From: Candidatus Zixiibacteriota bacterium
GTDB lineage: Bacteria; Zixibacteria; MSB-5A5; GN15; FEB-12
Direction: 5' to 3'
Length of the DNA: 64,000 nucleotides
Assembly: GCA_024280215.1 (NCBI GenBank)
Contig: JAJRQO010000018.1
Coordinates: 1-64,000 of the forward strand
The position numbers were made by a program, and so were the translations under genes. The notes beneath the pieces are model-generated. The model saw only the letters and a list, made by a program, of their open reading frames with translations. It ran no database searches and had not been told where the DNA came from. This document shows, one piece after another, positions 1-64,000 of the stretch; within the stretch, counting starts at the first letter, position 1, and the number at the start of each line of letters is the position of its first letter.

Positions 1-1
1 A

Positions 2-141
2 GGGACTGTTGAAAAACCTCTTATATTGGAACATACTTCGACTCCGCTCAGTATGACAAATTATAAGCTGTTGTCTTTCAAGTCACCCTGAGCGGAGTCG
101 AAGGGTCTTGAAAGACTGTTTGGACTTTTTCAACAAGCCCT
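2..141. repeat. MITE-like inverted-repeat element
   Basis: The outer arms (2-16 and 126-141) are imperfect inverted repeats of the type GTTGAAAAA / TTTTTCAAC. Inside is a perfect 15-bp inverted repeat, 36-50 against 89-103 (cttcgactccgctca). The same inner arm with its flank recurs at 17681-17702, so it is dispersed. There is no ORF inside. The left edge may extend beyond the window. Confidence 0.6.
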
Positions 142-524
142 TTATGGTGGGATTTCGTAATCTTATAGTTTTCTTGTAGGTTGGCGTTCCGATTCCAAAA
201 AAATATAATTGAGAGAAACCCGACATCTTTTATCGTTTGTAATAACTATAAGAGACCTACCAGCTCTCCTCTCCGGCAAAGCCGGAGTCCAGAACAGTAA
301 AATTAAAGGTAGTTTTCTATGAAATCATAAACATCGTTTCAATATTTTGAAATTTGCTCTAATCGTTTCTGCACTGGATTCCGGCTTCACCGGAAAGGAG
401 TTCGGTGATGCAGTCAGTTCTCGGAAATACAGTACCTACGCAGCTATATCTGCTGTAAGAACCGAAATACAACCATAACAAACTTCAACTAACTTAAAAT
501 ATCAAAATTATAATGTTTTTTTCG
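142..524. other. Intergenic region upstream of sdhC, hairpin-containing
   Basis: No gene is seen here. A perfect 7-bp hairpin lies at 271-287 (CTCCGGC-aaa-GCCGGAG), and a related degenerate copy near 380-405 has the same ccgg-tt/aa-ccgg character. These look like decayed members of intergenic palindromic repeat families found elsewhere in the window. No tRNA or riboswitch fold was recognised. Confidence 0.5.
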
Positions 525-553
525 TTGACCGCTAACCGTTTAGCTTGTATTTT
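525..553 (+). promoter_or_regulatory. Promoter of sdhCAB
   Basis: The -35 TTGACC (525-530) and -10 TATTTT (548-553) are separated by exactly 17 bases. Transcription would start near 560, about 43 bases before the sdhC ATG at 603. This also rules out the in-frame ATG at 513 as the start. Confidence 0.6.
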
Positions 554-602
554 CTTTCACAAACTAAACATAAACCTTTTTGATTCATTAAAGGATTTAT
601 AT

Positions 603-1304
603 ATGTCAACAATTTCTCCCCCAGGTTTTACACAAGCTACTGTCGGTAAAAAAGTACTCATGGCAATAACTGGTATTTCAATTGTCGGCTTTGTCGTGAT
701 ACATCTGATTGGTAATCTTCAGATTTTTGCGGGACAGGAACAATTAAACACATATGCCGAAACTCTTCAAAGTATGGGTGCTCTCAAATGGGGTTTCCGT
801 TCGGTAATTGCTCTTTTCTTTGCGGTTCATATTTGGAAAGGCACTATTCTTTGGCTCGAGAACAAAAAAGCTCGTCCCGTTTCCTACGCTAAAGAGAACA
901 CTCTCGAGGCATCGGTAGCATCTAAAACAATGATATACACTGGAATCACGATATTTTTGTTTGTATGTTACCATCTTGCTCATTTCACATTATTACTTTC
1001 AGATCCAAGCTATCATAACCTACCATTGGTTGATGGACGTTTTGATGTTTACTCGATGGTCATCTTAGGATTTAGCGAACCAATCATTTCAGCAATTTAT
1101 ATCGCTGCGATTGCATCGATGTCACTTCATTTGAGTCATGCGACATCATCATTTTTCCAAACTCTTGGGTTAACAAATCCAACAATTTTACAAAGACTTC
1201 AAATAATGAGCAACCTATTTGCTCTGTCTATTTTCATCGGCTATGTCTCGATGCCAATAGCTGTACTTATGAATATAATCACCCTAACCGGAGGAGGTCA
1301 CTAA
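603..1304 (+). CDS. sdhC: Succinate dehydrogenase/fumarate reductase cytochrome b subunit
   Basis: Membrane anchor of the succinate:quinone oxidoreductase, passing electrons between the SdhB iron-sulfur centres and quinone. The 233-residue protein has about five hydrophobic segments and histidines within them (for example [29 protein letters not shown]), as expected for the di-heme b558 type with a single anchor subunit. The start at 603 is chosen because AAGGA (591-595) precedes it by 7 bases and the predicted promoter lies upstream; an ATG at 513 in the same frame would begin before the promoter. The stop overlaps the sdhA start by one base, so the three genes are coupled. Confidence 0.92.
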
Positions 1305-3217
1305 TGATACTTGATCCAAAAATCCCTTCTGGTCCTCTTGCAGAAAAATGGAACAAACATAAATTTGACATGAAACTTGTCAATCCTGCCAACAAAAGAA
1401 AATATAAAGCTATCGTTGTTGGTTCTGGTTTAGCTGGTGGAGCCGCTGCTGCATCGCTCGCAGAACTTGGCTATCAGGTTTCCTGTTTCTGTTATCAGGA
1501 TTCCCCACGACGGGCTCATTCTATTGCTGCTCAAGGTGGAATCAACGCATCTAAAAATTATCAAAATGATGGTGACTCGGTCTATCGTCTATTTTATGAT
1601 ACTATCAAAGGTGGCGATTTTAGATCTCGCGAAGCAAACACCTATCGTTTAGCAGAAGTATCAGCAAACATTATTGACCAATGTGTCGCACAGGGTGTCC
1701 CATTTGCCCGTGACTATGGCGGACTACTTGACAACCGTTCATTTGGTGGTGCTCAGGTCTCCCGTACATTTTATGCTCGTGGTCAGACAGGACAACAATT
1801 ACTCCTTGGTGCCTACTCTGCCCTCTCAAGACAAATTGGTTTAGGTAATGTCATTATGCATACTCGTATGGAGATGCTTGACTTAGTCGTTGTTGATGGA
1901 CGCGCTCGTGGAATCGTTGTTCGTAATATGGTCACTGGTGAAGTATCGTCACATGCTGCCGATGCGGTAATCTTGGCAACTGGCGGATACGGTAACGTCT
2001 TCTATCTTTCTACCAATGCGACAGGTTGTAATGTAACGGCTACATATCGTGCTCACAAAAAAGGTGCTTTCTTTGCCAATCCTTGTTATACGCAAATCCA
2101 TCCAACTTGTATTCCAGTTGCGGGTGACTATCAGTCAAAACTAACATTAATGTCTGAATCGCTTCGTAATGACGGACGTATTTGGGTTCCGAAAAAACAA
2201 GGTGACGAAAGACCTGCCGATCAAATCCCTGAAGATGAACGGGATTATTATTTAGAACGAAAATATCCATCTTTTGGAAACTTAGCCCCTCGTGATATTT
2301 CATCCCGTTCCGCAAAAGAAGCGTGTGATGATGGTCGTGGTGTTGGCGAAACAAAAGTTGGTGTCTATTTAGATTTTAAAGATGCTATTAAACGTTTAGG
2401 CAAAGATACAATCGCCGAACGGTATGGCAATCTATTTGATATGTACAACCGTATCACTGGCGAAGATCCATATACTGTTCCGATGCGAATCTATCCAGCC
2501 TCTCATTATACAATGGGCGGACTCTGGGTTGATTACAATTTGGAATCTACTGTCCCTGGACTGTTTGTCTTAGGTGAAGCGAACTTCTCTGACCATGGTG
2601 CCAACCGATTAGGTGCTTCGGCACTTATGCAAGGACTCGCCGATGGGTACTTTGTAATTCCGTATACTCTTGGTAATTTCTACGCTCGCTCTGGTGTTTC
2701 TGATGTAACGACAGAACATCCTGAGTTTAAGAAAGTCGAAGCTGATGTTGCCGAACGTACCAATAAATTCCTCTCTATCGGTGGTAAACGTACACCTGAT
2801 TCTTTCCATAAAGAACTTGGAAAAGTTATGTGGGAAAATTGTGGAATGGGTCGTAATGAAGCGGGACTCAAAAAAGCTATTGAATTGATTCCTAAAATCC
2901 GTGAAGAATTCTGGTCGAATCTGAAAGTGCTTGGTAAAGGTGAAGAACTCAACCAATCGCTTGAATCTGCGGGTCGGGTTGCTGACTTCCTTGAATTTGC
3001 CGAAATGATGTGTCACGATGCTTTAGACCGTGATGAATCATGTGGAGCTCACTTTAGAGAAGAACATCAGTCTGATGAAGGTGAAGCAGTTCGAAACGAT
3101 AAAGATTATTTGTATGTCGCCGCTTGGGAATACGCTGGTGTTGGCAAGAAACCTAATTTACACAAAGAACCCCTTGTCTTTGAGAATGTAGAACTTGCAA
3201 CAAGGAGTTATAAATAA
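1304..3217 (+). CDS. sdhA: Succinate dehydrogenase/fumarate reductase flavoprotein subunit
   Basis: Catalytic FAD subunit interconverting succinate and fumarate. The FAD-binding GSGLAGG is at about residue 40, and His72 in [14 protein letters not shown] is the expected covalent flavin attachment site. The substrate/FAD-capping region is [11 protein letters not shown], and the C-terminal FAD motif is [18 protein letters not shown]. At 637 residues it matches the long form that partners a single b558 anchor. The ATG overlaps the sdhC stop (TAATG) and is preceded by GAGGAGGT. Sequence alone does not say whether it works as dehydrogenase or as fumarate reductase; with the neighbouring ferredoxin-linked 2-oxoacid enzyme either direction is plausible. 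Confidence 0.95.
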
Positions 3218-3963
3218 TGAATATCACACTTTTTGTATGGCGTCAAAAAAACGCCGACGACAGAGGCAAGATGGAAAAATATCTTGCCAAAGATATCAGC
3301 TCTCATATGTCATTTTTAGAGATGCTTGATGTTGTCAATGAAGACCTTGTTCAAAATGATGTTGAACCAATCGCATTTGACCATGATTGTCGTGAAGGTA
3401 TTTGCGGAATGTGTTCGCTTGTCGTGAACGGGACTCCTCATGGACCTGAACGTGGTACAACAATTTGCCAGTTGCATATGCGTCATTTTAAAGATGGCGA
3501 CAATATCTATATCGAACCGTGGCGTGCAAGAGCATTTCCTGTGCTTCGTGATTTAGTCGTCGACCGTACAGCCTTTGACCGTATTATGGCAGCGGGTGGA
3601 TTTGTCTCGATAAATACCGGTGGTACTCCAGATGCCAACGCTCTACCAATTCCGAAAACTGATGCCGATACCGCTATGGATGCGGCAGCATGTATCGGTT
3701 GTGGTGCTTGCGTGGCAGCCTGTAAAAATGCTTCAGCAATGTTGTTTGTTGCGGCAAAAGTCTCACAGTTCGCGTCGCTTCCTCAGGGTCAAGCGGAACG
3801 TAAAGAGCGAGTCACCAATATGCTGGCACAGATGCAGCTTGAAGGGTTTGGTAACTGTTCAAATTATTACGAATGCGAAGCTGCTTGTCCAAAAGATATT
3901 TCAGTCAAGTTTATCGCTAAGATGAACCGTGAATATCTCCGAGCAAGTTGCTTGAAAGAATAG
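3217..3963 (+). CDS. sdhB: Succinate dehydrogenase/fumarate reductase iron-sulfur subunit
   Basis: Electron-transfer subunit linking the flavoprotein to the membrane anchor. The N-terminal plant-type [2Fe-2S] domain shows [15 protein letters not shown] and a later Cys (TICQLH). The C-terminal ferredoxin domain shows [11 protein letters not shown] and [15 protein letters not shown] for the [4Fe-4S] and [3Fe-4S] centres. At 248 residues it is normal for the family. The start overlaps the sdhA stop by one base with AAGGAG just upstream. It is the last gene of the operon, with a strong terminator about 70 bases downstream. Confidence 0.95.
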
Positions 3964-4031
3964 AAGAATTAGGGAAAGTAACATTTTCTCTTCATGTCAT
4001 CCCATGCTTGACACGGGAACCATATAATAGT

Positions 4032-4081
4032 AGGTCGGAACCAACCACTCTCAGAGTGCCTGTGGTTCCGACCTTTTTTTT
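4032..4081 (+). terminator. Rho-independent terminator of sdhCAB
   Basis: Perfect 12-bp stem (4032-4043 with 4063-4074, aggtcggaacca / tggttccgacct). The loop itself can form a short inner hairpin, and a run of eight T follows immediately. Confidence 0.85.
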
Positions 4082-4095
4082 GCACCTTTTTGTAG

Positions 4096-4143
4096 GGTTC
4101 GGGCATGCCCGAACCTTCTCTTAGGAACAGGCATGCCTGTTCC
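4096..4143. repeat. Pair of 20-bp GCATGC-centred palindromes
   Basis: Two perfect palindromes lie 8 bases apart: 4096-4115 (ggttcgggcatgcccgaacc) and 4124-4143 (ggaacaggcatgcctgttcc). A degenerate copy of the first is seen near 14583-14601. They share a GCATGC core and have no coding content. They resemble intergenic palindromic repeat units. Confidence 0.6.
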
Positions 4144-4436
4144 CTACAAAACTATCTGCCGTTATTGTCTCTCCTCTTTTAAGAGGGGTCGGGGGAGTTT
4201 TAAATAGTTATCCACAATCCGTAAAACAATTTTTTCTCTATAAATAAATCAGGCATAGCCTGTTACAGCGAATTGGGTTTGTTTTGTCAAATTTGCTTTT
4301 TTTTGTATGCTCTGCTCCTCTTGGAAAATATTATTTATCTCATAGAACAGGAGACAAAACGAAACAGCGTTGATAGTGTAGTAGAAATGAGAGAGTAAGA
4401 TAAACAAGGGGCAGACGAGGGCGTCTGCCCACTAAA
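4144..4436. other. Intergenic region between sdhB and a convergent orphan gene
   Basis: No ORF with a ribosome site is seen. A perfect 9-bp hairpin, 4409-4417 with 4422-4430 (gggcagacg / cgtctgccc), lies just past the stop of the minus-strand gene at 4437. It may end that transcript, although the T run after it is weak. A sister hairpin is at 14099-14118. Confidence 0.45.
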
Positions 4437-5021
4437 CTATTTTTTTATTGAACATTCTATAAAACTTTCTAAATCATAGGCATCGACAAAAACTTTACAA
4501 GTACGTTCAGCTAACGTGAGTAATAATTCATTAGAGATTTCATTGTATTCACGAATATTAACATTACTTGGCAACGATGAGAAGAAAAATAAATTTTGAA
4601 ATGAGCTAGATGATTCACCGAAAATCTCACTAATTGTTTTGATATTATTTTCTTCTGGTGAAATATAAAAGAACAAGTCATTATCTTTTAATAAGATATT
4701 TGACCTGTGCCTTAATTTACTCAAACAAGATCTATCGACCAATGAACATTCAAAAATGACAATTGAGTTTTCTTCTAATAGATAACTATGGATTTCATTT
4801 AAATAATAGTTTATGATTAAATCAAAGTCAACTTTTGGATTTCCAAGTTTAGGAAATTCTAAATTAGATTTTTTTAAATTGCTCATATGATAAGTAAAAA
4901 AATCTTGAAAATCAATTTTATCCATTTTCATAATTTCATTTGATAAGGCATTACCATATTTTATTTTTTCTAATACATAGTATCTTATATTATCATTTAA
5001 CTTAATTTTTGAATAACTCAT
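4437..5021 (-). CDS. Hypothetical protein (194 aa)
   Basis: Not recognised. Soluble protein of 194 residues without signal peptide or membrane segment, unusually rich in Ile, Asn, Lys, Ser and Leu, and encoded by DNA more AT-rich than the surrounding metabolic genes. Possible structural core: VDFDLIINYYLNEIHSYLLEENSIVIFECSLVD, then SNILLKDNDLFFYISPEE (quoted as two separate stretches near the middle). The start ATG at 5021 has GAGG about 8 bases upstream, so translation is likely. It is monocistronic and flanked on both sides by repeat-rich intergenic DNA, which fits acquisition by transfer but does not prove it. Confidence 0.6.
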   Translation of the reverse strand: MSYSKIKLNDNIRYYVLEKIKYGNALSNEIMKMDKIDFQDFFTYHMSNLKKSNLEFPKLGNPKVDFDLIINYYLNEIHSYLLEENSIVIFECSLVDRSCLSKLRHRSNILLKDNDLFFYISPEENNIKTISEIFGESSSSFQNLFFFSSLPSNVNIREYNEISNELLLTLAERTCKVFVDAYDLESFIECSIKK

Positions 5022-5221
5022 ACTTAAAACCTCATTTCATAGAGTATAGATGTATTTATTGTGGGCGGTAGACGACCTCATCTGCCTCTCTCTTGATTCC
5101 CAAATGCCTACGGCACCAAGCAAGTTGGGAATGACATTAAGTTCGACCTCTCCTGTTTCCTGTATTCTACCATACTTTAAAAATCGGGAAATTAGTGTGT
5201 GAGGTCAATGATAATAAAACT

Positions 5222-5246
5222 AGTTCCCCGATTAAGTCGGGGATGG
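5222..5246. repeat. Dispersed hairpin repeat (CCCCGA-TCGGGG)
   Basis: gttccccgattaagtcggg followed by gatggtg has perfect 6-bp arms at 5226-5231 and 5237-5242. A near-identical copy is at 17650-17675, and related decayed forms with 'cttgattgggaatcc' lie near 14160 and 14640. Confidence 0.6.
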
Positions 5247-5280
5247 TGTTTGTTGGATCAACGGTTGATAGGATTTAGTC

Positions 5281-6048
5281 TTAATCTATTTTTCGTTCAT
5301 CTGGTCCATCATAGTCAAACGGTAGTGGTCCGAGTTTTCTCATTGGTTTCTCACGAGTTTTTTCTTCAATAGCATGAGCGATAAGACCTGGCACTCTTGA
5401 GATAATAAAAAATCCTTTGCCAAGTTGCCAGTCAAAACCCATATCGGAAATAACCGCTGCGATAGCACCATCGACGTTTATTGGAAGCTGCCGACCAGTT
5501 TTTTCAGCGAGCGTTTTTTCCAAAGCTTTACATAGTTCTATATGTTTTCCAGAGTAACCATGTTTGTCGGCGATTTCAAAAAGTTTTGCGGTACGAGGAT
5601 CAACTTTGTGCAGACGGTGTCCGAATCCTGGCATTCTCCTTTTGTTTTCTTTGAGCCAATCGACTAATTCGGAGGCTGTTGATTCGGCGTCGTTATTTTT
5701 TGCAGCCCACTCCTGCATGATTTTCGCGGATTGTTCAATCGCTCCACCATGGGTGTCACCAATTGCTAAAACTCCGCCAGCAACAGCAACATTTAGTGAA
5801 TTGCCACCCGATAAAACAGTACGAGTCGCCAAGACGGATGGCGGAGTGGCACCATGATCAATTGATGCGACCAAAATTGCATTCATAAGTTCTGCTTCAG
5901 CTTTTGATGGAAGCTCGCCTTTGAGAATAAGAAAGACAGTTTCGGCATACGAGAGTTTTTCCATGACGTCTGTAATGTTGTACCCTTTAACATGGATTTT
6001 TCCAGGTTCTATTTTGGTGATTGCTGTTTTCCAATTTTCTGATGACAT
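5281..6048 (-). CDS. Citryl-CoA lyase / citrate synthase-like protein
   Basis: Member of the citrate synthase superfamily, but only 255 residues against about 370-430 for true citrate synthases. This is the length of stand-alone citryl-CoA lyases and of the C-terminal part of ATP-citrate lyase, which split citryl-CoA into acetyl-CoA and oxaloacetate. The three catalytic positions appear conserved: His in GDTHGGAIEQ, His in GFGHRLHKVDPRT, and Asp in INVDGAIAAV. The start at 6048 (MSSENWK) is preferred over an ATG 69 bases upstream because GAGGA sits about 7 bases before it and the longer form would overlap the upstream lipoprotein gene. A true citrate synthase of atypical length or a methylcitrate-type activity cannot be excluded. 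Confidence 0.75.
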   Translation of the reverse strand: MSSENWKTAITKIEPGKIHVKGYNITDVMEKLSYAETVFLILKGELPSKAEAELMNAILVASIDHGATPPSVLATRTVLSGGNSLNVAVAGGVLAIGDTHGGAIEQSAKIMQEWAAKNNDAESTASELVDWLKENKRRMPGFGHRLHKVDPRTAKLFEIADKHGYSGKHIELCKALEKTLAEKTGRQLPINVDGAIAAVISDMGFDWQLGKGFFIISRVPGLIAHAIEEKTREKPMRKLGPLPFDYDGPDERKID

Positions 6049-6061
6049 ATATATCCTCGCT

Positions 6062-6856
6062 TTATTTCTTAAGGCTATTTTGTTTGACGACTTCTCCAAT
6101 AACTTTGAGCCAGTCACTTTGGAGAGCGTTTAAGTTCATCTTACATATAACTGCTGCTGATGAATCAAATGGAAGTTGTGATTCATATAAAAGTTTAAAA
6201 TTGTTGATTCCATATTTAAAGACAAAGTAATCAATAAATGACGCCGCCTCAGCCGATTGATATGCTTCCCAATTATAGGCTGTTCTGCTATCTGCCATTA
6301 AATCTTTAAGGTCTATAAATTTACCAGAGTCTATAAAATGATATGACATACTATGGTAGTCTCGTCCAGTAGCATCCAATAGACGCATAAGCCCATGATA
6401 TAAAAATTTAGTTTTTGGTTCTTCGGTAGTCGTCCATTTATTAAGCAAATACATAGTTGCTGGCACCCCTACCCTGTTACCAGACCAATAGAAAATGGTA
6501 TCGCCCCGAGAAGTAGGAAATTCGGAATTAGCTAAATCCTGTCCTTGTCCGAAACCAGTATAATATAAAATCAATATAGAATCGGTCGGCTCATCCATCT
6601 GGAAAAACTGAGCATTGCGTCGTAAAACTGTCTTAAAGATCTGAGCAAAATCAGCCATACCAGTTTCAAGCGGATGATTTGGTGGATATGAAAGTTTGAT
6701 ATTTTTATACTGAATCGACATCCATGAATCATAGGTCGTATCGACAACAATGGTTGATTTATCTTTGGCTAACTCATCGTTTTTTTGGTCTGAGGAACAT
6801 GAATTCAAAACCAGTAAAGTCAGCAAAAACAAAATTTGGATTTTATACAATTTCAA
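6062..6856 (-). CDS. Putative lipoprotein, function unknown
   Basis: The N-terminus LYKIQILFLLTLLVLNSC has a short basic start, a hydrophobic core and a lipobox-like LNSC, so the mature protein would be lipid-anchored at the Cys. The rest (about 240 residues) is soluble, with aromatic-rich stretches such as YHSMSYHF and FIDYFVFKYGINNF, and no HExxH or other catalytic motif seen. It is reminiscent of the small peptidase MA-like helper proteins by size only. No ATG is available near the start. A TTG at 6856 with AGAG upstream gives a canonical lipoprotein leader; another TTG at 6889 extends it by 11 residues. It lies 13 bases upstream of the citryl-CoA-lyase-like gene, so the two probably share a transcript. 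Confidence 0.65.
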   Translation of the reverse strand: MKLYKIQILFLLTLLVLNSCSSDQKNDELAKDKSTIVVDTTYDSWMSIQYKNIKLSYPPNHPLETGMADFAQIFKTVLRRNAQFFQMDEPTDSILILYYTGFGQGQDLANSEFPTSRGDTIFYWSGNRVGVPATMYLLNKWTTTEEPKTKFLYHGLMRLLDATGRDYHSMSYHFIDSGKFIDLKDLMADSRTAYNWEAYQSAEAASFIDYFVFKYGINNFKLLYESQLPFDSSAAVICKMNLNALQSDWLKVIGEVVKQNSLKK

Positions 6857-7004
6857 AGATATACTCTTTTCTAAAAATAGCTGATTCAAATAAATAGTTT
6901 ACAAAAAAGTGTAATTTCTTTTCTGTGAACATGTTTGGCAAATATACACAGGAAGGCTCATTGAGTCAAATTTATTCTCTACGTTATTTTTTTCACAAAC
7001 TGAC

Positions 7005-7033
7005 TTGACTTAATTGATGATTTTGGCGATATT
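7005..7033 (+). promoter_or_regulatory. Candidate promoter of the 2-oxoacid oxidoreductase operon
   Basis: -35 TTGACT (7005-7010), 17-base spacer, -10 GATATT (7028-7033). This would give a leader of about 95 bases before the GTG at 7136. Confidence 0.45.
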
Positions 7034-7135
7034 CAAAGCAAGACTGATTTAAGGGTCTTTTTGTCTGCTCTAGAGAAACCTGTTTTGATGTGGAATAGAG
7101 CGCACCGAGATTGTGAGATTTTGTAAGGTAGTATT

Positions 7136-7858
7136 GTGTTGACGAAAAAACATCCTCAAAAGTGGAATTCTCCTACAGTCAAAAAACCAATTAATCTTAT
7201 TGTTGGTGGGTATGGATCGGGTAAATCAGAGGTTTCTGTTAATTTGGCTCGACATCTGGTTCTTGATGAAACATTTGAAGCACGTCCAATTTCGATATTA
7301 GATTTAGATATAGTCAATCCATATTTTCGTTCAAGGGAAGCATCGGCTGAACTTGAAAAACTCGGAATTTTACCAATCAACCCTGAAGGTGCTCAGTTTT
7401 ATGCTGACCTACCGATTATCCTTCCTCAGATACGAGGAGCGATTCAGTCAGCTCAGGGAACATTGATTTGTGATGTTGGTGGTGATGATGTTGGTGCCAG
7501 AGTTTTGAGTTCTTTGGCGACATCATTTGATGAGGCGACCTACGATATGTATTTAGTCTTAAACGCTAACCGACCATTTACGTCGGATTTGGCTGGCTGC
7601 TTAAAAACAATTTCTGAAATCGAATTTTCATCACGACTCAAGTTTACAGGAATTATTTCAAATACTCATCTTATGGATGACACCAACGAAGACGTTGTCA
7701 TGCAAGGTATCTCATTGTCAGAAGCAGTCTGTAAAAAAACTGGGGTGGAACTTTTATTTGTTTCAGCCGAACAAACAATTTTAGATAAAATAAATTTTGA
7801 AACCATAGATATTCCAGTTTTACCCCTTAATCGTTCACTACTGAAACCTTGGGAATAA
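7136..7858 (+). CDS. P-loop ATP-binding protein of the 2-oxoacid oxidoreductase operon
   Basis: SIMIBI/MinD-like NTPase of 240 residues. Walker A is GGYGSGKSE at about residue 24, followed by ISILDLDIVNPYFRSREA. Proteins of this type sit at the head of ferredoxin-linked 2-oxoacid oxidoreductase operons in anaerobes. Their exact role is unsettled; cofactor or cluster assembly is a reasonable guess. The GTG start has AAGG 7 bases upstream. The stop lies 24 bases before the ferredoxin-subunit start, making this the first gene of a nine-gene operon. Confidence 0.8.
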   Translation: MLTKKHPQKWNSPTVKKPINLIVGGYGSGKSEVSVNLARHLVLDETFEARPISILDLDIVNPYFRSREASAELEKLGILPINPEGAQFYADLPIILPQIRGAIQSAQGTLICDVGGDDVGARVLSSLATSFDEATYDMYLVLNANRPFTSDLAGCLKTISEIEFSSRLKFTGIISNTHLMDDTNEDVVMQGISLSEAVCKKTGVELLFVSAEQTILDKINFETIDIPVLPLNRSLLKPWE

Positions 7859-7881
7859 AACCGAATTGTAAAGGAAGATAT

Positions 7882-8115
7882 ATGCCTGGTGTAAAAATAG
7901 ATAAGAATCATTGTAAAGGATGTGAACTCTGTGTGAGAGCATGCCCTCAAAATATTCTTGCCATGTCAAAAATGATTGGCATTAAAGGATATTTCTATGC
8001 CGAAATGGTTGATAGTTCGAGATGTATCGGCTGTCAACTTTGTGCGATAACCTGTCCCGATGTAGCGATTGAAGTTCATACTCATGGAACTTCGTTTGCT
8101 CTCTACGAATATTAG
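7882..8115 (+). CDS. korD: 2-oxoacid:ferredoxin oxidoreductase, ferredoxin (delta) subunit
   Basis: 77-residue double-cluster ferredoxin: CKGCELCVRACP and CIGCQLCAITCP each supply a [4Fe-4S] cluster, taking electrons from the TPP/CoA reaction in the alpha/beta subunits. The start at 7882 (MPGVKID) is chosen because AAAGGAAG lies immediately upstream; the longer in-frame reading from 7849 would overlap the previous gene. The stop is 16 bases before the alpha-subunit start. Confidence 0.85.
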   Translation: MPGVKIDKNHCKGCELCVRACPQNILAMSKMIGIKGYFYAEMVDSSRCIGCQLCAITCPDVAIEVHTHGTSFALYEY

Positions 8116-8131
8116 GCACAAGGAGAATAAC

Positions 8132-9220
8132 ATGACTAAAGTACTTATGAAAGGTAACGAAGCAATTGCTGAGGCAGCAATTAAAGCTGGAGCAAATAAT
8201 TATTTCTGTTACCCTATAACTCCTCAGACAGAAGTTGCCGAATATTTGGCGAAACGTATGCCCGAAGTTGGCGGTGTTTTTTTACAAGGTGAGTCAGAAC
8301 TTGCTGTCGCCAATATGATTTTTGGTGCGGCTGCAACTGGCAAACGAGTTTTTACTACATCCTCTTCCCCAGGCATCTCACTCATGCAGGAAGCGATTTC
8401 TTATATGGCTGGTGCTGAGCTTCCATGTGTTATTGTAAACATCATGCGTGGTGGTCCTGGACTTGGTGGTATCTTACCAGCACAGTCTGATTATTTTCAA
8501 TCGGTCAAAGGTGGTGGTCATGGTGATTATCGTCTGCTTGTCTTGGCACCATCATCGGTGCAGGAAGCGGTCGACCTTATGATACTTTCTTTTGATTTAG
8601 CTGATAAATATCGTAACCCTGTTATGATGATTGGTGATGGGATGATAGGTCAGATGATGGAGCCAGTTGAGTTTCCTGACAAAATTGAATCACCTGACCT
8701 TCCTCCAAAAGATTGGGCGATAACCGGTGCCAAAGGACGTAAACCACAGGTGGTGCGTTCTCTCTTTTTGGATCCATATAAACTGGAAAATAGTAGCTGG
8801 CATCTTCATGAAAAATATGAGTTAATGAAAAAGAATGAAGTCCGCTTTGAAAAATATAAAGTAACTGATAAAAATGAAATTATAATTATCTCGTATGGAA
8901 CTATGGCTCGAATCTGTCAGACAGCAATCGACGCAGTTGAAGCAGAGGGAATCTCTGTTGGACTTTTCCGCCCAATTTCTTTGTTCCCATTCCCACAAGA
9001 TGAAATTTACGCTGAAGCAATTAAGAAAAACATTAAAGAAGTGTTAGTCATTGAAATGTCAACAGGACAGATGGTTGAAGATGTTGAACGTGCCGTAGTC
9101 GGTAAGAAAAAAGTATCTTTCTTCGGACGTACTGGAGGTGTAGTGCCATCACCTGAAGAAGTTATCACACAGATAAAAGATATGATTAGAAAAAAATCTA
9201 AATCGAAAAAGAAAGCGTGA
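8132..9220 (+). CDS. korA: 2-oxoacid:ferredoxin oxidoreductase, alpha subunit (KorA/VorB type)
   Basis: Alpha subunit (362 residues) of a multisubunit enzyme that decarboxylates a 2-oxoacid to its acyl-CoA with ferredoxin reduction, or carboxylates in reverse. Visible marks: CYPITPQTEVAEYLA near residue 26, GESELAVANMIFGAAATGKR, SSPGISLMQEAISYMAGAELP, NIMRGGPGLGG. The sequence style is that of the VorB/KorA group, so the substrate could be 2-oxoglutarate or branched-chain 2-oxoacids; the presence of SDH favours 2-oxoglutarate. The start at 8132 follows AAGGAGAA. The gene overlaps none of its neighbours but is 8 bases from the beta subunit. Confidence 0.88.
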   Translation: MTKVLMKGNEAIAEAAIKAGANNYFCYPITPQTEVAEYLAKRMPEVGGVFLQGESELAVANMIFGAAATGKRVFTTSSSPGISLMQEAISYMAGAELPCVIVNIMRGGPGLGGILPAQSDYFQSVKGGGHGDYRLLVLAPSSVQEAVDLMILSFDLADKYRNPVMMIGDGMIGQMMEPVEFPDKIESPDLPPKDWAITGAKGRKPQVVRSLFLDPYKLENSSWHLHEKYELMKKNEVRFEKYKVTDKNEIIIISYGTMARICQTAIDAVEAEGISVGLFRPISLFPFPQDEIYAEAIKKNIKEVLVIEMSTGQMVEDVERAVVGKKKVSFFGRTGGVVPSPEEVITQIKDMIRKKSKSKKKA

Positions 9221-9228
9221 GGTCGGCT

Positions 9229-9993
9229 ATGAACAATAATTCAAAAACACTTTTTGCCCGACCTGAAGCGATGACCGATGTTGTCTCGCATTATTGTCCT
9301 GGGTGCACCCATGGTATTATTCACCGTTTAGCCGCTGAAGCAATTGACTCGCTTGGTATCCGTGAAAAAACTGTTGGTGTTGCTCCTGTTGGATGTTCGG
9401 TGCTTGCGTATAATTATTTTAATTGCGATTTCTTAGAAGCTCCTCATGGTCGTGCTCCTGCAATTGCGACAGGATTCAAACGGCTCCGTCCTGACATGAT
9501 GGTCTTCACCTATCAAGGTGATGGTGATTTGATTTCTATCGGTATGTCTGAAATCATGCATGCTGCCAACCGTGGTGAAAAGTTGACGGCGATATTTGTT
9601 AACAATGCTATTTATGGTATGACTGGCGGACAGATGGCTCCGACAACACTTCAAGGTCAGATAACATCGACTTGTCCTGCGGGAAGAGATTTAAACGAAA
9701 CAGGACATCCGATTCGCATGACAGAACTTTTGTCGGGATTGGTGACACCGATGTATCTTGAAAGGGTTTCGGTTCATTCGCCACAACATATTATCCAAGC
9801 GAAAAAAGCTATCAGAAAAGCATTTCAATATCAAATGGACAACAAAGGTTTTTCACTTATCGAAGTTCTTTCAACCTGTCCGACAAACTGGGGACAAACT
9901 CCAAACGAATCTACTGATTGGCTTGAAGGAAATATGTTACCGTACTACCCACTTGGTTGTTTTAAAGATTCATTTGCTGAGGAGGATAAATAA
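9229..9993 (+). CDS. korB: 2-oxoacid:ferredoxin oxidoreductase, beta (TPP) subunit
   Basis: TPP-binding subunit of 254 residues. SHYCPGCTHG holds the Cys pair for the proximal cluster, and GDGDLISIGMSEIMHAANR is the TPP/Mg-binding stretch, continued by VNNAIYGMTGGQMAPTT. The start is ATG 9229 with GAGGT 6 bases upstream; an alternative in-frame start 12 bases earlier lacks a site. The stop overlaps the gamma-subunit start by one base (TAATG). Confidence 0.9.
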   Translation: MNNNSKTLFARPEAMTDVVSHYCPGCTHGIIHRLAAEAIDSLGIREKTVGVAPVGCSVLAYNYFNCDFLEAPHGRAPAIATGFKRLRPDMMVFTYQGDGDLISIGMSEIMHAANRGEKLTAIFVNNAIYGMTGGQMAPTTLQGQITSTCPAGRDLNETGHPIRMTELLSGLVTPMYLERVSVHSPQHIIQAKKAIRKAFQYQMDNKGFSLIEVLSTCPTNWGQTPNESTDWLEGNMLPYYPLGCFKDSFAEEDK

Positions 9994-10562
9994 TGGAACA
10001 ATATGAAGTAACTATGGCAGGCTTTGGCGGTCAGGGAATTATGACTGCGGGACAATTACTTGCCTACTCGGGAATGAACGAAGACAAAAAAGTCATCTGG
10101 CTTCCATCGTATGGACCTGAGATGCGTGGCGGTACTGCTTATTGTACTATAGTAATTTCTGAAGAGCGGATAGGCTCGCCAATTATTAAAACTCCAACAG
10201 GTATCTGTGTTTTCAACAGACCATCATTTGATAAGTTTGAACCAACCGTGAAACCAGGTGGATTATTGATTGTTAATTCGTCATTGATTAACACATCGTC
10301 AAAACGTACCGACATCGACCAGCTTCTAATTCCTGCTAATAAAATAGCGATGGAAGCGGGTAACCCAAAAGTTGCAAACATTGTTGTCATCGGTGCCTTC
10401 ATTGGTGCGACAGGTCTTCTGAAAATGAAAACTGTTGAAGCAACCTTGAAACAAAAGCTTGGACATAAAAAAGATTTGCTCGAAATAAATAAATCTGTGT
10501 TAAAAATTGGTTATGATTTCGCGAAGAAGAATCTTGTAAAAGCGAAGAAGGTCACAGCATGA
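9993..10562 (+). CDS. korC: 2-oxoacid:ferredoxin oxidoreductase, gamma subunit
   Basis: Gamma subunit of 189 residues. The N-terminal AGFGGQGIMTAGQLLAYSG is the CoA/nucleotide-like glycine loop of the family, then LPSYGPEMRGGTAYCTIVIS. Both gene junctions are overlaps: one base with korB, and ATGA with the NuoE-like gene that follows. This shows the oxidoreductase and the NADH module are translated as one unit. Confidence 0.9.
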   Translation: MEQYEVTMAGFGGQGIMTAGQLLAYSGMNEDKKVIWLPSYGPEMRGGTAYCTIVISEERIGSPIIKTPTGICVFNRPSFDKFEPTVKPGGLLIVNSSLINTSSKRTDIDQLLIPANKIAMEAGNPKVANIVVIGAFIGATGLLKMKTVEATLKQKLGHKKDLLEINKSVLKIGYDFAKKNLVKAKKVTA

Positions 10563-11014
10563 AACACAACTTTGAAAACCTACATACGATTTTTGATAAA
10601 TATCCAAAATCACAGGAATCACTTATTGCGATACTGCAAGATATACAAAAAGAATATCAGTATCTTCCATGTGAAGCTCTCGAGCAGACATCGGAAGTTT
10701 TGGATGTTCCGCTTTCTACCGTCTTTTCAGTATCGACATTTTATAATTCATTTTCGTTAACTGCCAAAGGTGAAAAAATCATCAAAGTATGTACAGGGAC
10801 TGCTTGTCATATACGGGGAGCGAAACTTTTACAAGACCAACTTGAGACACATCTTAAAATCAAAGCAGGTGAAACAACCGAAGATATGAAATTCACGCTT
10901 GAGGTTGTTGCTTGTGTGGGTGCTTGTGCAATGGCTCCTGTTGTTGTTGTCGGCGACAAGTATCACGGCTCGGTAAAAGTATCCAGAGTAAAAAAATTGG
11001 TGAAGGCGAAATAA
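10559..11014 (+). CDS. NuoE/HoxE-like [2Fe-2S] subunit of the NADH module
   Basis: Thioredoxin-fold [2Fe-2S] protein of 151 residues. A helical N-terminus is followed by cluster ligands in VCTGTACHIRGA and VACVGACAMAPVV. It normally pairs with a NuoF-like flavoprotein in complex I, NAD-linked hydrogenases or formate dehydrogenases. It is distinct from the nuoE at 51843-52322 in the complex I operon. The start overlaps the korC stop (ATGA); the NuoF-like gene starts 1 base after its stop. Confidence 0.88.
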   Translation: MKHNFENLHTIFDKYPKSQESLIAILQDIQKEYQYLPCEALEQTSEVLDVPLSTVFSVSTFYNSFSLTAKGEKIIKVCTGTACHIRGAKLLQDQLETHLKIKAGETTEDMKFTLEVVACVGACAMAPVVVVGDKYHGSVKVSRVKKLVKAK

Positions 11015-11015
11015 T

Positions 11016-12869
11016 ATGAATATAAAAAACGTAAAAGATCTGAATAAAATCAAAAAAGAAACACTCGCCATTTCCAAGAAACATCCAAAAAAAGTTTTAG
11101 TCTGTTGTGGTACAGGATGTATTGCTAATGGTGCGACAAAAATTGTTGAATCGGTTCGTGATGGATTGGCAAAAAGAAAACTTAAAGATGTTTCTATTGA
11201 GATACTCAAAGAAACTGGTTGTCATGGATTCTGTGAATTAGGACCGCTTGTTATTATCGAACCACAAGAAATATTTTACACTAAAGTAAAGCCAAAACAT
11301 GTTGATGATATTTTAGATAAATCATTTTTAGAGAATGAAATTATCGAACCTCTTCTTTTTACAAATCCAGTTGATGGTTCTAAAATCACAAAGTATAACG
11401 ATATTTCATTTTTCAAACATCAGCAACGGATTGCTTTGCGTAATCTTGGGAAAATTTCCGCACACGACATGAAAGAGTATATCGGTGTTGACGGCTATCA
11501 AGCTCTTGCCAAAGTTCTCTTTAAAATGACACCAGATGAGGTTATTGAAGAGGTTATCAAATCGGGACTTCGTGGTCGTGGTGGTGGTGGGTTTTCAGCT
11601 GGTAAAAAGTGGAAAATTTGTAAGAACATTCAAGCTGATAAACATTATGTTATCTGCAACGGTGACGAAGGTGACCCTGGGGCATTTATGGATCGCTCTA
11701 TCATGGAAGGCGACCCGCATGGTGTCCTTGAAGGAATGATGATTGCTGCTTATGCAATTGGTGCCAAAGAAGGATATATATATGTTCGTGATGAATATCC
11801 GCTGGCGGTGACGCATCTTGAAAAAGCTATTTTAGATTGTGAACGTTCAGGTCTGCTCGGTGAAAATATATTAGGGACTGATTTTTCATTCACCATAAAA
11901 ATCGCTCGTGGTGCGGGTGCATTTGTCTGCGGGGAATCATCGGCTCTGATGAAATCTGTGGCTGGTGAAGTTGGCGAACCAAGAGCTAAGTATGTTCGCT
12001 CGGTTGTCAAAGGTCTTTATGATGAACCAACGGTGCTGAACAATGTTGAGACGCTTGTCAATATCCCGACTATTATACGCAAGGGTGCCGATTGGTATAG
12101 TTCTATTGGAACGAAAAAGTCTACGGGTACAAAAGTATTTTCATTAGTTGGTAAAGTTCGCAACACAGGACTTATTGAAGTGCCGATGGGAATTACTCTC
12201 CGAGAAATTATTTATGATATCGGCGGTGGTATTTTAGAAGACCGTCCATTTAAAGCGGTACAAACTGGTGGACCATCGGGTGGTTGTATTCCTGAGTCGA
12301 TGCTTGATTTACCTGTTGATTTTGATTCGCTAACGGAAGTTGGTTCGATGATGGGATCAGGTGGCATGATTGTCATGGATGATAAAACATGTATCGTTGA
12401 TGTCGCCAAATACTTTCTTGAGTTCTTAGTCGAAGAATCTTGCGGGAAGTGTACGCCATGTCGTGAAGGTCTTTATCAACTGCATAAACTACTTGAAAAA
12501 ATTTGTGCTGGTAAAGGTGAGATGTCTGACATTGAAAAGATGGAACGTCTTTCTGAAAATGTAATGATAGGTTCACTCTGTGGTTTAGGTAAATCTGGAC
12601 CGAACCCATTGATGAGTACGCTCAAGCATTTTAAAGATGAATATATTGAACATATTAAAGATAAAAAATGCCGAGCTGGTGTCTGTCCTGAACTTATTAC
12701 CTATGAGATTTTAGATAATTGTACAGGATGTATGGCGTGTATCCCAGCATGTGGATATGATGCTATCACTGGTAAGAAAAAAGAAGTTCACATAATTGCT
12801 CAAGATAAATGTACCAAGTGTGGGGCGTGTTATGCGGTCTGTAATTTTGATTCGATTTTGGTAAGTTAG
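11016..12869 (+). CDS. NADH-binding flavoprotein, NuoF/HydB/HndC-like
   Basis: 617 residues with three parts. (1) An N-terminal thioredoxin-like [2Fe-2S] domain, CCGTGCIANGA and GCHGFCELGPLV (residues about 28-80). (2) A NuoF core with GRGGGGFSAGKKW for NADH/FMN, GAFVCGESSAL, and the [4Fe-4S] ligands ESCGKCTPCREG. (3) A C-terminal double ferredoxin domain, CTGCMACIPACG and CTKCGACYAVCNF. This architecture is that of the flavin subunit in electron-bifurcating hydrogenases and similar NAD-ferredoxin enzymes. There is no hydrogenase here; the neighbour is a 2-oxoacid:ferredoxin oxidoreductase. The start has AAGGCG upstream. Confidence 0.88.
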   Translation: MNIKNVKDLNKIKKETLAISKKHPKKVLVCCGTGCIANGATKIVESVRDGLAKRKLKDVSIEILKETGCHGFCELGPLVIIEPQEIFYTKVKPKHVDDILDKSFLENEIIEPLLFTNPVDGSKITKYNDISFFKHQQRIALRNLGKISAHDMKEYIGVDGYQALAKVLFKMTPDEVIEEVIKSGLRGRGGGGFSAGKKWKICKNIQADKHYVICNGDEGDPGAFMDRSIMEGDPHGVLEGMMIAAYAIGAKEGYIYVRDEYPLAVTHLEKAILDCERSGLLGENILGTDFSFTIKIARGAGAFVCGESSALMKSVAGEVGEPRAKYVRSVVKGLYDEPTVLNNVETLVNIPTIIRKGADWYSSIGTKKSTGTKVFSLVGKVRNTGLIEVPMGITLREIIYDIGGGILEDRPFKAVQTGGPSGGCIPESMLDLPVDFDSLTEVGSMMGSGGMIVMDDKTCIVDVAKYFLEFLVEESCGKCTPCREGLYQLHKLLEKICAGKGEMSDIEKMERLSENVMIGSLCGLGKSGPNPLMSTLKHFKDEYIEHIKDKKCRAGVCPELITYEILDNCTGCMACIPACGYDAITGKKKEVHIIAQDKCTKCGACYAVCNFDSILVS

Positions 12870-12877
12870 GAGTATAG

Positions 12878-13654
12878 ATGATTCATATAACGATAAACGG
12901 AAAAGTTGTTCAGGCGAAAGATGGTGAGATGCTTCTTACTGTCATTCGTCGTGAAAAAATTGATGTGCCAACACTCTGTCATCATGAAGCGGTTGAACCT
13001 TCGGGTGCATGTCGATTATGTATGGTTGAGATTACAAAACCTGAGTGGGATGGCTGGTGTGATTATGTAACCTCGTGCCTCTACCCTGCCGCTGATGGCT
13101 TGATTGTAAATACGCATGCGAAAAAAGTGAACGAACTGCGTTCATCTATTTTGGATATGTATTTAGCTCGTCATCCGAAGTCTCCAGAGATTCGTCAGCT
13201 TGCCGCTGAGTACGGAGTGCTGAAGACACAGTTTGAAGAAGTCGTCGATGGTGACAATTGTATTTTGTGTGGCATCTGTACACGGATTTGTGACACGATG
13301 GGGTTCCACGCTATCTCGATGGTTGGTCGTGGACATGGTAAAGAAGTAGCACCACCACTTAACATGGCACCTACCGCATGTGTTGGTTGTTTGTCCTGTG
13401 CCAAAAATTGTCCAACGAATTACATTGAATATAATATGGAAAACGGTGGATTGACAATTTGGAAAAAAGATTTTGAAATGGTTGCCTGCACCGAATGTGG
13501 CAAAACAACAATCACTAAAGAGTTTGCCGAATATCTGAGCAAGAACCGTGATATTAATATAGATTATTTCAGAAAATGTGACGAATGTCACCGTAAAGAA
13601 TTGGCTGGAACTATGGGACGTATTTCTAACTGGGATCGGGAGGCAAGATCATGA
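12878..13654 (+). CDS. HoxU/NuoG-N-terminal-like iron-sulfur protein
   Basis: 258 residues matching the N-terminal part of NuoG or HoxU. A [2Fe-2S] domain shows TLCHHEAVEPSGACRLCMVEI plus a later Cys (quoted in part; the stretch begins near residue 34), followed by CILCGICTRIC and CVGCLSCAKNCP for two [4Fe-4S] clusters. The C-terminal 60 residues add CTECGK and CDECHRKE, which look like a zinc-ribbon not usual in HoxU. TAGGAG precedes the ATG. The stop overlaps the next start (ATGA). It probably carries electrons between the NuoF-like flavoprotein and the oxidoreductase ferredoxin. Confidence 0.82.
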   Translation: MIHITINGKVVQAKDGEMLLTVIRREKIDVPTLCHHEAVEPSGACRLCMVEITKPEWDGWCDYVTSCLYPAADGLIVNTHAKKVNELRSSILDMYLARHPKSPEIRQLAAEYGVLKTQFEEVVDGDNCILCGICTRICDTMGFHAISMVGRGHGKEVAPPLNMAPTACVGCLSCAKNCPTNYIEYNMENGGLTIWKKDFEMVACTECGKTTITKEFAEYLSKNRDINIDYFRKCDECHRKELAGTMGRISNWDREARS

Positions 13655-14085
13655 ACAACCGATTTATTGTAAAACCTGAACTCTGTACGGGTTGTCGTTC
13701 ATGCGAATTGGCTTGTTCGTTCACCCATGCGATTGACGGTGTTCGTGCCTTAACTCGCATCACACCGATTGATGGTGGCTTTAAAGATTTATGGGTTCCT
13801 GTAACTTGTCTCCAATGCGACGATGCGGCATGTATCAAATCATGTTTGGTCAATGCTCTCAAGCGTAACCCTGTGACAGGGGCGGTTGAGTTGAACCATG
13901 AAGTCTGTGTCAATTGTATGGCGTGTGTGGCGGCTTGTCCATTTGGATGTGCGGTGCTTGACACCCAAGCGAATTTGATTGTCAAGTGCGACTTGTGTGG
14001 TGGTGACCCAGCCTGTGCCCACTTCTGCCCAACCAAAGCCCTCGTGTGGGAACCAATTGAAAAGTCTGTTAAGAAGACAGGGTAA
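13651..14085 (+). CDS. Four-cluster ferredoxin-like electron-transfer protein (HycB/DmsB type)
   Basis: 144 residues with four Cys motifs: CTGCRSCELAC, CLQCDDAACIKSC, CVNCMACVAACPFGC and CDLCGGDPACAHFCP. These fit up to four [4Fe-4S] clusters in the pattern of HycB/DmsB-family wires. It is translationally coupled to the preceding HoxU-like gene and is the last gene of the operon. It is likely an extra electron carrier between the NADH module and an unknown partner, perhaps the 2-oxoacid oxidoreductase itself. Confidence 0.82.
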   Translation: MNNRFIVKPELCTGCRSCELACSFTHAIDGVRALTRITPIDGGFKDLWVPVTCLQCDDAACIKSCLVNALKRNPVTGAVELNHEVCVNCMACVAACPFGCAVLDTQANLIVKCDLCGGDPACAHFCPTKALVWEPIEKSVKKTG

Positions 14086-14336
14086 AGTTTTTCGTTTTGG
14101 CAGACGAGGACGTCTGCCATGCACAAGATATCATCCCAGCACTTCTCCACACCATCCCAACTTGATTGGGAATCCAGATAATTGTAGGGCAGTTTGCTTT
14201 GACAGACTGTCCTTTTTGTTTCTTCCCAAATGGGTTCAGTCGCATATATAACATCTTTTTATAGTCAATTATAGTGACACTTTTTCGCTGTAAACAAATT
14301 CTCCTCAGGGTTTTATAACGAAATGGCTTTGCCTAA

Positions 14337-14359
14337 AAAAATGGCTTAAAGCCATTTTT
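14337..14359. terminator. Candidate bidirectional terminator
   Basis: AAAAATGGCTT and AAGCCATTTTT form a perfect 11-bp inverted repeat with a one-base centre, so in practice the loop is about 4-5 bases. T runs lie on both strands. It lies 250 bases after the last gene of the oxidoreductase operon. Confidence 0.5.
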
Positions 14360-14661
14360 GCTCATATTTTTTGTTGTCTTTTTGTTTATCTAAAAATCCT
14401 TCTCTCAATGGTTCTTTCATGTATGAGATAGAATTTAAAATGAACGTTTTGTTTGTAGGGAAATTGTATTACGGGAAAAGGAGCAGACCAGGACTGTATA
14501 GTATCATTATTGGTTACGTCAGTTCCTGATTTTGATTTATCAAAATTGTGAACTGACAGAGCAGCATCTCTTTTTTGTAGGATTCAGGCATGCCCGAACC
14601 TCTCTTTGGAACAGGCAAATGGCGGAACTGCTAAACTTGATTGGGAATCCAGAATACAAGG

Positions 14662-14692
14662 GTAGGTCTTGCTTTTGAGACTTACTTTTTTT
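14662..14692 (+). terminator. Rho-independent terminator, plus strand
   Basis: gtaggtct (14662-14669) pairs with agacttac (14678-14685), 7 of 8 positions, followed by seven T. It lies just before the end of the convergent TonB-receptor gene and would stop read-through from the upstream plus-strand operon. Confidence 0.5.
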
Positions 14693-14700
14693 GTATTAAA

Positions 14701-17121
14701 TTAAAACGAAGTTTTAATACCGAAAAAGATTTGACGGGGAGCATAGAAGTTCAAAGGGTTGTTTTGAGCAAAGTTGTATTTTTCGATATAATCTTGTCCA
14801 TTAGAGGTCTCTAAATATCCCGTATTTGTTGGTGACCCTGTCGCAGAATAAACTCCTGTTACAATTTGTTTGTCAGTTAGATTTTTAACTAAGATAAAAG
14901 ATGTAATTTTAAAACCAGATAAATTTAACTCTTTTTCTAATTTTAAATCAACAACCCTGGATTTCTCCGTTTCAGAACTATTGAAATCATCCGACGGCAT
15001 TTCTTTATATGATATAAAACTCACGGCATCATACACTAACGAAGGAGTATATAGAAACCCTGATTCTTCTTTTACTATGATATTTATTTTAAGCCCTAAT
15101 AAAGTTTTAACTGACGCTCCAGCAACAAATTTATAATCACGATCATAATAAAGAGGTCGTTCTGAAGTTAATGTTCCCTCAGTGCTCCTCCACCCTATAT
15201 CACTATTTGGAATATCAAAACTTGAGATTAAGCTTTTTGTCACATCAATAAACCAACCTATCTCTTTATAATTGTATTGTACATTGAGGTTGTAACCGAT
15301 ATAAGAAGCACTTCCACTATTTTCATATGAAGTATACTCAAATGGAACTGATGGAGATTGTCTCATAATTTCAATTTGCTTTGAAAACTCTACATCGGAA
15401 ATATTAAAATCAATTATTGTTTGATTATTCAATCTATTTTGTATCCCAACTATTATTGTTTCAGATTTTGTTGGTTTAATTAATAAACTTGGGTATACAG
15501 AATAAAATCCAGCACTAAGACGATTTTCAAAATAATCTAATCCAAGGTACATATTCTGATATGGAGCAATTTGATAGTTTTGACTCCAATTAAAATAAAA
15601 ATTCAGATTCTTACTTGTTTGGGCATTGAGTCCAAAGTTAGGACTAACTGATGTTTGTATTTTAGTGGCAACGAGGTCAGATTCATCTAAAGTTAGATCT
15701 GCTGGTGTACTACCATCAGGGTCAAATGGTCTTTCTGGATTTTTAAATTTAAGAGCATTGTAATCATAAGCATCTATTCGGACTCCAGCAATAATTGAAA
15801 TTTTCTCTAAAGAAAGGATATCATTAAAATAAAGAGAAATCTCTTTAGGTGCTTTAGCGTTGTTCTTATAAGTCTCATTGTCGGATTCATTACCGTCGGC
15901 ATCAAAGCCATAACGATTCAGATACAATGCTTCAGGAACCGTACTGCCATTTTGTAAAGTTGCCAAGCTATGGTTAAAGTATCTCAAATTATATCTTTTA
16001 TAGAGAAGCCCTGCTTTTATTTGGTGAATTTCATTGTAGATATGATTGATCTCTCCTCTAAATTGTTTATACGTTGAGATATGATGTTGGAAACCAGAAT
16101 AATATGCTTCATAAAATTGATCATCTGGAGCTATTCGTCCTTCTCTAAAGAGATAATAGTTATCAAATGCAGGATTGCTAAAATCTCGAGAATAAGATGC
16201 TAAGTCATCAAAGATGACACCATCGCCATCGATATGTTCAGATTTAAAATATCCGATTGAGAGATTGACATCTGTATTTTCTGAAAGCTTGTGTTCTAAC
16301 AGAGCATTCAGACCGAAGTTTTCATCTTTGTTTCTTGGTGTGTGAGCAATCTGGTTTGGTTGATCTGGGTTATTAAAATAATGTCTATATTCTTGCCATT
16401 CATCGATAGACCCATCTGCTGTGATTGTAAAAAGAGACTTTGATGATAGTTCATACTGCAGTTTGCCATGGTATGTCCATCCTGAAAGCTGATTGTTCGG
16501 CAGAATATCAGGGCTGCCATCAAGAACATCGGAAGTCAACGATGAAGGCATACGGTCGCCGAGCCATTTTCGTTCAAAAGCAGACCAAAATCTTAGGTTG
16601 TTATTATCAAACAGAGAACCTGAAAACATTCCCCGATAATAATTTTGGTCAAACTTGTTACCAGTAAAATTATCTGAAAGAGCTTCAAAAGAACCATGAA
16701 AACCAGTCATTAACTTAGGAGAACTTAATTCAATAACAGCTGAATTGGCGTTACTGAAATTAACAGGAATATTACCCTGGTAGATATTAATATTATTAAA
16801 AAATGATGACGAAAACGATGCTTCAGTAACTCCTGTTATTGGGTTACGAAACGACAACCCATTAATAATAATATCATGGTTAAAGTATTCGCCTCCTAAA
16901 AGGTGTAATTCAGGAGCATTAGATGCATTTCGGTTGTTGCTATAATTTCGATACATCTCAATTGTTGAACTTTGGTAACCGAGATATTCTTGATGGTTTC
17001 GGCTTAACGAGTTTATTATTGATTCTCTAATGTCGGTACTATCTTCCGTTGTAGCATTCGCTGTTGATATACATATTAACAAAGCCAATGAAATAGTTGT
17101 AACGGTTTTGAATATGTGCAT
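14701..17121 (-). CDS. TonB-dependent receptor-like outer-membrane protein
   Basis: 806 residues. A signal peptide (MHIFKTVTTISLALLICISTANA, seen at residues 1-23) precedes a plug-like region with NHDIIINGLSFRNPITG and FFNNINIYQGNIPVNFSNANSAVIEL. After it comes a long stretch of alternating polar/aromatic strands typical of a 22-strand barrel, ending in Phe (FFGIKTSF). No carboxypeptidase-like N-terminal domain or clear TonB box is visible. ATG with GGGAG upstream. It stands alone, so its substrate cannot be guessed from neighbours. A second plug-barrel protein is encoded at 58494-60536. Confidence 0.8.
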   Translation of the reverse strand: MHIFKTVTTISLALLICISTANATTEDSTDIRESIINSLSRNHQEYLGYQSSTIEMYRNYSNNRNASNAPELHLLGGEYFNHDIIINGLSFRNPITGVTEASFSSSFFNNINIYQGNIPVNFSNANSAVIELSSPKLMTGFHGSFEALSDNFTGNKFDQNYYRGMFSGSLFDNNNLRFWSAFERKWLGDRMPSSLTSDVLDGSPDILPNNQLSGWTYHGKLQYELSSKSLFTITADGSIDEWQEYRHYFNNPDQPNQIAHTPRNKDENFGLNALLEHKLSENTDVNLSIGYFKSEHIDGDGVIFDDLASYSRDFSNPAFDNYYLFREGRIAPDDQFYEAYYSGFQHHISTYKQFRGEINHIYNEIHQIKAGLLYKRYNLRYFNHSLATLQNGSTVPEALYLNRYGFDADGNESDNETYKNNAKAPKEISLYFNDILSLEKISIIAGVRIDAYDYNALKFKNPERPFDPDGSTPADLTLDESDLVATKIQTSVSPNFGLNAQTSKNLNFYFNWSQNYQIAPYQNMYLGLDYFENRLSAGFYSVYPSLLIKPTKSETIIVGIQNRLNNQTIIDFNISDVEFSKQIEIMRQSPSVPFEYTSYENSGSASYIGYNLNVQYNYKEIGWFIDVTKSLISSFDIPNSDIGWRSTEGTLTSERPLYYDRDYKFVAGASVKTLLGLKINIIVKEESGFLYTPSLVYDAVSFISYKEMPSDDFNSSETEKSRVVDLKLEKELNLSGFKITSFILVKNLTDKQIVTGVYSATGSPTNTGYLETSNGQDYIEKYNFAQNNPLNFYAPRQIFFGIKTSF

Positions 17122-17401
17122 TTTTCTCCCTTAATTATTTTGTCTGTAATACTGCACTTTGAAATTACTAAATTATTGAGGACAGTCAAGTAAACTATAC
17201 TTTTTAGTTTAGAATACTATCTATTTTAGAAGAAGAGATTACGTTCTTCCCTTTGGTCGTTCGCAATGACTGCTGTATGAAATATTAGCAGAACCACTAA
17301 AGGCATACAGCCCGCATTGGTGGGGTTCTGCCCTACTTCTTGTCGAAACCACAGGGGTTTCGACCTACACTACTTGGAACGCCGATCTACAATTAAGCTA
17401 A

Positions 17402-17581
17402 GTGTCAGGTGTATCATGCTAAAGCATGAAAGCACCCGACACAACGATTAAACGAGCTTTAAAGCTCGTTGGGTTCTTCCCTACTCTAGACTCCGTGCCA
17501 AGCACGGAGAGAAGTGCGGTGAAACGATAAGAGCGGAACAGGCGAATAGTTTCGCAACAAAAGACAGGGCAATGCCCTGTC
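17402..17581. repeat. Tandem cluster of unlike palindromes
   Basis: Four different hairpins lie in 180 bases: 17402-17442 (gtgtc...gacac with an inner catgct/agcatg), 17451-17470 (perfect 20-bp palindrome aacgagctttaaagctcgtt), 17491-17509 (ctccgtgc-caa-gcacggag) and 17563-17581 (gacagggca-a-tgccctgtc). Each stem is different, so this is not a tandem repeat of one unit. Confidence 0.65.
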
Positions 17582-17680
17582 GGTACAAAAGCATTCCTTT
17601 TGATATGTAAAGCATACTTCGACACCGTTCAGCATGACATATTATACTGGTTCCCCGATCAAGTCGGGGATGGTGTAGTT

Positions 17681-17710
17681 GAACATACTTCGACTCCGCT
17701 CAGGGTGACT
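17681..17710. repeat. Second copy of the 1-141 repeat arm
   Basis: gaacatacttcgactccgct and the following cag match 29-51 base for base. This shows that the arm is dispersed and can occur without its inverted partner. Confidence 0.6.
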
Positions 17711-17920
17711 TGGTTTATGTCACACGCACAATAAACTAACTGTTCCCTACAGCAATCACTCATTTATCCACCTTAAAATTAACCTTGACTTTGGGGCTAA
17801 ATTTCGAGTTTTTATAAGGATGAATAATAAGAGAGTTGTTATTGCAAATCAGACGGTTTTCAAAAGCAACTTATAGTAAGAATATGCGTATCAATAGAAT
17901 AACTTGCGGAGGCAGGACAT

Positions 17921-18262
17921 ATGAAATTGACTGACCGTGAAGAAAACGGTGTAATAATATTAGAGCCTAACGGTAAAATAATGGGTGGTCCCGATGCGAG
18001 CTTGCTTCACGATAAATTATATGAATTTATCGACCAGGACAAAAAGAAAGTCGTTGTTGACCTCTCTGGGGTTGACTGGATGAATTCAACAGGACTTGGA
18101 ATATTGATTTCGAGTTACACCACACTTCGTAACAATGGCGGAAAGCTAAAATTAGCAAACGTCACAGAGAAGATTAGATCTTTATTAGTTATTACCAAGC
18201 TTGAACCTGTTTTTGAATCATACGATACAATCGCAGACGCAGTAAAATCATTTGACGAATAA
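17921..18262 (+). CDS. STAS-domain anti-sigma factor antagonist (RsbV/SpoIIAA-like)
   Basis: 113-residue single STAS domain. DWMNSTGLGILIS carries the conserved Ser (or Thr) that a cognate anti-sigma kinase phosphorylates; the unphosphorylated form binds the kinase and frees its target. GGAGG lies about 10 bases before the ATG. It is followed by an RsbW-like ATPase and an RsbU-like phosphatase, completing a partner-switch set. Confidence 0.9.
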   Translation: MKLTDREENGVIILEPNGKIMGGPDASLLHDKLYEFIDQDKKKVVVDLSGVDWMNSTGLGILISSYTTLRNNGGKLKLANVTEKIRSLLVITKLEPVFESYDTIADAVKSFDE

Positions 18263-18340
18263 GTAACATTAAGCAGATAACTATATTTTTAGGCAGGCAC
18301 AATTAATCTGCGTCTGCCTATTTTCTTAGGAGAACCAGGC

Positions 18341-18763
18341 ATGCATGAACCTATTATTAAAGGCAACATGATTTCTATCCCCTCCAGCCTGGAGTATCTA
18401 ACTAATATTGATGATTTCATCGAAGGGATTCTTCGTGGTTTCGAAGTCGAAGAGTCTACAATTGCTGACATAGCTATTTCTGTTTCAGAATTAGTGAACA
18501 ACTCAGTAAGTCATGGTAATAAATCGGACGACGGTAAGACTGTTTCGGTTTCTATTGCCAAAAAAGGAAATGATATTGAGATTAAAATCGAAGACCAAGG
18601 TCAAGGGTTTGATCCACGTGCAATATCAAATCCATTAGATGAAGAAAATCTATTAAAAGATACCGGGCGGGGAATTTTTATTGTGAACGCATTGATGGAC
18701 AAAGTTGATGTACAAACAACAAAAGATGGAACAATTACAACTATCACCAAGTCTATTGTATAA
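18341..18763 (+). CDS. Anti-sigma factor kinase-like ATPase (RsbW family)
   Basis: 140-residue GHKL ATPase: N-box ELVNNSVSHGN near residue 51, G1 box DQGQGFDP, G2 box DTGRGIFIVNALMD. This is the size and layout of RsbW/SpoIIAB, which phosphorylates its STAS antagonist and sequesters a target. AGGAG sits 8 bases upstream of ATG 18341. No sigma-factor gene is adjacent, so the target is encoded elsewhere or is not a sigma factor. Confidence 0.88.
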   Translation: MHEPIIKGNMISIPSSLEYLTNIDDFIEGILRGFEVEESTIADIAISVSELVNNSVSHGNKSDDGKTVSVSIAKKGNDIEIKIEDQGQGFDPRAISNPLDEENLLKDTGRGIFIVNALMDKVDVQTTKDGTITTITKSIV

Positions 18764-18784
18764 AAGATAGGTATTGAATTTTTA

Positions 18785-21040
18785 ATGACTTTTGAACTAA
18801 TACAATCAATTTTATATTTTCTGGCAGGTGGATTTTTGATATTTTTGGCTGTCACTATTGCCAGAGATAATCTCAATAACCGGCTTAACCGTACCTTTGG
18901 AGCTGCACTTTTATTTGCAGGTATTGGCCCTCTGTGTATGGCATTTGGGTTACTTATTGATCCCGCAACAGCATTGGTTGTAAATTTCAAAGGTTCTACC
19001 ACATACAATTTACACTATATATGGGAATTCTTCTTCCCTCTTTTACTCCTTTTTTCATGGATATTCCCCGAAGACAGGTTAAAAAAGTTCAAATACTCAC
19101 GAATTCGTTATTTCATCTTTATTCCACAATTGATGCATTTGATAATTTTATTATTCGGGATAAATTTCATCACGTTTTTAAATTCGATGCAGATTAGCTC
19201 TGGTGCTGAAGGTTTTTCAGCACTCATATTAAAACCATTTTCAATGCTCATTGGGATTATGACCCTTTTTATAGGCTTTATAATCAATTCACATGCACTT
19301 ATATTTTCGACATTTAATATCTTTTTTATCTTAGTTACGATTTATTTCTTAGAATCTGGTAAAAAATTAGTGAGCAATCCTCGAATAATAACTCAGACAA
19401 AAGTGATTAATTGGGCTATTCGTAGCTCTCTCGGTACATATATCGTCGCAACCATTGGCTCAGCATTATTCCCAACCTACTTTACTGAAACTATCAGCTC
19501 TCTTCTAATCATTGCTGCTGTACTCTCTGGTACTTCGCTTTTGGTCTATGTAACTCTCAGATACCAATTCTTGGATGTTCGTTTAGCATTCAGACAATCA
19601 TTTGTCTATTCGATAACCTCTGCATTTTTTGTAGGATTATATGTTGTTCTGTTTTTGCAAACACAAGAATTTTTTGTTCCTATTTTTGGGGAAAAAGCAA
19701 ATATTATTAACTATGTTATTATTGGTTTACTTCTCTTATTATTTCAACCTATCAACAATTGGATAGATGAATTCACCCGTTCTATTTTTATGCGTACCCA
19801 AACGGACCATCGAAATGTTATCGAACGGTTTTCAAGACAAGTTATTTCATTATTTGATCCAATCAAACTGAGACAAATTATTGAAGAAACACTAAAGACA
19901 ACCCTACTTGTTGAGCATATTTATTTTGTATTGTATGATGACATTTTAAACGAATATGTTTTATACTTAAACAGAGAACATACTCAAAAAATAGTTTTAT
20001 CACGAGATGACATATTATTACGTGGTATAAATCAGTTAGACTCGCCGACATTTTATCAATCACTTGGTGATTATACTCAAAACTCTGACTTAGCAAATGA
20101 ACTTGAGGCATACCAAATAAAAATTATTTTACCAATGAAAGATTCCGAACATCTACTTGGTTTCTTAGCCTTGACATCAAAAGCAGCTGGTTATAATTAT
20201 TCCGCAGAAGATTTAAATTTATTAGGAGTGCTTTCCAACCAAATGGTCTCGGCACTTACCAACGCACGTTTATATGTTGACTCGCTTGAGAGGATGCGTT
20301 TGCAAGAAGAGGTCAGTATGGCTCGAGAGATTCAGCTCAATTTGCTACCATCCTCGCCTCCTTTGCATCCCTGTATGGAAATTTCGGCACACTCGACACC
20401 ATCACGTACTATTGGGGGTGATTTCTATGACTTTGTGTATAAGGATAAACATAATCTTGGTATTTGTATTGCAGATGCATCGGGTAAAGGAATGCCGGCT
20501 GCCCTTATGATTGCCCAAACCCAAGCAATTTTAAAAAGTGAAGTAAACAATGGAACACCTATTGACATGATGCTTAGAAATATGAATAAACAATTAGTGG
20601 AATCGTCATCATCAGAAAAATATGTCACACTCTTCTATGGAGAGTTGAATACAGAAAAAGGGTATTTCCATTTTTCCAATGCTGGTCATAACTATCCTCT
20701 TTTGGTTCGTGCCAACGGTGATAAAGAACTGTTGAAAACTGGTGGTCCAATCATTGGAGCTTTGCCTGATATGAGTTATCAATCGGAGACGGTAAAATTG
20801 TTTAAAGATGATACCCTCTTTTTCTTCACCGATGGACTTTCTGAAGCGATGAATGAGCAAGAAGTCGAGTATTCAGAAGAGCGGATCCATGAATTTGTCA
20901 CAATCAATAAAACTAAAGCACCTGGCGAGCTAATTGATTCTATCTTAAAAGATGTTCGGGTTCATGACACAACATATCCACCTCGTGATGATACAACTAT
21001 TGTTTCGATAAAAATTAGAAATGGGTTTGCAAATGGCTGA
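18785..21040 (+). CDS. Membrane-bound GAF-SpoIIE phosphatase (RsbU-like)
   Basis: 751 residues. The N-terminal half (about 1-310) has multiple hydrophobic helices resembling the 7TM/histidine-kinase-N type sensory region. A GAF-like domain spans about 350-500, and a PP2C/SpoIIE phosphatase domain follows from about 510: MAREIQLNLLPSS linker, GGDFYDF, DASGKGMPAALMI, SNAGHNYPLL, FTDGLSEAMN, DDTTIVSI. It would dephosphorylate the STAS protein encoded two genes upstream in response to a membrane or small-ligand signal. It lies 21 bases after the RsbW-like gene; its stop overlaps the Nudix gene start. Confidence 0.88.
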   Translation: MTFELIQSILYFLAGGFLIFLAVTIARDNLNNRLNRTFGAALLFAGIGPLCMAFGLLIDPATALVVNFKGSTTYNLHYIWEFFFPLLLLFSWIFPEDRLKKFKYSRIRYFIFIPQLMHLIILLFGINFITFLNSMQISSGAEGFSALILKPFSMLIGIMTLFIGFIINSHALIFSTFNIFFILVTIYFLESGKKLVSNPRIITQTKVINWAIRSSLGTYIVATIGSALFPTYFTETISSLLIIAAVLSGTSLLVYVTLRYQFLDVRLAFRQSFVYSITSAFFVGLYVVLFLQTQEFFVPIFGEKANIINYVIIGLLLLLFQPINNWIDEFTRSIFMRTQTDHRNVIERFSRQVISLFDPIKLRQIIEETLKTTLLVEHIYFVLYDDILNEYVLYLNREHTQKIVLSRDDILLRGINQLDSPTFYQSLGDYTQNSDLANELEAYQIKIILPMKDSEHLLGFLALTSKAAGYNYSAEDLNLLGVLSNQMVSALTNARLYVDSLERMRLQEEVSMAREIQLNLLPSSPPLHPCMEISAHSTPSRTIGGDFYDFVYKDKHNLGICIADASGKGMPAALMIAQTQAILKSEVNNGTPIDMMLRNMNKQLVESSSSEKYVTLFYGELNTEKGYFHFSNAGHNYPLLVRANGDKELLKTGGPIIGALPDMSYQSETVKLFKDDTLFFFTDGLSEAMNEQEVEYSEERIHEFVTINKTKAPGELIDSILKDVRVHDTTYPPRDDTTIVSIKIRNGFANG

Positions 21041-21599
21041 TCATCATAATAATTTTGATGCGATTAAATTGACTAAACGAAAAAATGCTCACAATGGTTA
21101 TCGGTTTTGTCCTTTTTGTAAAACTGAGCTTATAGAAGCAAAGTTAGATGGCATGACAAGATTGAAATGTGCCGATTCAGCCTGTGATTTTATCTATTAT
21201 CAAAATCCAGTTCCAGCCGCTGGAGCAATTCTTGTTGAAGAGGGGAAGATCCTTTTAGTAAAACGGGCTCATCCTCCAGCTATCGGTGATTGGTGTATCC
21301 CTGCTGGTTATATGGAATGGAATGAACATCCTGAAGAAACAGCAATACGAGAACTTAAAGAAGAAACTGGCTTAGATATAAAGCTGACGGGTTTTTTTGA
21401 AGTCTACTCAGGTGATGATGACCCTCGAAGCAATGCGGTTTTGATCCTCTACCTTGCTGACAGAGTCGGTGGGAAACTTGAAGCTATGGATGACGCTTTG
21501 GAAGTTGCATATTTCGGGTTTAATAAATTACCTGACAATATCGCATTTGAGGCTCACATAAAAGCATTAGATGATTATAAAACTCGATTTTTATCTTAA
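21033..21599 (+). CDS. Nudix hydrolase with N-terminal zinc ribbon
   Basis: 188 residues. The N-terminus has CPFC and CADSAC for a zinc ribbon as in NudC-type pyrophosphatases. The Nudix box is complete: GYMEWNEHPEETAIRELKEE then TGL, fitting G-x5-E-x7-REU-x-EE-x-G-U. Likely substrate: NADH, ADP-ribose or another nucleoside diphosphate derivative; this cannot be fixed from sequence. ATG 21033 overlaps the previous gene's stop (ATGGCTGA); an ATG 12 bases earlier is possible. Confidence 0.85.
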   Translation: MADHHNNFDAIKLTKRKNAHNGYRFCPFCKTELIEAKLDGMTRLKCADSACDFIYYQNPVPAAGAILVEEGKILLVKRAHPPAIGDWCIPAGYMEWNEHPEETAIRELKEETGLDIKLTGFFEVYSGDDDPRSNAVLILYLADRVGGKLEAMDDALEVAYFGFNKLPDNIAFEAHIKALDDYKTRFLS

Positions 21600-21693
21600 T
21601 TTAATTGAAACATTTTCCTATCTTTTACGCTCTATATAGATAAGAGATAATTAACGATTATATTGGTTTTAGATATACATATTGGAGTACAAA

Positions 21694-23382
21694 ATGAATA
21701 GATTTTTCACTTATATAACAATCCTATTACTTCTCATCGCCACGTCAGTATCAGCGGTAGATTACAAAGAGTATAAAACTAAGAAAAAGAATAAAGAATA
21801 TTTTGAAGTTGGTTTTAGTAGAGATAGTAACAATAAAAAATTTATATCAAATTTTAGCAATAGCAGTTCAAATGAACTATTAGTTCAAGGAAATAGCAGG
21901 AATTTTCTAATAAATGAAGACAAAATTTCATTAGACAAAATTTCTGATTGTAGTATTTCAGAAAAGAACAACAAAATTACAATCTCATTTTACACACCGC
22001 TTGATAGCACGAAACTTGCTCGTTATAAAAAAGGAAATCGTATTACAAGTGATGAAAACATCTTTGTTAGTAAAGATGATTTTGTACGGGGAATGATATT
22101 TTCTCTTTTTGGTGATATAACAATCGAAGGTGAAGTCAATAAAGATGTCGTCTCTCTCTTTGGAAATGTATATGTTGTTGGTGATGGTGTTGTACGAGGT
22201 GATATTGCGACGATCAGAGGTAAAGTAAAAATTGAAAGTTCCGCTATTTTGTATGGAGAAATTTACGACCGTAACAAAAAAGGTCGGGGTCTTAAGCATC
22301 GCAAGACCCGTGATAATAGAGCCTTTGATTTTGAACCGTATTTTTCGTATAACCGTGTTGATGGTGCCGCGATTTCAGGGAAATTTTACCATCATGACAT
22401 AGATTCTCTTTTACCTACTATGGAAGCTGAAATTGGAATAGGTTTTGCCTCTGACCGTGGGCGGTATAAATTTATGATGGAACAAGTTCTTTTTCGAGAA
22501 AAAGCGATTGCTATCGGTGGAACATTTTATAGACAACTTCTCTCAGATGATGATTGGTTAATTGGTAAAGATGAGAACACCGTTTTTGCACTTCTTGCTA
22601 AAGAAGATTACAAAGATTATTATGAAGCCGAAGGTGGTTCATTATACTTAAAGGCAATGCCATCTAAACATATTACTTTTAAGGGAGGTTATTCATATTA
22701 CGAATCAAACTGGCTTGCTTCAAATAGACACCTCTGGTCTTTACTAAGAGGCAAAGATAAACTCTTTGACAAGAACTATGATTCATGGGACAGCTCTATA
22801 CGCACCTCTGCGATAGCCGAAGTTGACACATCGGACATAGGTTCCCTATTTGCATCGATTCATTATTATTCAGACTCCACTCGTTCGGTCTCATCAAAGT
22901 CGAATTGGCATATTTCAGGAGAATTTGAATTTTCACAAAAAGGATTAAACTCTGATTTTGACTATCATAGATATATTCTTTCAGTACAAAGGTTTCAAGA
23001 AATCAACGAACAATCAATTTTCAGAGTTAGGACTATATTTGGAAATTCAGATGGGTATCTTCCTACATTCAAACGGTTCCATTTAGGTGGTTTAGGAACG
23101 CTTCATGGTTATGCTTTTAAAGAACTAATGGGGACTCGTTTTTGGATGATGAATTCTGAATATAAAATTGAATTTCCAAAAAGTGAATTTGGCGTATCCC
23201 TCTTTTGGGACATGGGACAGATTGCCAATGATGCTCAGTTAAATTCTGATATAGAAGTAAAACAGAGCTTAGGTCTCTCATTTTTCTTTGAAGACGATTT
23301 TACTATATCAATAGCTAAACGACTTGATCGCTCTACAAACGATTCCCCAAAGCTGTATGTTCGCTTTAACCAAATATTCTAA
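21694..23382 (+). CDS. Outer-membrane protein: bactofilin-like repeats plus Omp85-like barrel
   Basis: 562 residues with a signal peptide (MNRFFTYITILLLLIATSVSA is 21 long, cleaved after SVSA). Residues about 125-195 have short beta-helix-like repeats (SLFGDITIEGEVNKDVVSLF, then GNVYVVGDGVVRGDIATIRG and KVKIESSAILYGEI), like bactofilin/polymer-forming repeats. The C-terminal half is barrel-like, with FHLGGLGTLHGYAFKELMG, which resembles the Omp85/surface-antigen GG..LRGY signature, and ends in Phe (VRFNQIF). GGAG precedes ATG 21694; an ATG 12 bases earlier would spoil the signal peptide. Function is unknown; it may be anchored in or inserted into the outer membrane. Confidence 0.7.
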   Translation: MNRFFTYITILLLLIATSVSAVDYKEYKTKKKNKEYFEVGFSRDSNNKKFISNFSNSSSNELLVQGNSRNFLINEDKISLDKISDCSISEKNNKITISFYTPLDSTKLARYKKGNRITSDENIFVSKDDFVRGMIFSLFGDITIEGEVNKDVVSLFGNVYVVGDGVVRGDIATIRGKVKIESSAILYGEIYDRNKKGRGLKHRKTRDNRAFDFEPYFSYNRVDGAAISGKFYHHDIDSLLPTMEAEIGIGFASDRGRYKFMMEQVLFREKAIAIGGTFYRQLLSDDDWLIGKDENTVFALLAKEDYKDYYEAEGGSLYLKAMPSKHITFKGGYSYYESNWLASNRHLWSLLRGKDKLFDKNYDSWDSSIRTSAIAEVDTSDIGSLFASIHYYSDSTRSVSSKSNWHISGEFEFSQKGLNSDFDYHRYILSVQRFQEINEQSIFRVRTIFGNSDGYLPTFKRFHLGGLGTLHGYAFKELMGTRFWMMNSEYKIEFPKSEFGVSLFWDMGQIANDAQLNSDIEVKQSLGLSFFFEDDFTISIAKRLDRSTNDSPKLYVRFNQIF

Positions 23383-23510
23383 GCCTCGAAACTGTTGTCA
23401 TTCTTTCCTTTACAACCCCAAAAAGGGATTACAAGAGCTTTATAGTCAGAACCTTTTCTTATTCAACATCTTAATAAGATATTCCTCAAAAGAACTATAA
23501 AGTATTAAGT

Positions 23511-23531
23511 CATTCTTTCCGACAAAGAATG
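23511..23531. repeat. Hairpin upstream of the GAF-PAS kinase gene
   Basis: CATTCTTT (23511-23518) and AAAGAATG (23524-23531) form a perfect 8-bp stem with a 5-base loop. No T run follows, so it is a weak terminator candidate for the outer-membrane protein gene or an operator/leader structure for the next gene. Confidence 0.35.
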
Positions 23532-23603
23532 TAAGAAGAAAGGTATATCTCATATTTATTGAGAGGTATAATAACTAAGGCTAAAAAAAAGAATATACAA
23601 CTT

Positions 23604-25355
23604 ATGCCAGAAAATAAGTCCTTAAGTGCAAGTGGTTCTTTACCTGTTGATGTCTTTGCTGATTTAGAAGCAACTTTAGAAGAAGTAGCTGAATCAAATC
23701 CACGCATAAATTCATCTGAAGCAGGCAATAAACACTCAGAAGATTTACGAGCAATTTTAGAAGCGACACTTGCGATTAATTCATCTATGGACACAGATGA
23801 TATTTTAAATATCGTGATGACAAAAGCAATTGAATTGATGACCGCAGAGCGTGGACTCATTATGCTTTTAGATGAAAAAAAAGAACTACAGGTAAAATCA
23901 GCTTATAATATTGAGCGTGAAAATATGACTCCTGAAGAGTTAAAAATTTCATCTTCAATAGCGAAACAAGTTGTTAATACTGCAAAAGCTGTTTACACCT
24001 CTGACGCTCTTTCTGATGAACGTTACGCTAATAAACAGTCAGTAGTTGAATTGCATTTACGTTCAATTTTATGTGTTCCATTGAATATTAAAGATGAATT
24101 AGTTGGAGTTATCTATCTAGATAATTCTTCTCAATCAAAAATGTTCTTGAAATCAGATTTATATCTATTTGAATTGTATGCACAAATGGTTTCAAATGCA
24201 TTAGAGAATGCTAAAATTTATAAATCTATTTATCAGTTAGAACGTTACAATGACTCAGTAATTAAGAAATCTCCTGTCGGTATAATTGTAATCGATCCAA
24301 AATGTCAAATTGCAACAATTAATGCAATCAGTTTAGAAATATTTGATATAAATAAAGATGATATCACAACAATTAAAGATACTAATACACCAACAAATTT
24401 CATAGATATTCTTCCAGAGAAAGAAAAAGCTCGCTGGAGATATATGATTAACTCAACTCTTGCTACTAAAGAAGAGTTTTCAAATGACAGATATTTCCAT
24501 AATACCAGTTATGTAGAAAAAGTACTCTCTCTAAAGATTTCTCCAATCGAACAACTTACAAATGGTTCCGATGGTCTAATTATGACTGTTGAAGATATTA
24601 CTGATAAAGTTCTGATGGAAAAATATGTAATTCTTTCAGAAAAGTTAGTAGCCAAAGGCGAAATGGCTGCATCTATAGCTCATGAGTTGAATAATTATTT
24701 AGCAATTGCCTCAAACAATGCTGAGCTACTTAATATAAACATCGAACGTGGTAAATTTGACAAAGTTCAGTTTAATAGCAAATCAATCGTTGATAATATT
24801 TTTAAGATTAAAAGATTTGTTGATTCGTTAATGGATTTTTCAAAGCCTCAAACAGAATTTATAAATTACGATATAAAACATCTCATTGAAGATTTACTTT
24901 TTTCACTAAGAATTCAACCACGATTTAAGCAGACACATTTTACTATCGATTTGTCGCAGGAAATTCCAAATGTCGAAATTGATGTAGGACTTATTCAGCA
25001 AGTATTCATGAACTTGCTCAACAATGCAGCAGATGCAATCGAAGAAAAAGTTATTTCACATGAGAATAATGATGAAAAAGTAAATAAAGAAATTTCCATA
25101 GTCTCATCTTATGACACAGAAATGAATGCTGTCAAAATTTCTATATCCGATACAGGCATAGGTATGACTCCAGAAATTTTAGAAAAGTTATACACAAAAC
25201 ATTTCACGACGAAAAAATCAGGTCATGGTTTGGGCTTAGCAAATTGTAAAAATATAATTGAACAACATAATGGCAAATTAGTAGTAGAGTCAATTTTGGG
25301 AAAAGGCACAACTTTCCATATCACTTTACCGCGTACGAATAAAAACTCTGAGTAA
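23604..25355 (+). CDS. Sensor histidine kinase with GAF and PAS domains
   Basis: 583 residues, no membrane segment. GAF domain at about 45-215 (IELMTAERGLIMLLDEKKEL, VPLNIKDELVGVIYLDNSS). PAS-like domain at about 230-340 (VIKKSPVGIIVIDPKCQIAT). HisKA with phospho-acceptor His near residue 360 (GEMAASIAHELNNYLAIASN). HATPase with N-box QVFMNLLNNAADAI, G1 DTGIGMTPE and GHGLGLANCKNI. ATG 23604 is the first good start; a TTG at 23559 would add 15 residues, and neither has a strong ribosome site. The next gene starts 6 bases after its stop, so this cytoplasmic sensor and the Ser/Thr kinase are probably made together. Confidence 0.88.
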   Translation: MPENKSLSASGSLPVDVFADLEATLEEVAESNPRINSSEAGNKHSEDLRAILEATLAINSSMDTDDILNIVMTKAIELMTAERGLIMLLDEKKELQVKSAYNIERENMTPEELKISSSIAKQVVNTAKAVYTSDALSDERYANKQSVVELHLRSILCVPLNIKDELVGVIYLDNSSQSKMFLKSDLYLFELYAQMVSNALENAKIYKSIYQLERYNDSVIKKSPVGIIVIDPKCQIATINAISLEIFDINKDDITTIKDTNTPTNFIDILPEKEKARWRYMINSTLATKEEFSNDRYFHNTSYVEKVLSLKISPIEQLTNGSDGLIMTVEDITDKVLMEKYVILSEKLVAKGEMAASIAHELNNYLAIASNNAELLNINIERGKFDKVQFNSKSIVDNIFKIKRFVDSLMDFSKPQTEFINYDIKHLIEDLLFSLRIQPRFKQTHFTIDLSQEIPNVEIDVGLIQQVFMNLLNNAADAIEEKVISHENNDEKVNKEISIVSSYDTEMNAVKISISDTGIGMTPEILEKLYTKHFTTKKSGHGLGLANCKNIIEQHNGKLVVESILGKGTTFHITLPRTNKNSE

Positions 25356-25361
25356 ACAAAT

Positions 25362-28301
25362 ATGAGAATGGCAAAAGAACTGCCACAATTTGAATTCTTG
25401 GGGAAATTGGGTGTTGGAGGTACAGCCCAGGTTCACAAAGTTCGGACAGTACAACATCAAATTGCCGCCTTAAAGACTATACTTCATTCCGACAATATAA
25501 ATCAAGAAGAGTTCAAACTACTCGCTATTCGTGAACAACATCTACTTCAAGATATAAATTTCCCTGGTATCGTAAAAATCTATGATGTGCAAACAGAAGA
25601 GCCTTGTTATATATGCCTGGAATATTGTAGCGGGAACACATTGGAGACATACCATAAGATTGACAATTTACAGTCAGCTCTTAATATTTTGTCTTCTATA
25701 GCTATAAATCTTGAATTTCTCAATCTGAATTCACTTGTGCATGCGGATCTGAAACCTGATAATATTTTTATGCCTGAAGATATTACACTCTTTGCAACAG
25801 ACAAATTAACCTTCACAAAGCTATCAGACTTTTCTTTAGGTAAGTTTGAAGAAGAGGAACATTCCGTACGTGGTGGACTTGGAACTGTTGGTTATATGGC
25901 TCCTGAGACAATAAAAGAGAACATTGTTTCTCATCGTTCTGATTTATTTGCTTTTGGTGTTTTAGCATATCAAATGATAACAGGAGTGCATCCTTTTATT
26001 TCTGAAGATGCTGATCCGATGAAAATCAATAGCCGTATACTTGAAGAAACTCCTCCTCCTCTTTCAGATTTACGAAATGATCTACCAGATAAGTTCATAC
26101 AATTAATCAATCAACTAATGGAAAAAGACGCATCAAAACGTCCAAGTTCTGCTTGGGAAGTTTGCCAGACTCTTCGTCTTGCTGGGGCAACATATCCATT
26201 TGAAAAAGTTTTACATCCTAAATACGCTCTTAAATCACAAAAAGATTATATCTATAATTTAAAAGTTATCTCAAACAATCATGAAATAATTAATCGAGAC
26301 TCAAACCAAGACAATTCTCAATTGCGATTATTGTTAAGTTATAATTTTGATAAAAATAATTTGTATTATTCAGAGAGACAGTTTCACTTTAAAGATAACC
26401 CATTAGTCGCATCTTATTTATTCAGACAAACAATAAAACAATTTTTAAAATTGTCATATACAGAAAAAAAATCAATTATTGAATTATCATTGATTAACAA
26501 TGAACAAAATTTAGTTTCATCTCTTCTTCCTCATTTATTAAAACCTCAAACAGTTATAAGAACCTCAAAAAGATTAGCATCAGTAGCAGAAAGTGATAAC
26601 AAACATTATATCGCTGCTAATTTATATACACAAAGCGGCGAATTATTAAAAGCAGAAAACGCAGCATATCAGGCTGCTATGAGTTATAAGAATAAAAATG
26701 AAATAGATTCTGCTCTTAAACTACTCAACAGAGTAATTTCATTTGGTACTCTCTTAAACAGAAAGTTTGATATTAAATCCTTGATAATGGTCAAAGGAGA
26801 TATATTAAAAGATATTGGTGAAACAAGTAAAGCTGAAGAAGTGTATCGTAATCTAATAGATATTTATGGAGGGCAAAATGAGGACGAACTTCTTGCTGAG
26901 ACATATAAAGATTTGGGCGATTTATATAAAATAAAAAAGTTGCCAAATGAGGGAATTAAATCATTAAAAAAAGCCTTAGGAATTTATAAAAGAATTGGAA
27001 ATAAATTAGAGGTATCTAAAACCTACAACAATCTTGGTAATATATACATGATTGAAAACAGTTTAAAAACAGCTCTATCTTATTATCGTAAAGCATTAAA
27101 AGTACAAAGAAAACTTATAGCTCATGAAGAAGTAGCCTCGACATTAAATAATATAGCGGTCGTTTATGGTATGACTAACAAGTTTAAAAAGGCTCTCAAG
27201 ATATTTACAATATCCTTAACAATAAAAAAAGAGATTGGCAATAAAGGTGAAATAGCCCGAACATTAAATAATATAGGATACTGTTACGAAATAATAGGTG
27301 ATGCTCGAAATGCTGCTGAAGTTTTACACGAAGCCATGAGGTATAACAAAGAGATTGATAGTAAAGGTGAACTACTTTTCAATTTAGAAAACTTAACTGT
27401 CTTAATGTATTCAACCGGACAACTTAAAGAGTCAATTTCGTATCTTAAAGAAGGTATAAATTTAGCAATTGCTTTAAATAATAAACCTCATACAAGTATA
27501 TTCAGTCTTTATTTAGGTGCTGTTTTTATTCGTTTAGGTAAATTAACAGAAGGATTCAAACAATTTGAGTATGCTGAAAATATTTTAAAAACAATAGAAG
27601 ATAAATATTTATTAGCTCTTTTATATATAGAAAAGGCTCAGTTAGCAACTCTAATTAACAACAAACAGGACACTGTTAAATTACTTAATCTCGCTCATGC
27701 TATTTATAGTGATATAAAAGATAAAACTATACTAATCAAAGTAGTTTTGCTGAAGTTAACAATTTCCAATGACATTACACTCCAGCATGAAGCAGAGAAA
27801 ATTATTGACGAATTAAAATTAAAAAAAGAAAAATCAATTTTAAATGAACTGAAACTAAATCATTTCCTTTCTCATGACAGTTCTTTTGCAACACAGCAAC
27901 CATATAACGACCTTAAAAAATCTACATCTGCTTCAAATGAACATATTGATCAATGCCAATTTTTAACTACCTTAGCAAAATACGAACTCTCAAATAACAA
28001 CATTGCAAGAGCTTCTGAATTAGCAAACAAATCTATACAATTAGCTAAATCACGTGGGCTTGTATTTGATCATTTTCATGCTTTGGTTTTGTTGGGCGGA
28101 ATATTGAGAAACCAAAACGAATTAGAAAATTGTTATGCTGTTTATAAACAAGCATTTCAGATTGCTAAAGATATTTTTAATCAGTTAGAAAACGATGTCG
28201 ACAAGCAAGCATTTCAAAATAAAAAAGAGTTTATATACTTAGTTTCAGAGATTAAAAAGTTGTCAAAATTGATTGGACAAAAAAAAGAGCAGGTGTCATA
28301 G
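25362..28301 (+). CDS. Serine/threonine protein kinase with C-terminal TPR array
   Basis: 979 residues. Kinase domain at 1-270: glycine loop GKLGVGGTAQVHKV, AALK lysine, catalytic loop VHADLKPDNIF near 126 (Ala where most have Arg, so a non-RD type), metal motif DFS in place of DFG, activation-segment GTVGYMAPE, and HRSDLFAFGVLAYQMITG. The remaining 700 residues are helical repeats with clear TPR units (AKTYNNLGNIYMIENSLKTA-like, repeated about every 40 residues between 500 and 720). No membrane span is seen. It probably integrates protein-protein signals through the TPRs; the upstream histidine kinase is a likely partner. The 3' end overlaps a bidirectional terminator hairpin. Confidence 0.87.
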   Translation: MRMAKELPQFEFLGKLGVGGTAQVHKVRTVQHQIAALKTILHSDNINQEEFKLLAIREQHLLQDINFPGIVKIYDVQTEEPCYICLEYCSGNTLETYHKIDNLQSALNILSSIAINLEFLNLNSLVHADLKPDNIFMPEDITLFATDKLTFTKLSDFSLGKFEEEEHSVRGGLGTVGYMAPETIKENIVSHRSDLFAFGVLAYQMITGVHPFISEDADPMKINSRILEETPPPLSDLRNDLPDKFIQLINQLMEKDASKRPSSAWEVCQTLRLAGATYPFEKVLHPKYALKSQKDYIYNLKVISNNHEIINRDSNQDNSQLRLLLSYNFDKNNLYYSERQFHFKDNPLVASYLFRQTIKQFLKLSYTEKKSIIELSLINNEQNLVSSLLPHLLKPQTVIRTSKRLASVAESDNKHYIAANLYTQSGELLKAENAAYQAAMSYKNKNEIDSALKLLNRVISFGTLLNRKFDIKSLIMVKGDILKDIGETSKAEEVYRNLIDIYGGQNEDELLAETYKDLGDLYKIKKLPNEGIKSLKKALGIYKRIGNKLEVSKTYNNLGNIYMIENSLKTALSYYRKALKVQRKLIAHEEVASTLNNIAVVYGMTNKFKKALKIFTISLTIKKEIGNKGEIARTLNNIGYCYEIIGDARNAAEVLHEAMRYNKEIDSKGELLFNLENLTVLMYSTGQLKESISYLKEGINLAIALNNKPHTSIFSLYLGAVFIRLGKLTEGFKQFEYAENILKTIEDKYLLALLYIEKAQLATLINNKQDTVKLLNLAHAIYSDIKDKTILIKVVLLKLTISNDITLQHEAEKIIDELKLKKEKSILNELKLNHFLSHDSSFATQQPYNDLKKSTSASNEHIDQCQFLTTLAKYELSNNNIARASELANKSIQLAKSRGLVFDHFHALVLLGGILRNQNELENCYAVYKQAFQIAKDIFNQLENDVDKQAFQNKKEFIYLVSEIKKLSKLIGQKKEQVS

Positions 28302-28312
28302 ACCTGCTCTTT
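28284..28312. terminator. Bidirectional terminator at the kinase 3' end / peptide gene end
   Basis: Perfect 11-bp stem, AAAGAGCAGGT (28284-28294) with ACCTGCTCTTT (28302-28312) and a 7-base loop. On the minus strand it is followed by six T, a classic terminator 32 bases after the stop of the 24-codon ORF. On the plus strand the stem spans the kinase stop codon and the T run is short. Confidence 0.8.
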
Positions 28313-28343
28313 CAAAAAATAATTAAGTATTACTTTTTAATGA

Positions 28344-28418
28344 TTATTGACCACCACTAGACATGCGTGGAGCAATACGATCTTCGAGTTTTTCGATTGT
28401 CAATGTGTAATTTGTCAT
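28344..28418 (-). CDS. 24-residue peptide, putative substrate of the neighbouring PqqD-M50-HlyD protein
   Basis: Twenty-four codons ending in TAA. The sequence reads MTNYTLTIEKLEDRIAP and then RMSSGGQ. The ribosome site is exceptional: TTAGGAGGTGAT ends 4 bases before the ATG, with GGAGG at 7-base spacing, almost the full complement of a 16S 3' end. It lies in the loop of a 7-bp hairpin (AAATCAC / GTGATTT, 28420-28440). A promoter-like TTGACG-N16-TATTTT lies 84 bases upstream, and a strong terminator lies 32 bases downstream. The adjacent upstream minus-strand gene encodes a peptide-protease/exporter fusion, so this is probably a secreted or matured peptide. No database family is known to me; the LEDRIAP string resembles N-terminal LEDR-x-P motifs of some planctomycete surface proteins. 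Confidence 0.7.
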   Translation of the reverse strand: MTNYTLTIEKLEDRIAPRMSSGGQ

Positions 28419-28419
28419 G

Positions 28420-28440
28420 AAATCACCTCCTAAGTGATTT
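28420..28440 (-). promoter_or_regulatory. Shine-Dalgarno hairpin of the peptide gene
   Basis: On the minus strand AAATCAC-TTAGGAG-GTGATTT forms a 7-bp stem that presents AGGAG in its loop, ending one base before the ATG-proximal C. It could gate or promote very efficient initiation. Confidence 0.55.
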
Positions 28441-28501
28441 ATAGGCTAAATGTACCTTCCTATGGTGAAAGGGCTGTCATGTTTATCCAAAAGGATACTA
28501 T

Positions 28502-28529
28502 AAAATATCACAAAATTCTATTACGTCAA
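28502..28529 (-). promoter_or_regulatory. Candidate promoter of the peptide gene
   Basis: Minus strand: -35 TTGACG (28529-28524), 16-base spacer, -10 TATTTT (28507-28502). The start near 28495 gives a leader of about 77 bases, which includes a small tatcc/ggata hairpin at 28484-28497. Confidence 0.45.
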
Positions 28530-28634
28530 GTAGTTAATGGTGTTGATTAGTCTACAATTTTCGAATAATGCACAAAAACCAACTTTAAACATACAAGAAT
28601 GCGACTCAACGGAAATATTTTCCTATGAAATAAT

Positions 28635-30947
28635 TTACCACATTGCCCAAAATTCAACCCGAATTATTGATGCGATGCGATGAATTATTAAATTATACAA
28701 AGATGTCCTACCAATTTCAATTTTCGCATAGCCTGTCATTCCTTTGCGAAGTATATCATTTTTATTTTCAATAACGACAGAAACATTAAAAGATGCTTTG
28801 TCATTCGCATCAACAATCGCATCACGAGGTATATGCACCACTTTACCCGAGAATACTTTTGTTGTATATGAACGTACTTTAATTTTAACCTCTTGGTTTA
28901 ATTTTAGCAAATCAATATCAAAATCTGAGACAGGTACTAACACTTCAACAGAGCTATTATCTAAGACCGATAAAAATTGAGAGTTATTTTGATTTATCAT
29001 TACCGTACCAGGTATGGTAGAAATTATAGACTGGGCATCTTTTTGTGTTTGTAAAAATATAAGTTTTGCGTTTTGTTTTTCTATTTGAGAAAGTATGACT
29101 GCTTCTTCTTCAGGTTTAGGAGGAGATTTCAAAAGCGAAAGTGTAGCTTTTTTATTTTGCAAGTCTGCTTTAGCAATTGCAGTTTCTGAAAATGCAGCTT
29201 CATACAAATCATTAGAAATAAGTTTTTTATCAACTAATTCTTTGAGACGTTTCTCATCACGAACTTTTTGTTCATGGACAGCTTTTGACGATGCAACGGC
29301 TGCTTCTGCTTCAAGGATTGCTTCTTTTTTCGGTGGTGATCTTAGAAGTGCTAAATCGGATTGGAGTTGTTCTAAAACAGAACCCTCTGAATCAATTTCT
29401 CTTGTGACTTGATTTGAGACAAGCACCGCAAGAGTATCGCCGATAGCTATGTGTTGTCCATCACGCACATACGGGATTAAATCTAAGGAACCAAGTTCGA
29501 GTGATGCCATTTGTATATAGCTTGTTTTTAATTTGGATTCAGCTCCACCCTGTTGAAACTTTTTCTCAAGCAAACCGAGTTCATTCAAAAGCAATGAGTA
29601 CTCAGCAATAGGTTCAATTTTTATTTCTCCAGAGACTCGTTGTTTCATCGGGACAAAAAACAAAACGATTATCAACAGAGCCATAACAACAATATAACTG
29701 ACAAGACGAAATGGTTTTTTCATAATATCCTTTAAATATTTAATATGCGTCACTAAACCGTTTGCTAATGCTTTGAAATTTTTTCGCATCGCAAACATCA
29801 AAAAGAGATATAGTAAAATTAAACCGATTGTACCCGTTTTTTCAAGCAAAAAGGAAGATAAAATAGAAAGAAAAAATATAATGATAAATAGTGTATATAC
29901 AGCCGCTAAAGTAGCATAAATTACATAAATACGTCGTTTTCTCTTGTCTACATCTATTTTTTCAATTGGCCAGCCAAGGACAATGCGTTTAAATAAGTTG
30001 CTGACATAATTAAATGACTTATCACGTAAGTTAGGAATTTCTAAAAAGTCAGAAAGCAGGTAGTACCCGTCGAGTTTAATTAGTGGGTTTAAATTAAAAA
30101 TTGCTGTGACCCATATAACTATAACTAAAATTTGTGAAATTTCATGTATAAATGATCCCGGGATTGTTAAACGCCAAATAATCATCGTAAATGCGAGTAG
30201 AATTATTTCAGAATATGGCCCCGCCCATGTAACTGCTAAACGGTGACTTTTTTTCTTGAACAACCAAGCATCAGAAATATCACAATAAAAACAGGGTTGG
30301 AAGTACATCAACAAAAACCCAAATTCGTTGACCTCTCCTCCGTATATACGACACATTATCGAATGAGCAAATTCATGTATGACAATCAAAACAAAAAATG
30401 CTGTCATGACTGTTACAATTGCACTTGCTGAATATAAATCAAAAAGAGAAACCGCAAAATTAGTATAGTTGTTAGCAAAAAGAATCAATCCAAAAGAGAT
30501 AAAAAGAAACTGTAGAAATAAACCAATTGGAGAATGAAAAGGTTTATATATTTTAGTACAGACATCCAAAGTTTTGCCAGGCTTGAACGCTTTGAATTTA
30601 ATGAATAAGAGTTTTGAGAAAAGTGATTTTCTTTTTTCATTACCGTAACTCTTTCGAGTTGTCGCTTGTTCGGAACGACTGTTCTCTAAGAAATATTGTG
30701 ACTCTAACAGCTCAACAAATTGCAGTACTGCCTTTGCGTCGATATTTGCATTAAATTTTTGACGAAATTTTTGTGCGATAGCATCGTATGATGTCACCCC
30801 ATCAAGTTGTGATATTAACCAAAACTCTGGAGCACGAAGCCTGAAATAATTTCCACGAATAGGGTCTTTGATATTAACAACATCGACTCCATCAACGACT
30901 GCATCGGACGTTACTAAATCATTCCGTAATTTAGCATAAGTTTCCAT
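28635..30947 (-). CDS. PqqD-M50 metalloprotease-HlyD fusion (peptide zinc metalloprotease/exporter-like)
   Basis: 770 residues in three parts. Residues 15-90 resemble a PqqD/RiPP-recognition domain (DPIRGNYFRLRAPEFWLISQLDG). Residues 135-430 are a polytopic M50 site-2-type protease with HEFAH at 191-195 and the second metal motif NPLIKLDG at 287-294. Residues 425-750 are a membrane-anchored HlyD-like adaptor with a long coiled coil, lipoyl-like halves and a beta-barrel end (GSVLEQLQSDLALLRSPP, LNQEVKIKVRSYTTKVFSG). The layout resembles YydH-type 'putative peptide zinc metalloproteases' that act on RiPP precursors. No radical SAM or ABC transporter is adjacent. The likely substrate is the 24-residue peptide encoded 216 bases downstream on the same strand. 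Confidence 0.8.
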   Translation of the reverse strand: METYAKLRNDLVTSDAVVDGVDVVNIKDPIRGNYFRLRAPEFWLISQLDGVTSYDAIAQKFRQKFNANIDAKAVLQFVELLESQYFLENSRSEQATTRKSYGNEKRKSLFSKLLFIKFKAFKPGKTLDVCTKIYKPFHSPIGLFLQFLFISFGLILFANNYTNFAVSLFDLYSASAIVTVMTAFFVLIVIHEFAHSIMCRIYGGEVNEFGFLLMYFQPCFYCDISDAWLFKKKSHRLAVTWAGPYSEIILLAFTMIIWRLTIPGSFIHEISQILVIVIWVTAIFNLNPLIKLDGYYLLSDFLEIPNLRDKSFNYVSNLFKRIVLGWPIEKIDVDKRKRRIYVIYATLAAVYTLFIIIFFLSILSSFLLEKTGTIGLILLYLFLMFAMRKNFKALANGLVTHIKYLKDIMKKPFRLVSYIVVMALLIIVLFFVPMKQRVSGEIKIEPIAEYSLLLNELGLLEKKFQQGGAESKLKTSYIQMASLELGSLDLIPYVRDGQHIAIGDTLAVLVSNQVTREIDSEGSVLEQLQSDLALLRSPPKKEAILEAEAAVASSKAVHEQKVRDEKRLKELVDKKLISNDLYEAAFSETAIAKADLQNKKATLSLLKSPPKPEEEAVILSQIEKQNAKLIFLQTQKDAQSIISTIPGTVMINQNNSQFLSVLDNSSVEVLVPVSDFDIDLLKLNQEVKIKVRSYTTKVFSGKVVHIPRDAIVDANDKASFNVSVVIENKNDILRKGMTGYAKIEIGRTSLYNLIIHRIASIIRVEFWAMW

Positions 30948-30953
30948 CTGTTA

Positions 30954-30982
30954 AATGTACAAATATTTTTATAGATGAGCAA
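30954..30982 (-). promoter_or_regulatory. Candidate promoter of the PqqD-M50-HlyD gene
   Basis: Minus strand: -35 TTGCTC (30982-30977), 17-base spacer, -10 TACATT (30959-30954). The predicted start falls on the ATG at 30947, and no Shine-Dalgarno is seen, so translation may be leaderless. Both boxes are imperfect. Confidence 0.35.
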
Positions 30983-30998
30983 CAGATGAGAAGTTTTG

Positions 30999-32750
30999 TT
31001 ATTTTCTGAGAGTTTCAATCAATTGACGATTGTAGTATGCAATGAGTGCTTCTTTGCGAATAACACCGATGACTTTATTGGATTCATATTCATTGACCAC
31101 AGGAAGCATTTTGAGATCTTTGAGATTAAAAAGCTTGTATGCTTTTTCTAAGTCATCATCAAAATAGAGCAGATCAGTATGTGGCTTCAATAAATCCTGA
31201 GCTATGACTAAATAATCAAGCGAATGTTGAGATAAGACCGAACGAATATCCTGAAATGAAATCACACCCTTTAGAATCCCTTTATCATCCTGTACAACAA
31301 AATATGATTCGTTTGTGTTTTCTATCTTTTTAAATATTTCGGCAAGAGGTGTAGATGGATGCAATGAAACAAAATTTTCATTCATAATTTCACGGACTTC
31401 GTGAGATTTGAGTACATTGATATCTTTACCTCCACGTATATCAATACCCCGTTTTGCTAATTTAATAGTGTAGATTGAATGTTCAAAAAGTTTTCCAGCA
31501 ACTAAAGCAGAGATAACAACAGTCAGCATAAGTGGTAGAATAATCCGATAGTCAGTTGTCATTTCAAAGATAATAAGCATCGCGGTCATAGGTGCGTGGG
31601 TTGTTGCTGCGACCATGCCCGCCATACCGACTAACGCATAAGCACCAGGTGATGCTGTTACACCTGGGAAAAGATAACTTACTAAATATCCATAAGCTCC
31701 ACCTGCAACAGCTCCCATAAACAGAGATGGTGCGAAAATACCTCCAGAGTTACCAGAACCAAGCGTTAAACAGGTCGCAAGCATTTTTAGAAAGACTAAG
31801 ACAAGAAGTAGTGTAACACCAATTTCACCATAAAGAGTTAGTTTGATAGTTTCGTAGCCATCAGCTAAAACCTGAGGATAAAAAATTGCGAGACACCCTA
31901 AAAGTAAGCCACCAATAGCTGGTTTAATATATGGAGAAATTTTGAGATCATCAAAAAAGTCTTCGATATAATCTAATATCCAAGTAAACGAAACTCCATA
32001 TCCACCAATAATAACTCCCATAACAATATAAAGTGGAATTTCCCAAGCAGAGACTAAGGCATAACTTGGGATATCAAATGCGGGGTGATTACCCATTATC
32101 GACCGAGTTACCACAGATGCCACCACCGAAGATATAATAACAGGTGAAAATGTCTTTATTGCAAAGTCACCTAAAATAATTTCAAGAGAAAAAATAACCC
32201 CCGCAATAGGAGCATTAAAGACTGATGTAATTCCCGCGGCAGCACCGCACCCGACCAAAATTTTGACACGGTCACCAGACATGCGAAACATCTGTCCGAT
32301 TGTCGAACCAATAGCTGAACCGATTTGAACAATAGGTCCTTCACGACCAGCTGAACCACCAGAGCCAATACAAATAGCCGATGCAATAGTCTTAGCAATC
32401 GCAACACGGGGGCGTATAATACCACCTAGACGAGCGACAGCGTTCATAACTTCAGGTACACCATGCCCTTTGGCTTCTTTGGCAAATTTATAAACTATTG
32501 GACCAACAATCAAGCCCCCTAACATAGGAATAAGTGGAAACCAATATTTAAAGCCTCTCTCACCTACGGTTTCAGTCAAAAATTCATCAGTCATCCCGAA
32601 GAAGAGTGAGTTAAAATACTCAATAAGACGAATAAACCCGACAGCACCAAGCGATGTTGCCAATCCAACGACAACAGCGAGAATAATAAGAACATTGGTT
32701 CCCGAGAGTTGAAACTTTTTTATAAATTTATCAATTTTGGGCATATTCAT
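30999..32750 (-). CDS. ClC-family chloride channel/antiporter with CBS pair
   Basis: 583 residues with about ten or more membrane helices and a cytoplasmic C-terminal CBS-domain pair (about 440-580: VREIMNENFVSLHPSTPLAE and DLKMLPVVNEYES). ClC signatures are clear: GSGGSAGREGPIVQIGSAIG (the Glu of GREGP is the gating glutamate, present, favouring H+/Cl- exchange) and GSGNSGGIFAPSLFMGA. No strong ribosome site precedes either ATG (32750 or 32744). It is not obviously linked to neighbours. Confidence 0.9.
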   Translation of the reverse strand: MNMPKIDKFIKKFQLSGTNVLIILAVVVGLATSLGAVGFIRLIEYFNSLFFGMTDEFLTETVGERGFKYWFPLIPMLGGLIVGPIVYKFAKEAKGHGVPEVMNAVARLGGIIRPRVAIAKTIASAICIGSGGSAGREGPIVQIGSAIGSTIGQMFRMSGDRVKILVGCGAAAGITSVFNAPIAGVIFSLEIILGDFAIKTFSPVIISSVVASVVTRSIMGNHPAFDIPSYALVSAWEIPLYIVMGVIIGGYGVSFTWILDYIEDFFDDLKISPYIKPAIGGLLLGCLAIFYPQVLADGYETIKLTLYGEIGVTLLLVLVFLKMLATCLTLGSGNSGGIFAPSLFMGAVAGGAYGYLVSYLFPGVTASPGAYALVGMAGMVAATTHAPMTAMLIIFEMTTDYRIILPLMLTVVISALVAGKLFEHSIYTIKLAKRGIDIRGGKDINVLKSHEVREIMNENFVSLHPSTPLAEIFKKIENTNESYFVVQDDKGILKGVISFQDIRSVLSQHSLDYLVIAQDLLKPHTDLLYFDDDLEKAYKLFNLKDLKMLPVVNEYESNKVIGVIRKEALIAYYNRQLIETLRK

Positions 32751-32843
32751 AATGAGAGCAATCTATATTTTTTTAGCAGTTTCACAAGGGAAAAGATGTA
32801 GAATTTGATAATAAAATAAACATAATCAGCACTCCAAATTGGC

Positions 32844-32871
32844 TTGACTTTATCTGCTATTTGTGTAATTT
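32844..32871 (+). promoter_or_regulatory. Promoter of the FAD oxidoreductase gene
   Basis: -35 TTGACT (32844-32849), 16-base spacer, -10 TAATTT (32866-32871); start near 32878 and ATG at 32932. Confidence 0.5.
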
Positions 32872-32931
32872 CTTTCAAGTGGATTAAATCACTTCATTGA
32901 AGTATAAACTGATTATTTTGGAGTTATAGAT

Positions 32932-34080
32932 ATGCAAAAGTCAGCCGATGCGGTTATAATTGGTGGTGGGATTATAGGATTAGCAGTTGCGTTTTATCTC
33001 ACAAAAGCAAATTATGGTAAAATTCTATTAGTTGAAAAAGAAGCTCTTTTTGGTACTGGGGCAACCGCAAAAGCAGCAGGTGGTATTAGAGCTCAGTTTA
33101 CGACAAAAGAAAATATAGAAATGTCGATGCTTTCTGAAAAACTATTCTGTTCTTTTAAAGAAGATACAGGTCACGAAGCATTGTTTGACCAAGTCGGTTA
33201 TATGTTTTTAATCAAAGATGACAAAGATGCGGAGATTTTTCAGAAAAGCTACGAACTTCAAAAATCACTTGGTTTAAAAATCTTAAAATTAAAACCTGAA
33301 GAAATAGCTCAGTATGCTCCTCATGTTTCAATCGAAGGAGTCCAGTTTGCGATGTTCTGCCCCGATGATGGCTTGGGTGATCCTCATGAATTTTTAACAG
33401 GTTATGAAAAAGCAGCTCGCAAAGCTGGTTTAGAAATCGCATTTGATACTGAAGTCACCTCTATCGAACAAGTCGATGGTAAAATTACAAAAGTAATTAC
33501 CTCGCAAGGTGACATCGAAACTTCGATGGTTATCAATTGTGCGGGACCATTTGCCAAAGAAATTGGCTCCATGGTTGGTGCTAACGTAAAAGTTGAACCT
33601 GTTCGCAGGCAGATTGTCACGACTGGTGAACTTTCATTTATCGAGCCTTTCTTCCCAATGGTTGTAGATGTATCTTCTGGATTATATTGTCATAAAGAAT
33701 CCAAAGGAATGCTTTTGGGATGGGCTGACAAAAATGTCAAGGCATCATATGATATTTCTATCGACCCAGATTATACCGACAATATTTTAGAACGTGCTTT
33801 GGAACTTATCCCGCAACTTGATGAAGCTGAGATTGGCAACGAATGGGCTGGCTTATACGAAGTGACCCCTGACCATCGGGCAATCATCGGATTTGAACCT
33901 ACTGTTCAGGGAATGTTTCATGTAACAGGATTTTCAGGTCATGGATTCATGCACGCACCAGCGGCAGGACTTGTGACGGCGGAGATATTAACTGGCAAAA
34001 AACCATCTATAGATATTTCGGAATATGCACCTGACCGTTTTAAAGAAGGTCAGCTAATAAAAGAAACAAATGTAATTTAA
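32932..34080 (+). CDS. FAD-dependent oxidoreductase, DAO/SoxB-like
   Basis: 382 residues of the D-amino-acid oxidase/sarcosine oxidase beta superfamily. The N-terminal dinucleotide fold is AVIIGGGIIGLAVAFYL with an acidic end (LLVEKE). ATAKAAGGIRAQF follows as in sarcosine oxidase beta-like proteins, and the C-terminal FAD contact is GFSGHGFMHAPAAGLVTAEIL. It likely oxidises an N-methyl or secondary amino acid or proline-type substrate; which one cannot be told. GGAG lies upstream of the ATG. The next gene begins 57 bases later after a hairpin. Confidence 0.85.
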   Translation: MQKSADAVIIGGGIIGLAVAFYLTKANYGKILLVEKEALFGTGATAKAAGGIRAQFTTKENIEMSMLSEKLFCSFKEDTGHEALFDQVGYMFLIKDDKDAEIFQKSYELQKSLGLKILKLKPEEIAQYAPHVSIEGVQFAMFCPDDGLGDPHEFLTGYEKAARKAGLEIAFDTEVTSIEQVDGKITKVITSQGDIETSMVINCAGPFAKEIGSMVGANVKVEPVRRQIVTTGELSFIEPFFPMVVDVSSGLYCHKESKGMLLGWADKNVKASYDISIDPDYTDNILERALELIPQLDEAEIGNEWAGLYEVTPDHRAIIGFEPTVQGMFHVTGFSGHGFMHAPAAGLVTAEILTGKKPSIDISEYAPDRFKEGQLIKETNVI

Positions 34081-34092
34081 TAATATGTAGGG

Positions 34093-34118
34093 GTTCTGTT
34101 TGTATATATAAACAGAAC
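34093..34118. terminator. Hairpin between the oxidoreductase and secreted-protein genes
   Basis: GTTCTGTTT (34093-34101) pairs perfectly with AAACAGAAC (34110-34118), 8-base AT loop. There is no clear T run, so this is a weak terminator or mRNA-processing hairpin. Confidence 0.4.
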
Positions 34119-34137
34119 ATAATTATTCGGGAGTACT

Positions 34138-34863
34138 ATGAAAAAACTTTTACAAATCTGTGCAATTTTCATTATTGCGATTTCATCAAGTTTTGCTGGG
34201 GAATCATCATGTCCAGCAGATCGTGCGTCAGCAATCGGTTACAATCCATTTGGAGATTTCCATCACGTGATGGCACCTGTCTGGCATACTGCTTGGGCGG
34301 AAAAAGATTTCAAGACATTACTTGAAGCAGGTCCAAAATTCGAAAAACTTTTTGTTCCTATTTCTACTATGAAATCAAAGTTAAAATCAAAAAAACGTAA
34401 TGAAACTTTCATCAAAAACCGTGAAGCATTTGCTTTAGCGGTGAAATCATTTGCTGATGCGTGTAAATCTGGTGACAAGGAAAAGGCGTATGAATTGATG
34501 CCTGACTTGCATGATTCATTTGAAATGGCAGCATCGTCGTTGTTGCCTCTACACTATCCTGAGTTTGACGGTTTTGTTATTTCATTCAATCTTCTCAATG
34601 AAAATCATATTCCAACAAACAACATAGATGGAATCAATGGCACCGTTGAGACATTAATAGCAAAACTTGATGGTTTAAATGAAAAGACTATCCCTACCGA
34701 GTTAGATGATGTCAAAGATGATATGTTGAAAGAATTTGACGAAATTAAAAAGATAGTAACTCTTTTAAAAGAATGTTGTGATAAAAAAGAGATGGGGAAA
34801 TTAGCAACTCACGCCAATGAACTATCGACGCTTTTGGATCAGTTTGTTTTGAAATTTATTTAG
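34138..34863 (+). CDS. Secreted helical protein, function unknown
   Basis: 241 residues with a clear signal peptide (MKKLLQICAIFIIAISSSFA). The mature part is predicted all-helical, with His-rich spots (GDFHHVMAPVWHTAW, LHYPEFDGF). The composition and helix spacing recall four-helix-bundle cytochrome c'/b562-like folds, but there is no CxxCH haem motif; metal or ligand binding through the His/Met cluster is possible. Two Cys pairs (SCPAD..., ECCDKK) may form disulfides. GGGAG precedes the ATG. It may be co-transcribed with the FAD oxidoreductase. Confidence 0.7.
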   Translation: MKKLLQICAIFIIAISSSFAGESSCPADRASAIGYNPFGDFHHVMAPVWHTAWAEKDFKTLLEAGPKFEKLFVPISTMKSKLKSKKRNETFIKNREAFALAVKSFADACKSGDKEKAYELMPDLHDSFEMAASSLLPLHYPEFDGFVISFNLLNENHIPTNNIDGINGTVETLIAKLDGLNEKTIPTELDDVKDDMLKEFDEIKKIVTLLKECCDKKEMGKLATHANELSTLLDQFVLKFI

Positions 34864-34879
34864 TTAAGTAGTATACAAT

Positions 34880-35641
34880 TTAAGAATCAGAGTCGGCATC
34901 ATCATTGATATCAATCATTTTGGTGCCGTCACTGTATTGAATAGTTTTTGGGGAGGTCATTCGCATAAGTTTTTGTGTCACATTATTTATTTTCAATGCC
35001 GATTCTTCAATCGCCTTTAATTTGTCAATAGTTCCCTCATCAAGATTTTCTTTTTTCATCAGTAGCAACTGTATGTTACCGATAATTGCTTGAAGCGGAT
35101 TATTGACTTCATGGTTGACTGTTACAGCAGTTTCTAAGACAGCAGTCAGTCTCTCTTTTTCAATAATTTCTTTTTGAGACTCTGTCGATCCATCAAGGTT
35201 TGCGGCAGTATAGTGCAGAGCTAACATTGCAGAAAGAGTTTCCAAAAAGAGGTCATCAGTTATGACAGAACTCTCTCCATTTTGAATACCAATAACTGCC
35301 CCAAAGACATTTTTGCTAAACATGAGTGGAAGGGTAAATGAATGAAACGGCTCATCTCCACCAAAAGACATATATGCCGAAACTAACTGTTGATTTTTAC
35401 GAAGATTATCAAAAAGATTATTTTCAATATCAGTCAATCTTGTTTGCATAAGAGGAGTCTCGGCATGAGAAACAGTCAAAGAAATATTCTGTTCATTATC
35501 CCAAAGATACAATGATGCCGCTTGAAGTTCAACATAACTACAAGTCATCTCAAGAGCTTTTTTTGCGGCGTCATTAATATTGCCACCTTTTTTCGCAAAA
35601 AGAGCAAGATCGCTAATAATTTTAAATTTGTCTATCTTCAT
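34880..35641 (-). CDS. GAF-HisKA protein lacking the ATPase domain
   Basis: 253 residues. GAF-like domain at about 10-150 (LFAKKGGNINDAAKKALEMT, FTLPLMFSKNVFGAVIGIQN), then a HisKA segment with acceptor-type His in TAVTVNHEVNNPLQAIIGN. The protein ends about 60 residues later without any N, G1 or G2 box, so it cannot autophosphorylate by itself. The ATG at 35641 (MKIDKFK), preceded by GGGA, is preferred; an upstream in-frame extension to 35851 is hydrophobic and unlike the rest. It may be a phosphotransfer target of another kinase (for example the one at 23604-25355) or a degenerate kinase. Confidence 0.7.
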   Translation of the reverse strand: MKIDKFKIISDLALFAKKGGNINDAAKKALEMTCSYVELQAASLYLWDNEQNISLTVSHAETPLMQTRLTDIENNLFDNLRKNQQLVSAYMSFGGDEPFHSFTLPLMFSKNVFGAVIGIQNGESSVITDDLFLETLSAMLALHYTAANLDGSTESQKEIIEKERLTAVLETAVTVNHEVNNPLQAIIGNIQLLLMKKENLDEGTIDKLKAIEESALKINNVTQKLMRMTSPKTIQYSDGTKMIDINDDADSDS

Positions 35642-35872
35642 ATTTCCCAAGTTGTAGATTATCTGTCTATATAACCATTGAGCAAAACAGATGCCTTTTA
35701 TAAATTTATTCTGCTCAGATTGATTTCGAGAGCTATATGTCTTGAAATCATTATATCGCAGTAGTTTAGAAATCCTTGTACCTGTGCAGTAAATGAACAA
35801 CAGCAGAAGACTCTGTAATATAATGCATTTTTCTACAAAAGACAGGTGCAAAGAATATTCTTATTATACTGT

Positions 35873-35901
35873 TTGACAATCCCGTACCATTAGAGTAGAT
35901 T
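35873..35901 (+). promoter_or_regulatory. Promoter of purF
   Basis: TTGACA (35873-35878), 17-base spacer, TAGATT (35896-35901). The start near 35908 leaves a 23-base leader carrying GAGG before ATG 35931. No PurR-like operator was recognised. Confidence 0.65.
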
Positions 35902-35930
35902 GCCACTTCTATTTTTATGAGGTAAAGAAA

Positions 35931-37337
35931 ATGTTAGAAGAAGTAATACATGATCAGTGCGGTATATTTTCAGTTTTTAACAACAATGAAGCCGCCGATT
36001 TAACATATTTTGGACTGTATGCACTCCAGCATCGAGGTCAGGAATCTGCGGGAATTGTTACATCTGATGAGGGTAAATTTCATCTCCACAAAGGGATGGG
36101 TGAGGTCTCGGAAGTCTTTGGTGACAAGTCTAACCTAAAACGTTTAAGCGGTAAAATGGCTGTCGGTCATACTCGCTATAGTACCAGCGGGGCTTCATCG
36201 ATTATCAATATCCAACCATTCATTATTACTAATCGAAATGAACAACTTGCTTTAGCTCATAATGGAAATCTAACCAACGCCTATGAACTTAGACAAAAAT
36301 TAGATGCTGCTGGTTCGATTTTTCAAACAACCTCTGACTCTGAAATAATTTTACATCTTATAGCTCGTTCAAAAAAGAAAACTCGTATCGAGCGGATTTC
36401 ATCGGCTTTAAAAACAGTCAAAGGTGCCTATTCATTAGTCTTTCTCACTGAAAATTCACTTATTGCGACAAGAGACCCTAATGGATTTAAGCCTCTTTGT
36501 ATTGGAAAGTTAGATGATTCATATTTCGTAACATCAGAAACTTGTGCCTTGGATATTATCGGTGCTGAGTATGTTCGGGATGTAGAACCTGGTGAATTGA
36601 TTGAGATAAACGAAAAAGGTATTACTTCTCATTTCCCTCATCCAAAGTCTTTAATAAAACCGTCATTTTGCATTTTTGAATTTATATATTTTGCTCGCCC
36701 TGACTCAAGAATTTTTGGAGAAAATGTTGATAAAGTCCGCCGTCGTTTAGGACGACAACTTGCCAAAGAACATCCTGTCGATGCAGATATCGTTATAGGA
36801 ATCCCAGATTCTGCTAATACGGCAACTTTAGGTTATTCAGAAGAGTCTGGTATTCGTTTTGAAATCGGATTGATTCGGAATCATTATGTCGGTCGTACAT
36901 TTATAGACCCTCGACAAAAGATTCGAGACTTAGATGTTAAAGTAAAGTTTAATCCTGTTAAAGGTGTCATTGAGGGTAAACGAGTTATTATTGTTGATGA
37001 CTCGATAGTCCGTGGGACTACTTGTAAAAAACTGGTTAAATTGGTTCGAGATGCTGGTGCTAAAGAAGTCCATTTTCGGGTTTCCTCTCCCCCAATCATC
37101 TCCCCTTGCTTCTTTGGAATTGATATGCCGACTACCGATGAACTTATCGGAGCAAACCATTCAGTTGAAGAGATAGAAAAAATGCTCGGTGTTGATTCAT
37201 TACGTTATTTGTCTCTTGAGGGCATGGTTTCGATGCCATCATTGCCAAACAAGACATTTTGTTCTGGCTGCTTTACAGGTAAATATCCGCTAAAGACCCC
37301 TCTGGGTAACGGAAACAAACGACTTACAAAAATATAG
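35931..37337 (+). CDS. purF: Amidophosphoribosyltransferase
   Basis: 468 residues, first committed enzyme of purine synthesis (PRPP + glutamine to phosphoribosylamine). Cys10 (HDQCGIFSV) becomes the N-terminal nucleophile after removal of a nine-residue propeptide. Glutaminase-domain marks are LQHRGQESAGI, GHTRYST and AHNGNLTNA. The PRPP motif is VIIVDDSIVRGTT. Cysteines in CIFEFIYFARPDS, SPCFFGID and CSGCFTGKYP fit the [4Fe-4S]-containing B. subtilis type. It stands alone here, away from other pur genes. Confidence 0.95.
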   Translation: MLEEVIHDQCGIFSVFNNNEAADLTYFGLYALQHRGQESAGIVTSDEGKFHLHKGMGEVSEVFGDKSNLKRLSGKMAVGHTRYSTSGASSIINIQPFIITNRNEQLALAHNGNLTNAYELRQKLDAAGSIFQTTSDSEIILHLIARSKKKTRIERISSALKTVKGAYSLVFLTENSLIATRDPNGFKPLCIGKLDDSYFVTSETCALDIIGAEYVRDVEPGELIEINEKGITSHFPHPKSLIKPSFCIFEFIYFARPDSRIFGENVDKVRRRLGRQLAKEHPVDADIVIGIPDSANTATLGYSEESGIRFEIGLIRNHYVGRTFIDPRQKIRDLDVKVKFNPVKGVIEGKRVIIVDDSIVRGTTCKKLVKLVRDAGAKEVHFRVSSPPIISPCFFGIDMPTTDELIGANHSVEEIEKMLGVDSLRYLSLEGMVSMPSLPNKTFCSGCFTGKYPLKTPLGNGNKRLTKI

Positions 37338-37428
37338 TCAGCTACCTATTTCATCAGATTTATCTGCCGATAATCGTATACATAGTACGGGTTTATCCTA
37401 ATTTGACGATTCGGCATTTTTTGCCTGT

Positions 37429-37456
37429 TTGACAATTACTGTCAGAACAGTATATT
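37429..37456 (+). promoter_or_regulatory. Promoter of the subtilase gene
   Basis: TTGACA (37429-37434), 16-base spacer, TATATT (37451-37456). The start near 37463 is inside the longest possible reading frame, which supports the ATG at 37525. Confidence 0.65.
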
Positions 37457-37524
37457 GTAATATACTACCGCCTTTTACAAACCTGTTAGAGTATCAGATA
37501 AGAACATTCGGAGAAAAGATTCAG

Positions 37525-40245
37525 ATGCATTCACAATTTTTGAAAACATTTTTTATTATATTTTGTTTTTTGATAATGACTGTACATGCGGTAGAAATTA
37601 AGCCTATACAGACGGTAAATTTATCTCCAAGAGTTCTTCCTCAAAAACCAAGTACGTCAATTATCAGTTCAGAGGCACAAATTTCAAGAGTTATTATAAA
37701 ATTTAAAGACTCATATAAAGTCCGTCTTCGCCAAGATAAAATTACCTCTCTCAAAGGGCTCTCTGTTCATAAAGCTGATTCCTATTTGAAACCATATATA
37801 GACAATCAAATGAGACGACTTTTTGAATCCAAATCCGAACAAAAACTTTCAAGAGAGAAAGAAATCTATCAATATCGTTCTCAAACAGAACTGGCTGACT
37901 TAAATTCATACTATACAATTGAGACTCAATCAATACTTGAGGCAACCCAGATTGTAGAGCGACTCAATAGTTTAGCTTCGGTTGAGCTTGCTTATGTCGA
38001 ACCAGCACCTTTGCTTGCGGGAGATATTGCCCCAACAACTCCTGATTACCAAGCCTCACAATTATATCTAAACTCTGCCCCAGATGGTGTTGATGCTATA
38101 TACGCTCATACTATTTTAGGTGGTGATGGAACAGGAATAACAATAGTAGATATCGAGGGTAACTGGCAAACGACCCACGAAGATTTGGATAAAGCGGCAA
38201 CTGGTTTTTTAGTGGGTGATGTTATCAACGACCAATCATGGCTCGACCATGGTACTGCGGTAATTGGAGTTCTAATTGGAACCGACAATAGCTATGGCAT
38301 AACAGGGATTTCCCCTGGAGTTGATTTGGGAATGGTCTCGATTGGTTCTTTATCTCCAGCTGAAGCAATATACAATGCTATTGATTCATTAGATGCTGGT
38401 GATATTATTTTAATCGAACTACAAGCTCCAGGACCTCTTCATAATTTTGCTGTTCGCCAAGACCAAGAAGGATATGTCTGTATGGAATATTGGCAGGCAA
38501 ATTATGACGCTATAAAATATGCATGGGCAAAAGGAATTATTGTTGTTGAAGCTGCGGGTAATGGTGGACAGAATTTTGACGACCCTCTTTATGGCTCACT
38601 CTTTGACACTAATTATAGAAACTCTCACGCACTTATTGTTGGAGCAGGTTTCCCAGCATCGTCACCATCTGATTTAGAAAGAGAATCGTATTCAAATTAT
38701 GGAGAACGTGTAAATCTGCAAGGTTATGGCTCTGAAGTATACACAACTGGTTACGGAGATTTATTCGATGGCAACGGTGACCTTGACCAGTATTATACTA
38801 CAAATTTTGGTGGCACATCATCGGCAGCACCAATTATAGCTGGTGCCGTAGCATCGCTTCAAGGATATTTGAAAGCAAATTTCGGATCGGCTCTTAGCTC
38901 AGACTATATACGTGACATTCTATATCAAACCGGAACAGCTCAACTTGGTAATAGCTCTGAACATATTGGACCAAGACCAAATTTAGATTCAGCTTTTAAT
39001 TCTGTTGCTGGGTTACCAACATTAACTGCCTCTCTTTCCTATATCGACACAACAATAGAAGCAGGGAATACATTTAATTTGGATGTCTGGCTATACAATC
39101 CATCATTAACAGAAAATATTGATTTCTATATTTATGACCGAGATTCTTCTGCTCGTGTTGCTGTTGCAAATTGGCTGGAAGTTTCAACTCAGACAGGTAT
39201 TGTCTATCCAAATGATTCAACCCTTCTCGGAGTTATAATCGATGCCACCTCATTGACCGAACGCTCAGTCAAATACCAAGGACTTTTGGAAATAGTTTGG
39301 GGACATGGTGCCGCATCGCTTGATTCCTTTTTGTTGATTCCTGTCTACCTTGAAGTACCGTGTACCGATTCATCATTTACGACGATTTCATCCGATGATT
39401 TATTTGGTCCTGCTTTTAACTGGATATCAGCAAAAGATTCTGGGATAAAAATTGACAACGCTTCATACTACAACCCAGGTCAAGCAGATATATTTGATGA
39501 TGGCTCATCGGGACCATTTGCTGTTGGATTTAATTTCCCATTTTATAAAAATTACTACGACTCTTTTTATGTAGGAATCAATGGTGCCTTATCATTTACC
39601 GATCCAAATGTCAATATTTCGGGAAAATTCACTACCCTTGAAATGCCAGGACTACCATTCAGTAGTTTTCTGACTCCATTTTGGAACGACTTATATCTTG
39701 ATACTGACGTTGTACCTGAAGCTGGAATATATATATATAAGAATCCGAGTCTTGATACGACTGTTATCGAGTGGTATCGAATAGTTGGTTTTGATGCGGG
39801 CGTAGATAGTTTACTTAATTTTGAAATTGTATTGACATCTGATGGTAATATTAGATATCAGTACAAATCTGTCGGTTCTTTTGGACTTGAAAATTCCGCC
39901 TTAGTCGGTATTGCTGAAATAGATTGTAATTCTTTTAGCCACGTAAATGCATCTGACTCTTTACTATTGATTCCTCATGATTTAGAAGCAATTCTTTTCA
40001 AGAATCATCTCTACTTCGGTCAGACTGGTGATATTAATGGTGCTGGTGATGGAGTTGATATTGCTGATTTAGTTTGGTTGGTTGATTATATGTTTGGAGG
40101 TGGAGCTTCTCCTCTGCCATACGACGCTGGTGATGTCGACTGTACAGGTGAAATTGATATCGCTGATTTAGTGTATTTAGTCAGTTATATGTTTTCAGGT
40201 GGTACAGAACCATGTGAAAAATGGCTTCATGATGGAAACAACTAA
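37525..40245 (+). CDS. Secreted S8 subtilisin-like protease with dockerin-type C-terminus
   Basis: 906 residues. The signal peptide starts at MHSQFLKTFFIIFCFLIMTV. A prodomain-like stretch (about 50-150) precedes the S8 domain: Asp near 209 (ITIVDIEGNWQTTHEDL), His near 241 (LDHGTAVIGVLIGT), Ser near 431 (GGTSSAAPIIAGAVASLQ). Next is a beta-rich middle (about 500-830) with a nidogen-like NFPFYKNYYDSFYVGINGAL segment. The end (about 835-895) is a pair of EF-hand-like dockerin repeats, GDINGAGDGVDIADLVWLVD and GDVDCTGEIDIADLVYLVSY. The start at 37525 has GGAG upstream and lies after the promoter; the longer frame from 37429 does not make a signal peptide at its end. This dockerin style is common in Zixibacteria-like genomes. 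Confidence 0.9.
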   Translation: MHSQFLKTFFIIFCFLIMTVHAVEIKPIQTVNLSPRVLPQKPSTSIISSEAQISRVIIKFKDSYKVRLRQDKITSLKGLSVHKADSYLKPYIDNQMRRLFESKSEQKLSREKEIYQYRSQTELADLNSYYTIETQSILEATQIVERLNSLASVELAYVEPAPLLAGDIAPTTPDYQASQLYLNSAPDGVDAIYAHTILGGDGTGITIVDIEGNWQTTHEDLDKAATGFLVGDVINDQSWLDHGTAVIGVLIGTDNSYGITGISPGVDLGMVSIGSLSPAEAIYNAIDSLDAGDIILIELQAPGPLHNFAVRQDQEGYVCMEYWQANYDAIKYAWAKGIIVVEAAGNGGQNFDDPLYGSLFDTNYRNSHALIVGAGFPASSPSDLERESYSNYGERVNLQGYGSEVYTTGYGDLFDGNGDLDQYYTTNFGGTSSAAPIIAGAVASLQGYLKANFGSALSSDYIRDILYQTGTAQLGNSSEHIGPRPNLDSAFNSVAGLPTLTASLSYIDTTIEAGNTFNLDVWLYNPSLTENIDFYIYDRDSSARVAVANWLEVSTQTGIVYPNDSTLLGVIIDATSLTERSVKYQGLLEIVWGHGAASLDSFLLIPVYLEVPCTDSSFTTISSDDLFGPAFNWISAKDSGIKIDNASYYNPGQADIFDDGSSGPFAVGFNFPFYKNYYDSFYVGINGALSFTDPNVNISGKFTTLEMPGLPFSSFLTPFWNDLYLDTDVVPEAGIYIYKNPSLDTTVIEWYRIVGFDAGVDSLLNFEIVLTSDGNIRYQYKSVGSFGLENSALVGIAEIDCNSFSHVNASDSLLLIPHDLEAILFKNHLYFGQTGDINGAGDGVDIADLVWLVDYMFGGGASPLPYDAGDVDCTGEIDIADLVYLVSYMFSGGTEPCEKWLHDGNN

Positions 40246-40270
40246 GTTTACTCTCTACTAATTATTCACT

Positions 40271-41719
40271 CTATAAAAACGCAAAAATAGCAGTCTTTGA
40301 AATATCAATAATTGTTTGAGGGAAAAGTCCTATACCCAAAGTTCCTAAAGCACAAATCAGGAATGCAATCATCATTGATGGTGCGATTGACAGTTTTTCA
40401 AATTCCGCATCGCTATTATCAAAATAAGTTGCTTTGAGAATTTTGAAATAGTAATAGACAGACAAAAATGAGTTCAGAACTCCAATGACGGTCAACCAGA
40501 TAAAGCCGTGTTTGATTGCTTCGGAGAAGATATAAAACTTACCAATAAATCCAACTGTTGGCGGAAACCCAGCCAAGGCAAAAACAAACAGAGCAAAAAC
40601 CGCCGCAATATACGGATGGGCTTTTGCCATACCATTAAGTGACGAAAGTTCTGGTTTTGTTTTTGAACGGGTCTCAAGAAGAGTTACAATCGCAAAGCCA
40701 CCAACGTTAAACAATGTATATGCTATAAGATAAAAGATTGCTGAGGACATCGCATTAGCCCCACCGACGGTAAGTGCTACAAAGATATACCCAGCGTGAG
40801 CAATTGATGAATATGCGAGGAGTCGTTTTATATTGGTCTGTTTTAAGGCAAGAATATTTCCGACAATCATGGTTAAGACCGCAATAACCCAAAATAGATT
40901 TGTCAGCAGTTCGACTTCATTAAATCCATAACTAAAGATTCTTAGTAGTGCGGCAAATCCAGCGGCTTTTGGACCTACTGAGAAAAATGCTGTGACAGGT
41001 GTTGGAGCTCCCTGATAGACATCTGGAACCCAACTATGAAATGGTGCTGCACCAACTTTAAAAGCAAAACCAATCAGGATAAAACCAATTCCCGACAAGA
41101 GTAAAGTTTTGGATTGCGAAAGATTGAATGAAAAATCAGCAACAATACGTCTGAGGTCAGTAGTTTCTGAAGCTCCGAAGATAAAAGCAATTCCCATTAG
41201 AAGAAACGCTGAAGCAAAAGCACCCATAATAAAATATTTGATACCTGCTTCATTTGATTCAAGAGAACGACGGGCGAAACCTGCTAAGACATATAGCGGT
41301 ATTGACATTATTTCAAGCCCTAAAAATATAACAACTAAGTCAGTTGTATTTGCCATGACCATCATTCCCATTGTTGAGAACAAGAGTAAAGCATAATATT
41401 CTGGTTTGTTTATATTTTTAACTTCCAAATATTTTTGTGCGAGTAAGACAGCTAATATAGCGATGACAGAAAACAAGAGCTTAAACGATACACCAAAATT
41501 ATCACATGTCACCATTCCGTAAAAGCCAGAGACTTGATGATGCCATTGCGTAGAGATAAAATAAATCGAAACAGCTATACCAAAAAGTGCAATTCCAGGA
41601 GCAAACTGTGCCGATTTCTTCATAAATGCAGTCGATAAAATAACAAATGCTGCTACGAGAAGTGCTATCTCAGGAGCTATAAGTGAAAAATCAATTTGTG
41701 CTGATGTAAAGTCTATCAT
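40271..41719 (-). CDS. nuoN: NADH-quinone oxidoreductase subunit N
   Basis: 482-residue antiporter-like membrane subunit of complex I, about 14 helices (proton pathway Lys/Glu in FLGLEIMSIPLYVLAGF and GFAFKVGAAPFHSWVPDVYQ). It is the last gene of the nuo operon. The start is ATG 41719 with AGGA upstream; a GTG at 41743 would overlap the selenoprotein recoding hairpin. It converges with the subtilase gene 25 bases away; no clear terminator was found between them. Confidence 0.93.
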   Translation of the reverse strand: MIDFTSAQIDFSLIAPEIALLVAAFVILSTAFMKKSAQFAPGIALFGIAVSIYFISTQWHHQVSGFYGMVTCDNFGVSFKLLFSVIAILAVLLAQKYLEVKNINKPEYYALLLFSTMGMMVMANTTDLVVIFLGLEIMSIPLYVLAGFARRSLESNEAGIKYFIMGAFASAFLLMGIAFIFGASETTDLRRIVADFSFNLSQSKTLLLSGIGFILIGFAFKVGAAPFHSWVPDVYQGAPTPVTAFFSVGPKAAGFAALLRIFSYGFNEVELLTNLFWVIAVLTMIVGNILALKQTNIKRLLAYSSIAHAGYIFVALTVGGANAMSSAIFYLIAYTLFNVGGFAIVTLLETRSKTKPELSSLNGMAKAHPYIAAVFALFVFALAGFPPTVGFIGKFYIFSEAIKHGFIWLTVIGVLNSFLSVYYYFKILKATYFDNSDAEFEKLSIAPSMMIAFLICALGTLGIGLFPQTIIDISKTAIFAFL

Positions 41720-41733
41720 ATAAAATCCTATAA

Positions 41734-41750
41734 TAACGAACACGTCGTTA
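41734..41750 (-). promoter_or_regulatory. Candidate bacterial SECIS hairpin
   Basis: Minus strand TAACGA-CGTGT-TCGTTA: a perfect 6-bp stem with a 5-base loop containing G. It starts 14 bases after the in-frame TGA (41767-41765), so the loop lies about 21-25 bases past it, inside the range known for bacterial selenocysteine insertion elements. Confidence 0.5.
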
Positions 41751-41755
41751 ATATG

Positions 41756-41977
41756 TTAAAATCCTCATCCACCACCAAAGCCGAGTTTGACCTCGCCATT
41801 ATCAATAATAAGTGGAACGATTGATTGTCCATTGGATAGTTCTAAAACTTTTTCTTTGGCACCCTCAGTTTTAAAAACATCAATTTCGGTGAATGTAATA
41901 CCATTGTCGGTATAATGTTTTTTTGCTGCGGCACAGTACGGGCAGCCATCTTTTGTGTAAATTGTTACTTCGCTCAT
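41756..41977 (-). CDS. Glutaredoxin-like selenoprotein, Uxx-star type
   Basis: Small thioredoxin-fold protein. The active-site CPYC is at residues 12-15, and the cis-Pro region is QSIVPLII. Reading the TGA at 41767-41765 as stop gives 70 residues ending GFGGG. Reading it as selenocysteine gives U71-Gly-Phe and a TAA (41758-41756), that is 73 residues ending in U-x-x-stop. This is the named layout of the Uxx-star family of glutaredoxin-like (seleno)proteins, where a Cys/Sec follows GFGG near the C-terminus. A hairpin follows at SECIS distance. The gene overlaps nuoM by 4 bases (ATGA) and sits between nuoM and nuoN, suggesting redox service to complex I or co-expression with it. Confidence 0.75.
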
Positions 41978-43563
41978 TTGGAGTTTGACTCCTCATCCAG
42001 TTGTAACGTTAGATTTACTTGCCCAGTATTCTCATCATATTTTCTAATCTGATATTCTTCATCTAAATAAACAGTCTTCGCTTTATTGACCTGTTGTAAA
42101 ACATTTTTCACAGCTGGTTCTATCCGATCAAATAGTGGCGTTGGATAAATACCTAATAAGAAAATTAATATTACAAGAGGAAGTAATATCAGTTTTTCAC
42201 GCATATTTAAATCGAGAAGTTTTTTATTCTCTTCTTTTGTCACATCACCATAGAAAACTCTCTGGAACATCCATAACATATAACAAGCCGAAAGAATAAC
42301 ACCAGTTGCTGCGAGAGCTGCAAAGACATAATTTGTTTTAAACATTCCTAAGAGGATTAAAAATTCACCAACAAATCCGTTCGTCAATGGTAAACCAATT
42401 GATGCCAGAGTAACTATCATAAAGACAACGGTGAACAAAGGCATGACCTTGGCAATTCCACCGAAATCTTCAATCATTCTGGTATGGCGACGTTCATAAA
42501 TCATTCCAACTAAGAGGAACAAAGCACCAGTTACGATACCATGATTAATCATCTGCATCACAGCACCTTCAAGTCCCTGCATATTTAAGGCAAAGAGACC
42601 GAGCATGACAAACCCCATATGAGAAACCGATGAATAAGCAACCAGCGATTTAATATCTTTTTGAACCATCGCAACTAAGGCACCATAGATAATTGCTATC
42701 ACAGCAAGTGTACTGATATAAGGCATATAAGCAATCGTTGCTTCTGGAAACATTGGGAGACAGATTCTGATAAAACCATAGGTACCCATCTTGAGTAGCA
42801 CACCAGCCAAAATTACAGAACCAGCAGTAGGTGCTTGAACATGAGCATCGGGTAACCATGTATGGAATGGGAACAGTGGAACTTTTATAGCAAAGGCTAA
42901 AGCAAAGGCACCAAACAAGTATAATTGTTGAGTATAGCCTAATGCTAACGTTGATGTTAATTTTAATATATCAAATGAAAATTCACCTGTCATTGCTTGG
43001 TATTCAAAAAGTACGTAAATAATACCAACCAGCATCAATAATGATCCAAACATAGTGAAGAGAACAAATTTGATAGCCGCATACATTTTGCGAGGTCCAC
43101 CCCAGACACCGATTATAAAGTACATCGGAATCAACATCACTTCCCAGAAGATATAGAACAAGAAAAGATCCAAAGCACAGAAGACACCAATCATGCCGAC
43201 TTCTAAAAGAAGCATCGAGATAAAGTAGCCTTTGATTCCAGTTGTAATTGAATTCCATGATGCCAAAATTGAAAGTGTTGTCAGTAGAGTTGTCAGGACT
43301 ATCAGCAGAAGTGATATACCGTCAATACCAAAATGATAATTGATTCCAAATGATGAAATCCACGGGATGTTTACTTCAAACTGCATACCACTGGCATTAG
43401 GGTCAAACATATAGTAAAGAGCAAATGATAAAATCATTGTCACAACAGAGATGATAAGAGCAAGACCTTTGATAGTATCTGTTTTTTCTTTTGGAACAAA
43501 CAGAAGCAATAGGATTCCAATAAGCGGGAAAAATGTCGTTAGGGTAAGAATTGAACTATCCAT
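41974..43563 (-). CDS. nuoM: NADH-quinone oxidoreductase subunit M
   Basis: 529-residue antiporter-like subunit, about 14 helices. Signature stretches: FWEVMLIPMYFIIGVWGG (conserved Glu), FAIKVPLFPFHTWLPDAHVQ (Lys) and AYSSVSHMGFVMLGLF. It forms part of the proton-pumping arm. Its stop overlaps the start of the small glutaredoxin gene; nuoL ends 3 bases upstream. Confidence 0.95.
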   Translation of the reverse strand: MDSSILTLTTFFPLIGILLLLFVPKEKTDTIKGLALIISVVTMILSFALYYMFDPNASGMQFEVNIPWISSFGINYHFGIDGISLLLIVLTTLLTTLSILASWNSITTGIKGYFISMLLLEVGMIGVFCALDLFLFYIFWEVMLIPMYFIIGVWGGPRKMYAAIKFVLFTMFGSLLMLVGIIYVLFEYQAMTGEFSFDILKLTSTLALGYTQQLYLFGAFALAFAIKVPLFPFHTWLPDAHVQAPTAGSVILAGVLLKMGTYGFIRICLPMFPEATIAYMPYISTLAVIAIIYGALVAMVQKDIKSLVAYSSVSHMGFVMLGLFALNMQGLEGAVMQMINHGIVTGALFLLVGMIYERRHTRMIEDFGGIAKVMPLFTVVFMIVTLASIGLPLTNGFVGEFLILLGMFKTNYVFAALAATGVILSACYMLWMFQRVFYGDVTKEENKKLLDLNMREKLILLPLVILIFLLGIYPTPLFDRIEPAVKNVLQQVNKAKTVYLDEEYQIRKYDENTGQVNLTLQLDEESNSK

Positions 43564-43566
43564 CTG

Positions 43567-45510
43567 TTAACCAATCACCATATAAGCTATTATAACTATC
43601 ACACCAGATAGAAAAACTGTCGCATAAGTACGAACTCTGCCAGTTTGACTTTTTCGGGCGAATTCAGAGAAGTCGGCATACCATGATGCAGACCCATTTA
43701 CAAATCCATCTATAATGACAACATCAAAAACTTTCCATAGGAACAATGAGAAATATACAACAGGGCGAATAATAACAGCACCGTACACTTCATCAACATA
43801 ATATTTATTGAGCAGTAAACTTTTAAGTCCAGACATTTTTTCAGCAAGTGACGTAGAAATTTCTGTTTTCTTTTTGTAGAGCAAGTACGCCATAAAGATA
43901 GAGAACAGAACTAATGCAACCGAACTCGCCATCAATGTCCATTCCATAGCAACATCTCCCCCACCTGATGCGAGAGCATGCGATGCGGATGCGTGCGATG
44001 ATTTAATAATCACAGGAGCAAGCCATTCTTCAAAATGGTTTGTTTCAGCAATAAGATGTGGTAATCCAATCCATCCACCAACAACTGAAAGGACAGCGAG
44101 TATCATAAGAGGAACAGTCATTGTTTTTGGAGATTCGTGCAGATGTGCCTTCGCTTCTTTTGTCATTCTTTCTTTACCAAAAAACGTTAAGAAAATCAGA
44201 CGGAACATATAAAAAGCAGTTAATGCTGCTGTCACAACACCAATCACCCAAAAAATCGCAGAGCCATTTGTTTGTGACGAGAATGCTTTCCAGAGAATTT
44301 CATCTTTTGAGAAGAATCCAGAAAAACCAGGGATCCCAGAGATTGCAAAAGTCGCGATGAACATTGTCATAAATGTGACAGGCATATATTTTTTCAGTCC
44401 CCCCATGTAACGCATATCCTGTTCGTCAGACATACCATGAATAACAGAACCAGCACCTAAGAATAAGAGTGCTTTAAAGAATGCGTGTGTCATCAGATGA
44501 AAGACACCAGCAGTATAGGCAGCAACACCACATGCTAAGAACATATAGCCAAGCTGAGAAACTGTTGAATAGGCAAGAACACGTTTTATATCATTTTGAG
44601 CAAGCCCGATAGTTGCGGCAAAGAAGGCTGTTGCGGCACCAACACAAGCAACTACAAAGAGTGCATCGGGAGCCATCGAGAAAAGTACATTTGTACGGAC
44701 AAGCATATAAACACCAGCCGTTACCATTGTAGCAGCATGGATTAAAGCAGATACTGGCGTAGGACCTTCCATCGCATCAGGAAGCCAAACATAGAGAGGC
44801 ACCTGTGCTGATTTACCAGTTGCACCAACAAAGAGAAGCAGACAAGCTGCTGTCACCAAAGAACCACCATAGACAAAGACTTCAGGTGCTTTGGCGACAA
44901 CATCTACAAAGTTTAAAGAGCCAACCTGCCAAAATATAATAAACATTCCAAGTAAGAATCCAAAGTCACCAATACGGTTGACGATAAATGCTTTTTTACC
45001 AGCATCAGTAGCTGATTTTTTATGGAACCAAAATCCGATCAAGAGATATGAACAAAGTCCAACCCCTTCCCATCCGACAAACATAAGTAAAAAATTATCA
45101 GCGAGAACAAGAGTCAACATCGAGAACATAAAGAGATTTAAATATGTAAAGAAGCGACTGAATCCTTTATCGTGGCTCATATATCCGATAGAGTAAACAT
45201 GAATCAAAAAGCCAACCCCTGTGACGACCAAAATCATAATAGCAGATAACGGGTCAAGCATATAGCCAAAACTTACTTCAAAGTTATTTCCTGATTTTAT
45301 CCAAGTAAAGAGAGTTTGTTCTAAGATTCTTGCATCTGGGGAAAGTTTTGTAAGTTCTAAAAATGAGAAAACAGAGATAACAAATGAAGCCAAAACAGAA
45401 CCACAAGCAACAACCCATGTGACTGTTTTTGAAAGTTTACCAAGTAGTAGACCATTAATCATAAAACCAATCAATGGTAGTAATGGAATTAAGTATAGGA
45501 AATCTGCCAT
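43567..45510 (-). CDS. nuoL: NADH-quinone oxidoreductase subunit L
   Basis: 647-residue distal antiporter-like subunit with the long lateral helix at its C-terminal end. Marks: FVGWEGVGLCSYLLIGFWF, GATGKSAQVPLYVWLPDAME, AYSTVSQLGYMFLACG. Full length for the family. The start lies 19 bases after nuoK. Confidence 0.95.
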   Translation of the reverse strand: MADFLYLIPLLPLIGFMINGLLLGKLSKTVTWVVACGSVLASFVISVFSFLELTKLSPDARILEQTLFTWIKSGNNFEVSFGYMLDPLSAIMILVVTGVGFLIHVYSIGYMSHDKGFSRFFTYLNLFMFSMLTLVLADNFLLMFVGWEGVGLCSYLLIGFWFHKKSATDAGKKAFIVNRIGDFGFLLGMFIIFWQVGSLNFVDVVAKAPEVFVYGGSLVTAACLLLFVGATGKSAQVPLYVWLPDAMEGPTPVSALIHAATMVTAGVYMLVRTNVLFSMAPDALFVVACVGAATAFFAATIGLAQNDIKRVLAYSTVSQLGYMFLACGVAAYTAGVFHLMTHAFFKALLFLGAGSVIHGMSDEQDMRYMGGLKKYMPVTFMTMFIATFAISGIPGFSGFFSKDEILWKAFSSQTNGSAIFWVIGVVTAALTAFYMFRLIFLTFFGKERMTKEAKAHLHESPKTMTVPLMILAVLSVVGGWIGLPHLIAETNHFEEWLAPVIIKSSHASASHALASGGGDVAMEWTLMASSVALVLFSIFMAYLLYKKKTEISTSLAEKMSGLKSLLLNKYYVDEVYGAVIIRPVVYFSLFLWKVFDVVIIDGFVNGSASWYADFSEFARKSQTGRVRTYATVFLSGVIVIIAYMVIG

Positions 45511-45529
45511 AATATATTAAACCTTCAAT

Positions 45530-45835
45530 CTACCACTTCAACAAATTAAAGCGATCGATATTAATAGTTTCCCTGTTTCGATAGAGATTTATAACCATGC
45601 CCAGACCAACCGCAGCTTCAGCTGCAGCGACTGTGAGAACTAAAAAGACAAATGCATGTCCATCCATAAAATTTAATTTTAGTGAAAAAGCAATCAAGGC
45701 AAGATTTGCCGCATTGAGCATAAGCTCAACTGACATAAACAACATAATAATATTGCGTGAAGTCAGTACACCAATAGTACCAATAGCAAAAATAACAACT
45801 GCAACAATTAGATATGCGGTAATAGAAAGTTCCAT
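45530..45835 (-). CDS. nuoK: NADH-quinone oxidoreductase subunit K
   Basis: 101-residue three-helix subunit; conserved Glu in FMSVELMLNAANLALIAFS and in VAAAEAAVGLG. The start overlaps the nuoJ stop by one base. Confidence 0.95.
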   Translation of the reverse strand: MELSITAYLIVAVVIFAIGTIGVLTSRNIIMLFMSVELMLNAANLALIAFSLKLNFMDGHAFVFLVLTVAAAEAAVGLGMVINLYRNRETINIDRFNLLKW

Positions 45836-46404
45836 TATGATTGAACCTCCTTATTGTCTTCAATCTTATTTTCATCTTCAGAATCATCATCCCGTTTAGA
45901 CATCACGACCGCACCAACAATAGCTGCGAGCAGGAGAACCGATGTTAATTCAAATGGGTAAAGATATTTTGTGAATAATAATTTCGACACTTCTTTAACA
46001 GAGCCAAATCCGTTTGCTGCTTCCGCCATCACTCCAACTTCAACAGTTCCTGGCATAAATCCAGTTTTAATAATAAAAACCGTTTCTACAAAAAGTATAA
46101 GTCCAAAAATAAATTTTATTGAAAGTTTGATTGGTGATGATGGTTCGCCTAAATCTTCTGTACCTCGCAAGTTCAATAACATTATGACAAACAAGAAGAG
46201 AACCATAATAGCACCCGAGTAGACAATAATCAATACTGCTCCAAGGAAAAGAGCTGATAGTTGAATATATAAAACTGCTTGAGCAACTAATGATACAATC
46301 ATCGACATCACTGCCAATACTGGATTTTTCAAAGTAATCATCAAGGTTGCCCCTGACACCGCAAGGAGTGCGGAAACTATAAATATGATAAAATCAAGAT
46401 TCAT
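45835..46404 (-). CDS. nuoJ: NADH-quinone oxidoreductase subunit J
   Basis: 189-residue membrane subunit, five helices, with the conserved VYSGAIMVLFLFVIMLLN segment (the pi-bulge helix region). The C-terminal tail is acidic/charged (KRDDDSEDENKIEDNKE), somewhat longer than usual. 3-base gap to nuoI. Confidence 0.94.
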   Translation of the reverse strand: MNLDFIIFIVSALLAVSGATLMITLKNPVLAVMSMIVSLVAQAVLYIQLSALFLGAVLIIVYSGAIMVLFLFVIMLLNLRGTEDLGEPSSPIKLSIKFIFGLILFVETVFIIKTGFMPGTVEVGVMAEAANGFGSVKEVSKLLFTKYLYPFELTSVLLLAAIVGAVVMSKRDDDSEDENKIEDNKEVQS

Positions 46405-46407
46405 AAT

Positions 46408-46908
46408 CTATTTATCTACCGTTCCATAAACTTTACGAGCTTTTCGTATAAGTTTTTTAAATGGGTTTTCTTTACGTGGATGAGCAACTAACATTTTATC
46501 TTTTGTCATGATAAATGAGTTCAAATCAGGTGATGAGAATTCATATTCATGTCCAAGGAAAATCGCTTCTTCTGGGCATGCTTCTTCGCAGAATCCACAA
46601 TAGATACAACGGATTTGATTGATTTCATAAACTTTTGCGAATCGTTCACCTTTTTCATTTTCTTCAGGTTCCATATAAATACAATCAGAAGGACAAGCAG
46701 CGGCACAAAGACCACAGCATACACATCGTTCGGTACCATCGTCATAACGTTCTAAATAATGGCGACCTTTATAACGAGGAGCCATCGGTTTTTTCTTTTT
46801 AGGATATTCAATGGTAACAGGTTTTTTAAAGAAATGTCTAAGGGTTACGACAAACCCTTTTGGCATCTTTAAAAATACATTACCTATTGCTCTTACTATT
46901 TCGTTCAT
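46408..46908 (-). CDS. nuoI: NADH-quinone oxidoreductase subunit I
   Basis: 166-residue two-cluster ferredoxin subunit (N6a/N6b), CVCCGLCAAACP and CIYCGFCEEACP, carrying electrons toward NuoB. ATG 46908 fits AGGA with 6-base spacing; another ATG directly before it (46911) is also possible. It lies 13 bases after nuoH. Confidence 0.94.
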   Translation of the reverse strand: MNEIVRAIGNVFLKMPKGFVVTLRHFFKKPVTIEYPKKKKPMAPRYKGRHYLERYDDGTERCVCCGLCAAACPSDCIYMEPEENEKGERFAKVYEINQIRCIYCGFCEEACPEEAIFLGHEYEFSSPDLNSFIMTKDKMLVAHPRKENPFKKLIRKARKVYGTVDK

Positions 46909-46921
46909 CATCTATCCTAAT

Positions 46922-47944
46922 CTATAAAATCACAAAAAATGCAGTTACAATTGTATTTAATAATGCGAGAGGGAAAAGTACTTTCCAACCAAACGCCATT
47001 AACTGGTCATATCTAAAGCGTGGGAATGTTGCCCGTAGCCAAATATAGAAGAACATAAAGCAGAAAACTTTTAAGACAAAATAAAGAACTGACAGCATCG
47101 GCATAGTATCTAAAAATGGACCGTGCCATCCGCCAAGGAAAATTGTAGCTCCTACTGCTGAGACAGCAATCATATTTGCATATTCAGCAATAAAGAACAT
47201 CGAAAATTTCATAGAGGAATATTCCGTATGATACCCAGCGACTAATTCAGACTCTGCTTCTGGCATATCAAATGGTGCTCTGTTTGTTTCAGCAATTGCA
47301 CAAGTTAAGAAGAGTATAAATCCTAATGGCTGACTAAAAATAAACCAATTCGGTAAGAAACTTACTGTACCCCAAAGTGGAAGCATTTGAAGCTCGACTA
47401 ATTCACGAAGTGAAAGTGTGTTGGCGATTATTAGCACACCAACAATAGAAAGTCCATAGCCTACTTCATACGAAATCATCTGAGCTGAAGAACGTACCGC
47501 ACCCATGATAGAATATTTTGAACCTGATGACCATCCCGCAAGCACTATACCATAGATACCTAATGAAGTGACCGCAAAGACAAAGAGGACACCAACATTT
47601 AAGTCAGAAAGTACAAGAGTAAAATCATGTCCGAAGAATGTGTTATCTTTTCCAAATGGTATCACTGCAAATGTTAATATCGCTGGAACAAATGAAATCA
47701 TCGGAGCAAGCATATAAGTAATCGGTTCAATATTGGCAGGTTTGATCTCTTCTTTGAAAATCAATTTGAGTCCATCAGCAAGTGGTGTTAAGAGTCCGTA
47801 TGGCCCCGCTGTGTTCGGTCCCATGCGATGTTGCATATGACCAACAACTTTACGTTCCAAAAGTGTTGAATAGGCACAGCCAGTGAGGACAGCAGCTACA
47901 ACAACGACAACTTTTATTGAGGCAAACAAAATCATTTCAAGCAT
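46922..47944 (-). CDS. nuoH: NADH-quinone oxidoreductase subunit H
   Basis: 340-residue membrane subunit forming the quinone entry site, eight helices. Marks: LERKVVGHMQHRMGPN and AETNRAPFDMPEAESELVAG (acidic loop). It abuts nuoG without a gap. Confidence 0.95.
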   Translation of the reverse strand: MLEMILFASIKVVVVVAAVLTGCAYSTLLERKVVGHMQHRMGPNTAGPYGLLTPLADGLKLIFKEEIKPANIEPITYMLAPMISFVPAILTFAVIPFGKDNTFFGHDFTLVLSDLNVGVLFVFAVTSLGIYGIVLAGWSSGSKYSIMGAVRSSAQMISYEVGYGLSIVGVLIIANTLSLRELVELQMLPLWGTVSFLPNWFIFSQPLGFILFLTCAIAETNRAPFDMPEAESELVAGYHTEYSSMKFSMFFIAEYANMIAVSAVGATIFLGGWHGPFLDTMPMLSVLYFVLKVFCFMFFYIWLRATFPRFRYDQLMAFGWKVLFPLALLNTIVTAFFVIL

Positions 47945-50506
47945 CTATTCATCCACCTTACTTATTTTGACTCTATCTATCCGACGTTTCCGCATACATA
48001 ATGATGTCACTGGTGATGATTGGAAATTACGTGGAATAAGCAGAACATCGGAATCAAGTGATTCAGAAATTTTTACAGGTAAAATCAATTTTGAGACTTC
48101 AGATTCAACACGTACAGGGTCATTTTCTTGCATATTGTTTTTAGCCGCTAATTCTTCTGACATCATGAGATATGCTTCTGCGGTAAAATTATTCAATGAA
48201 GGAGCTTTTTCTGTTAAGTGACCACAATGGTGAGCATCATCAATAATAAATATAGGATGACTAAATTCACCTGTAACATCCTCAGACTCAGCTTTAATAT
48301 CAAGAAATTCATTTGGTAATTTTATTGTCGTGTCAATAGCAAGACATGCTTCGACACCTTTGTCTATACTTTCGACATCAAAAGTTTTATGTTCAAGTTT
48401 TTCAGCAATAAGACGGACAATTTCATAGGCAGCTTTTGATTCACCAGCTGGTTTGACAGCTTGCTTTGCTGATTGACAAACACCTTCAAGATTGACATAG
48501 TCGCCATCATATTCAGCCCAACCTGCAAGTGGCAGAACAACATCGGCTGCTTCGGTTGTTTCTGTTTCAAACAGATCACAGACAACTAAGAAATCTAATT
48601 TATCTAAACTCTCTTTAATAAATTCTTTATCAGGATAAAGCATCATCGGATTAGAGCCAACAATAAAGAGTCCTTTGATTTCTTCTTTGCGAATATGTGC
48701 CATCATACCATCGGTATTCCGAGGTTCTGATTCTGGATATTCTTCGAAATCATTTTTCAACGCTTCTTTAATCGGAGCAATAGGGTCAGGAAGGATACCA
48801 AGTTTTTCAGCACCTTTAGAATTAGCATAACGAGCTAAAATAGAAATCTGACCTTTAGAGCTTAGTCCAAAGAGTTTATTCATATTTAAAAGAGCTGCGG
48901 TAATTATGTCGCGTGCTTTTGAGCGAGTAACAATTTCACCAACTAAGAATGTAATTTTCTTGCCTTCAGCAATAGAACGAGCTAAGATTTTTAGTTCAGC
49001 TTCATCGAGCCCACATAATGCTGACGCATCTTTTAATGTCGACGGGACAACATGTTTGATATATTCCGTCGCCATTGAGGCATCAACAACATTTTCTTCA
49101 ATACCAGCAAGACAAATCGCATTAATAGCGGTTTCATCGGTACCAGGAGTATAGACATATTCGATATTGGCAACATCTGCTGATTTCACCGAGTATGGCA
49201 TCATAGAATAAATTTTTGGTTGGGTATAGTTGAACGCTTTGCGGATTCGTAAGTATTCATTTGGATGTTCATGTATTAAGTCTGAACCAAAAGACACGAT
49301 AACATCAGAATCATCAATTTCAGCAATTGAAAATGGCTGTGAACGTAGAACACCAAATGGTGAGTCAGGATTATTCGGAAGCATTCTGTAATCGCCACGG
49401 AAATCAATATTGTTTGATTTACAAACGGTGCGAATCATTTTTGAAAACGAATAAAGCGAGCGATTGTCAAGCGATGGGGAAATCAATCCACCGATACATA
49501 CTCGACCAACTGATTCTTTTATATCATTATATTTTTTTGCGATAAAGTTAATCGCTTCATCCCATGAAACTTCAACTTGTTTACCATCTTTTTTAATCAA
49601 AGGTTTTTGTAAACGGTCAGCAGAATTAATAACCTGATACCCATAACGGGTAATATCAGAAATCCAACCATCATCAATAGAATCATTAGTACGAGAAGTA
49701 ACACGGAAAATTTTATTTTGATGGTCTTCTTTATAAAAATCAATATTGGAACCTGATGAGTTAAAATTACATAGCGACGGTGTCGTTTTTGTCAACCAGA
49801 CTCTAATTTTGTAACGCCAATCAGAATTTGTTAATGCTCCAACGGGACAAATCTCAACTAAATTACCAGAAAAAGGATTGCATACTTCTCCACCTGGAAC
49901 TGCGTCGATTTGGGTTATGTTACCCCGTTCGAAAGCACCGAGGTCATATTCACCAAAGGCTTCTTTATTGGCACGGACACATTTGTAACAGAGGATACAT
50001 CTATTTCTATTGAGAACAATTTCAGGACCAATTTTTTTATCATCAAAGGTCGTCGTCATGCTCTCTTCTTTAAAACGAGCTTTCTTAAAATCAAATCGAT
50101 TGTCATCAACACCATGCTTAAAAGTCAGATTCTGCAAATCACATTCGCCACCTTTGTCACAGGTCGGACAATCCAGAGGATGATTTAACAGAATAAATTC
50201 GAGTACTGCTTTACGACCTTGACGAACCTGATCGGAATCTGTTTGGACAACCATGCCGTCCATCGCATCAAGCATACATGAAACCATCAGCTTCGGCATT
50301 TTTTCAACTTCGACATAACACATCCGACATGCACCAACAGATTTTAACTGAGGATGCCAACAGAATGTTGGAATATGAATCCCGACATCTTTAGCAGCCT
50401 GTAATACCGTCGTACCTTTTGGTACGGTAACAGACTGACCGTCGAGGCTAAATGTAACCGTCGGAACGGAAACTTTTGGTTGATCTTTTTTCACAGCTTC
50501 AGACAT
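47945..50506 (-). CDS. nuoG: NADH-quinone oxidoreductase subunit G
   Basis: 853-residue iron-sulfur subunit. N-terminal [2Fe-2S] CWHPQLKSVGACRMCYVEVE with a later Cys; the HxxxCxxCxxxxxC cluster is in NHPLDCPTCDKGGECDLQN; then CILCYKCVRAN with CPVGALT. The rest is a molybdopterin-oxidoreductase-like fold (VGGLISPSLDN, VGSNPMMLYPDKE, ADVVLPLAGWAEYDGDYVN) without active molybdenum chemistry in complex I. It has a C-terminal molydopterin-binding-like barrel. 2 bases from nuoF. Confidence 0.94.
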   Translation of the reverse strand: MSEAVKKDQPKVSVPTVTFSLDGQSVTVPKGTTVLQAAKDVGIHIPTFCWHPQLKSVGACRMCYVEVEKMPKLMVSCMLDAMDGMVVQTDSDQVRQGRKAVLEFILLNHPLDCPTCDKGGECDLQNLTFKHGVDDNRFDFKKARFKEESMTTTFDDKKIGPEIVLNRNRCILCYKCVRANKEAFGEYDLGAFERGNITQIDAVPGGEVCNPFSGNLVEICPVGALTNSDWRYKIRVWLTKTTPSLCNFNSSGSNIDFYKEDHQNKIFRVTSRTNDSIDDGWISDITRYGYQVINSADRLQKPLIKKDGKQVEVSWDEAINFIAKKYNDIKESVGRVCIGGLISPSLDNRSLYSFSKMIRTVCKSNNIDFRGDYRMLPNNPDSPFGVLRSQPFSIAEIDDSDVIVSFGSDLIHEHPNEYLRIRKAFNYTQPKIYSMMPYSVKSADVANIEYVYTPGTDETAINAICLAGIEENVVDASMATEYIKHVVPSTLKDASALCGLDEAELKILARSIAEGKKITFLVGEIVTRSKARDIITAALLNMNKLFGLSSKGQISILARYANSKGAEKLGILPDPIAPIKEALKNDFEEYPESEPRNTDGMMAHIRKEEIKGLFIVGSNPMMLYPDKEFIKESLDKLDFLVVCDLFETETTEAADVVLPLAGWAEYDGDYVNLEGVCQSAKQAVKPAGESKAAYEIVRLIAEKLEHKTFDVESIDKGVEACLAIDTTIKLPNEFLDIKAESEDVTGEFSHPIFIIDDAHHCGHLTEKAPSLNNFTAEAYLMMSEELAAKNNMQENDPVRVESEVSKLILPVKISESLDSDVLLIPRNFQSSPVTSLCMRKRRIDRVKISKVDE

Positions 50507-50508
50507 AT

Positions 50509-51843
50509 TTATTTAAACTCAAAGTTTGATTTAACCATACATTTTTTGTGGTCAATATGATATTGCCATTCGTCACGATACAAACGCAAAGCAGATTGAA
50601 TCGGCATAACCGCAGCATCACCTAATGGACAAATAGTACGTCCTAATATATTTCCACAGACTTCTTCCATTTTTTCCAAATCACCAGCTTCACCTTGCCC
50701 TGCCTCGATACGATTAATCATTTGTTCAAGCCAAGCAGTACCTTCACGACAAGGAGTACATTTCCCACATGATTCATGACGGAAGAAATGTATAAGTTTT
50801 TTTAGAATCCAAACAATACAAGTATTCTCATTGAAAACAATAATCGCACCAGAACCAAGCATCGAATCTTTTTCTTGGAGGGATTCATAATCAAGGGCAA
50901 CATCAATCATATCAGGGAGTAAAAACGGCGTTGATGCACCACCAGGGATAACACCTTTGAGAGGTACATCACCAAGCATTCCCCCACCATAGTCGGGGTT
51001 ATAAATCATATCTTTTAAATTAAAGCCTAAAGGAACTTCAAAATTACCAGGACGATTGACATGACCAGAGAGAGAAAACAGTTTAGAACCTTTAGATTTC
51101 TCCGTACCAATAGATGCGTACCATTCGGCACCACGATTTATAATATGCGGAACAGCCGCAAGTGATTCAACATTATTTACAATAGTTGGCGAGGCGTAGA
51201 GACCTTCAATAGCTGGAAATGGTGGACGCATCCGAGATTGACCACGTTCACCTTCAATTGAATTCAGCAATGCAGTTTCTTCACCACAAATATATGCTCC
51301 GCCACCTGTATGAACAATCATATCTAAATCATAGCCAGAGCCATAAACATTTTTTCCAAGATGACCTTTAGCGTAGGCTTCTTCCATGGCAGCTTCCATC
51401 TTGTCAATACAATGGTCGAACTCACCACGGATATAAATAAACATCAAATGACATCCGATAGCATAAGCACCAATTGCCATACCTTCAATAATAGCATGCG
51501 GGTCACGCTCCATGAGGACTCTATCTTTACAAGTACCAGGTTCGGACTCATCAGCATTGCAAACCATATATCGAGCTTTTGGAGAATCTTTCGGCACAAA
51601 TGACCACTTCAAACCAGTTGGGAACCCAGCACCACCACGACCACGAAGCCCTGATGCTTTTACTGTATTGATCAGATCTTCTCTTGAAATACCTTCCAAA
51701 ACTTTTTTCCATGCTTTGTAACCACCACGGGAAACAAAAGTATCAATCTCACATTGTTTTGAATCTTCTACATATTGGAAGAGATGTAGATTTTCATCTT
51801 TGGCGGCGATATCCGCATTTGTTATGACAGGTGAATAATGCAT
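50509..51843 (-). CDS. nuoF: NADH-quinone oxidoreductase subunit F
   Basis: 444-residue FMN and NADH-binding subunit: GRGGAGFPTGLKWSFVP, GGGAYICGEETALLNSIEG, and the cluster ESCGKCTPCREGTAW. It lacks the thioredoxin-like and ferredoxin extensions seen in the NuoF homologue at 11016-12869, so the two serve different complexes. The start overlaps the nuoE stop by one base. Confidence 0.95.
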   Translation of the reverse strand: MHYSPVITNADIAAKDENLHLFQYVEDSKQCEIDTFVSRGGYKAWKKVLEGISREDLINTVKASGLRGRGGAGFPTGLKWSFVPKDSPKARYMVCNADESEPGTCKDRVLMERDPHAIIEGMAIGAYAIGCHLMFIYIRGEFDHCIDKMEAAMEEAYAKGHLGKNVYGSGYDLDMIVHTGGGAYICGEETALLNSIEGERGQSRMRPPFPAIEGLYASPTIVNNVESLAAVPHIINRGAEWYASIGTEKSKGSKLFSLSGHVNRPGNFEVPLGFNLKDMIYNPDYGGGMLGDVPLKGVIPGGASTPFLLPDMIDVALDYESLQEKDSMLGSGAIIVFNENTCIVWILKKLIHFFRHESCGKCTPCREGTAWLEQMINRIEAGQGEAGDLEKMEEVCGNILGRTICPLGDAAVMPIQSALRLYRDEWQYHIDHKKCMVKSNFEFK

Positions 51844-52322
51844 CAGTCTTTTTTCGCCTTTAAGTCATCAATAAGTTTATCTAATTTTGTAGCATCTAAA
51901 TTTTCATGGTATTCCATGTTGACCTGCACCATTGGAGCAGTCGCACATGCACCGAGACATTCTACAGCAATAAGTGAAAATTGATTATCATCTGTTGTCT
52001 CGCCAAGTTTTATATCTAATTTGTTTTCAAGATGTGTAATCATCGAATCAGAACCACGCAAGGCACATGAGATATTGTTACACACTTGTAAAAGATATTT
52101 ACCACGAGGTTTTTTCGGGAACATTGTATAAAATGTAGCCGCCTCAGCAATCTCTACCATTGGCACGCCGATAACTTTTGAAATCTCTTTATAAATCGCT
52201 TCGTCAACATGACCAATTTGGCGATATGCAACAGTCCAAGCTGGAAGAATCGCAGATTTCTTACGAGGATACCGAACAGCTTTTGCTTTTATTTTCGCAA
52301 TAGAGTCTTCAGTCAAGATCAT
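51843..52322 (-). CDS. nuoE: NADH-quinone oxidoreductase subunit E
   Basis: 159-residue [2Fe-2S] thioredoxin-like subunit, cluster ligands in QVCNNISCALRGSDS and VECLGACATAPMVQV. The start overlaps the nuoD stop by four bases. Confidence 0.94.
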   Translation of the reverse strand: MILTEDSIAKIKAKAVRYPRKKSAILPAWTVAYRQIGHVDEAIYKEISKVIGVPMVEIAEAATFYTMFPKKPRGKYLLQVCNNISCALRGSDSMITHLENKLDIKLGETTDDNQFSLIAVECLGACATAPMVQVNMEYHENLDATKLDKLIDDLKAKKD

Positions 52323-53494
52323 CTGTCAACTTCTCCTAATACAATATCAATCGAACCGATTGCACAAACGACATCGGCAAACATATTACCTTCACACATT
52401 TTTGGTAAGGCAGCTAAGTTTATAAATGATGGTGGGCGAACCCGAACACGATGCGGCTTGTTTGTACCATCAGCTGAGATAAAGAACCCTATCTCACCTT
52501 TACCAGACTCAATTGCCTGATAGACAGCACCAACAGGAGTTTTGAATCCTTCAGTAATTATTTTAAAGTGGAAAATCATCGATTCCATTTTATATAAAAT
52601 ATCTTCCTTTGGAGGAAGGACAATTCCTGGGACATGTGCTCGATAAGGACCTTCTGGCATACCATCTAAGGCTTGTTCCATAATTCGCATCGATTGCTTA
52701 ATTTCTTCTATACGAATTAAGTAACGATCATAGGCATCACCATTTTTACCAAGAGGAACTTCAAAATCAAACTTTTCATAACTTGAATATGGATTCGCTT
52801 TTCTTAAATCCTGATTGACACCAGAACCACGAAGCAGAGGACCAGAAAGTGACAAGTTGATTGCTTCTTCGGCAGAAAGAACGCCAACGCCTTTAGTTCT
52901 ATTTATAAAAATCTCATTATTGGTAAGCAATGTTTCGTAATCAACTAATCCAGCTTTAATAGTCTTAATAACTTTGCGGATACCTTTATCAAAATCTTTT
53001 GGAATATCCTGAGCCAAGCCACCGATACGAATATATGTCGTCATCATCCGTTGTCCACCAACCGCTTCATACATATCCATAATAGATTCACGGTCACGGA
53101 AAGCATAGAGTAGCATAGACATCGCACCCAAATCAAGAGCATGAGTACCAAGCCAAACAAGATGAGAATTAATACGAGTAAGCTCAGCTAAACAGACACG
53201 AACCCATTGTACTTTTTCAGGAATGTCAATTTCCATCAGCTTTTCAACAGCAAGACAAAACCCAAGATTGTTTGACATCGGAGCAAGATAATCCATACGG
53301 TCAGTACATGGAATAGCTTTGTAGTACAACTTATCTTCCATTGTTTTTTCGATACCCGTATGTAAATAGCCTAAGACAGGTTCAGCTTTGACAACAGTTT
53401 CACCGTCTAATTCCAAGACCACCCGCAGAACACCATGTGTCGACGGATGTTGAGGTCCCATATTGAGCGTGACTGTTTTCGAGACATTGCTCAT
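52319..53494 (-). CDS. nuoD: NADH-quinone oxidoreductase subunit D
   Basis: 391-residue 49-kDa-type subunit forming the quinone pocket with NuoB: NMGPQHPSTHGVLRVVLELD, GYLHTGIEKTMEDKLY, SNNLGFCLAVEKL, and a C-terminal Asp/Arg-rich IDIVLGEVDR. It is separate from NuoC (not fused). The start overlaps the nuoC stop. Confidence 0.95.
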   Translation of the reverse strand: MSNVSKTVTLNMGPQHPSTHGVLRVVLELDGETVVKAEPVLGYLHTGIEKTMEDKLYYKAIPCTDRMDYLAPMSNNLGFCLAVEKLMEIDIPEKVQWVRVCLAELTRINSHLVWLGTHALDLGAMSMLLYAFRDRESIMDMYEAVGGQRMMTTYIRIGGLAQDIPKDFDKGIRKVIKTIKAGLVDYETLLTNNEIFINRTKGVGVLSAEEAINLSLSGPLLRGSGVNQDLRKANPYSSYEKFDFEVPLGKNGDAYDRYLIRIEEIKQSMRIMEQALDGMPEGPYRAHVPGIVLPPKEDILYKMESMIFHFKIITEGFKTPVGAVYQAIESGKGEIGFFISADGTNKPHRVRVRPPSFINLAALPKMCEGNMFADVVCAIGSIDIVLGEVDR

Positions 53495-54006
53495 TTAATC
53501 ACCTCAGGTGGATCATCTAAATTCCATGTGAATTTTGGTTGTTCCCATGTAAGCGGGAAATCTTTACGCAATGGGTGACCATCAAGTTCATCGGCTGTCA
53601 GAATTTTTGTCAAATTAGGATGACCTTCAAAATTGATACCCATCATGTCGAATACTTCACGCTCCATCCAGTTAGCACCATCCCATAAATCAATAAGAGA
53701 TTTCACCGATGGATTCTCACCATCAAGACGGACTTTCAAGAAAAAACGATAGCTGTGTCCGATTGAATACAAGTTGTAGACAACTTCAAACCGACCATTT
53801 TTCTCTTCTGCGTGATTTAACCAATCAAGCGAGGTTATATCGGATAGAAACTTCATATCTAAATCCGAATCAGCAAGCAGACCTTCACAGATAGCATAGA
53901 GTGAATCAGGTTTTATATAGTAAGAGACATCGCCACGGAATTTATCTTCCTTGATGACATCATCTTTAAAGTTCTTATTAAAAAATTCTCTTAGTTTATC
54001 TTCCAT
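53491..54006 (-). CDS. nuoC: NADH-quinone oxidoreductase subunit C
   Basis: 171-residue 30-kDa-type subunit. Family stretch near the end: DGANWMEREVFDMMGINFEG then HPNLTKILTADELDGHPLRK. 41 bases separate it from nuoB, the largest gap among the head-end genes. Confidence 0.94.
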   Translation of the reverse strand: MEDKLREFFNKNFKDDVIKEDKFRGDVSYYIKPDSLYAICEGLLADSDLDMKFLSDITSLDWLNHAEEKNGRFEVVYNLYSIGHSYRFFLKVRLDGENPSVKSLIDLWDGANWMEREVFDMMGINFEGHPNLTKILTADELDGHPLRKDFPLTWEQPKFTWNLDDPPEVIK

Positions 54007-54047
54007 ACAACCTTGTTCTAAAATTCACAAATATCTATTTAAAAAAA

Positions 54048-54554
54048 TTATTTACTGAGTTCACGACCCCATTCAGGGCGACTATCTTTCAGAGATTCTT
54101 TTTCAACTTGTTTAAACAATGTTAAAATACCATCAAGCAATTGCTCAGGCCTTGGTGGACATCCAGGGATATATACATCAACTGGAATAATTCGGTCAAC
54201 CCCTTGTACAATTGCATAGTTATTAAAAACACCGCCACAAGATGCACAAGCACCCATCGAAATAACCCACTTAGGGTTTGGCATTTGTTCATAAAGCGTT
54301 TTGACCACTGGAGCCATTTTTTGAGAAACTCGACCCGCAACAATCATCAAATCAGCTTGTCTTGGAGATGGTCTCATTACTTCCATACCAAAACGGGCAA
54401 CATCAAAGTGAGGTCCAAAAGTGGAAATCATCTCAATAGCACAGCAAGCAAGTCCAAAGCCAAGCGGCCACATAGAACGTTTGTGTGCCCAGTTGACCAT
54501 CTTGTCAAGTGATGTCAATATAATCGAATCTGGTATTTTCTCTTCTAATCCCAC
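54048..54554 (-). CDS. nuoB: NADH-quinone oxidoreductase subunit B
   Basis: 168-residue subunit carrying the terminal N2 cluster: [34 protein letters not shown] start, 10 bases inside the nuoA end, with GAGGAG 7 bases upstream. Confidence 0.95.
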
Positions 54555-54907
54555 TTGAGGGCTCCTCTACCAAGTACATAAAAATAACCTACTAATAGTA
54601 TTACGACAAAAACGCAAATTTCGATAAGTCCAAACATCCCTAATTCACGTGCCATAACTGCGTATGGGTATAAAAAGATAACTTCAATATCAAAAAGTAT
54701 AAATAAAATTGCGACTAAAAAGAATTTAACTTGAACTGGTTCTTTAGTTGTACCGACAGGTTCAACACCACATTCGTATGGTTCAAACTTTTTGGCAAGT
54801 TTTGTTTTTCTTCCAATCTTAGCAGATAAGAAGATAAAAACAACCGACAAAAAGACACCGACTGCCATCAGTAAAAGAATTGGGAAAAAAGTTTCAAACA
54901 AAGTCAA
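54545..54907 (-). CDS. nuoA: NADH-quinone oxidoreductase subunit A
   Basis: 120-residue three-helix subunit: [13 protein letters not shown] loop and [17 protein letters not shown]. It is the first gene of the operon. TTG start with AAGGA about 5 bases upstream; a sigma70-like promoter lies 25-53 bases before it. Confidence 0.94.
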
Positions 54908-54931
54908 AGTTCCTTTTCAAATAATTCCCCA

Positions 54932-54960
54932 ACTTTAGCGAATATCTGTCTACTTGTCAA
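54932..54960 (-). promoter_or_regulatory. Promoter of the nuo operon
   Basis: Minus strand: -35 TTGACA (54960-54955, perfect), 17-base spacer, -10 TAAAGT (54937-54932). The start near 54925 gives an 18-base leader with the AAGGA site. This is the cleanest promoter in the window. Confidence 0.75.
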
Positions 54961-55101
54961 GTTTTTATTGAATGAAAGATGATATAATTATTATCAAATT
55001 TTCAATTCGTTAAAACAATGATAAACTGGTGGTACAATTATGGATAATGAATATGATGTTTGATGGAGTTTGTGAATTAAATAATTTAAGGCAATTTTAG
55101 A

Positions 55102-55509
55102 CTAATCTCTAATCTGAACACTGAAACCGTCTGGTAAAAGCTTATTTTCGATAAAAAGCTCGAAGATAGATTCATCAAACCGCCCGTATGCTGTGGAGAT
55201 ACTCATAGCAGATAATGTTTTATGCTGAAAATCAAACCGAAACCATCCCCCACCTTTAATTTGAACTGTTTTGTCAGTAATCATAAACATATCGGGCTGT
55301 TTCTGCCATTCACAATCAATATTTTGCTCATGACAGAGTTTTTCTACAAGTTGAGCATGATAATTATATGGATGGAGAGGGCCAAATATTAAAAAATGTT
55401 CGATAGGGCTTGAAAGGAGTACAAATTTACATTCGAGAATTGTTTGTAATTCTTGTGAATGTTTAAAAACTTTTGAATCTTGAAGTAAGTCAATAGTTGT
55501 CAGTTTCAT
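55102..55509 (-). CDS. Janus/Ocnus (PHPT1-like) family protein
   Basis: 135 residues. Features shared with animal 14-kDa phosphohistidine phosphatase: a Y-H-A segment with a candidate catalytic His51 (NYHAQLVEKL), a GGG loop at 86-88 (IKGGGWFRFDF) and S-x-AYG near 107 (ISTAYGRFDES). The order and chemistry match, although the spacing between His and GGG is longer (about 35 against 22). The role would be removal of phosphate from protein His or Lys; this is an inference. It is the last gene of a minus-strand operon, 7 bases after the PHP gene. Confidence 0.5.
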   Translation of the reverse strand: MKLTTIDLLQDSKVFKHSQELQTILECKFVLLSSPIEHFLIFGPLHPYNYHAQLVEKLCHEQNIDCEWQKQPDMFMITDKTVQIKGGGWFRFDFQHKTLSAMSISTAYGRFDESIFELFIENKLLPDGFSVQIRD

Positions 55510-55516
55510 TTATATG

Positions 55517-56560
55517 TTAAGCGACCCGAATATGATTTGAAAATATCCAGCCCCTTTTCCCTTTCCATGCTTCAATGCGATAGACACCGCTTTGTAAATT
55601 TGCGTATTCAAAATAGTCCGTTTCAGTTTCTAAAATATATCTTCCGTTATGAATCAACTTAATAGTCGCTTTAGATGGTAGCTTTGATATCAACTTTCCA
55701 TTTTCTGTAGATGACAATGTTCCACCAGAGATTACTTTTTCAGAGTTGTTTTGAGCATAAAATTCAAACTTGTCAGCATTGCCCCATCTTGTGTTTGAGA
55801 TATAGACCCGACAATCAAATATCGCATCGTATAGCTGTTTTTTTGCTACTTTAAAGTCATTTGACATCTTTTCAGGCAGGATAACATGCGTTCTCAGACA
55901 CTTAAAATGTACTTTATATGGAAATATCTCAATTTTCAACGGACCTATATGCACAGGAAAGGCATGAGCGTCAACTCCAGCAATACCGACCATCTTCTCT
56001 TTGATGTTATATTCGTCCCAAATTTTAAGTATACGATCTGTTGGTCCAACCATTGATTTACGAGGTGATAGTGACATCGGAAGTTTGTTATAGCGAGTGA
56101 GCTTTTCCATCCATTCAGACATCTGATTCCAGATTTCTATACCATTAAAGCCGACCGCATTCCAGTCTCGCCACGGATATGGAGGGTACTGCTCTAAGTT
56201 TGTTCTGATTTCATCAGGATGTGCCAAGATGCCAAGAGCTTTGTCTGTTGCTCCTGCTGTGACATATTCGGCGGCTTTCATTTCATTTGGATAGACTTTT
56301 GGAGAATCAAATAATAAGTAATGGTGTTCGTCAGCTTCGTCGTTATGCTCATAACCAATCACGACCAACATATCACCGTAGAGTCCTTCGTGACCATTCT
56401 CTCGATTTGAAAGAGTCATATGGTCAGCAAACATCATAAAATCGAGCTTGGTATCTTTACCAATCGCTATAACATCTTCCACGATTTTAGTTCCATCAGA
56501 CTCGGTCGTATGAATATGCACCGCACCTGAATATTGAAAATAATCACCAACTTTACGCAT
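55517..56560 (-). CDS. PHP-domain metal-dependent phosphoesterase-like protein
   Basis: 347 residues. PHP metal motifs: AVHIHTTESDG (His15, His17), MMFADHM, VIGYEHND, GILAHPDE and GVDAHAF. The C-terminal 100 residues are a beta-rich domain (TIKLIHNGRYILETE, IEAWKGKRGWIFSNHI) common in CehA/McbA-type hydrolases of this superfamily. The start overlaps the MFS gene end by 8 bases, so they are coupled. Confidence 0.82.
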   Translation of the reverse strand: MRKVGDYFQYSGAVHIHTTESDGTKIVEDVIAIGKDTKLDFMMFADHMTLSNRENGHEGLYGDMLVVIGYEHNDEADEHHYLLFDSPKVYPNEMKAAEYVTAGATDKALGILAHPDEIRTNLEQYPPYPWRDWNAVGFNGIEIWNQMSEWMEKLTRYNKLPMSLSPRKSMVGPTDRILKIWDEYNIKEKMVGIAGVDAHAFPVHIGPLKIEIFPYKVHFKCLRTHVILPEKMSNDFKVAKKQLYDAIFDCRVYISNTRWGNADKFEFYAQNNSEKVISGGTLSSTENGKLISKLPSKATIKLIHNGRYILETETDYFEYANLQSGVYRIEAWKGKRGWIFSNHIRVA

Positions 56561-57878
56561 TTATTTCTTTCATCTCTTGAGATGGTACTTTTCTAAAAAT
56601 AATTAAACCTACAATCATCATACATAACAACGAAAGAATACCCGCTTTATAAGGTAAACTTTGCATTCCGCTCTCACTCAGTTGCAACAACTCTGCGGTT
56701 AATATCCCAAGTTGTCTTTCTGAGTTAAATAGATAGACAACCGTTGTCCAAACTAATGGACCGATAATCGCAGCGGCACGTCCCGAGAGTGAAAAGAGTC
56801 CAAAAAATTTGCCGAGTTCATCATGAGGTACTAACTCTCCAAGCATCGGACGAGATGTTGTCCATAAACCACCGAGCAATATTCCTACAACAGAACCAAG
56901 AATCCAGATTACCATTTGGTTATCTGTAATAACAAATAACAATAATGCTCCAATCCAGCCCAAGATAATATAGTGTAGCATCTTTTTCAATGGGTAATAT
57001 TGAGCTATTTTACCCAAGATAAAAGAACCAGCAACGGCCGACAACGTCGAGATAATTAAAAACTGAGTTATCTCTGCCTCTTGAAGTCCAATAACTATCG
57101 AACAATATATTCCTATATTTAAAATAACTGTCGTAACGGCATCTTCAAAGAAGTAATCAGCAATCAAGAACCGAAGAACGCCAGGATACTTCTTGGTCGA
57201 TTTGACACCGTCCCATACTTCTTTATACCCATCTGTAAGAGTTACTTTCCGACTATTTTTAACTTCTTTTTCTTTCACATTAAGAAAAAGAGGAATTGAA
57301 AAAAGAGCAAACAAAAATGCCGTTGGCAAAAATGATGCGACCTTTCCGCCACCTTCCAAGAATGGTACATCTAACCCAAAAAGAGAACCAGTTACAAACG
57401 GCAAAACAATAAGCATTCCAACAACAGAGCCAACATAACCCATCGCTACTCCAATGCCCGAGACAAAACGTGCTTGGGTACCATCGGCAACAGAGTATAA
57501 AAGTGAGTTATAAAATGGTTGCCCTGCTTCGTAGGTAAAGTTTGAAATGATAAACAAAACTATAAGAAGTATAAACATCGACGATGGAACAAATGCCATC
57601 AAGCCGACAGATATACAACAGGTAATCGTAAACAAAAAGAGAAAGAATTTTTTCTTTGTCGAATGGTCAGAAATTGCTCCCAAAGCTGGAAGCAGTAACG
57701 CAGCAATAAGCATCGAGAGGGCGTACGGTATATCAAAGTAACGGTCATCTTTGCCTAAGTCTTCGATGATATATCTTTTGAGGTAGAGCGAAATGATGTT
57801 CATCGAAAAAATAGTATTAGCGAAGTCATACATAGACCAACTGATAATATCTTTTTGAAAAATTGATTTTTTTTGCAT
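56553..57878 (-). CDS. MFS transporter, UMF1/Atg22-like
   Basis: 441 residues, 12 predicted helices. N-terminal ISWSMYDFANTIFSM is the signature of the UMF1 family; a major-facilitator loop is seen at GAISDHSTKKK. The substrate is unknown; family members include amino-acid effluxers of vacuoles and uncharacterised bacterial carriers. The start immediately follows the HD-gene stop. Confidence 0.85.
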   Translation of the reverse strand: MQKKSIFQKDIISWSMYDFANTIFSMNIISLYLKRYIIEDLGKDDRYFDIPYALSMLIAALLLPALGAISDHSTKKKFFLFLFTITCCISVGLMAFVPSSMFILLIVLFIISNFTYEAGQPFYNSLLYSVADGTQARFVSGIGVAMGYVGSVVGMLIVLPFVTGSLFGLDVPFLEGGGKVASFLPTAFLFALFSIPLFLNVKEKEVKNSRKVTLTDGYKEVWDGVKSTKKYPGVLRFLIADYFFEDAVTTVILNIGIYCSIVIGLQEAEITQFLIISTLSAVAGSFILGKIAQYYPLKKMLHYIILGWIGALLLFVITDNQMVIWILGSVVGILLGGLWTTSRPMLGELVPHDELGKFFGLFSLSGRAAAIIGPLVWTTVVYLFNSERQLGILTAELLQLSESGMQSLPYKAGILSLLCMMIVGLIIFRKVPSQEMKEINA

Positions 57879-58439
57879 TTACATTCCGAGTTTATCAGAA
57901 ATTGTCATCATACCATCTCTGACCATAAGCAGGAATTCATCAAGTTCAAAACCTAAGTTGGAACAGGCTGCCATATTCTCACGAGTTGCACCAGCAGCAA
58001 ATCGTTTTTCTTTGAATCGCTTGAGCAGAAATTTGGAATCTAAAGCAGCAAGTTTTTTATCTGGATGCATCAATGCACAGGCAACCAAAAAACCAGTCGT
58101 AGGGTCAACGGCATACAATGCCCAGTCAAGTTTTGACTGACACGGAATATGTCCAGGGTGAGCATGAATAGCGTGCATCATTTCTTCAGGCAGATTATAC
58201 TTCGAAAGCCATTCTGCTGTCAAATAAGTATGGCGTGGTTCGTCATTTTTAGTTTCATTATAGTCAAGGTCATGGAGCAGACCTGTCATCCCCCAATAGT
58301 CGACATCTTCATTAAAATGAATCGCAAGTTGACGCATACCAGCTTCTACAGATATGATATGTTTGAGAAGATTATTAACACCTATTTTTTCAACTACAAG
58401 TTGATACGCTTCTTCTCTTTGGATTTGAATGTTTGACAT
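57879..58439 (-). CDS. HD-domain protein (HDIG-type)
   Basis: 186 residues. The metal-binding HD motif is in GLLHDLDYN near residue 62; preceding LAIHFNEDVDYWGMT and later HAIHAHPGH provide the other His ligands. It is similar to short stand-alone HD hydrolases annotated as predicted phosphohydrolases. ATG 58439 is preferred over a TTG at 58469 because a promoter places the transcript start at or beside this ATG. It heads a four-gene operon. Confidence 0.8.
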   Translation of the reverse strand: MSNIQIQREEAYQLVVEKIGVNNLLKHIISVEAGMRQLAIHFNEDVDYWGMTGLLHDLDYNETKNDEPRHTYLTAEWLSKYNLPEEMMHAIHAHPGHIPCQSKLDWALYAVDPTTGFLVACALMHPDKKLAALDSKFLLKRFKEKRFAAGATRENMAACSNLGFELDEFLLMVRDGMMTISDKLGM

Positions 58440-58445
58440 ACTCAA

Positions 58446-58474
58446 ACATAACAAATTCGGATAAGGCAAGTCAA
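58446..58474 (-). promoter_or_regulatory. Promoter of the HD-MFS-PHP-Janus operon (leaderless geometry)
   Basis: Minus strand: TTGACT (58474-58469), 17-base spacer, TTATGT (58451-58446). The expected start falls at 58439, the A of the ATG. No Shine-Dalgarno is present. Confidence 0.5.
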
Positions 58475-58493
58475 GTGATATAGATAATTTGAT

Positions 58494-60536
58494 TTAATTC
58501 AGGAAATCCCAAGTAAAACCATAATATTGATAACGACCTAATTCATTAAAGCTATCTGGGTTTGGACGATAGACATTGATTGAGTTTTGGAAAATATAAT
58601 AAAAATGGAAACGTTTTAATTTAAATGACATACCTGAATTGATAACGATATTCTCACCTAAAGGTTCGTCAAAATACCCTTGGTATGGCCCCGAATACAC
58701 TATTTCACCATAGAGGTTTAAATCAATCCACTTCTGTTTCCAGTAATGATGCAGTTCTCCAGCACCAAAAATTTGGTACTCTGGTTGGTAAGGTCTACTA
58801 TCTACTAATTCATATTCTATAAAATGATATGCACCACCAATAGATACATTTAGAAAATCATTATATGAATACTTTTGTTTTAACTGTAAATCAGCAAAAG
58901 TTATGTTTGAGTTTTCAGGTTTAAATTGATTGACTAATTCAGCCCCGATTAAAGTTTCTGTATGGTACCAATCTATACCATCAAAGAGCTGTCCACCAGT
59001 CAGAGTAAAACGAAGATTATTTTTCATTGAACCATATTCATACAAAAATGTCCCTACCAGTTGTTTTTCAGATAGAAGCCATTTATTACCTATATCCGCA
59101 TAAGTAATACTGTTTGTTAAAGTAGACGAGACACCCGCATACATCGAATCAATTTGTAGTTTTAAGTTTGTATCATGCATCGATGGTGCTTTTTCTGAGT
59201 AAGCGAGAGAAAGCATCATAAAATTGTTATCAGAGTACCGTTGGTAAACAACCGACGTAAATGGGAGAAAGTTATATTCGTCATTATAAATAGCTCCAGC
59301 AGTTAATCCAAAAGAACCATTACTATTTTTTTTCAACAGAGTAGATGACGCTTTGAGATTTTTTTCACTGTCATCATCAATACCATCCGATTGTTTCAAA
59401 TGAGAAAATGATATTTCTGTTTTGAGCATCTTATTTGAAAGCTGTGCTTCTCTTACAAACTGCAATTCGTTACCATAAAAATTGAAACGCCCTTTATAGT
59501 CTCCGTCAATATTTGAATTTTGTTTGAGATAGTTATACCCAAGATGATACTTCACTTTTTCATCATCACTGATTTTTTCAATAGCTATTTGTCCATTTCG
59601 GTCGGTTCGACTCCGTGTGACGGAACTACTCACGGAAGGTTTTAAAATTCGATATGCTCCCTTTCGACTATAAGTTGAGCCAGAAGCAAAAAGATAGTAC
59701 GAAGAGTTCATTGGTATAACAGTCCGACCAGTATAATGATAACTATTATCATTTGTAGCAGTTCGTATCCCTGAACTGTTTCGATAGTCAACCGACAAAT
59801 CAAGCTCTTTCCCATTTGAGAAAAGTTTCGTATAGCCACCGCGTGTATATGCATAATTAAAAGAACCTTTATCAACATGCAATCGAATCTCAGGCTCAAA
59901 TGAAGAGTCAGGTTGATTGGGTACTGTCACCAATGTCGCAACCGACTGGTCGCCACCAAATAACTGTCCCACCCCACCAGGCAGAATATAAATTTCTCTT
60001 GTAAGTCCTGTTGGTATATCATTAAAATCAACTAACCCATCTGGTTCAGGGATATGTTCAAATGGCGTATAAGATAAACCATTGACAATTACATTCATGC
60101 GGTTGCCAGAGAGACCAAATGGTCTAACTGTTTTACGAAGTGGAGTTTGTTGATAGTCCTGTACAAAATATGATGGGTCAGTACGGAAATAGTCGCCTGC
60201 ATCTTTACTGAATGATTTTTTTATCGCCGAATAATTGTTCAATCGTGGATGCAATAAGGTCGTTGTCAGTGAATCATAAAAAGAGAGATATGTCTTCAAC
60301 TCAACAATTTCTTTCTCTTTTTGAGTCACTTTTCTATTTTCTTGTCTGTCTAAAAAAAACTGATACGCTTTTTGTGCTTCTGTCAATGTGTCCGGTTCTA
60401 TTGTTGGTGGAACAACTTCAAGCGAATCAATAATTGTCGTATCTGTAACAATTTGGACTTCGGTAGAATCTACAACCTCTTCGGCAGCAATCGAACTAAT
60501 ACAAAGAAATTGTATGAGCAGAAGATACTTTAACAA
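58494..60536 (-). CDS. TonB-dependent receptor plug-domain outer-membrane protein
   Basis: 680 residues. Signal peptide (MLKYLLLIQFLCISSIAA); a Val/Thr/Asp-rich linker (about 20-60); a plug domain with GLSGNRMNVIVNGLSYTP and LPGGVGQLFGGDQSVATLVT; then a barrel of alternating strands ending in DFLN. TTG start with AGGA 7 bases upstream, overlapping the preceding ECF S-component gene by 7 bases. The pairing with an inner-membrane S-component suggests uptake of a vitamin such as cobalamin, but no direct evidence is seen. Confidence 0.78.
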   Translation of the reverse strand: MLKYLLLIQFLCISSIAAEEVVDSTEVQIVTDTTIIDSLEVVPPTIEPDTLTEAQKAYQFFLDRQENRKVTQKEKEIVELKTYLSFYDSLTTTLLHPRLNNYSAIKKSFSKDAGDYFRTDPSYFVQDYQQTPLRKTVRPFGLSGNRMNVIVNGLSYTPFEHIPEPDGLVDFNDIPTGLTREIYILPGGVGQLFGGDQSVATLVTVPNQPDSSFEPEIRLHVDKGSFNYAYTRGGYTKLFSNGKELDLSVDYRNSSGIRTATNDNSYHYTGRTVIPMNSSYYLFASGSTYSRKGAYRILKPSVSSSVTRSRTDRNGQIAIEKISDDEKVKYHLGYNYLKQNSNIDGDYKGRFNFYGNELQFVREAQLSNKMLKTEISFSHLKQSDGIDDDSEKNLKASSTLLKKNSNGSFGLTAGAIYNDEYNFLPFTSVVYQRYSDNNFMMLSLAYSEKAPSMHDTNLKLQIDSMYAGVSSTLTNSITYADIGNKWLLSEKQLVGTFLYEYGSMKNNLRFTLTGGQLFDGIDWYHTETLIGAELVNQFKPENSNITFADLQLKQKYSYNDFLNVSIGGAYHFIEYELVDSRPYQPEYQIFGAGELHHYWKQKWIDLNLYGEIVYSGPYQGYFDEPLGENIVINSGMSFKLKRFHFYYIFQNSINVYRPNPDSFNELGRYQYYGFTWDFLN

Positions 60537-61063
60537 AATGTTTCCTGTTCTTTTTTACAAAATGAAATCAATGCGGGAAACAATAACATAAACAAGACGA
60601 TATTACTCCCAACAGAAATCAATGACCAAAATGAGCTGATATAGAGACGCTCCCAGAAAGGTTGAAACAACCAACTATCTACAATATTAACAGGGATAAA
60701 AAAGCCAAGGGTACATGCCAGTGAAAAAATGGGAAGCCACAAATAGAGTCGAAATTGTGTCAACCTATCCCCTGTAATTCGTACAAACATTGCCCCCAAA
60801 ACACCCGACATTGACGCCCCAAAAACCTGCGCGACCATTACAGGAAGTGCAGCAGGACCAAAGGGTGAAAAGAATGTTGAAAGTCCCATGCCAAATGCTC
60901 CGACTAACATACCAGGAAATGCACCCCACATATAGCCAGAGATAAATACAATAAAGAAAATCAAGTTCACATTTGGAAGCATTGCCGTTGCCCATGACAA
61001 AACATAAATAAGTGCCGCAAACAATCCAATCCGTGGAATCAGTCGCAACTCTTTTGAGGTCAT
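60530..61063 (-). CDS. ECF transporter S-component-like membrane protein
   Basis: 177 residues, about six helices. N-terminal RIGLFAALIYVLSWATAMLP then FIVFISGYMWGAFPGMLVGA is the look of ECF S-components (substrate-binding subunits for vitamins). No EcfA/EcfT genes are nearby, so it would use shared energising subunits. It overlaps the metalloprotease gene by four bases (ATGA) and the receptor gene by seven. Confidence 0.65.
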   Translation of the reverse strand: MTSKELRLIPRIGLFAALIYVLSWATAMLPNVNLIFFIVFISGYMWGAFPGMLVGAFGMGLSTFFSPFGPAALPVMVAQVFGASMSGVLGAMFVRITGDRLTQFRLYLWLPIFSLACTLGFFIPVNIVDSWLFQPFWERLYISSFWSLISVGSNIVLFMLLFPALISFCKKEQETFC

Positions 61064-63237
61064 CGTATAACCGCTATTTTTGTTTTGAGTTCTTTTATGA
61101 CGGTTTTTTTACTATCCTGTTGTGACATAAGACGGAGATACGCTAAATATACACCAGAGGCAACATCATTCCCTCTTTCGTTTTTCATATCCCAACTCAC
61201 GAGATCTTGTCCTTGAGATGACAACAAATCAATAGAAGTAATTTTTTCAAAAGAACGAATTCGTTCACCATTTATGTTAAAAATATCAATTACAAAATAC
61301 CCACTATTTAGAATAATATTTGTCAGTGCTGTATCAGCAGTCAAAGAGTCAATCGAACGAATTAGATATGTTGAGTCCGTCGATGGTTGAAATTTAAATG
61401 TTATCTGTTTCTCGGCCAATTTATCATACACCGCAGGGTTTGGATATGGATAAAAAATTGCAGGTTCAATCGAGTGGCTAAAGTAAATAGAATCAAGAGG
61501 ATTTGGGTTCAATGTATTAAGTACACCAAAGCCTACCCCATAATCTGAACCTGTATAAAAATGTCTATTTGATGATGCCGGAGTTATAACAAATGTTATA
61601 CTATTATATTTTGATGGTCCTAAAACATCAAGACCTAATGCCGATCCTGCTGGGAATATTCTTTCATCGATGATTATTGAATCTTTTATTAATTTATCTT
61701 CATAAATGATACTAAAACCCCATGGGTTAGAAAATGTTCCTTCAAGAGCTAAAATCATCTTCATAACATCTATTGAATCAATACAAACAAAAGTATCAAT
61801 ATACAGTGTATCAAATGCATCTAAAGAAGTAACCTCGGTCGAGTCAGTACAAGTTGGAAAGGTACCAGTATTGCATCTCCAATACGTCGTATCAAATGCA
61901 ACAGCGGAATCAGTGCAGTTGTATTCAGCAATCAGATGAAATACATTATTTAATTTTAAATAAAAGGCACTATTATGGACAGGATTATAATCCCCGTTAT
62001 TAGTCGCGGGAACAATCACAGGATAATCGTATTCCGTTCGAATACTTAAAGCTGCTGGATCTTCACTAAACTCAACATCATATGACTCTCGTTCAGAATA
62101 GCCATATCCTTGTGGAGCTAACAATGCTCTGCTTCCGGTAAAATAATTCCAAAGTGCAAACTCAGCAAAAATAGTTTCAAAAGATTCTGCACTTGATGTG
62201 ACAGAATCTATAACCTCTCCAGTCACTTGAATAGAATGTGGTCCAGGACCATACTCACCACATTTTAGCCAGATTGCTTTTATGATATCCGCATCAAATT
62301 TTTCAGACAAGAAAAGAGGAAAAACAACAGAACCATACGGATGTAAATCACTACTATTTAAAAACTGTTGAATTGAAGCTGCAGGATCATTAAAGAAAAA
62401 GGGAAGATAACTATAATAATCATTTACATCATCATAAATTTCTTCTTCCATCCAAACCGATGACATCTCCATCCAAGCAGGGCCTGCAACAACATTTGAA
62501 ACTTGTTCCGATTCAGTAGCATCAATAGCAAACTGCACCATGTGGAAAAACTCATGGGCTGCTGTAACTCTAAAGGCATCCAAAGGACGATTTTTATATC
62601 GTGGTAAATTATTGAAATCATTTTCTATCTCTAAGAATGCGGTCGCTAACGAATCTCCATTAGGCATTACTAAAACAGAATCAGTCCAAGCCAATCCATA
62701 AAATGGACCTGAGATATCTAATAAATAGACATCATATTTTTCATCACCACCCGCAACGTAAAACGAATCACGCACTGGCTCAGGATAACCTAAAGAATCA
62801 ATAATATGTGCATACACTTCATCCAAGATGAGAGCGACAGAGTCGATATACCCCAAAGCTCCCCCAGTAATATTACTATAGACAGCATCATCACCAACAG
62901 TCGAAAAGTGAATTAAGAAGTTTCCCGATGGAGAACTTATAGTATCAGGAAGATAGTCTGGACGGGCAACTAATTGCACCCCAGTCGAGCGTAACAATTG
63001 TTTGTCAAATTTATCATAATTGAGTTTGAAATCCCGAACAATTGACATACCACATTTGCCAGAGAGGTCTGTCATTTCAGATTCTTCAGCAAAAGCCGTA
63101 GCTTGAGATTGAGACAACTGACCAGTCAGAAACATATAATTTTGTATAATTTCATCCTGTTTTTCAAGAGACATGTCAGATGCTACGACCAACGAAAAAC
63201 TCAGACAAAAAAGAAGAGCAAAAATATATTTTTTCAA
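61060..63237 (-). CDS. Secreted MXAN_6640-like metalloprotease with FlgD/T9SS-type tail
   Basis: 725 residues. Signal peptide (KKYIFALLFCLSFSLVVAS); zinc motif HEFFH near residue 226 in RVTAAHEFFHMVQFAID, followed by WMEMSSVWMEEEIYDD. The C-terminal module PYPNPA ... VIDIFNINGERI ... SWDMKNERGNDVASGVYLAY is FlgD-like, typical of cell-surface or type 9-secreted proteins. The TTG at 63237 is chosen because GAGG (63246-63243) precedes it by 6 bases and it yields a proper signal peptide; longer readings to 63408 would overlap the upstream PHP gene by 160 bases. It may be co-transcribed with the vitamin-uptake-like genes downstream. Confidence 0.8.
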   Translation of the reverse strand: MKKYIFALLFCLSFSLVVASDMSLEKQDEIIQNYMFLTGQLSQSQATAFAEESEMTDLSGKCGMSIVRDFKLNYDKFDKQLLRSTGVQLVARPDYLPDTISSPSGNFLIHFSTVGDDAVYSNITGGALGYIDSVALILDEVYAHIIDSLGYPEPVRDSFYVAGGDEKYDVYLLDISGPFYGLAWTDSVLVMPNGDSLATAFLEIENDFNNLPRYKNRPLDAFRVTAAHEFFHMVQFAIDATESEQVSNVVAGPAWMEMSSVWMEEEIYDDVNDYYSYLPFFFNDPAASIQQFLNSSDLHPYGSVVFPLFLSEKFDADIIKAIWLKCGEYGPGPHSIQVTGEVIDSVTSSAESFETIFAEFALWNYFTGSRALLAPQGYGYSERESYDVEFSEDPAALSIRTEYDYPVIVPATNNGDYNPVHNSAFYLKLNNVFHLIAEYNCTDSAVAFDTTYWRCNTGTFPTCTDSTEVTSLDAFDTLYIDTFVCIDSIDVMKMILALEGTFSNPWGFSIIYEDKLIKDSIIIDERIFPAGSALGLDVLGPSKYNSITFVITPASSNRHFYTGSDYGVGFGVLNTLNPNPLDSIYFSHSIEPAIFYPYPNPAVYDKLAEKQITFKFQPSTDSTYLIRSIDSLTADTALTNIILNSGYFVIDIFNINGERIRSFEKITSIDLLSSQGQDLVSWDMKNERGNDVASGVYLAYLRLMSQQDSKKTVIKELKTKIAVIR

Positions 63238-63244
63238 ATCAACC

Positions 63245-64000
63245 TCAATTCTTATGACCTTTTTCAAATAACTTTTCAAAACATTCATACGGGACTCTTT
63301 GTGAACCGACCGAACCATGTCGGTCAGAGATACCATGATAATCAGAGCCACCAGTAATGAGAAGATGATGTCTATCTGCCAAATGTTTATACCTATCAGA
63401 ATCGGCAACTTTATGACTCGAGTGATATGCTTCGATTCCGTCTAATCCGAGTCCAACCAGTTCTTGTAAATATTTTTCTTTATTATTTATGCCAGGATGA
63501 GCCAAAACAACTAATCCTCCAGCATTATGTACTAAATCAATTGCATCTTGAGACGTAAAATTTTCTTTTGCTACAAAGGCTGGTCCAGCATCAGAAATAT
63601 ATTTATGAAAAGCCTCTTCATAGTATGATGTCATTTTTTTGTTAAACAACGCTCTTGCAATATGTGGTCGCCCAACAACAGAACCATTCGACTCTTTTAC
63701 AACATCTTCGTAAGAAATATCCAGCCCTAATTCGTTTAATTTTTCAACCATCTTCATACCACGTTTTTCACGGGTCACCTGAAAATCTTTTAAGGCATTT
63801 ATAAACTCTTCGTTTTCATGGTCAAACAAGTATGCCAATAAATGCATATCACCGTCTTCAAGTGAGACGGAAAGCTCTACCCCTGAAATCAAAATCGGGT
63901 CATCATCTGTCAGCATTTCTTTTATAGCTAAATACCCTTCAATAGTATCATGATCGGTCACCGCAAAGGCACTAAGCTTTTTACTCCGAACAATAGCAAG
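63245..64000 (-). CDS. PHP-domain nucleotidase, 5'-truncated by window edge (RNase AM/YciV-like)
   Basis: Frame continues past 64000; the N-terminal DxHxHT motif is outside the window. Visible: AVTDHDTIEGY, SGVELSV, the central helical insert (VEKLNELGLDISYEDV ... GRPHIARALF), VVLAHPG, GIEAYHSSH and GGSDYHG. These are the PHP motifs of the 3',5'-nucleoside bisphosphate phosphatase/5'-3' exonuclease family (YciV/RNase AM, TrpH). The GTG at 63961 is within the protein, not its start. It lies 7 bases from the metalloprotease start. Confidence 0.85.
   Translation of the reverse strand, partial: LAIVRSKKLSAFAVTDHDTIEGYLAIKEMLTDDDPILISGVELSVSLEDGDMHLLAYLFDHENEEFINALKDFQVTREKRGMKMVEKLNELGLDISYEDVVKESNGSVVGRPHIARALFNKKMTSYYEEAFHKYISDAGPAFVAKENFTSQDAIDLVHNAGGLVVLAHPGINNKEKYLQELVGLGLDGIEAYHSSHKVADSDRYKHLADRHHLLITGGSDYHGISDRHGSVGSQRVPYECFEKLFEKGHKN

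Follow-up and report, generated by a model that had tools for sequence, protein, structure and literature searches.

The window analysed here, i.e. the whole stretch of 64,000 nucleotides from a Candidatus Zixiibacteriota bacterium (GCA_024280215.1, contig JAJRQO010000018.1, positions 1 to 64,000, forward strand), harbors a gene of just 24 codons that lies immediately downstream of, and on the same strand as, the gene for a large fusion protein. The latter combines an N-terminal domain predicted to fold as a RiPP recognition element (RRE, PqqD-like), an M50 (site-2) protease and a HlyD/MacA-type adaptor. Convergent with the small gene is a gene for a Ser/Thr kinase-TPR protein, preceded by a histidine kinase gene (Table 1). 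In the window alone, the matches to a promoter and a terminator are no better than chance, so that comparison across relatives was required. The phylum, Zixibacteria, is uncultured, and was surveyed in 132 genomes, mostly metagenome assemblies; the comparison sets comprised 63 distinct peptides, 56 distinct fusion-peptide intergenic regions and 71 homologues of the fusion.

Table 1. Features of the peptide locus, with their positions in the window and the evidence for each.
Feature	Position	Strand	Evidence
24-codon gene of the predicted precursor peptide, MTNYTLTIEKLEDRIAPRMSSGGQ	28344..28418	-	translation, homologues, pN/pS
Predicted leader M1-P17, TLTIEKLEDRIAP: L-12, I-10, E-9, L-7, E-6, R-4, I-3, A-2, P-1	28368..28418	-	position counts, daptide register
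Predicted core R18-Q24, RMSSGGQ	28347..28367	-	putative cut site, from daptide register
Shine-Dalgarno sequence AGGAGGTG	28424..28431	-	sequence; 5 nt before ATG
Promoter TTGACG-N16-TATTTT, for the peptide's own transcript	28502..28529	-	conservation; 5' leader about 75 nt
Palindrome GGAAATATTTTCC, candidate operator, between fusion stop and peptide promoter	28611..28623	.	conservation
Intrinsic terminator, 12-pair stem, common to the end of the convergent kinase gene	28283..28313	-	hairpin search, conservation
RRE-M50-HlyD fusion, 770 aa	28635..30947	-	family matches; AlphaFold2 mean pLDDT 85.3
Predicted RRE (PqqD-like) domain, residues 1-88, beta3-alpha3	30684..30947	-	predicted fold, PDB matches
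M50 site-2 protease membrane region; HEFAH 191-195, NPLIKLDG 287-294	29649..30530	-	PF02163, hydropathy, invariant residues
HlyD/MacA-type adaptor region, RVEFWSWW-like C-terminus	28638..29630	-	PDB sequence and fold matches
Convergent Ser/Thr kinase-TPR gene, 979 aa, no transmembrane segment	25362..28301	+	family matches, hydropathy, linkage
GAF-PAS-HisKA-HATPase histidine kinase gene, upstream of the kinase-TPR gene	23559..25355	+	family matches, linkage

An earlier reading of the sequence alone had taken the 24-codon frame for a genuine gene paired with the fusion, and both claims hold. A homologue of the peptide (profile, E<1e-3) is present in 104 of the 132 genomes and the fusion in 101: 97 genomes possess both genes, 24 neither, 4 the fusion only and 7 the peptide only (Fisher p 3e-16, with kinship between genomes ignored and incomplete genomes swelling both types of error in these counts). 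The two genes travel together even in those families where they are unlinked (33 genomes with both, 12 with neither, 3 with the fusion only and 4 with the peptide only; Fisher p 3e-6, kinship again ignored), so that their pairing is well supported. A first genome scan gave 14 homologous loci, 12 of which have a peptide with LExR[IV]AP just downstream of the fusion and on its strand; the remaining two are a locus cut short by the end of its contig and one in a distant Armatimonadota genome. The frame does not evolve as non-coding DNA: in the genera scored, selection on its codons is purifying, with a pN/pS of 0.11 in the window's genus and of 0.00, 0.14 and 0.18 in the others. When 45 peptides were compared with NCBIfam and Pfam, no family was matched, including any NCBIfam precursor model, and an Rfam scan of the window yielded no match.

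The expression signals that the same reading had assigned to the gene fared unevenly in the window and well among its relatives. The strong ribosome site is kept in 55 of the 56 intergenic regions. Promoter-like sites in the window number 15 against 19.8 expected by chance, and the terminator-like hairpin is the sole one in a 4.5 kb region, yet chance expects 1.6; across the intergenic regions, however, TTGACR-N16-18-TAnnnT is kept in 44 of 56 (0.5 expected from shuffles), and a hairpin with a T-run follows the peptide stop within 140 nt in 54 of 56. It is because of this conservation, and not of any score in the window, that we accept the promoter and the terminator as real. A further palindrome, GGAAN5TTCC, occurs in 26 of the 56 regions (0.24 expected), all 26 in the window's family, and might serve as an operator; as the mark of a genome-wide regulon it found no support away from the peptide locus, the genome containing 9 sites, most of them within genes. 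A structured 5' leader was not borne out either: over 10 sequences, the z values ranged from -2.8 to +0.6, without a consistent signal.

As for the fusion, its M50 and HlyD parts are recognized as had been proposed (PF02163, E 2e-6; HlyD, E 1e-5), whereas the proposed PqqD-like N-terminus is scarcely detectable by sequence in the window's protein (TIGR03859, E 0.08), being clear in an Armatimonadota homologue (PF05402, E 8e-6). With the AlphaFold2 model, built from 71 homologues, a search of the PDB gave adaptor proteins alone among the 50 matches listed, and residues 1-88 were therefore folded and searched separately. The seven best matches of this segment are all RREs (probability 1.00, TM 0.53-0.69), foremost TbiB1-leader complexes, PqqD (5sxy) and the lasso B1 protein (6jx3), with E-values that are modest (0.005-0.02), the domain being so small; the predicted fold of the N-terminus is thus that of an RRE. 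In the protease region, H191, E192, H195, N285, P288 and D293 are invariant across the 71 aligned homologues. The adaptor region matches EmrA and MacA in the PDB by sequence and MacA by fold, and throughout the phylum the last residues of the protein read RVEFWSWW or nearly so. Hydropathy indicates six segments, a count that speaks against a HlyD part located outside, since with the RRE inside it would leave both on one side of the membrane. Neither TolC nor an ATPase turned up as a partner of the Zixibacteria fusion and, as the sequence-only reading had remarked, there is neither a radical SAM enzyme nor an ABC transporter in the vicinity.

That reading went astray in considering LEDRIAP the core of the peptide. 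Counted from the proline, L-7, E-6 and P-1 are found in 63 of 63 distinct peptides, as is I, V or L at -10; L-12 and I, V or L at -3 occur in 62 each, A-2 and R or K at -4 in 61 each, and E-9 in 59. Since the LExRIAP block is near-invariant over these 63 sequences, its assignment to a leader, with the C-terminal tail as the core, appears well supported. The tail after the proline is 7 or 8 residues long in 44 of the 63 peptides and contains SxGG in 49; the cores are almost devoid of Cys, and none of the 63 ends in Thr. Neither does the view that the peptide resembles no known precursor family hold without amendment: the leader shares L(-7), E(-6), A(-2) and P(-1) with the ELExMEAP leader of daptides, the difference being at -4 (M in daptides, R or K here) and at -3 (E in daptides, I or V here). 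In daptide biosynthesis, the leader is removed by an RRE-site-2 protease, MpaP/DapP, with P(-1) as the last leader residue (Ren et al. 2023, PMC10036551), and L(-7) and M(-4) are essential if a second RRE protein in that pathway is to recognize the leader (PMC10036551). An Armatimonadota genome contains, along with a homologue of the fusion, a set of at least seven small ORFs in which EERIAP, or a sequence close to it, recurs; two of them read ELEERIAP. Both the common register with the daptide leader and these ORFs support a probable cut after Pro17, which would release RMSSGGQ.

The most constant neighbors of the peptide, which that reading had overlooked along with the phylum-wide spread and the relation to giant-protein operons described below, are the kinase-TPR gene and the histidine kinase gene. 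Of 20 loci with the fusion encoded elsewhere, 16 have the kinase-TPR gene tail to tail with the peptide gene, the GAF-PAS histidine kinase usually coming next; the convergent arrangement is also found in most of the fusion-linked loci. The histidine kinase was found in 6 of 6 peptide-bearing genomes checked, but, among 14 checked genomes without the peptide and the fusion, it is present in 7 and missing in 7, and a genus with multiple peptide copies has lost the kinase-TPR gene at the peptide site. Hence, the association of the kinases with the peptide is not a strict one, and their linkage could in part be inherited synteny. The block purF-kinase-DAO-ClC-fusion-peptide-kinase/TPR-histidine kinase-Omp85 is syntenic throughout the family, which indicates vertical inheritance and not a mobile cluster; the distribution of the locus is phylum-wide, non-mobile and housekeeping-like. 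The candidate receptors are of the Pkinase-TPR type, some with AAA_16, and show no HTH and no Rap match; by hydropathy, neither of the two kinases in the window has a transmembrane segment.

Taken together, these data make it fairly probable, in our judgment, that the locus encodes a peptide, probably unmodified, that is cleaved under the guidance of the RRE, probably exported via HlyD and used in signalling together with the kinases. Under this scenario, the 24-mer would be the precursor of a small, ribosomally made peptide, whose leader, YxLxxExLExRIAP, would be held by the RRE at the N-terminus of the fusion, while the membrane M50 protease of the same protein would cut after the proline at -1. 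The HlyD/MacA-like part, presumably in the periplasm, would then probably move the core outward together with an outer-membrane partner encoded elsewhere, and the cytoplasmic TPR kinase might read the peptide, be it as a core taken up again or as a precursor still inside the cell. That the core is fixed, that inheritance is vertical across the phylum and that the pair of kinases is constant suggests that the product is a signal and not a weapon. By association, a signalling role is favored both by the kinases and by the neighbors of the Armatimonadota ORFs, several of which adjoin genes for membrane GAF-GGDEF or GAF-PP2C sensors.

The near-constancy of the core would also be expected if the peptide were a binding partner, namely, a small regulatory subunit that switches the protease or the adaptor via the RRE and is itself neither cut nor exported, and the fusion may have further substrates. 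This we consider improbable, inasmuch as the near-invariant part resembles the leader that daptides cleave, one genus carries 2-7 tandem peptide copies (seven on one Zixibacteria chromosome) with altered cores such as SRYGAE and SRWGAD, and, in the Armatimonadota ORFs, the tails vary while the leader is constant: both are patterns of a precursor. Just as improbable appears a RiPP in the strict sense, with a core modified before cleavage by enzymes encoded elsewhere and a cofactor-like or antimicrobial product, as in the case of PQQ or mycofactocin. A fixed core recalls PqqA and MftA. Among the genes of the Armatimonadota cluster are one for a radical SAM enzyme and one for a methyltransferase, and RRE domains mostly serve modification enzymes (PMC12710340); however, no conserved modification gene lies beside the peptide or the fusion in the Zixibacteria loci compared, the core offers almost no Cys and no terminal Thr, and no mobile or variable cluster surrounds the peptide.

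Distant relatives of the fusion raise the question of other substrates. Its homologues on Pseudomonadota plasmids (<30% identity) mostly occur with TolC, an RND adaptor, HlyD and giant repeat proteins, one Azospirillum copy being without giant-protein and TolC neighbors. The annotated N-termini of 12 giant proteins were read; [LIF]ExR lies among the first 60 residues in 10 of them, where shuffled sequences would give 5%, and two of these 10 pass the LEPR-XLL model. The register of LHVEPIEPRILLSA against LTVEVLEARIAP, between the peptide and the N-termini of the giants, is suggestive. The peptide profile did not significantly match LEPR N-termini (best p 0.03-0.05), and none of the peptides of alignment A2 matched NF012209 (LEPR-XLL) at E<=1; homology of the two was not retained, and the link is thus drawn from the motif and the genomic context. 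These data could be taken to mean that the fusion chiefly secretes large LExR surface proteins of the LEPR-XLL type, with the 24-mer as a degenerate or decoy relic. Such a reading is highly unlikely, given that LEPR-XLL proteins occur in just 8 of the 132 Zixibacteria genomes, the window's own not being among them, that selection on the 24-mer is purifying in the scorable groups and that its profile does not significantly recognize the LEPR N-termini. As to a chance ORF, for which only the length of 24 codons speaks, it is refuted by conservation, namely by the phylum-wide homologues, the purifying selection and the kept promoter, ribosome site and terminator, and its probability is practically nil.

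A common LExR recognition logic between the peptide and the giant proteins can be hypothesized from their motifs and genomic context. It is conceivable, if somewhat doubtful, that RRE-M50-HlyD proteins constitute a broad, undescribed, ABC-free export route for LExR-marked substrates, comprising giant surface proteins in Pseudomonadota and motif-sized peptides in Zixibacteria and Armatimonadota that would signal to a TPR kinase, either between cells or for self-monitoring.

How does this system compare with those already described? In the literature searched, we found no earlier description of the peptide motif, PqqD-M50-HlyD, LEPR-XLL or Zixibacteria peptides, nor any peptide signal or precursor peptide for Zixibacteria; the precursor-processor pair, core to the phylum, is genuine and, in this sense, unreported. 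Epipeptides (YydF-YydGHIJ, PMC7026026) likewise combine a short precursor with a gene for an M50-type protease, but depend on an ABC transporter and on the radical SAM epimerase YydG, neither of which the peptide locus has. In Rgg-SHP with Eep (M50) and other RRNPP signalling systems (PMC7564271), a very short peptide is similarly matured by an M50 protease and a TPR reader is encoded nearby, a place that the convergent kinase-TPR gene, as a candidate reader, would occupy here. However, the window's kinase-TPR protein belongs to none of the RRNPP receptor families Rap, Rgg, NprR, PlcR and PrgX, its TPR is joined to a Ser/Thr kinase and not to a DNA-binding domain, and the phylum is Gram-negative; also unlike RRNPP, the protease is fused to the predicted RRE and HlyD, and there is no PptAB-type exporter. 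The LEPR-XLL (NF012209)/DUF4347 giants, whose operon is annotated but for whose function no publication was found in the literature searched, resemble the peptide in that a homologous PqqD-M50-HlyD gene lies beside a substrate with an N-terminal LExR. The giants, unlike the peptide with its LExRIAP, span thousands of residues and carry LExR-xLL/xFDxA, and their loci possess a TolC of their own and additional adaptors.

The closest parallel is provided by daptides, in which, as in the window's fusion, an N-terminal RRE is joined to an M50 protease. Specifically, the nearest NCBIfam model of the fusion is that of the daptide intramembrane metalloprotease (NF041824, E 6e-62), at 209.9 bits, below the curated cut-off of 300. 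Daptide loci also encode multiple precursors, as do some genomes with the Zixibacteria-type peptide. Daptides, however, have MpaB, C, D and M and an ABC transporter, no homologues of which lie beside the peptide or the fusion; the oxidative decarboxylase, DUF-RRE, aminotransferase and methyltransferase genes that accompany them are absent from the peptide neighborhoods compared, and their invariant C-terminal Thr is found in 0 of 63 peptide cores. Given the lack of the tailoring genes, the C-terminal Thr and the ABC transporter, the system is not a daptide one; in further distinction, the fusion carries HlyD, the core is fixed and polar, and the locus is a phylum-wide core locus and not a biosynthetic cluster. 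If the proposed scenario is right, it offers a defined precursor, a one-protein machine for maturation and export, and candidate receptors, each of which can be tested in E. coli, and the function of the LEPR-XLL signal becomes directly testable via the common motif. One recognition motif would then join daptide leader peptidases, LEPR-XLL giants and the 24-mer, which are unconnected in the literature searched; the present system is, on this view, a form of RRE-site-2-protease peptide processing with a fused adaptor and linked kinases.

Between the stop codon of the fusion gene, which encodes the PqqD-like-M50-HlyD protein, and the promoter of the peptide lies a perfect palindrome-like element, GGAAATATTTTCC. 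The motif GGAAN5TTCC was found in 26 of the 56 distinct fusion-peptide intergenic regions compared, its conservation being confined to the window's family, and a search of the rest of the genome gave no matching regulon. Within one genus, the peptide occurs in two to seven tandem copies with an altered core, SRYGAE or SRWGAD.

The fusion protein ends in RVEFWSWW or a near variant throughout the phylum, in the window and in all homologues there; the Armatimonadota homologue ends in YNVWSWFP, and a C-terminus of this type is absent from the Pseudomonadota homologues. In one close relative, the fusion gene is broken into two frames, owing to either a frameshift or an assembly error; the peptide is intact. 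The record for L006 (QQUK01000187.1), labelled Calditrichaeota, appears to represent the same locus as G057, which within the Zixibacteria set belongs to the genus of the window; the label is probably wrong.

Coordinates of the features (L numbers, homologous loci in other genomes)
Feature	Locus	Positions
Palindrome-like element	window	28611-28623
RVEFWSWW-type C-terminus	window	28635-28670
Tandem peptides	L007	8462-10171
Tandem peptides	L118, L031, L174	
Kinase-TPR gene with AAA_16	L166	6345-10073
Two-frame fusion gene	L005	6001-8311
Armatimonadota small ORFs	L017	5953-8682
Armatimonadota small ORFs	L186	
Pseudomonadota plasmid operons	L211, L213, L217, L218, L223, L228, L229, L232, L233	

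Seven or more small ORFs in an Armatimonadota genome (G132, contig C331) share an unvarying EERIAP-type leader, with tails terminating in FWR, WLWR or WYWR; intermixed with them are genes for membrane GAF-GGDEF and GAF-PP2C sensors, for a B12-type radical SAM protein and for a methyltransferase. The whole looks like a multi-signal cluster.

On Pseudomonadota plasmids, including E. coli IncHI1B, PqqD-M50-HlyD genes lie in operons mostly with TolC, an RND adaptor and HlyD, next to genes for giant repeat proteins that carry an LExR motif at the N-terminus. These operons are a candidate for an undescribed secretion route, one with no obvious ATPase.

The Ser/Thr kinase-TPR gene adjacent to the peptide has been lost in the genus with tandem peptide copies. 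The window's copy has no AAA_16 ATPase domain; in some families, this domain sits between kinase and TPR, a PknK/MalT-like arrangement.

Follow-up and report, generated by a model that had tools for sequence, protein, structure and literature searches.

Daptide precursors carry the motif ELExMEAP at the end of their leader (PMC10036551), and the leader is removed by an RRE-site-2 protease that cuts after this motif (PMC10036551, PMC12338566). The protease (MpaP/DapP, NF041824) has an N-terminal RRE on an M50 protease and lies near a short precursor with a leader. A like arrangement, with a predicted leader, occurs in the 64,000-nucleotide stretch of DNA analyzed here (the window), from a Zixibacteria genome of 3.03 Mb, except that the fusion of the window has an extra HlyD part. 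Two described N-terminal motifs also bear comparison. The LEPR-XLL domain (NF012209, LEPR-8K) resembles the window peptide in its N-terminal LE.R followed by hydrophobic residues, and in its genomic tie to PqqD-M50-HlyD fusions; however, it opens proteins of thousands of residues and ends in LLSA where the peptide has AP. The NF012209 model gave no match at E<=10 to the window peptide or 41 relatives. Planc_extracel (PF07595), which models a motif, likewise short, at the N-terminus of extracellular proteins from Planctomycetes, matched nothing in the window's genome and none of the peptides. Periplasmic adaptors of the MacA/EmrA type share the fold of the fusion's C-terminal part, but here an RRE and a site-2 protease precede it in the same protein, and no TolC, ABC or MFS partner or transporter ATPase adjoins the window locus. 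Pfam and NCBIfam models gave no convincing match to the window peptide or its relatives, and literature searches turned up no account of this system.

A 24-residue peptide gene and its neighboring fusion

The initial annotation had placed a LEDRIAP motif in a 24-residue peptide beside a recognition/protease/export fusion. This arrangement holds: the open reading frame is real, and the fusion lies 217 nt upstream on the same strand. The features of the locus are as follows.

28344..28418 (-): peptide gene, MTNYTLTIEKLEDRIAPRMSSGGQ, 24 aa (coordinates include the stop); conserved family and selection
28368..28418 (-): predicted leader, residues 1-17, with the recognition motif YxLxIExLExRIAP; conserved columns and match to the daptide leader
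28347..28367 (-): tail RMSSGGQ, residues 18-24, predicted to be released; more variable than the leader, cleavage placed by analogy with daptides
28422..28431 (-): Shine-Dalgarno element, AGGAGGTGAT; AGGAGGT-like site in nearly all relatives
28283..28313 (-): intrinsic terminator 3' of the peptide gene; 12 pairs, fold z -5.8
28635..30947 (-): PqqD(RRE)-M50-HlyD fusion, 770 aa; conserved in 101 of 132 genomes
30678..30947 (-): RRE (PqqD-like) domain, residues 1-90; AlphaFold model, VIA-align
30363..30377 (-): site-2 protease HExxH (HEFAH), residues 191-195; invariant in 37 aligned proteins, including 5 from Proteobacteria
30066..30095 (-): site-2 protease NxNPxxxxDG, residues 285-294; N285, P288 and D293 unchanged across the same 37 proteins
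28713..29651 (-): HlyD/MacA-type periplasmic adaptor part, residues 433-745; PF16576/PF13437, Foldseek MacA E 2e-15

A perfect Shine-Dalgarno element and a strong terminator flank the peptide frame, both on its own strand. A profile built from relatives of the peptide recovered it from its own genome at E 2e-13, with no second match at E<=1. With purifying selection and relatives throughout the phylum, these features establish the 24-residue frame as a genuine gene. Chance composition, which the initial annotation had allowed as an explanation of the motif, is ruled out by the own-genome profile score, by selection (pN below pS) and by the distribution of relatives (103 of 132 Zixibacteria genomes at E<=1e-3, against only 3 of 98 in another phylum).

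The recognition domain of the fusion scored 12.4 with the Pfam PqqD model, under the gathering score of 23.4; the corresponding fusion of an Armatimonadetes genome (G132) scored 26.6, above it. When the structural model was compared with the PDB (VIA-align), it was closest to RREs solved with leader peptides, with Z 11.1 to a lasso B1 protein with its leader peptide (6jx3_B, 83 residues, rmsd 2.4) and Z 10.2 to TbiB1 with leader, and gave Z 8.6 to PqqD; residues 1-90 are thus predicted to fold as an RRE, with a three-strand, three-helix winged fold. The M50 domain was recognized at 27.6 bits (threshold 27.2), and Foldseek found the HlyD/MFP adaptor fold (beta-barrel, lipoyl, hairpin) in the C-terminal part.

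Residues 31-388 of the fusion matched the daptide leader peptidase model NF041824 at E 6e-62, with 209.9 bits, under the curated cut-off of 300. The Zixibacteria leader motif [EV]LEx[RK][IV]AP aligns without gaps to ELExMEAP, keeping the spacing of L-E-x-x-x-A-P and differing at the M and E. As the daptide leader is cut after this motif, cleavage of the window peptide would be expected after A16-P17. Nevertheless, membership among the daptides is ruled out by the sub-cut-off score and by two further differences. The window peptide ends in Gln, and none of the 48 family peptides ends in the C-terminal Thr that is invariant in daptides; no oxidative decarboxylase, aminotransferase or methyltransferase of the DapB/C/D/M type, nor any other recognized modification enzyme, is encoded in the nine neighboring genes scanned. 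Most tails of the family have 6-8 residues, where daptides have a hydrophobic helix. Genes for two kinases, one a histidine and one a Ser/Thr kinase, and for a SpoIIE-type phosphatase are among the neighbors in the window. Elsewhere in the window, positions 37429-40245 (+) encode a subtilase-like secreted protein with C-terminal dockerin-like repeats (GDVDCTGEIDIADLVYLVSYMF).

The peptide family and its pairing with the fusion

The family consensus is MxxYxLxxEVLEARIAPxGxSxGGQ, in which a conserved part, Y.L.[IV]E.LE.[RK][IV]AP, precedes a short and more variable tail. Across 41 sequences, Y4, L6, L11, E12 and P17 are invariant. Of the LEDRIAP motif first proposed, L11, E12 and P17 are among these, but an exact LEDR is rejected as the defining motif: D13 varies and R14 may be K, giving the consensus LE[ADE][RK][IV]AP. 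An AGGAGGT-like site precedes nearly all of 48 peptides. Within the window's genus the peptide is under purifying selection (pN 0.05-0.19 vs pS 0.32-0.55), and in a set of 15 peptides with 8-residue tails, pN was 0.17 in the leader part and 0.34 in the tail. Most families end in SxGGQ; because this ending is fairly conserved, the tail is not a freely varying core. The family is kept in most of a phylum and has been overlooked by standard annotation because its genes are too short.

Most genomes carry one copy. In genus g30, tandem copies reach seven per genome: four to seven are clustered behind the fusion (seven in CP070674, L006:7488-9126; also G032, G075 and G077), with altered tails (SRYGAE, SKYGSSR). 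One database entry, QQUK01000187.1, is titled 'Calditrichaeota bacterium CLD4' and belongs to the window's Zixibacteria genus; it is the same contig as that of another genome in our set (G001), and its fusion is 67% identical.

DNA read around the fusions of families f1-f3 revealed a peptide of 22-35 residues on the same strand, 0.15-1 kb downstream, with most single-copy peptides at most 0.4 kb away. The initial annotation had asked for co-occurrence of motif and fusion, and this was found within the phylum. In the 132 genomes of the phylum (peptide called by profile at E<=1e-3, fusion at E<=1e-15), 96 had both genes, 12 had only one (peptide alone in 7, fusion alone in 5) and 24 had neither, among them several whole genera; the association is strong (Fisher p 1.7e-15, shared descent and incomplete bins left uncorrected). 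Linkage alone is insufficient to account for the pairing, because family f4 keeps both genes although the fusion lies about 20-22 kb from the peptide, which remains beside the kinase gene and, in several genomes, also beside a ClC gene. Around the fusions of two fusion-only genomes (G105, G110) no peptide was found. Conversely, in G030, an assembly with gaps, the peptide sits between the ClC and kinase genes (L111, G030:C1:1859000-1875000) with an altered end (SNGRP) and no fusion was detected; this copy may be degenerating, its partner gene having been lost.

The same pairing occurs in Armatimonadetes. One genome (G132) encodes several peptides with leaders such as KKKYEFEVEEMEERIAP and variable tails ending in WR; two others (G137, G141) encode VYSLKVEVLEARIAP and a closely similar sequence, with a tail in which SAQGAAH is repeated. 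All three peptide-bearing genomes have the fusion, as does one of five sampled Armatimonadetes genomes lacking the peptide. Most of these peptide genes (L208, L210, L213, L214) directly precede a GAF-GGDEF, GAF-SpoIIE or HD-GYP gene, a neighborhood that suggests signaling.

Related tags on giant proteins

On plasmids, relatives of the fusion share an operon with a giant protein; TolC, an RND-type adaptor and a further HlyD protein are usually encoded there too. In Proteobacteria, all of the giant N-termini read contain LE.R (e.g., VEPIEPRILLSAD or ALEPRMMFDAA), and the tag takes the form E.[LIF]E.R.LLSA or ALE.R.[LM][FY]DAA. It was present on 12 of 12 fusion-adjacent giants, a count that covers those whose N-terminus was read, at loci chosen non-randomly among the better matches.

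Thalassospira: RRLHVEPIEPRILLSAD
Pseudosulfitobacter: GLHLETFEPRVLLSAD
Alisedimentitalea: VVEQLEPRLLLAAD
Kosakonia: AWSLEPRMLFDGA
Cupriavidus: TLALEPRLLYDAA
E. coli H6: RFALESRQLFDGA
Eleftheria: AWALEARLMFDAA
Burkholderia anthina: LLALEPRVVYDAS
A. lipoferum: AFALEPRFMFDAA
Variovorax: AMALEARYMFDAA
Niveispirillum: VLALEPRMMFDAA
A. thermophilum: KIVLEPRYVFDGA

Shuffled N-termini matched the pattern in 0.4% of cases. In the plasmid stretches, 6 of 336 open reading frames of at least 150 aa matched, all of them fusion-adjacent giants or proteins of a Paludisphaera plasmid; the latter, two Planctomycete proteins, were the only other matches. A profile of the giant N-termini, run over 13 fusion-bearing plasmids, matched 12, once each and twice in one, on the reading frames of giants (the A. 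thermophilum match falls in the 5' portion of a split one). The plasmids of Sinorhizobium and Rhizobium, absent from the set that built the profile, were among those matched; Magnetospirillum pMSR-1 has the fusion and no tagged giant by this profile. Of 5,426 E. coli genomes, 24 had the fusion and 24 the giant, with 23 in common, largely on clonal plasmids.

Several of these loci have features of their own. The E. coli giant (L176 and L181, the H6 chromosome; 21 plasmids) is an Ig-like protein with an N-terminal LESRQLFDGA, accompanied by TolC, two adaptors and the PqqD-M50-HlyD fusion. Rhodobacterales operons (L166, L178) carry a SecA-like 'translocase' gene directly behind the fusion. Annotated starts hide the tag in two cases: the true start of the Alisedimentitalea giant (L182, about 1.1 kb, - strand) lies upstream of the annotated Met, and in A. 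thermophilum (L190:949) two genes make up the giant.

The initial annotation had compared the peptide with an L-E-x-L-E-D-R-x-x-P motif of Planctomycete giants. In the one Planctomycete giant read, that likeness is partial: this 3,344-aa protein on the Paludisphaera plasmid (start ...ALEWLEARTLLAV) shares LE.LE.R, but ends in LL rather than x-x-P. Among the plasmids of Isosphaera, Singulisphaera, Planctopirus and Paludisphaera, clear tags were confined to Paludisphaera. The broader idea of the initial annotation, of one type of motif on free peptides and giant N-termini alike, gains support from the giants above, the fusion being encoded in both settings.

Could the likeness between peptide and giants be convergence on a short acidic-aliphatic motif? 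An hhalign comparison was gap-free (E 0.0023), but the shortness of the motif held its probability down to 12.7%, and the giants depart from the peptide at the A-P positions, where they have LL or FD. These points would fit convergence, but peptide and giants alike go with one rare type of fusion, the profile correctly predicted the two plasmids from which it had not been built, and the tag was on every fusion-adjacent giant read, against the two Planctomycete proteins among the other frames scanned. Intermediate forms also exist within Zixibacteria (FKLEQLEQRLLLSA, ELESLEERIMLSG). Some members of the phylum encode long LEPR-XLL proteins (G035, ITFEMLEPRLMLSAD; G030, FKLEQLEQRLLLSAT; G065, EPLEPRVLLSAD), which bridge the peptide and giant forms of the tag. 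We consider convergence improbable.

A proposed export route and its alternatives

The reading we favor, and hold to be reasonably probable, is that the neighboring fusion acts on the peptide as a minimal substrate, reading its leader and releasing its tail, and that giants elsewhere carry the same tag. Several observations weigh against it: the fairly conserved tail, the absence of a TolC or ABC/MFS partner beside the window locus, the low hhalign probability, the giants' departure at the A-P positions, and the peptide of G030 with no fusion detected. The motif YxLxIExLExRIAP in residues 1-17 would be bound by the N-terminal RRE, which would pass the leader to the fused intramembrane site-2 protease. 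By analogy with daptides, the protease would cut directly after Ala-Pro, and the tail RMSSGGQ might then be exported via the HlyD-like part and a TolC-type channel. Because the neighbors in Armatimonadetes and in the window are signaling-type genes, our first guess is that the released tail acts in signaling, most likely outside the cell or in the periplasm. A fusion of this kind would also read the forms E.[LIF]E.R.LLSA and ALE.R.[LM][FY]DAA that open giants elsewhere.

Instead of being a substrate, the free peptide might be a regulator that occupies the RRE and tunes the processing of larger tagged substrates; it would then stay unexported and would not need to be cleaved. The conserved SxGGQ tail, the single copy in most genomes and the few Zixibacteria that also have long LEPR-XLL proteins are consistent with such a role. 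Long tagged proteins are rare in the phylum, however: most genomes with peptide and fusion have none, the window's own among them, and the multi-copy peptides with differing tails of genus g30 and Armatimonadetes resemble precursors. We therefore regard regulation as doubtful. There is also little probability that the peptide is a RiPP or cofactor precursor whose GGQ tail is altered by an unlinked enzyme before the fusion removes the leader; the RRE, the daptide-type leader peptidase and the leader-tail anatomy would suit a precursor of this kind, but the nine scanned neighbors lack a recognizable modification enzyme and the peptides lack the daptide C-terminal Thr. That peptide and fusion are simply co-inherited neighbors, the peptide serving otherwise, for instance in concert with the Ser/Thr kinase next to it, is very unlikely: the peptide does stay by the kinase gene where the fusion has moved, and relatives within one phylum are non-independent, but the two genes co-occur unlinked over the phylum, pair again in a second phylum beside other neighbors, and the motif recurs on giants within fusion operons.

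Co-occurrence with the fusion gives good support to the idea of one tag carried by free peptides as well as large proteins, and this tag probably serves as an address label that directs both to a single export machine. It is common to LEPR-XLL-type giants and daptide leaders, each with the same type of RRE-site-2 protease. Whether LE-x-R N-termini are a general bacterial export address, read by RRE-site-2 protease-HlyD proteins on substrates from 24-residue peptides to proteins of more than 10,000 residues, we regard as evenly balanced. Leader processing by an RRE-site-2 protease is already known; the general export route, if proven, would make a new system. Until now only a named N-terminal domain, the LEPR-XLL motif gains a candidate reader, and RiPP leader recognition becomes tied to the export of giant adhesin-like proteins. 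A general LE-x-R route, if true, would mean protein export guided by a RiPP-type recognition domain.
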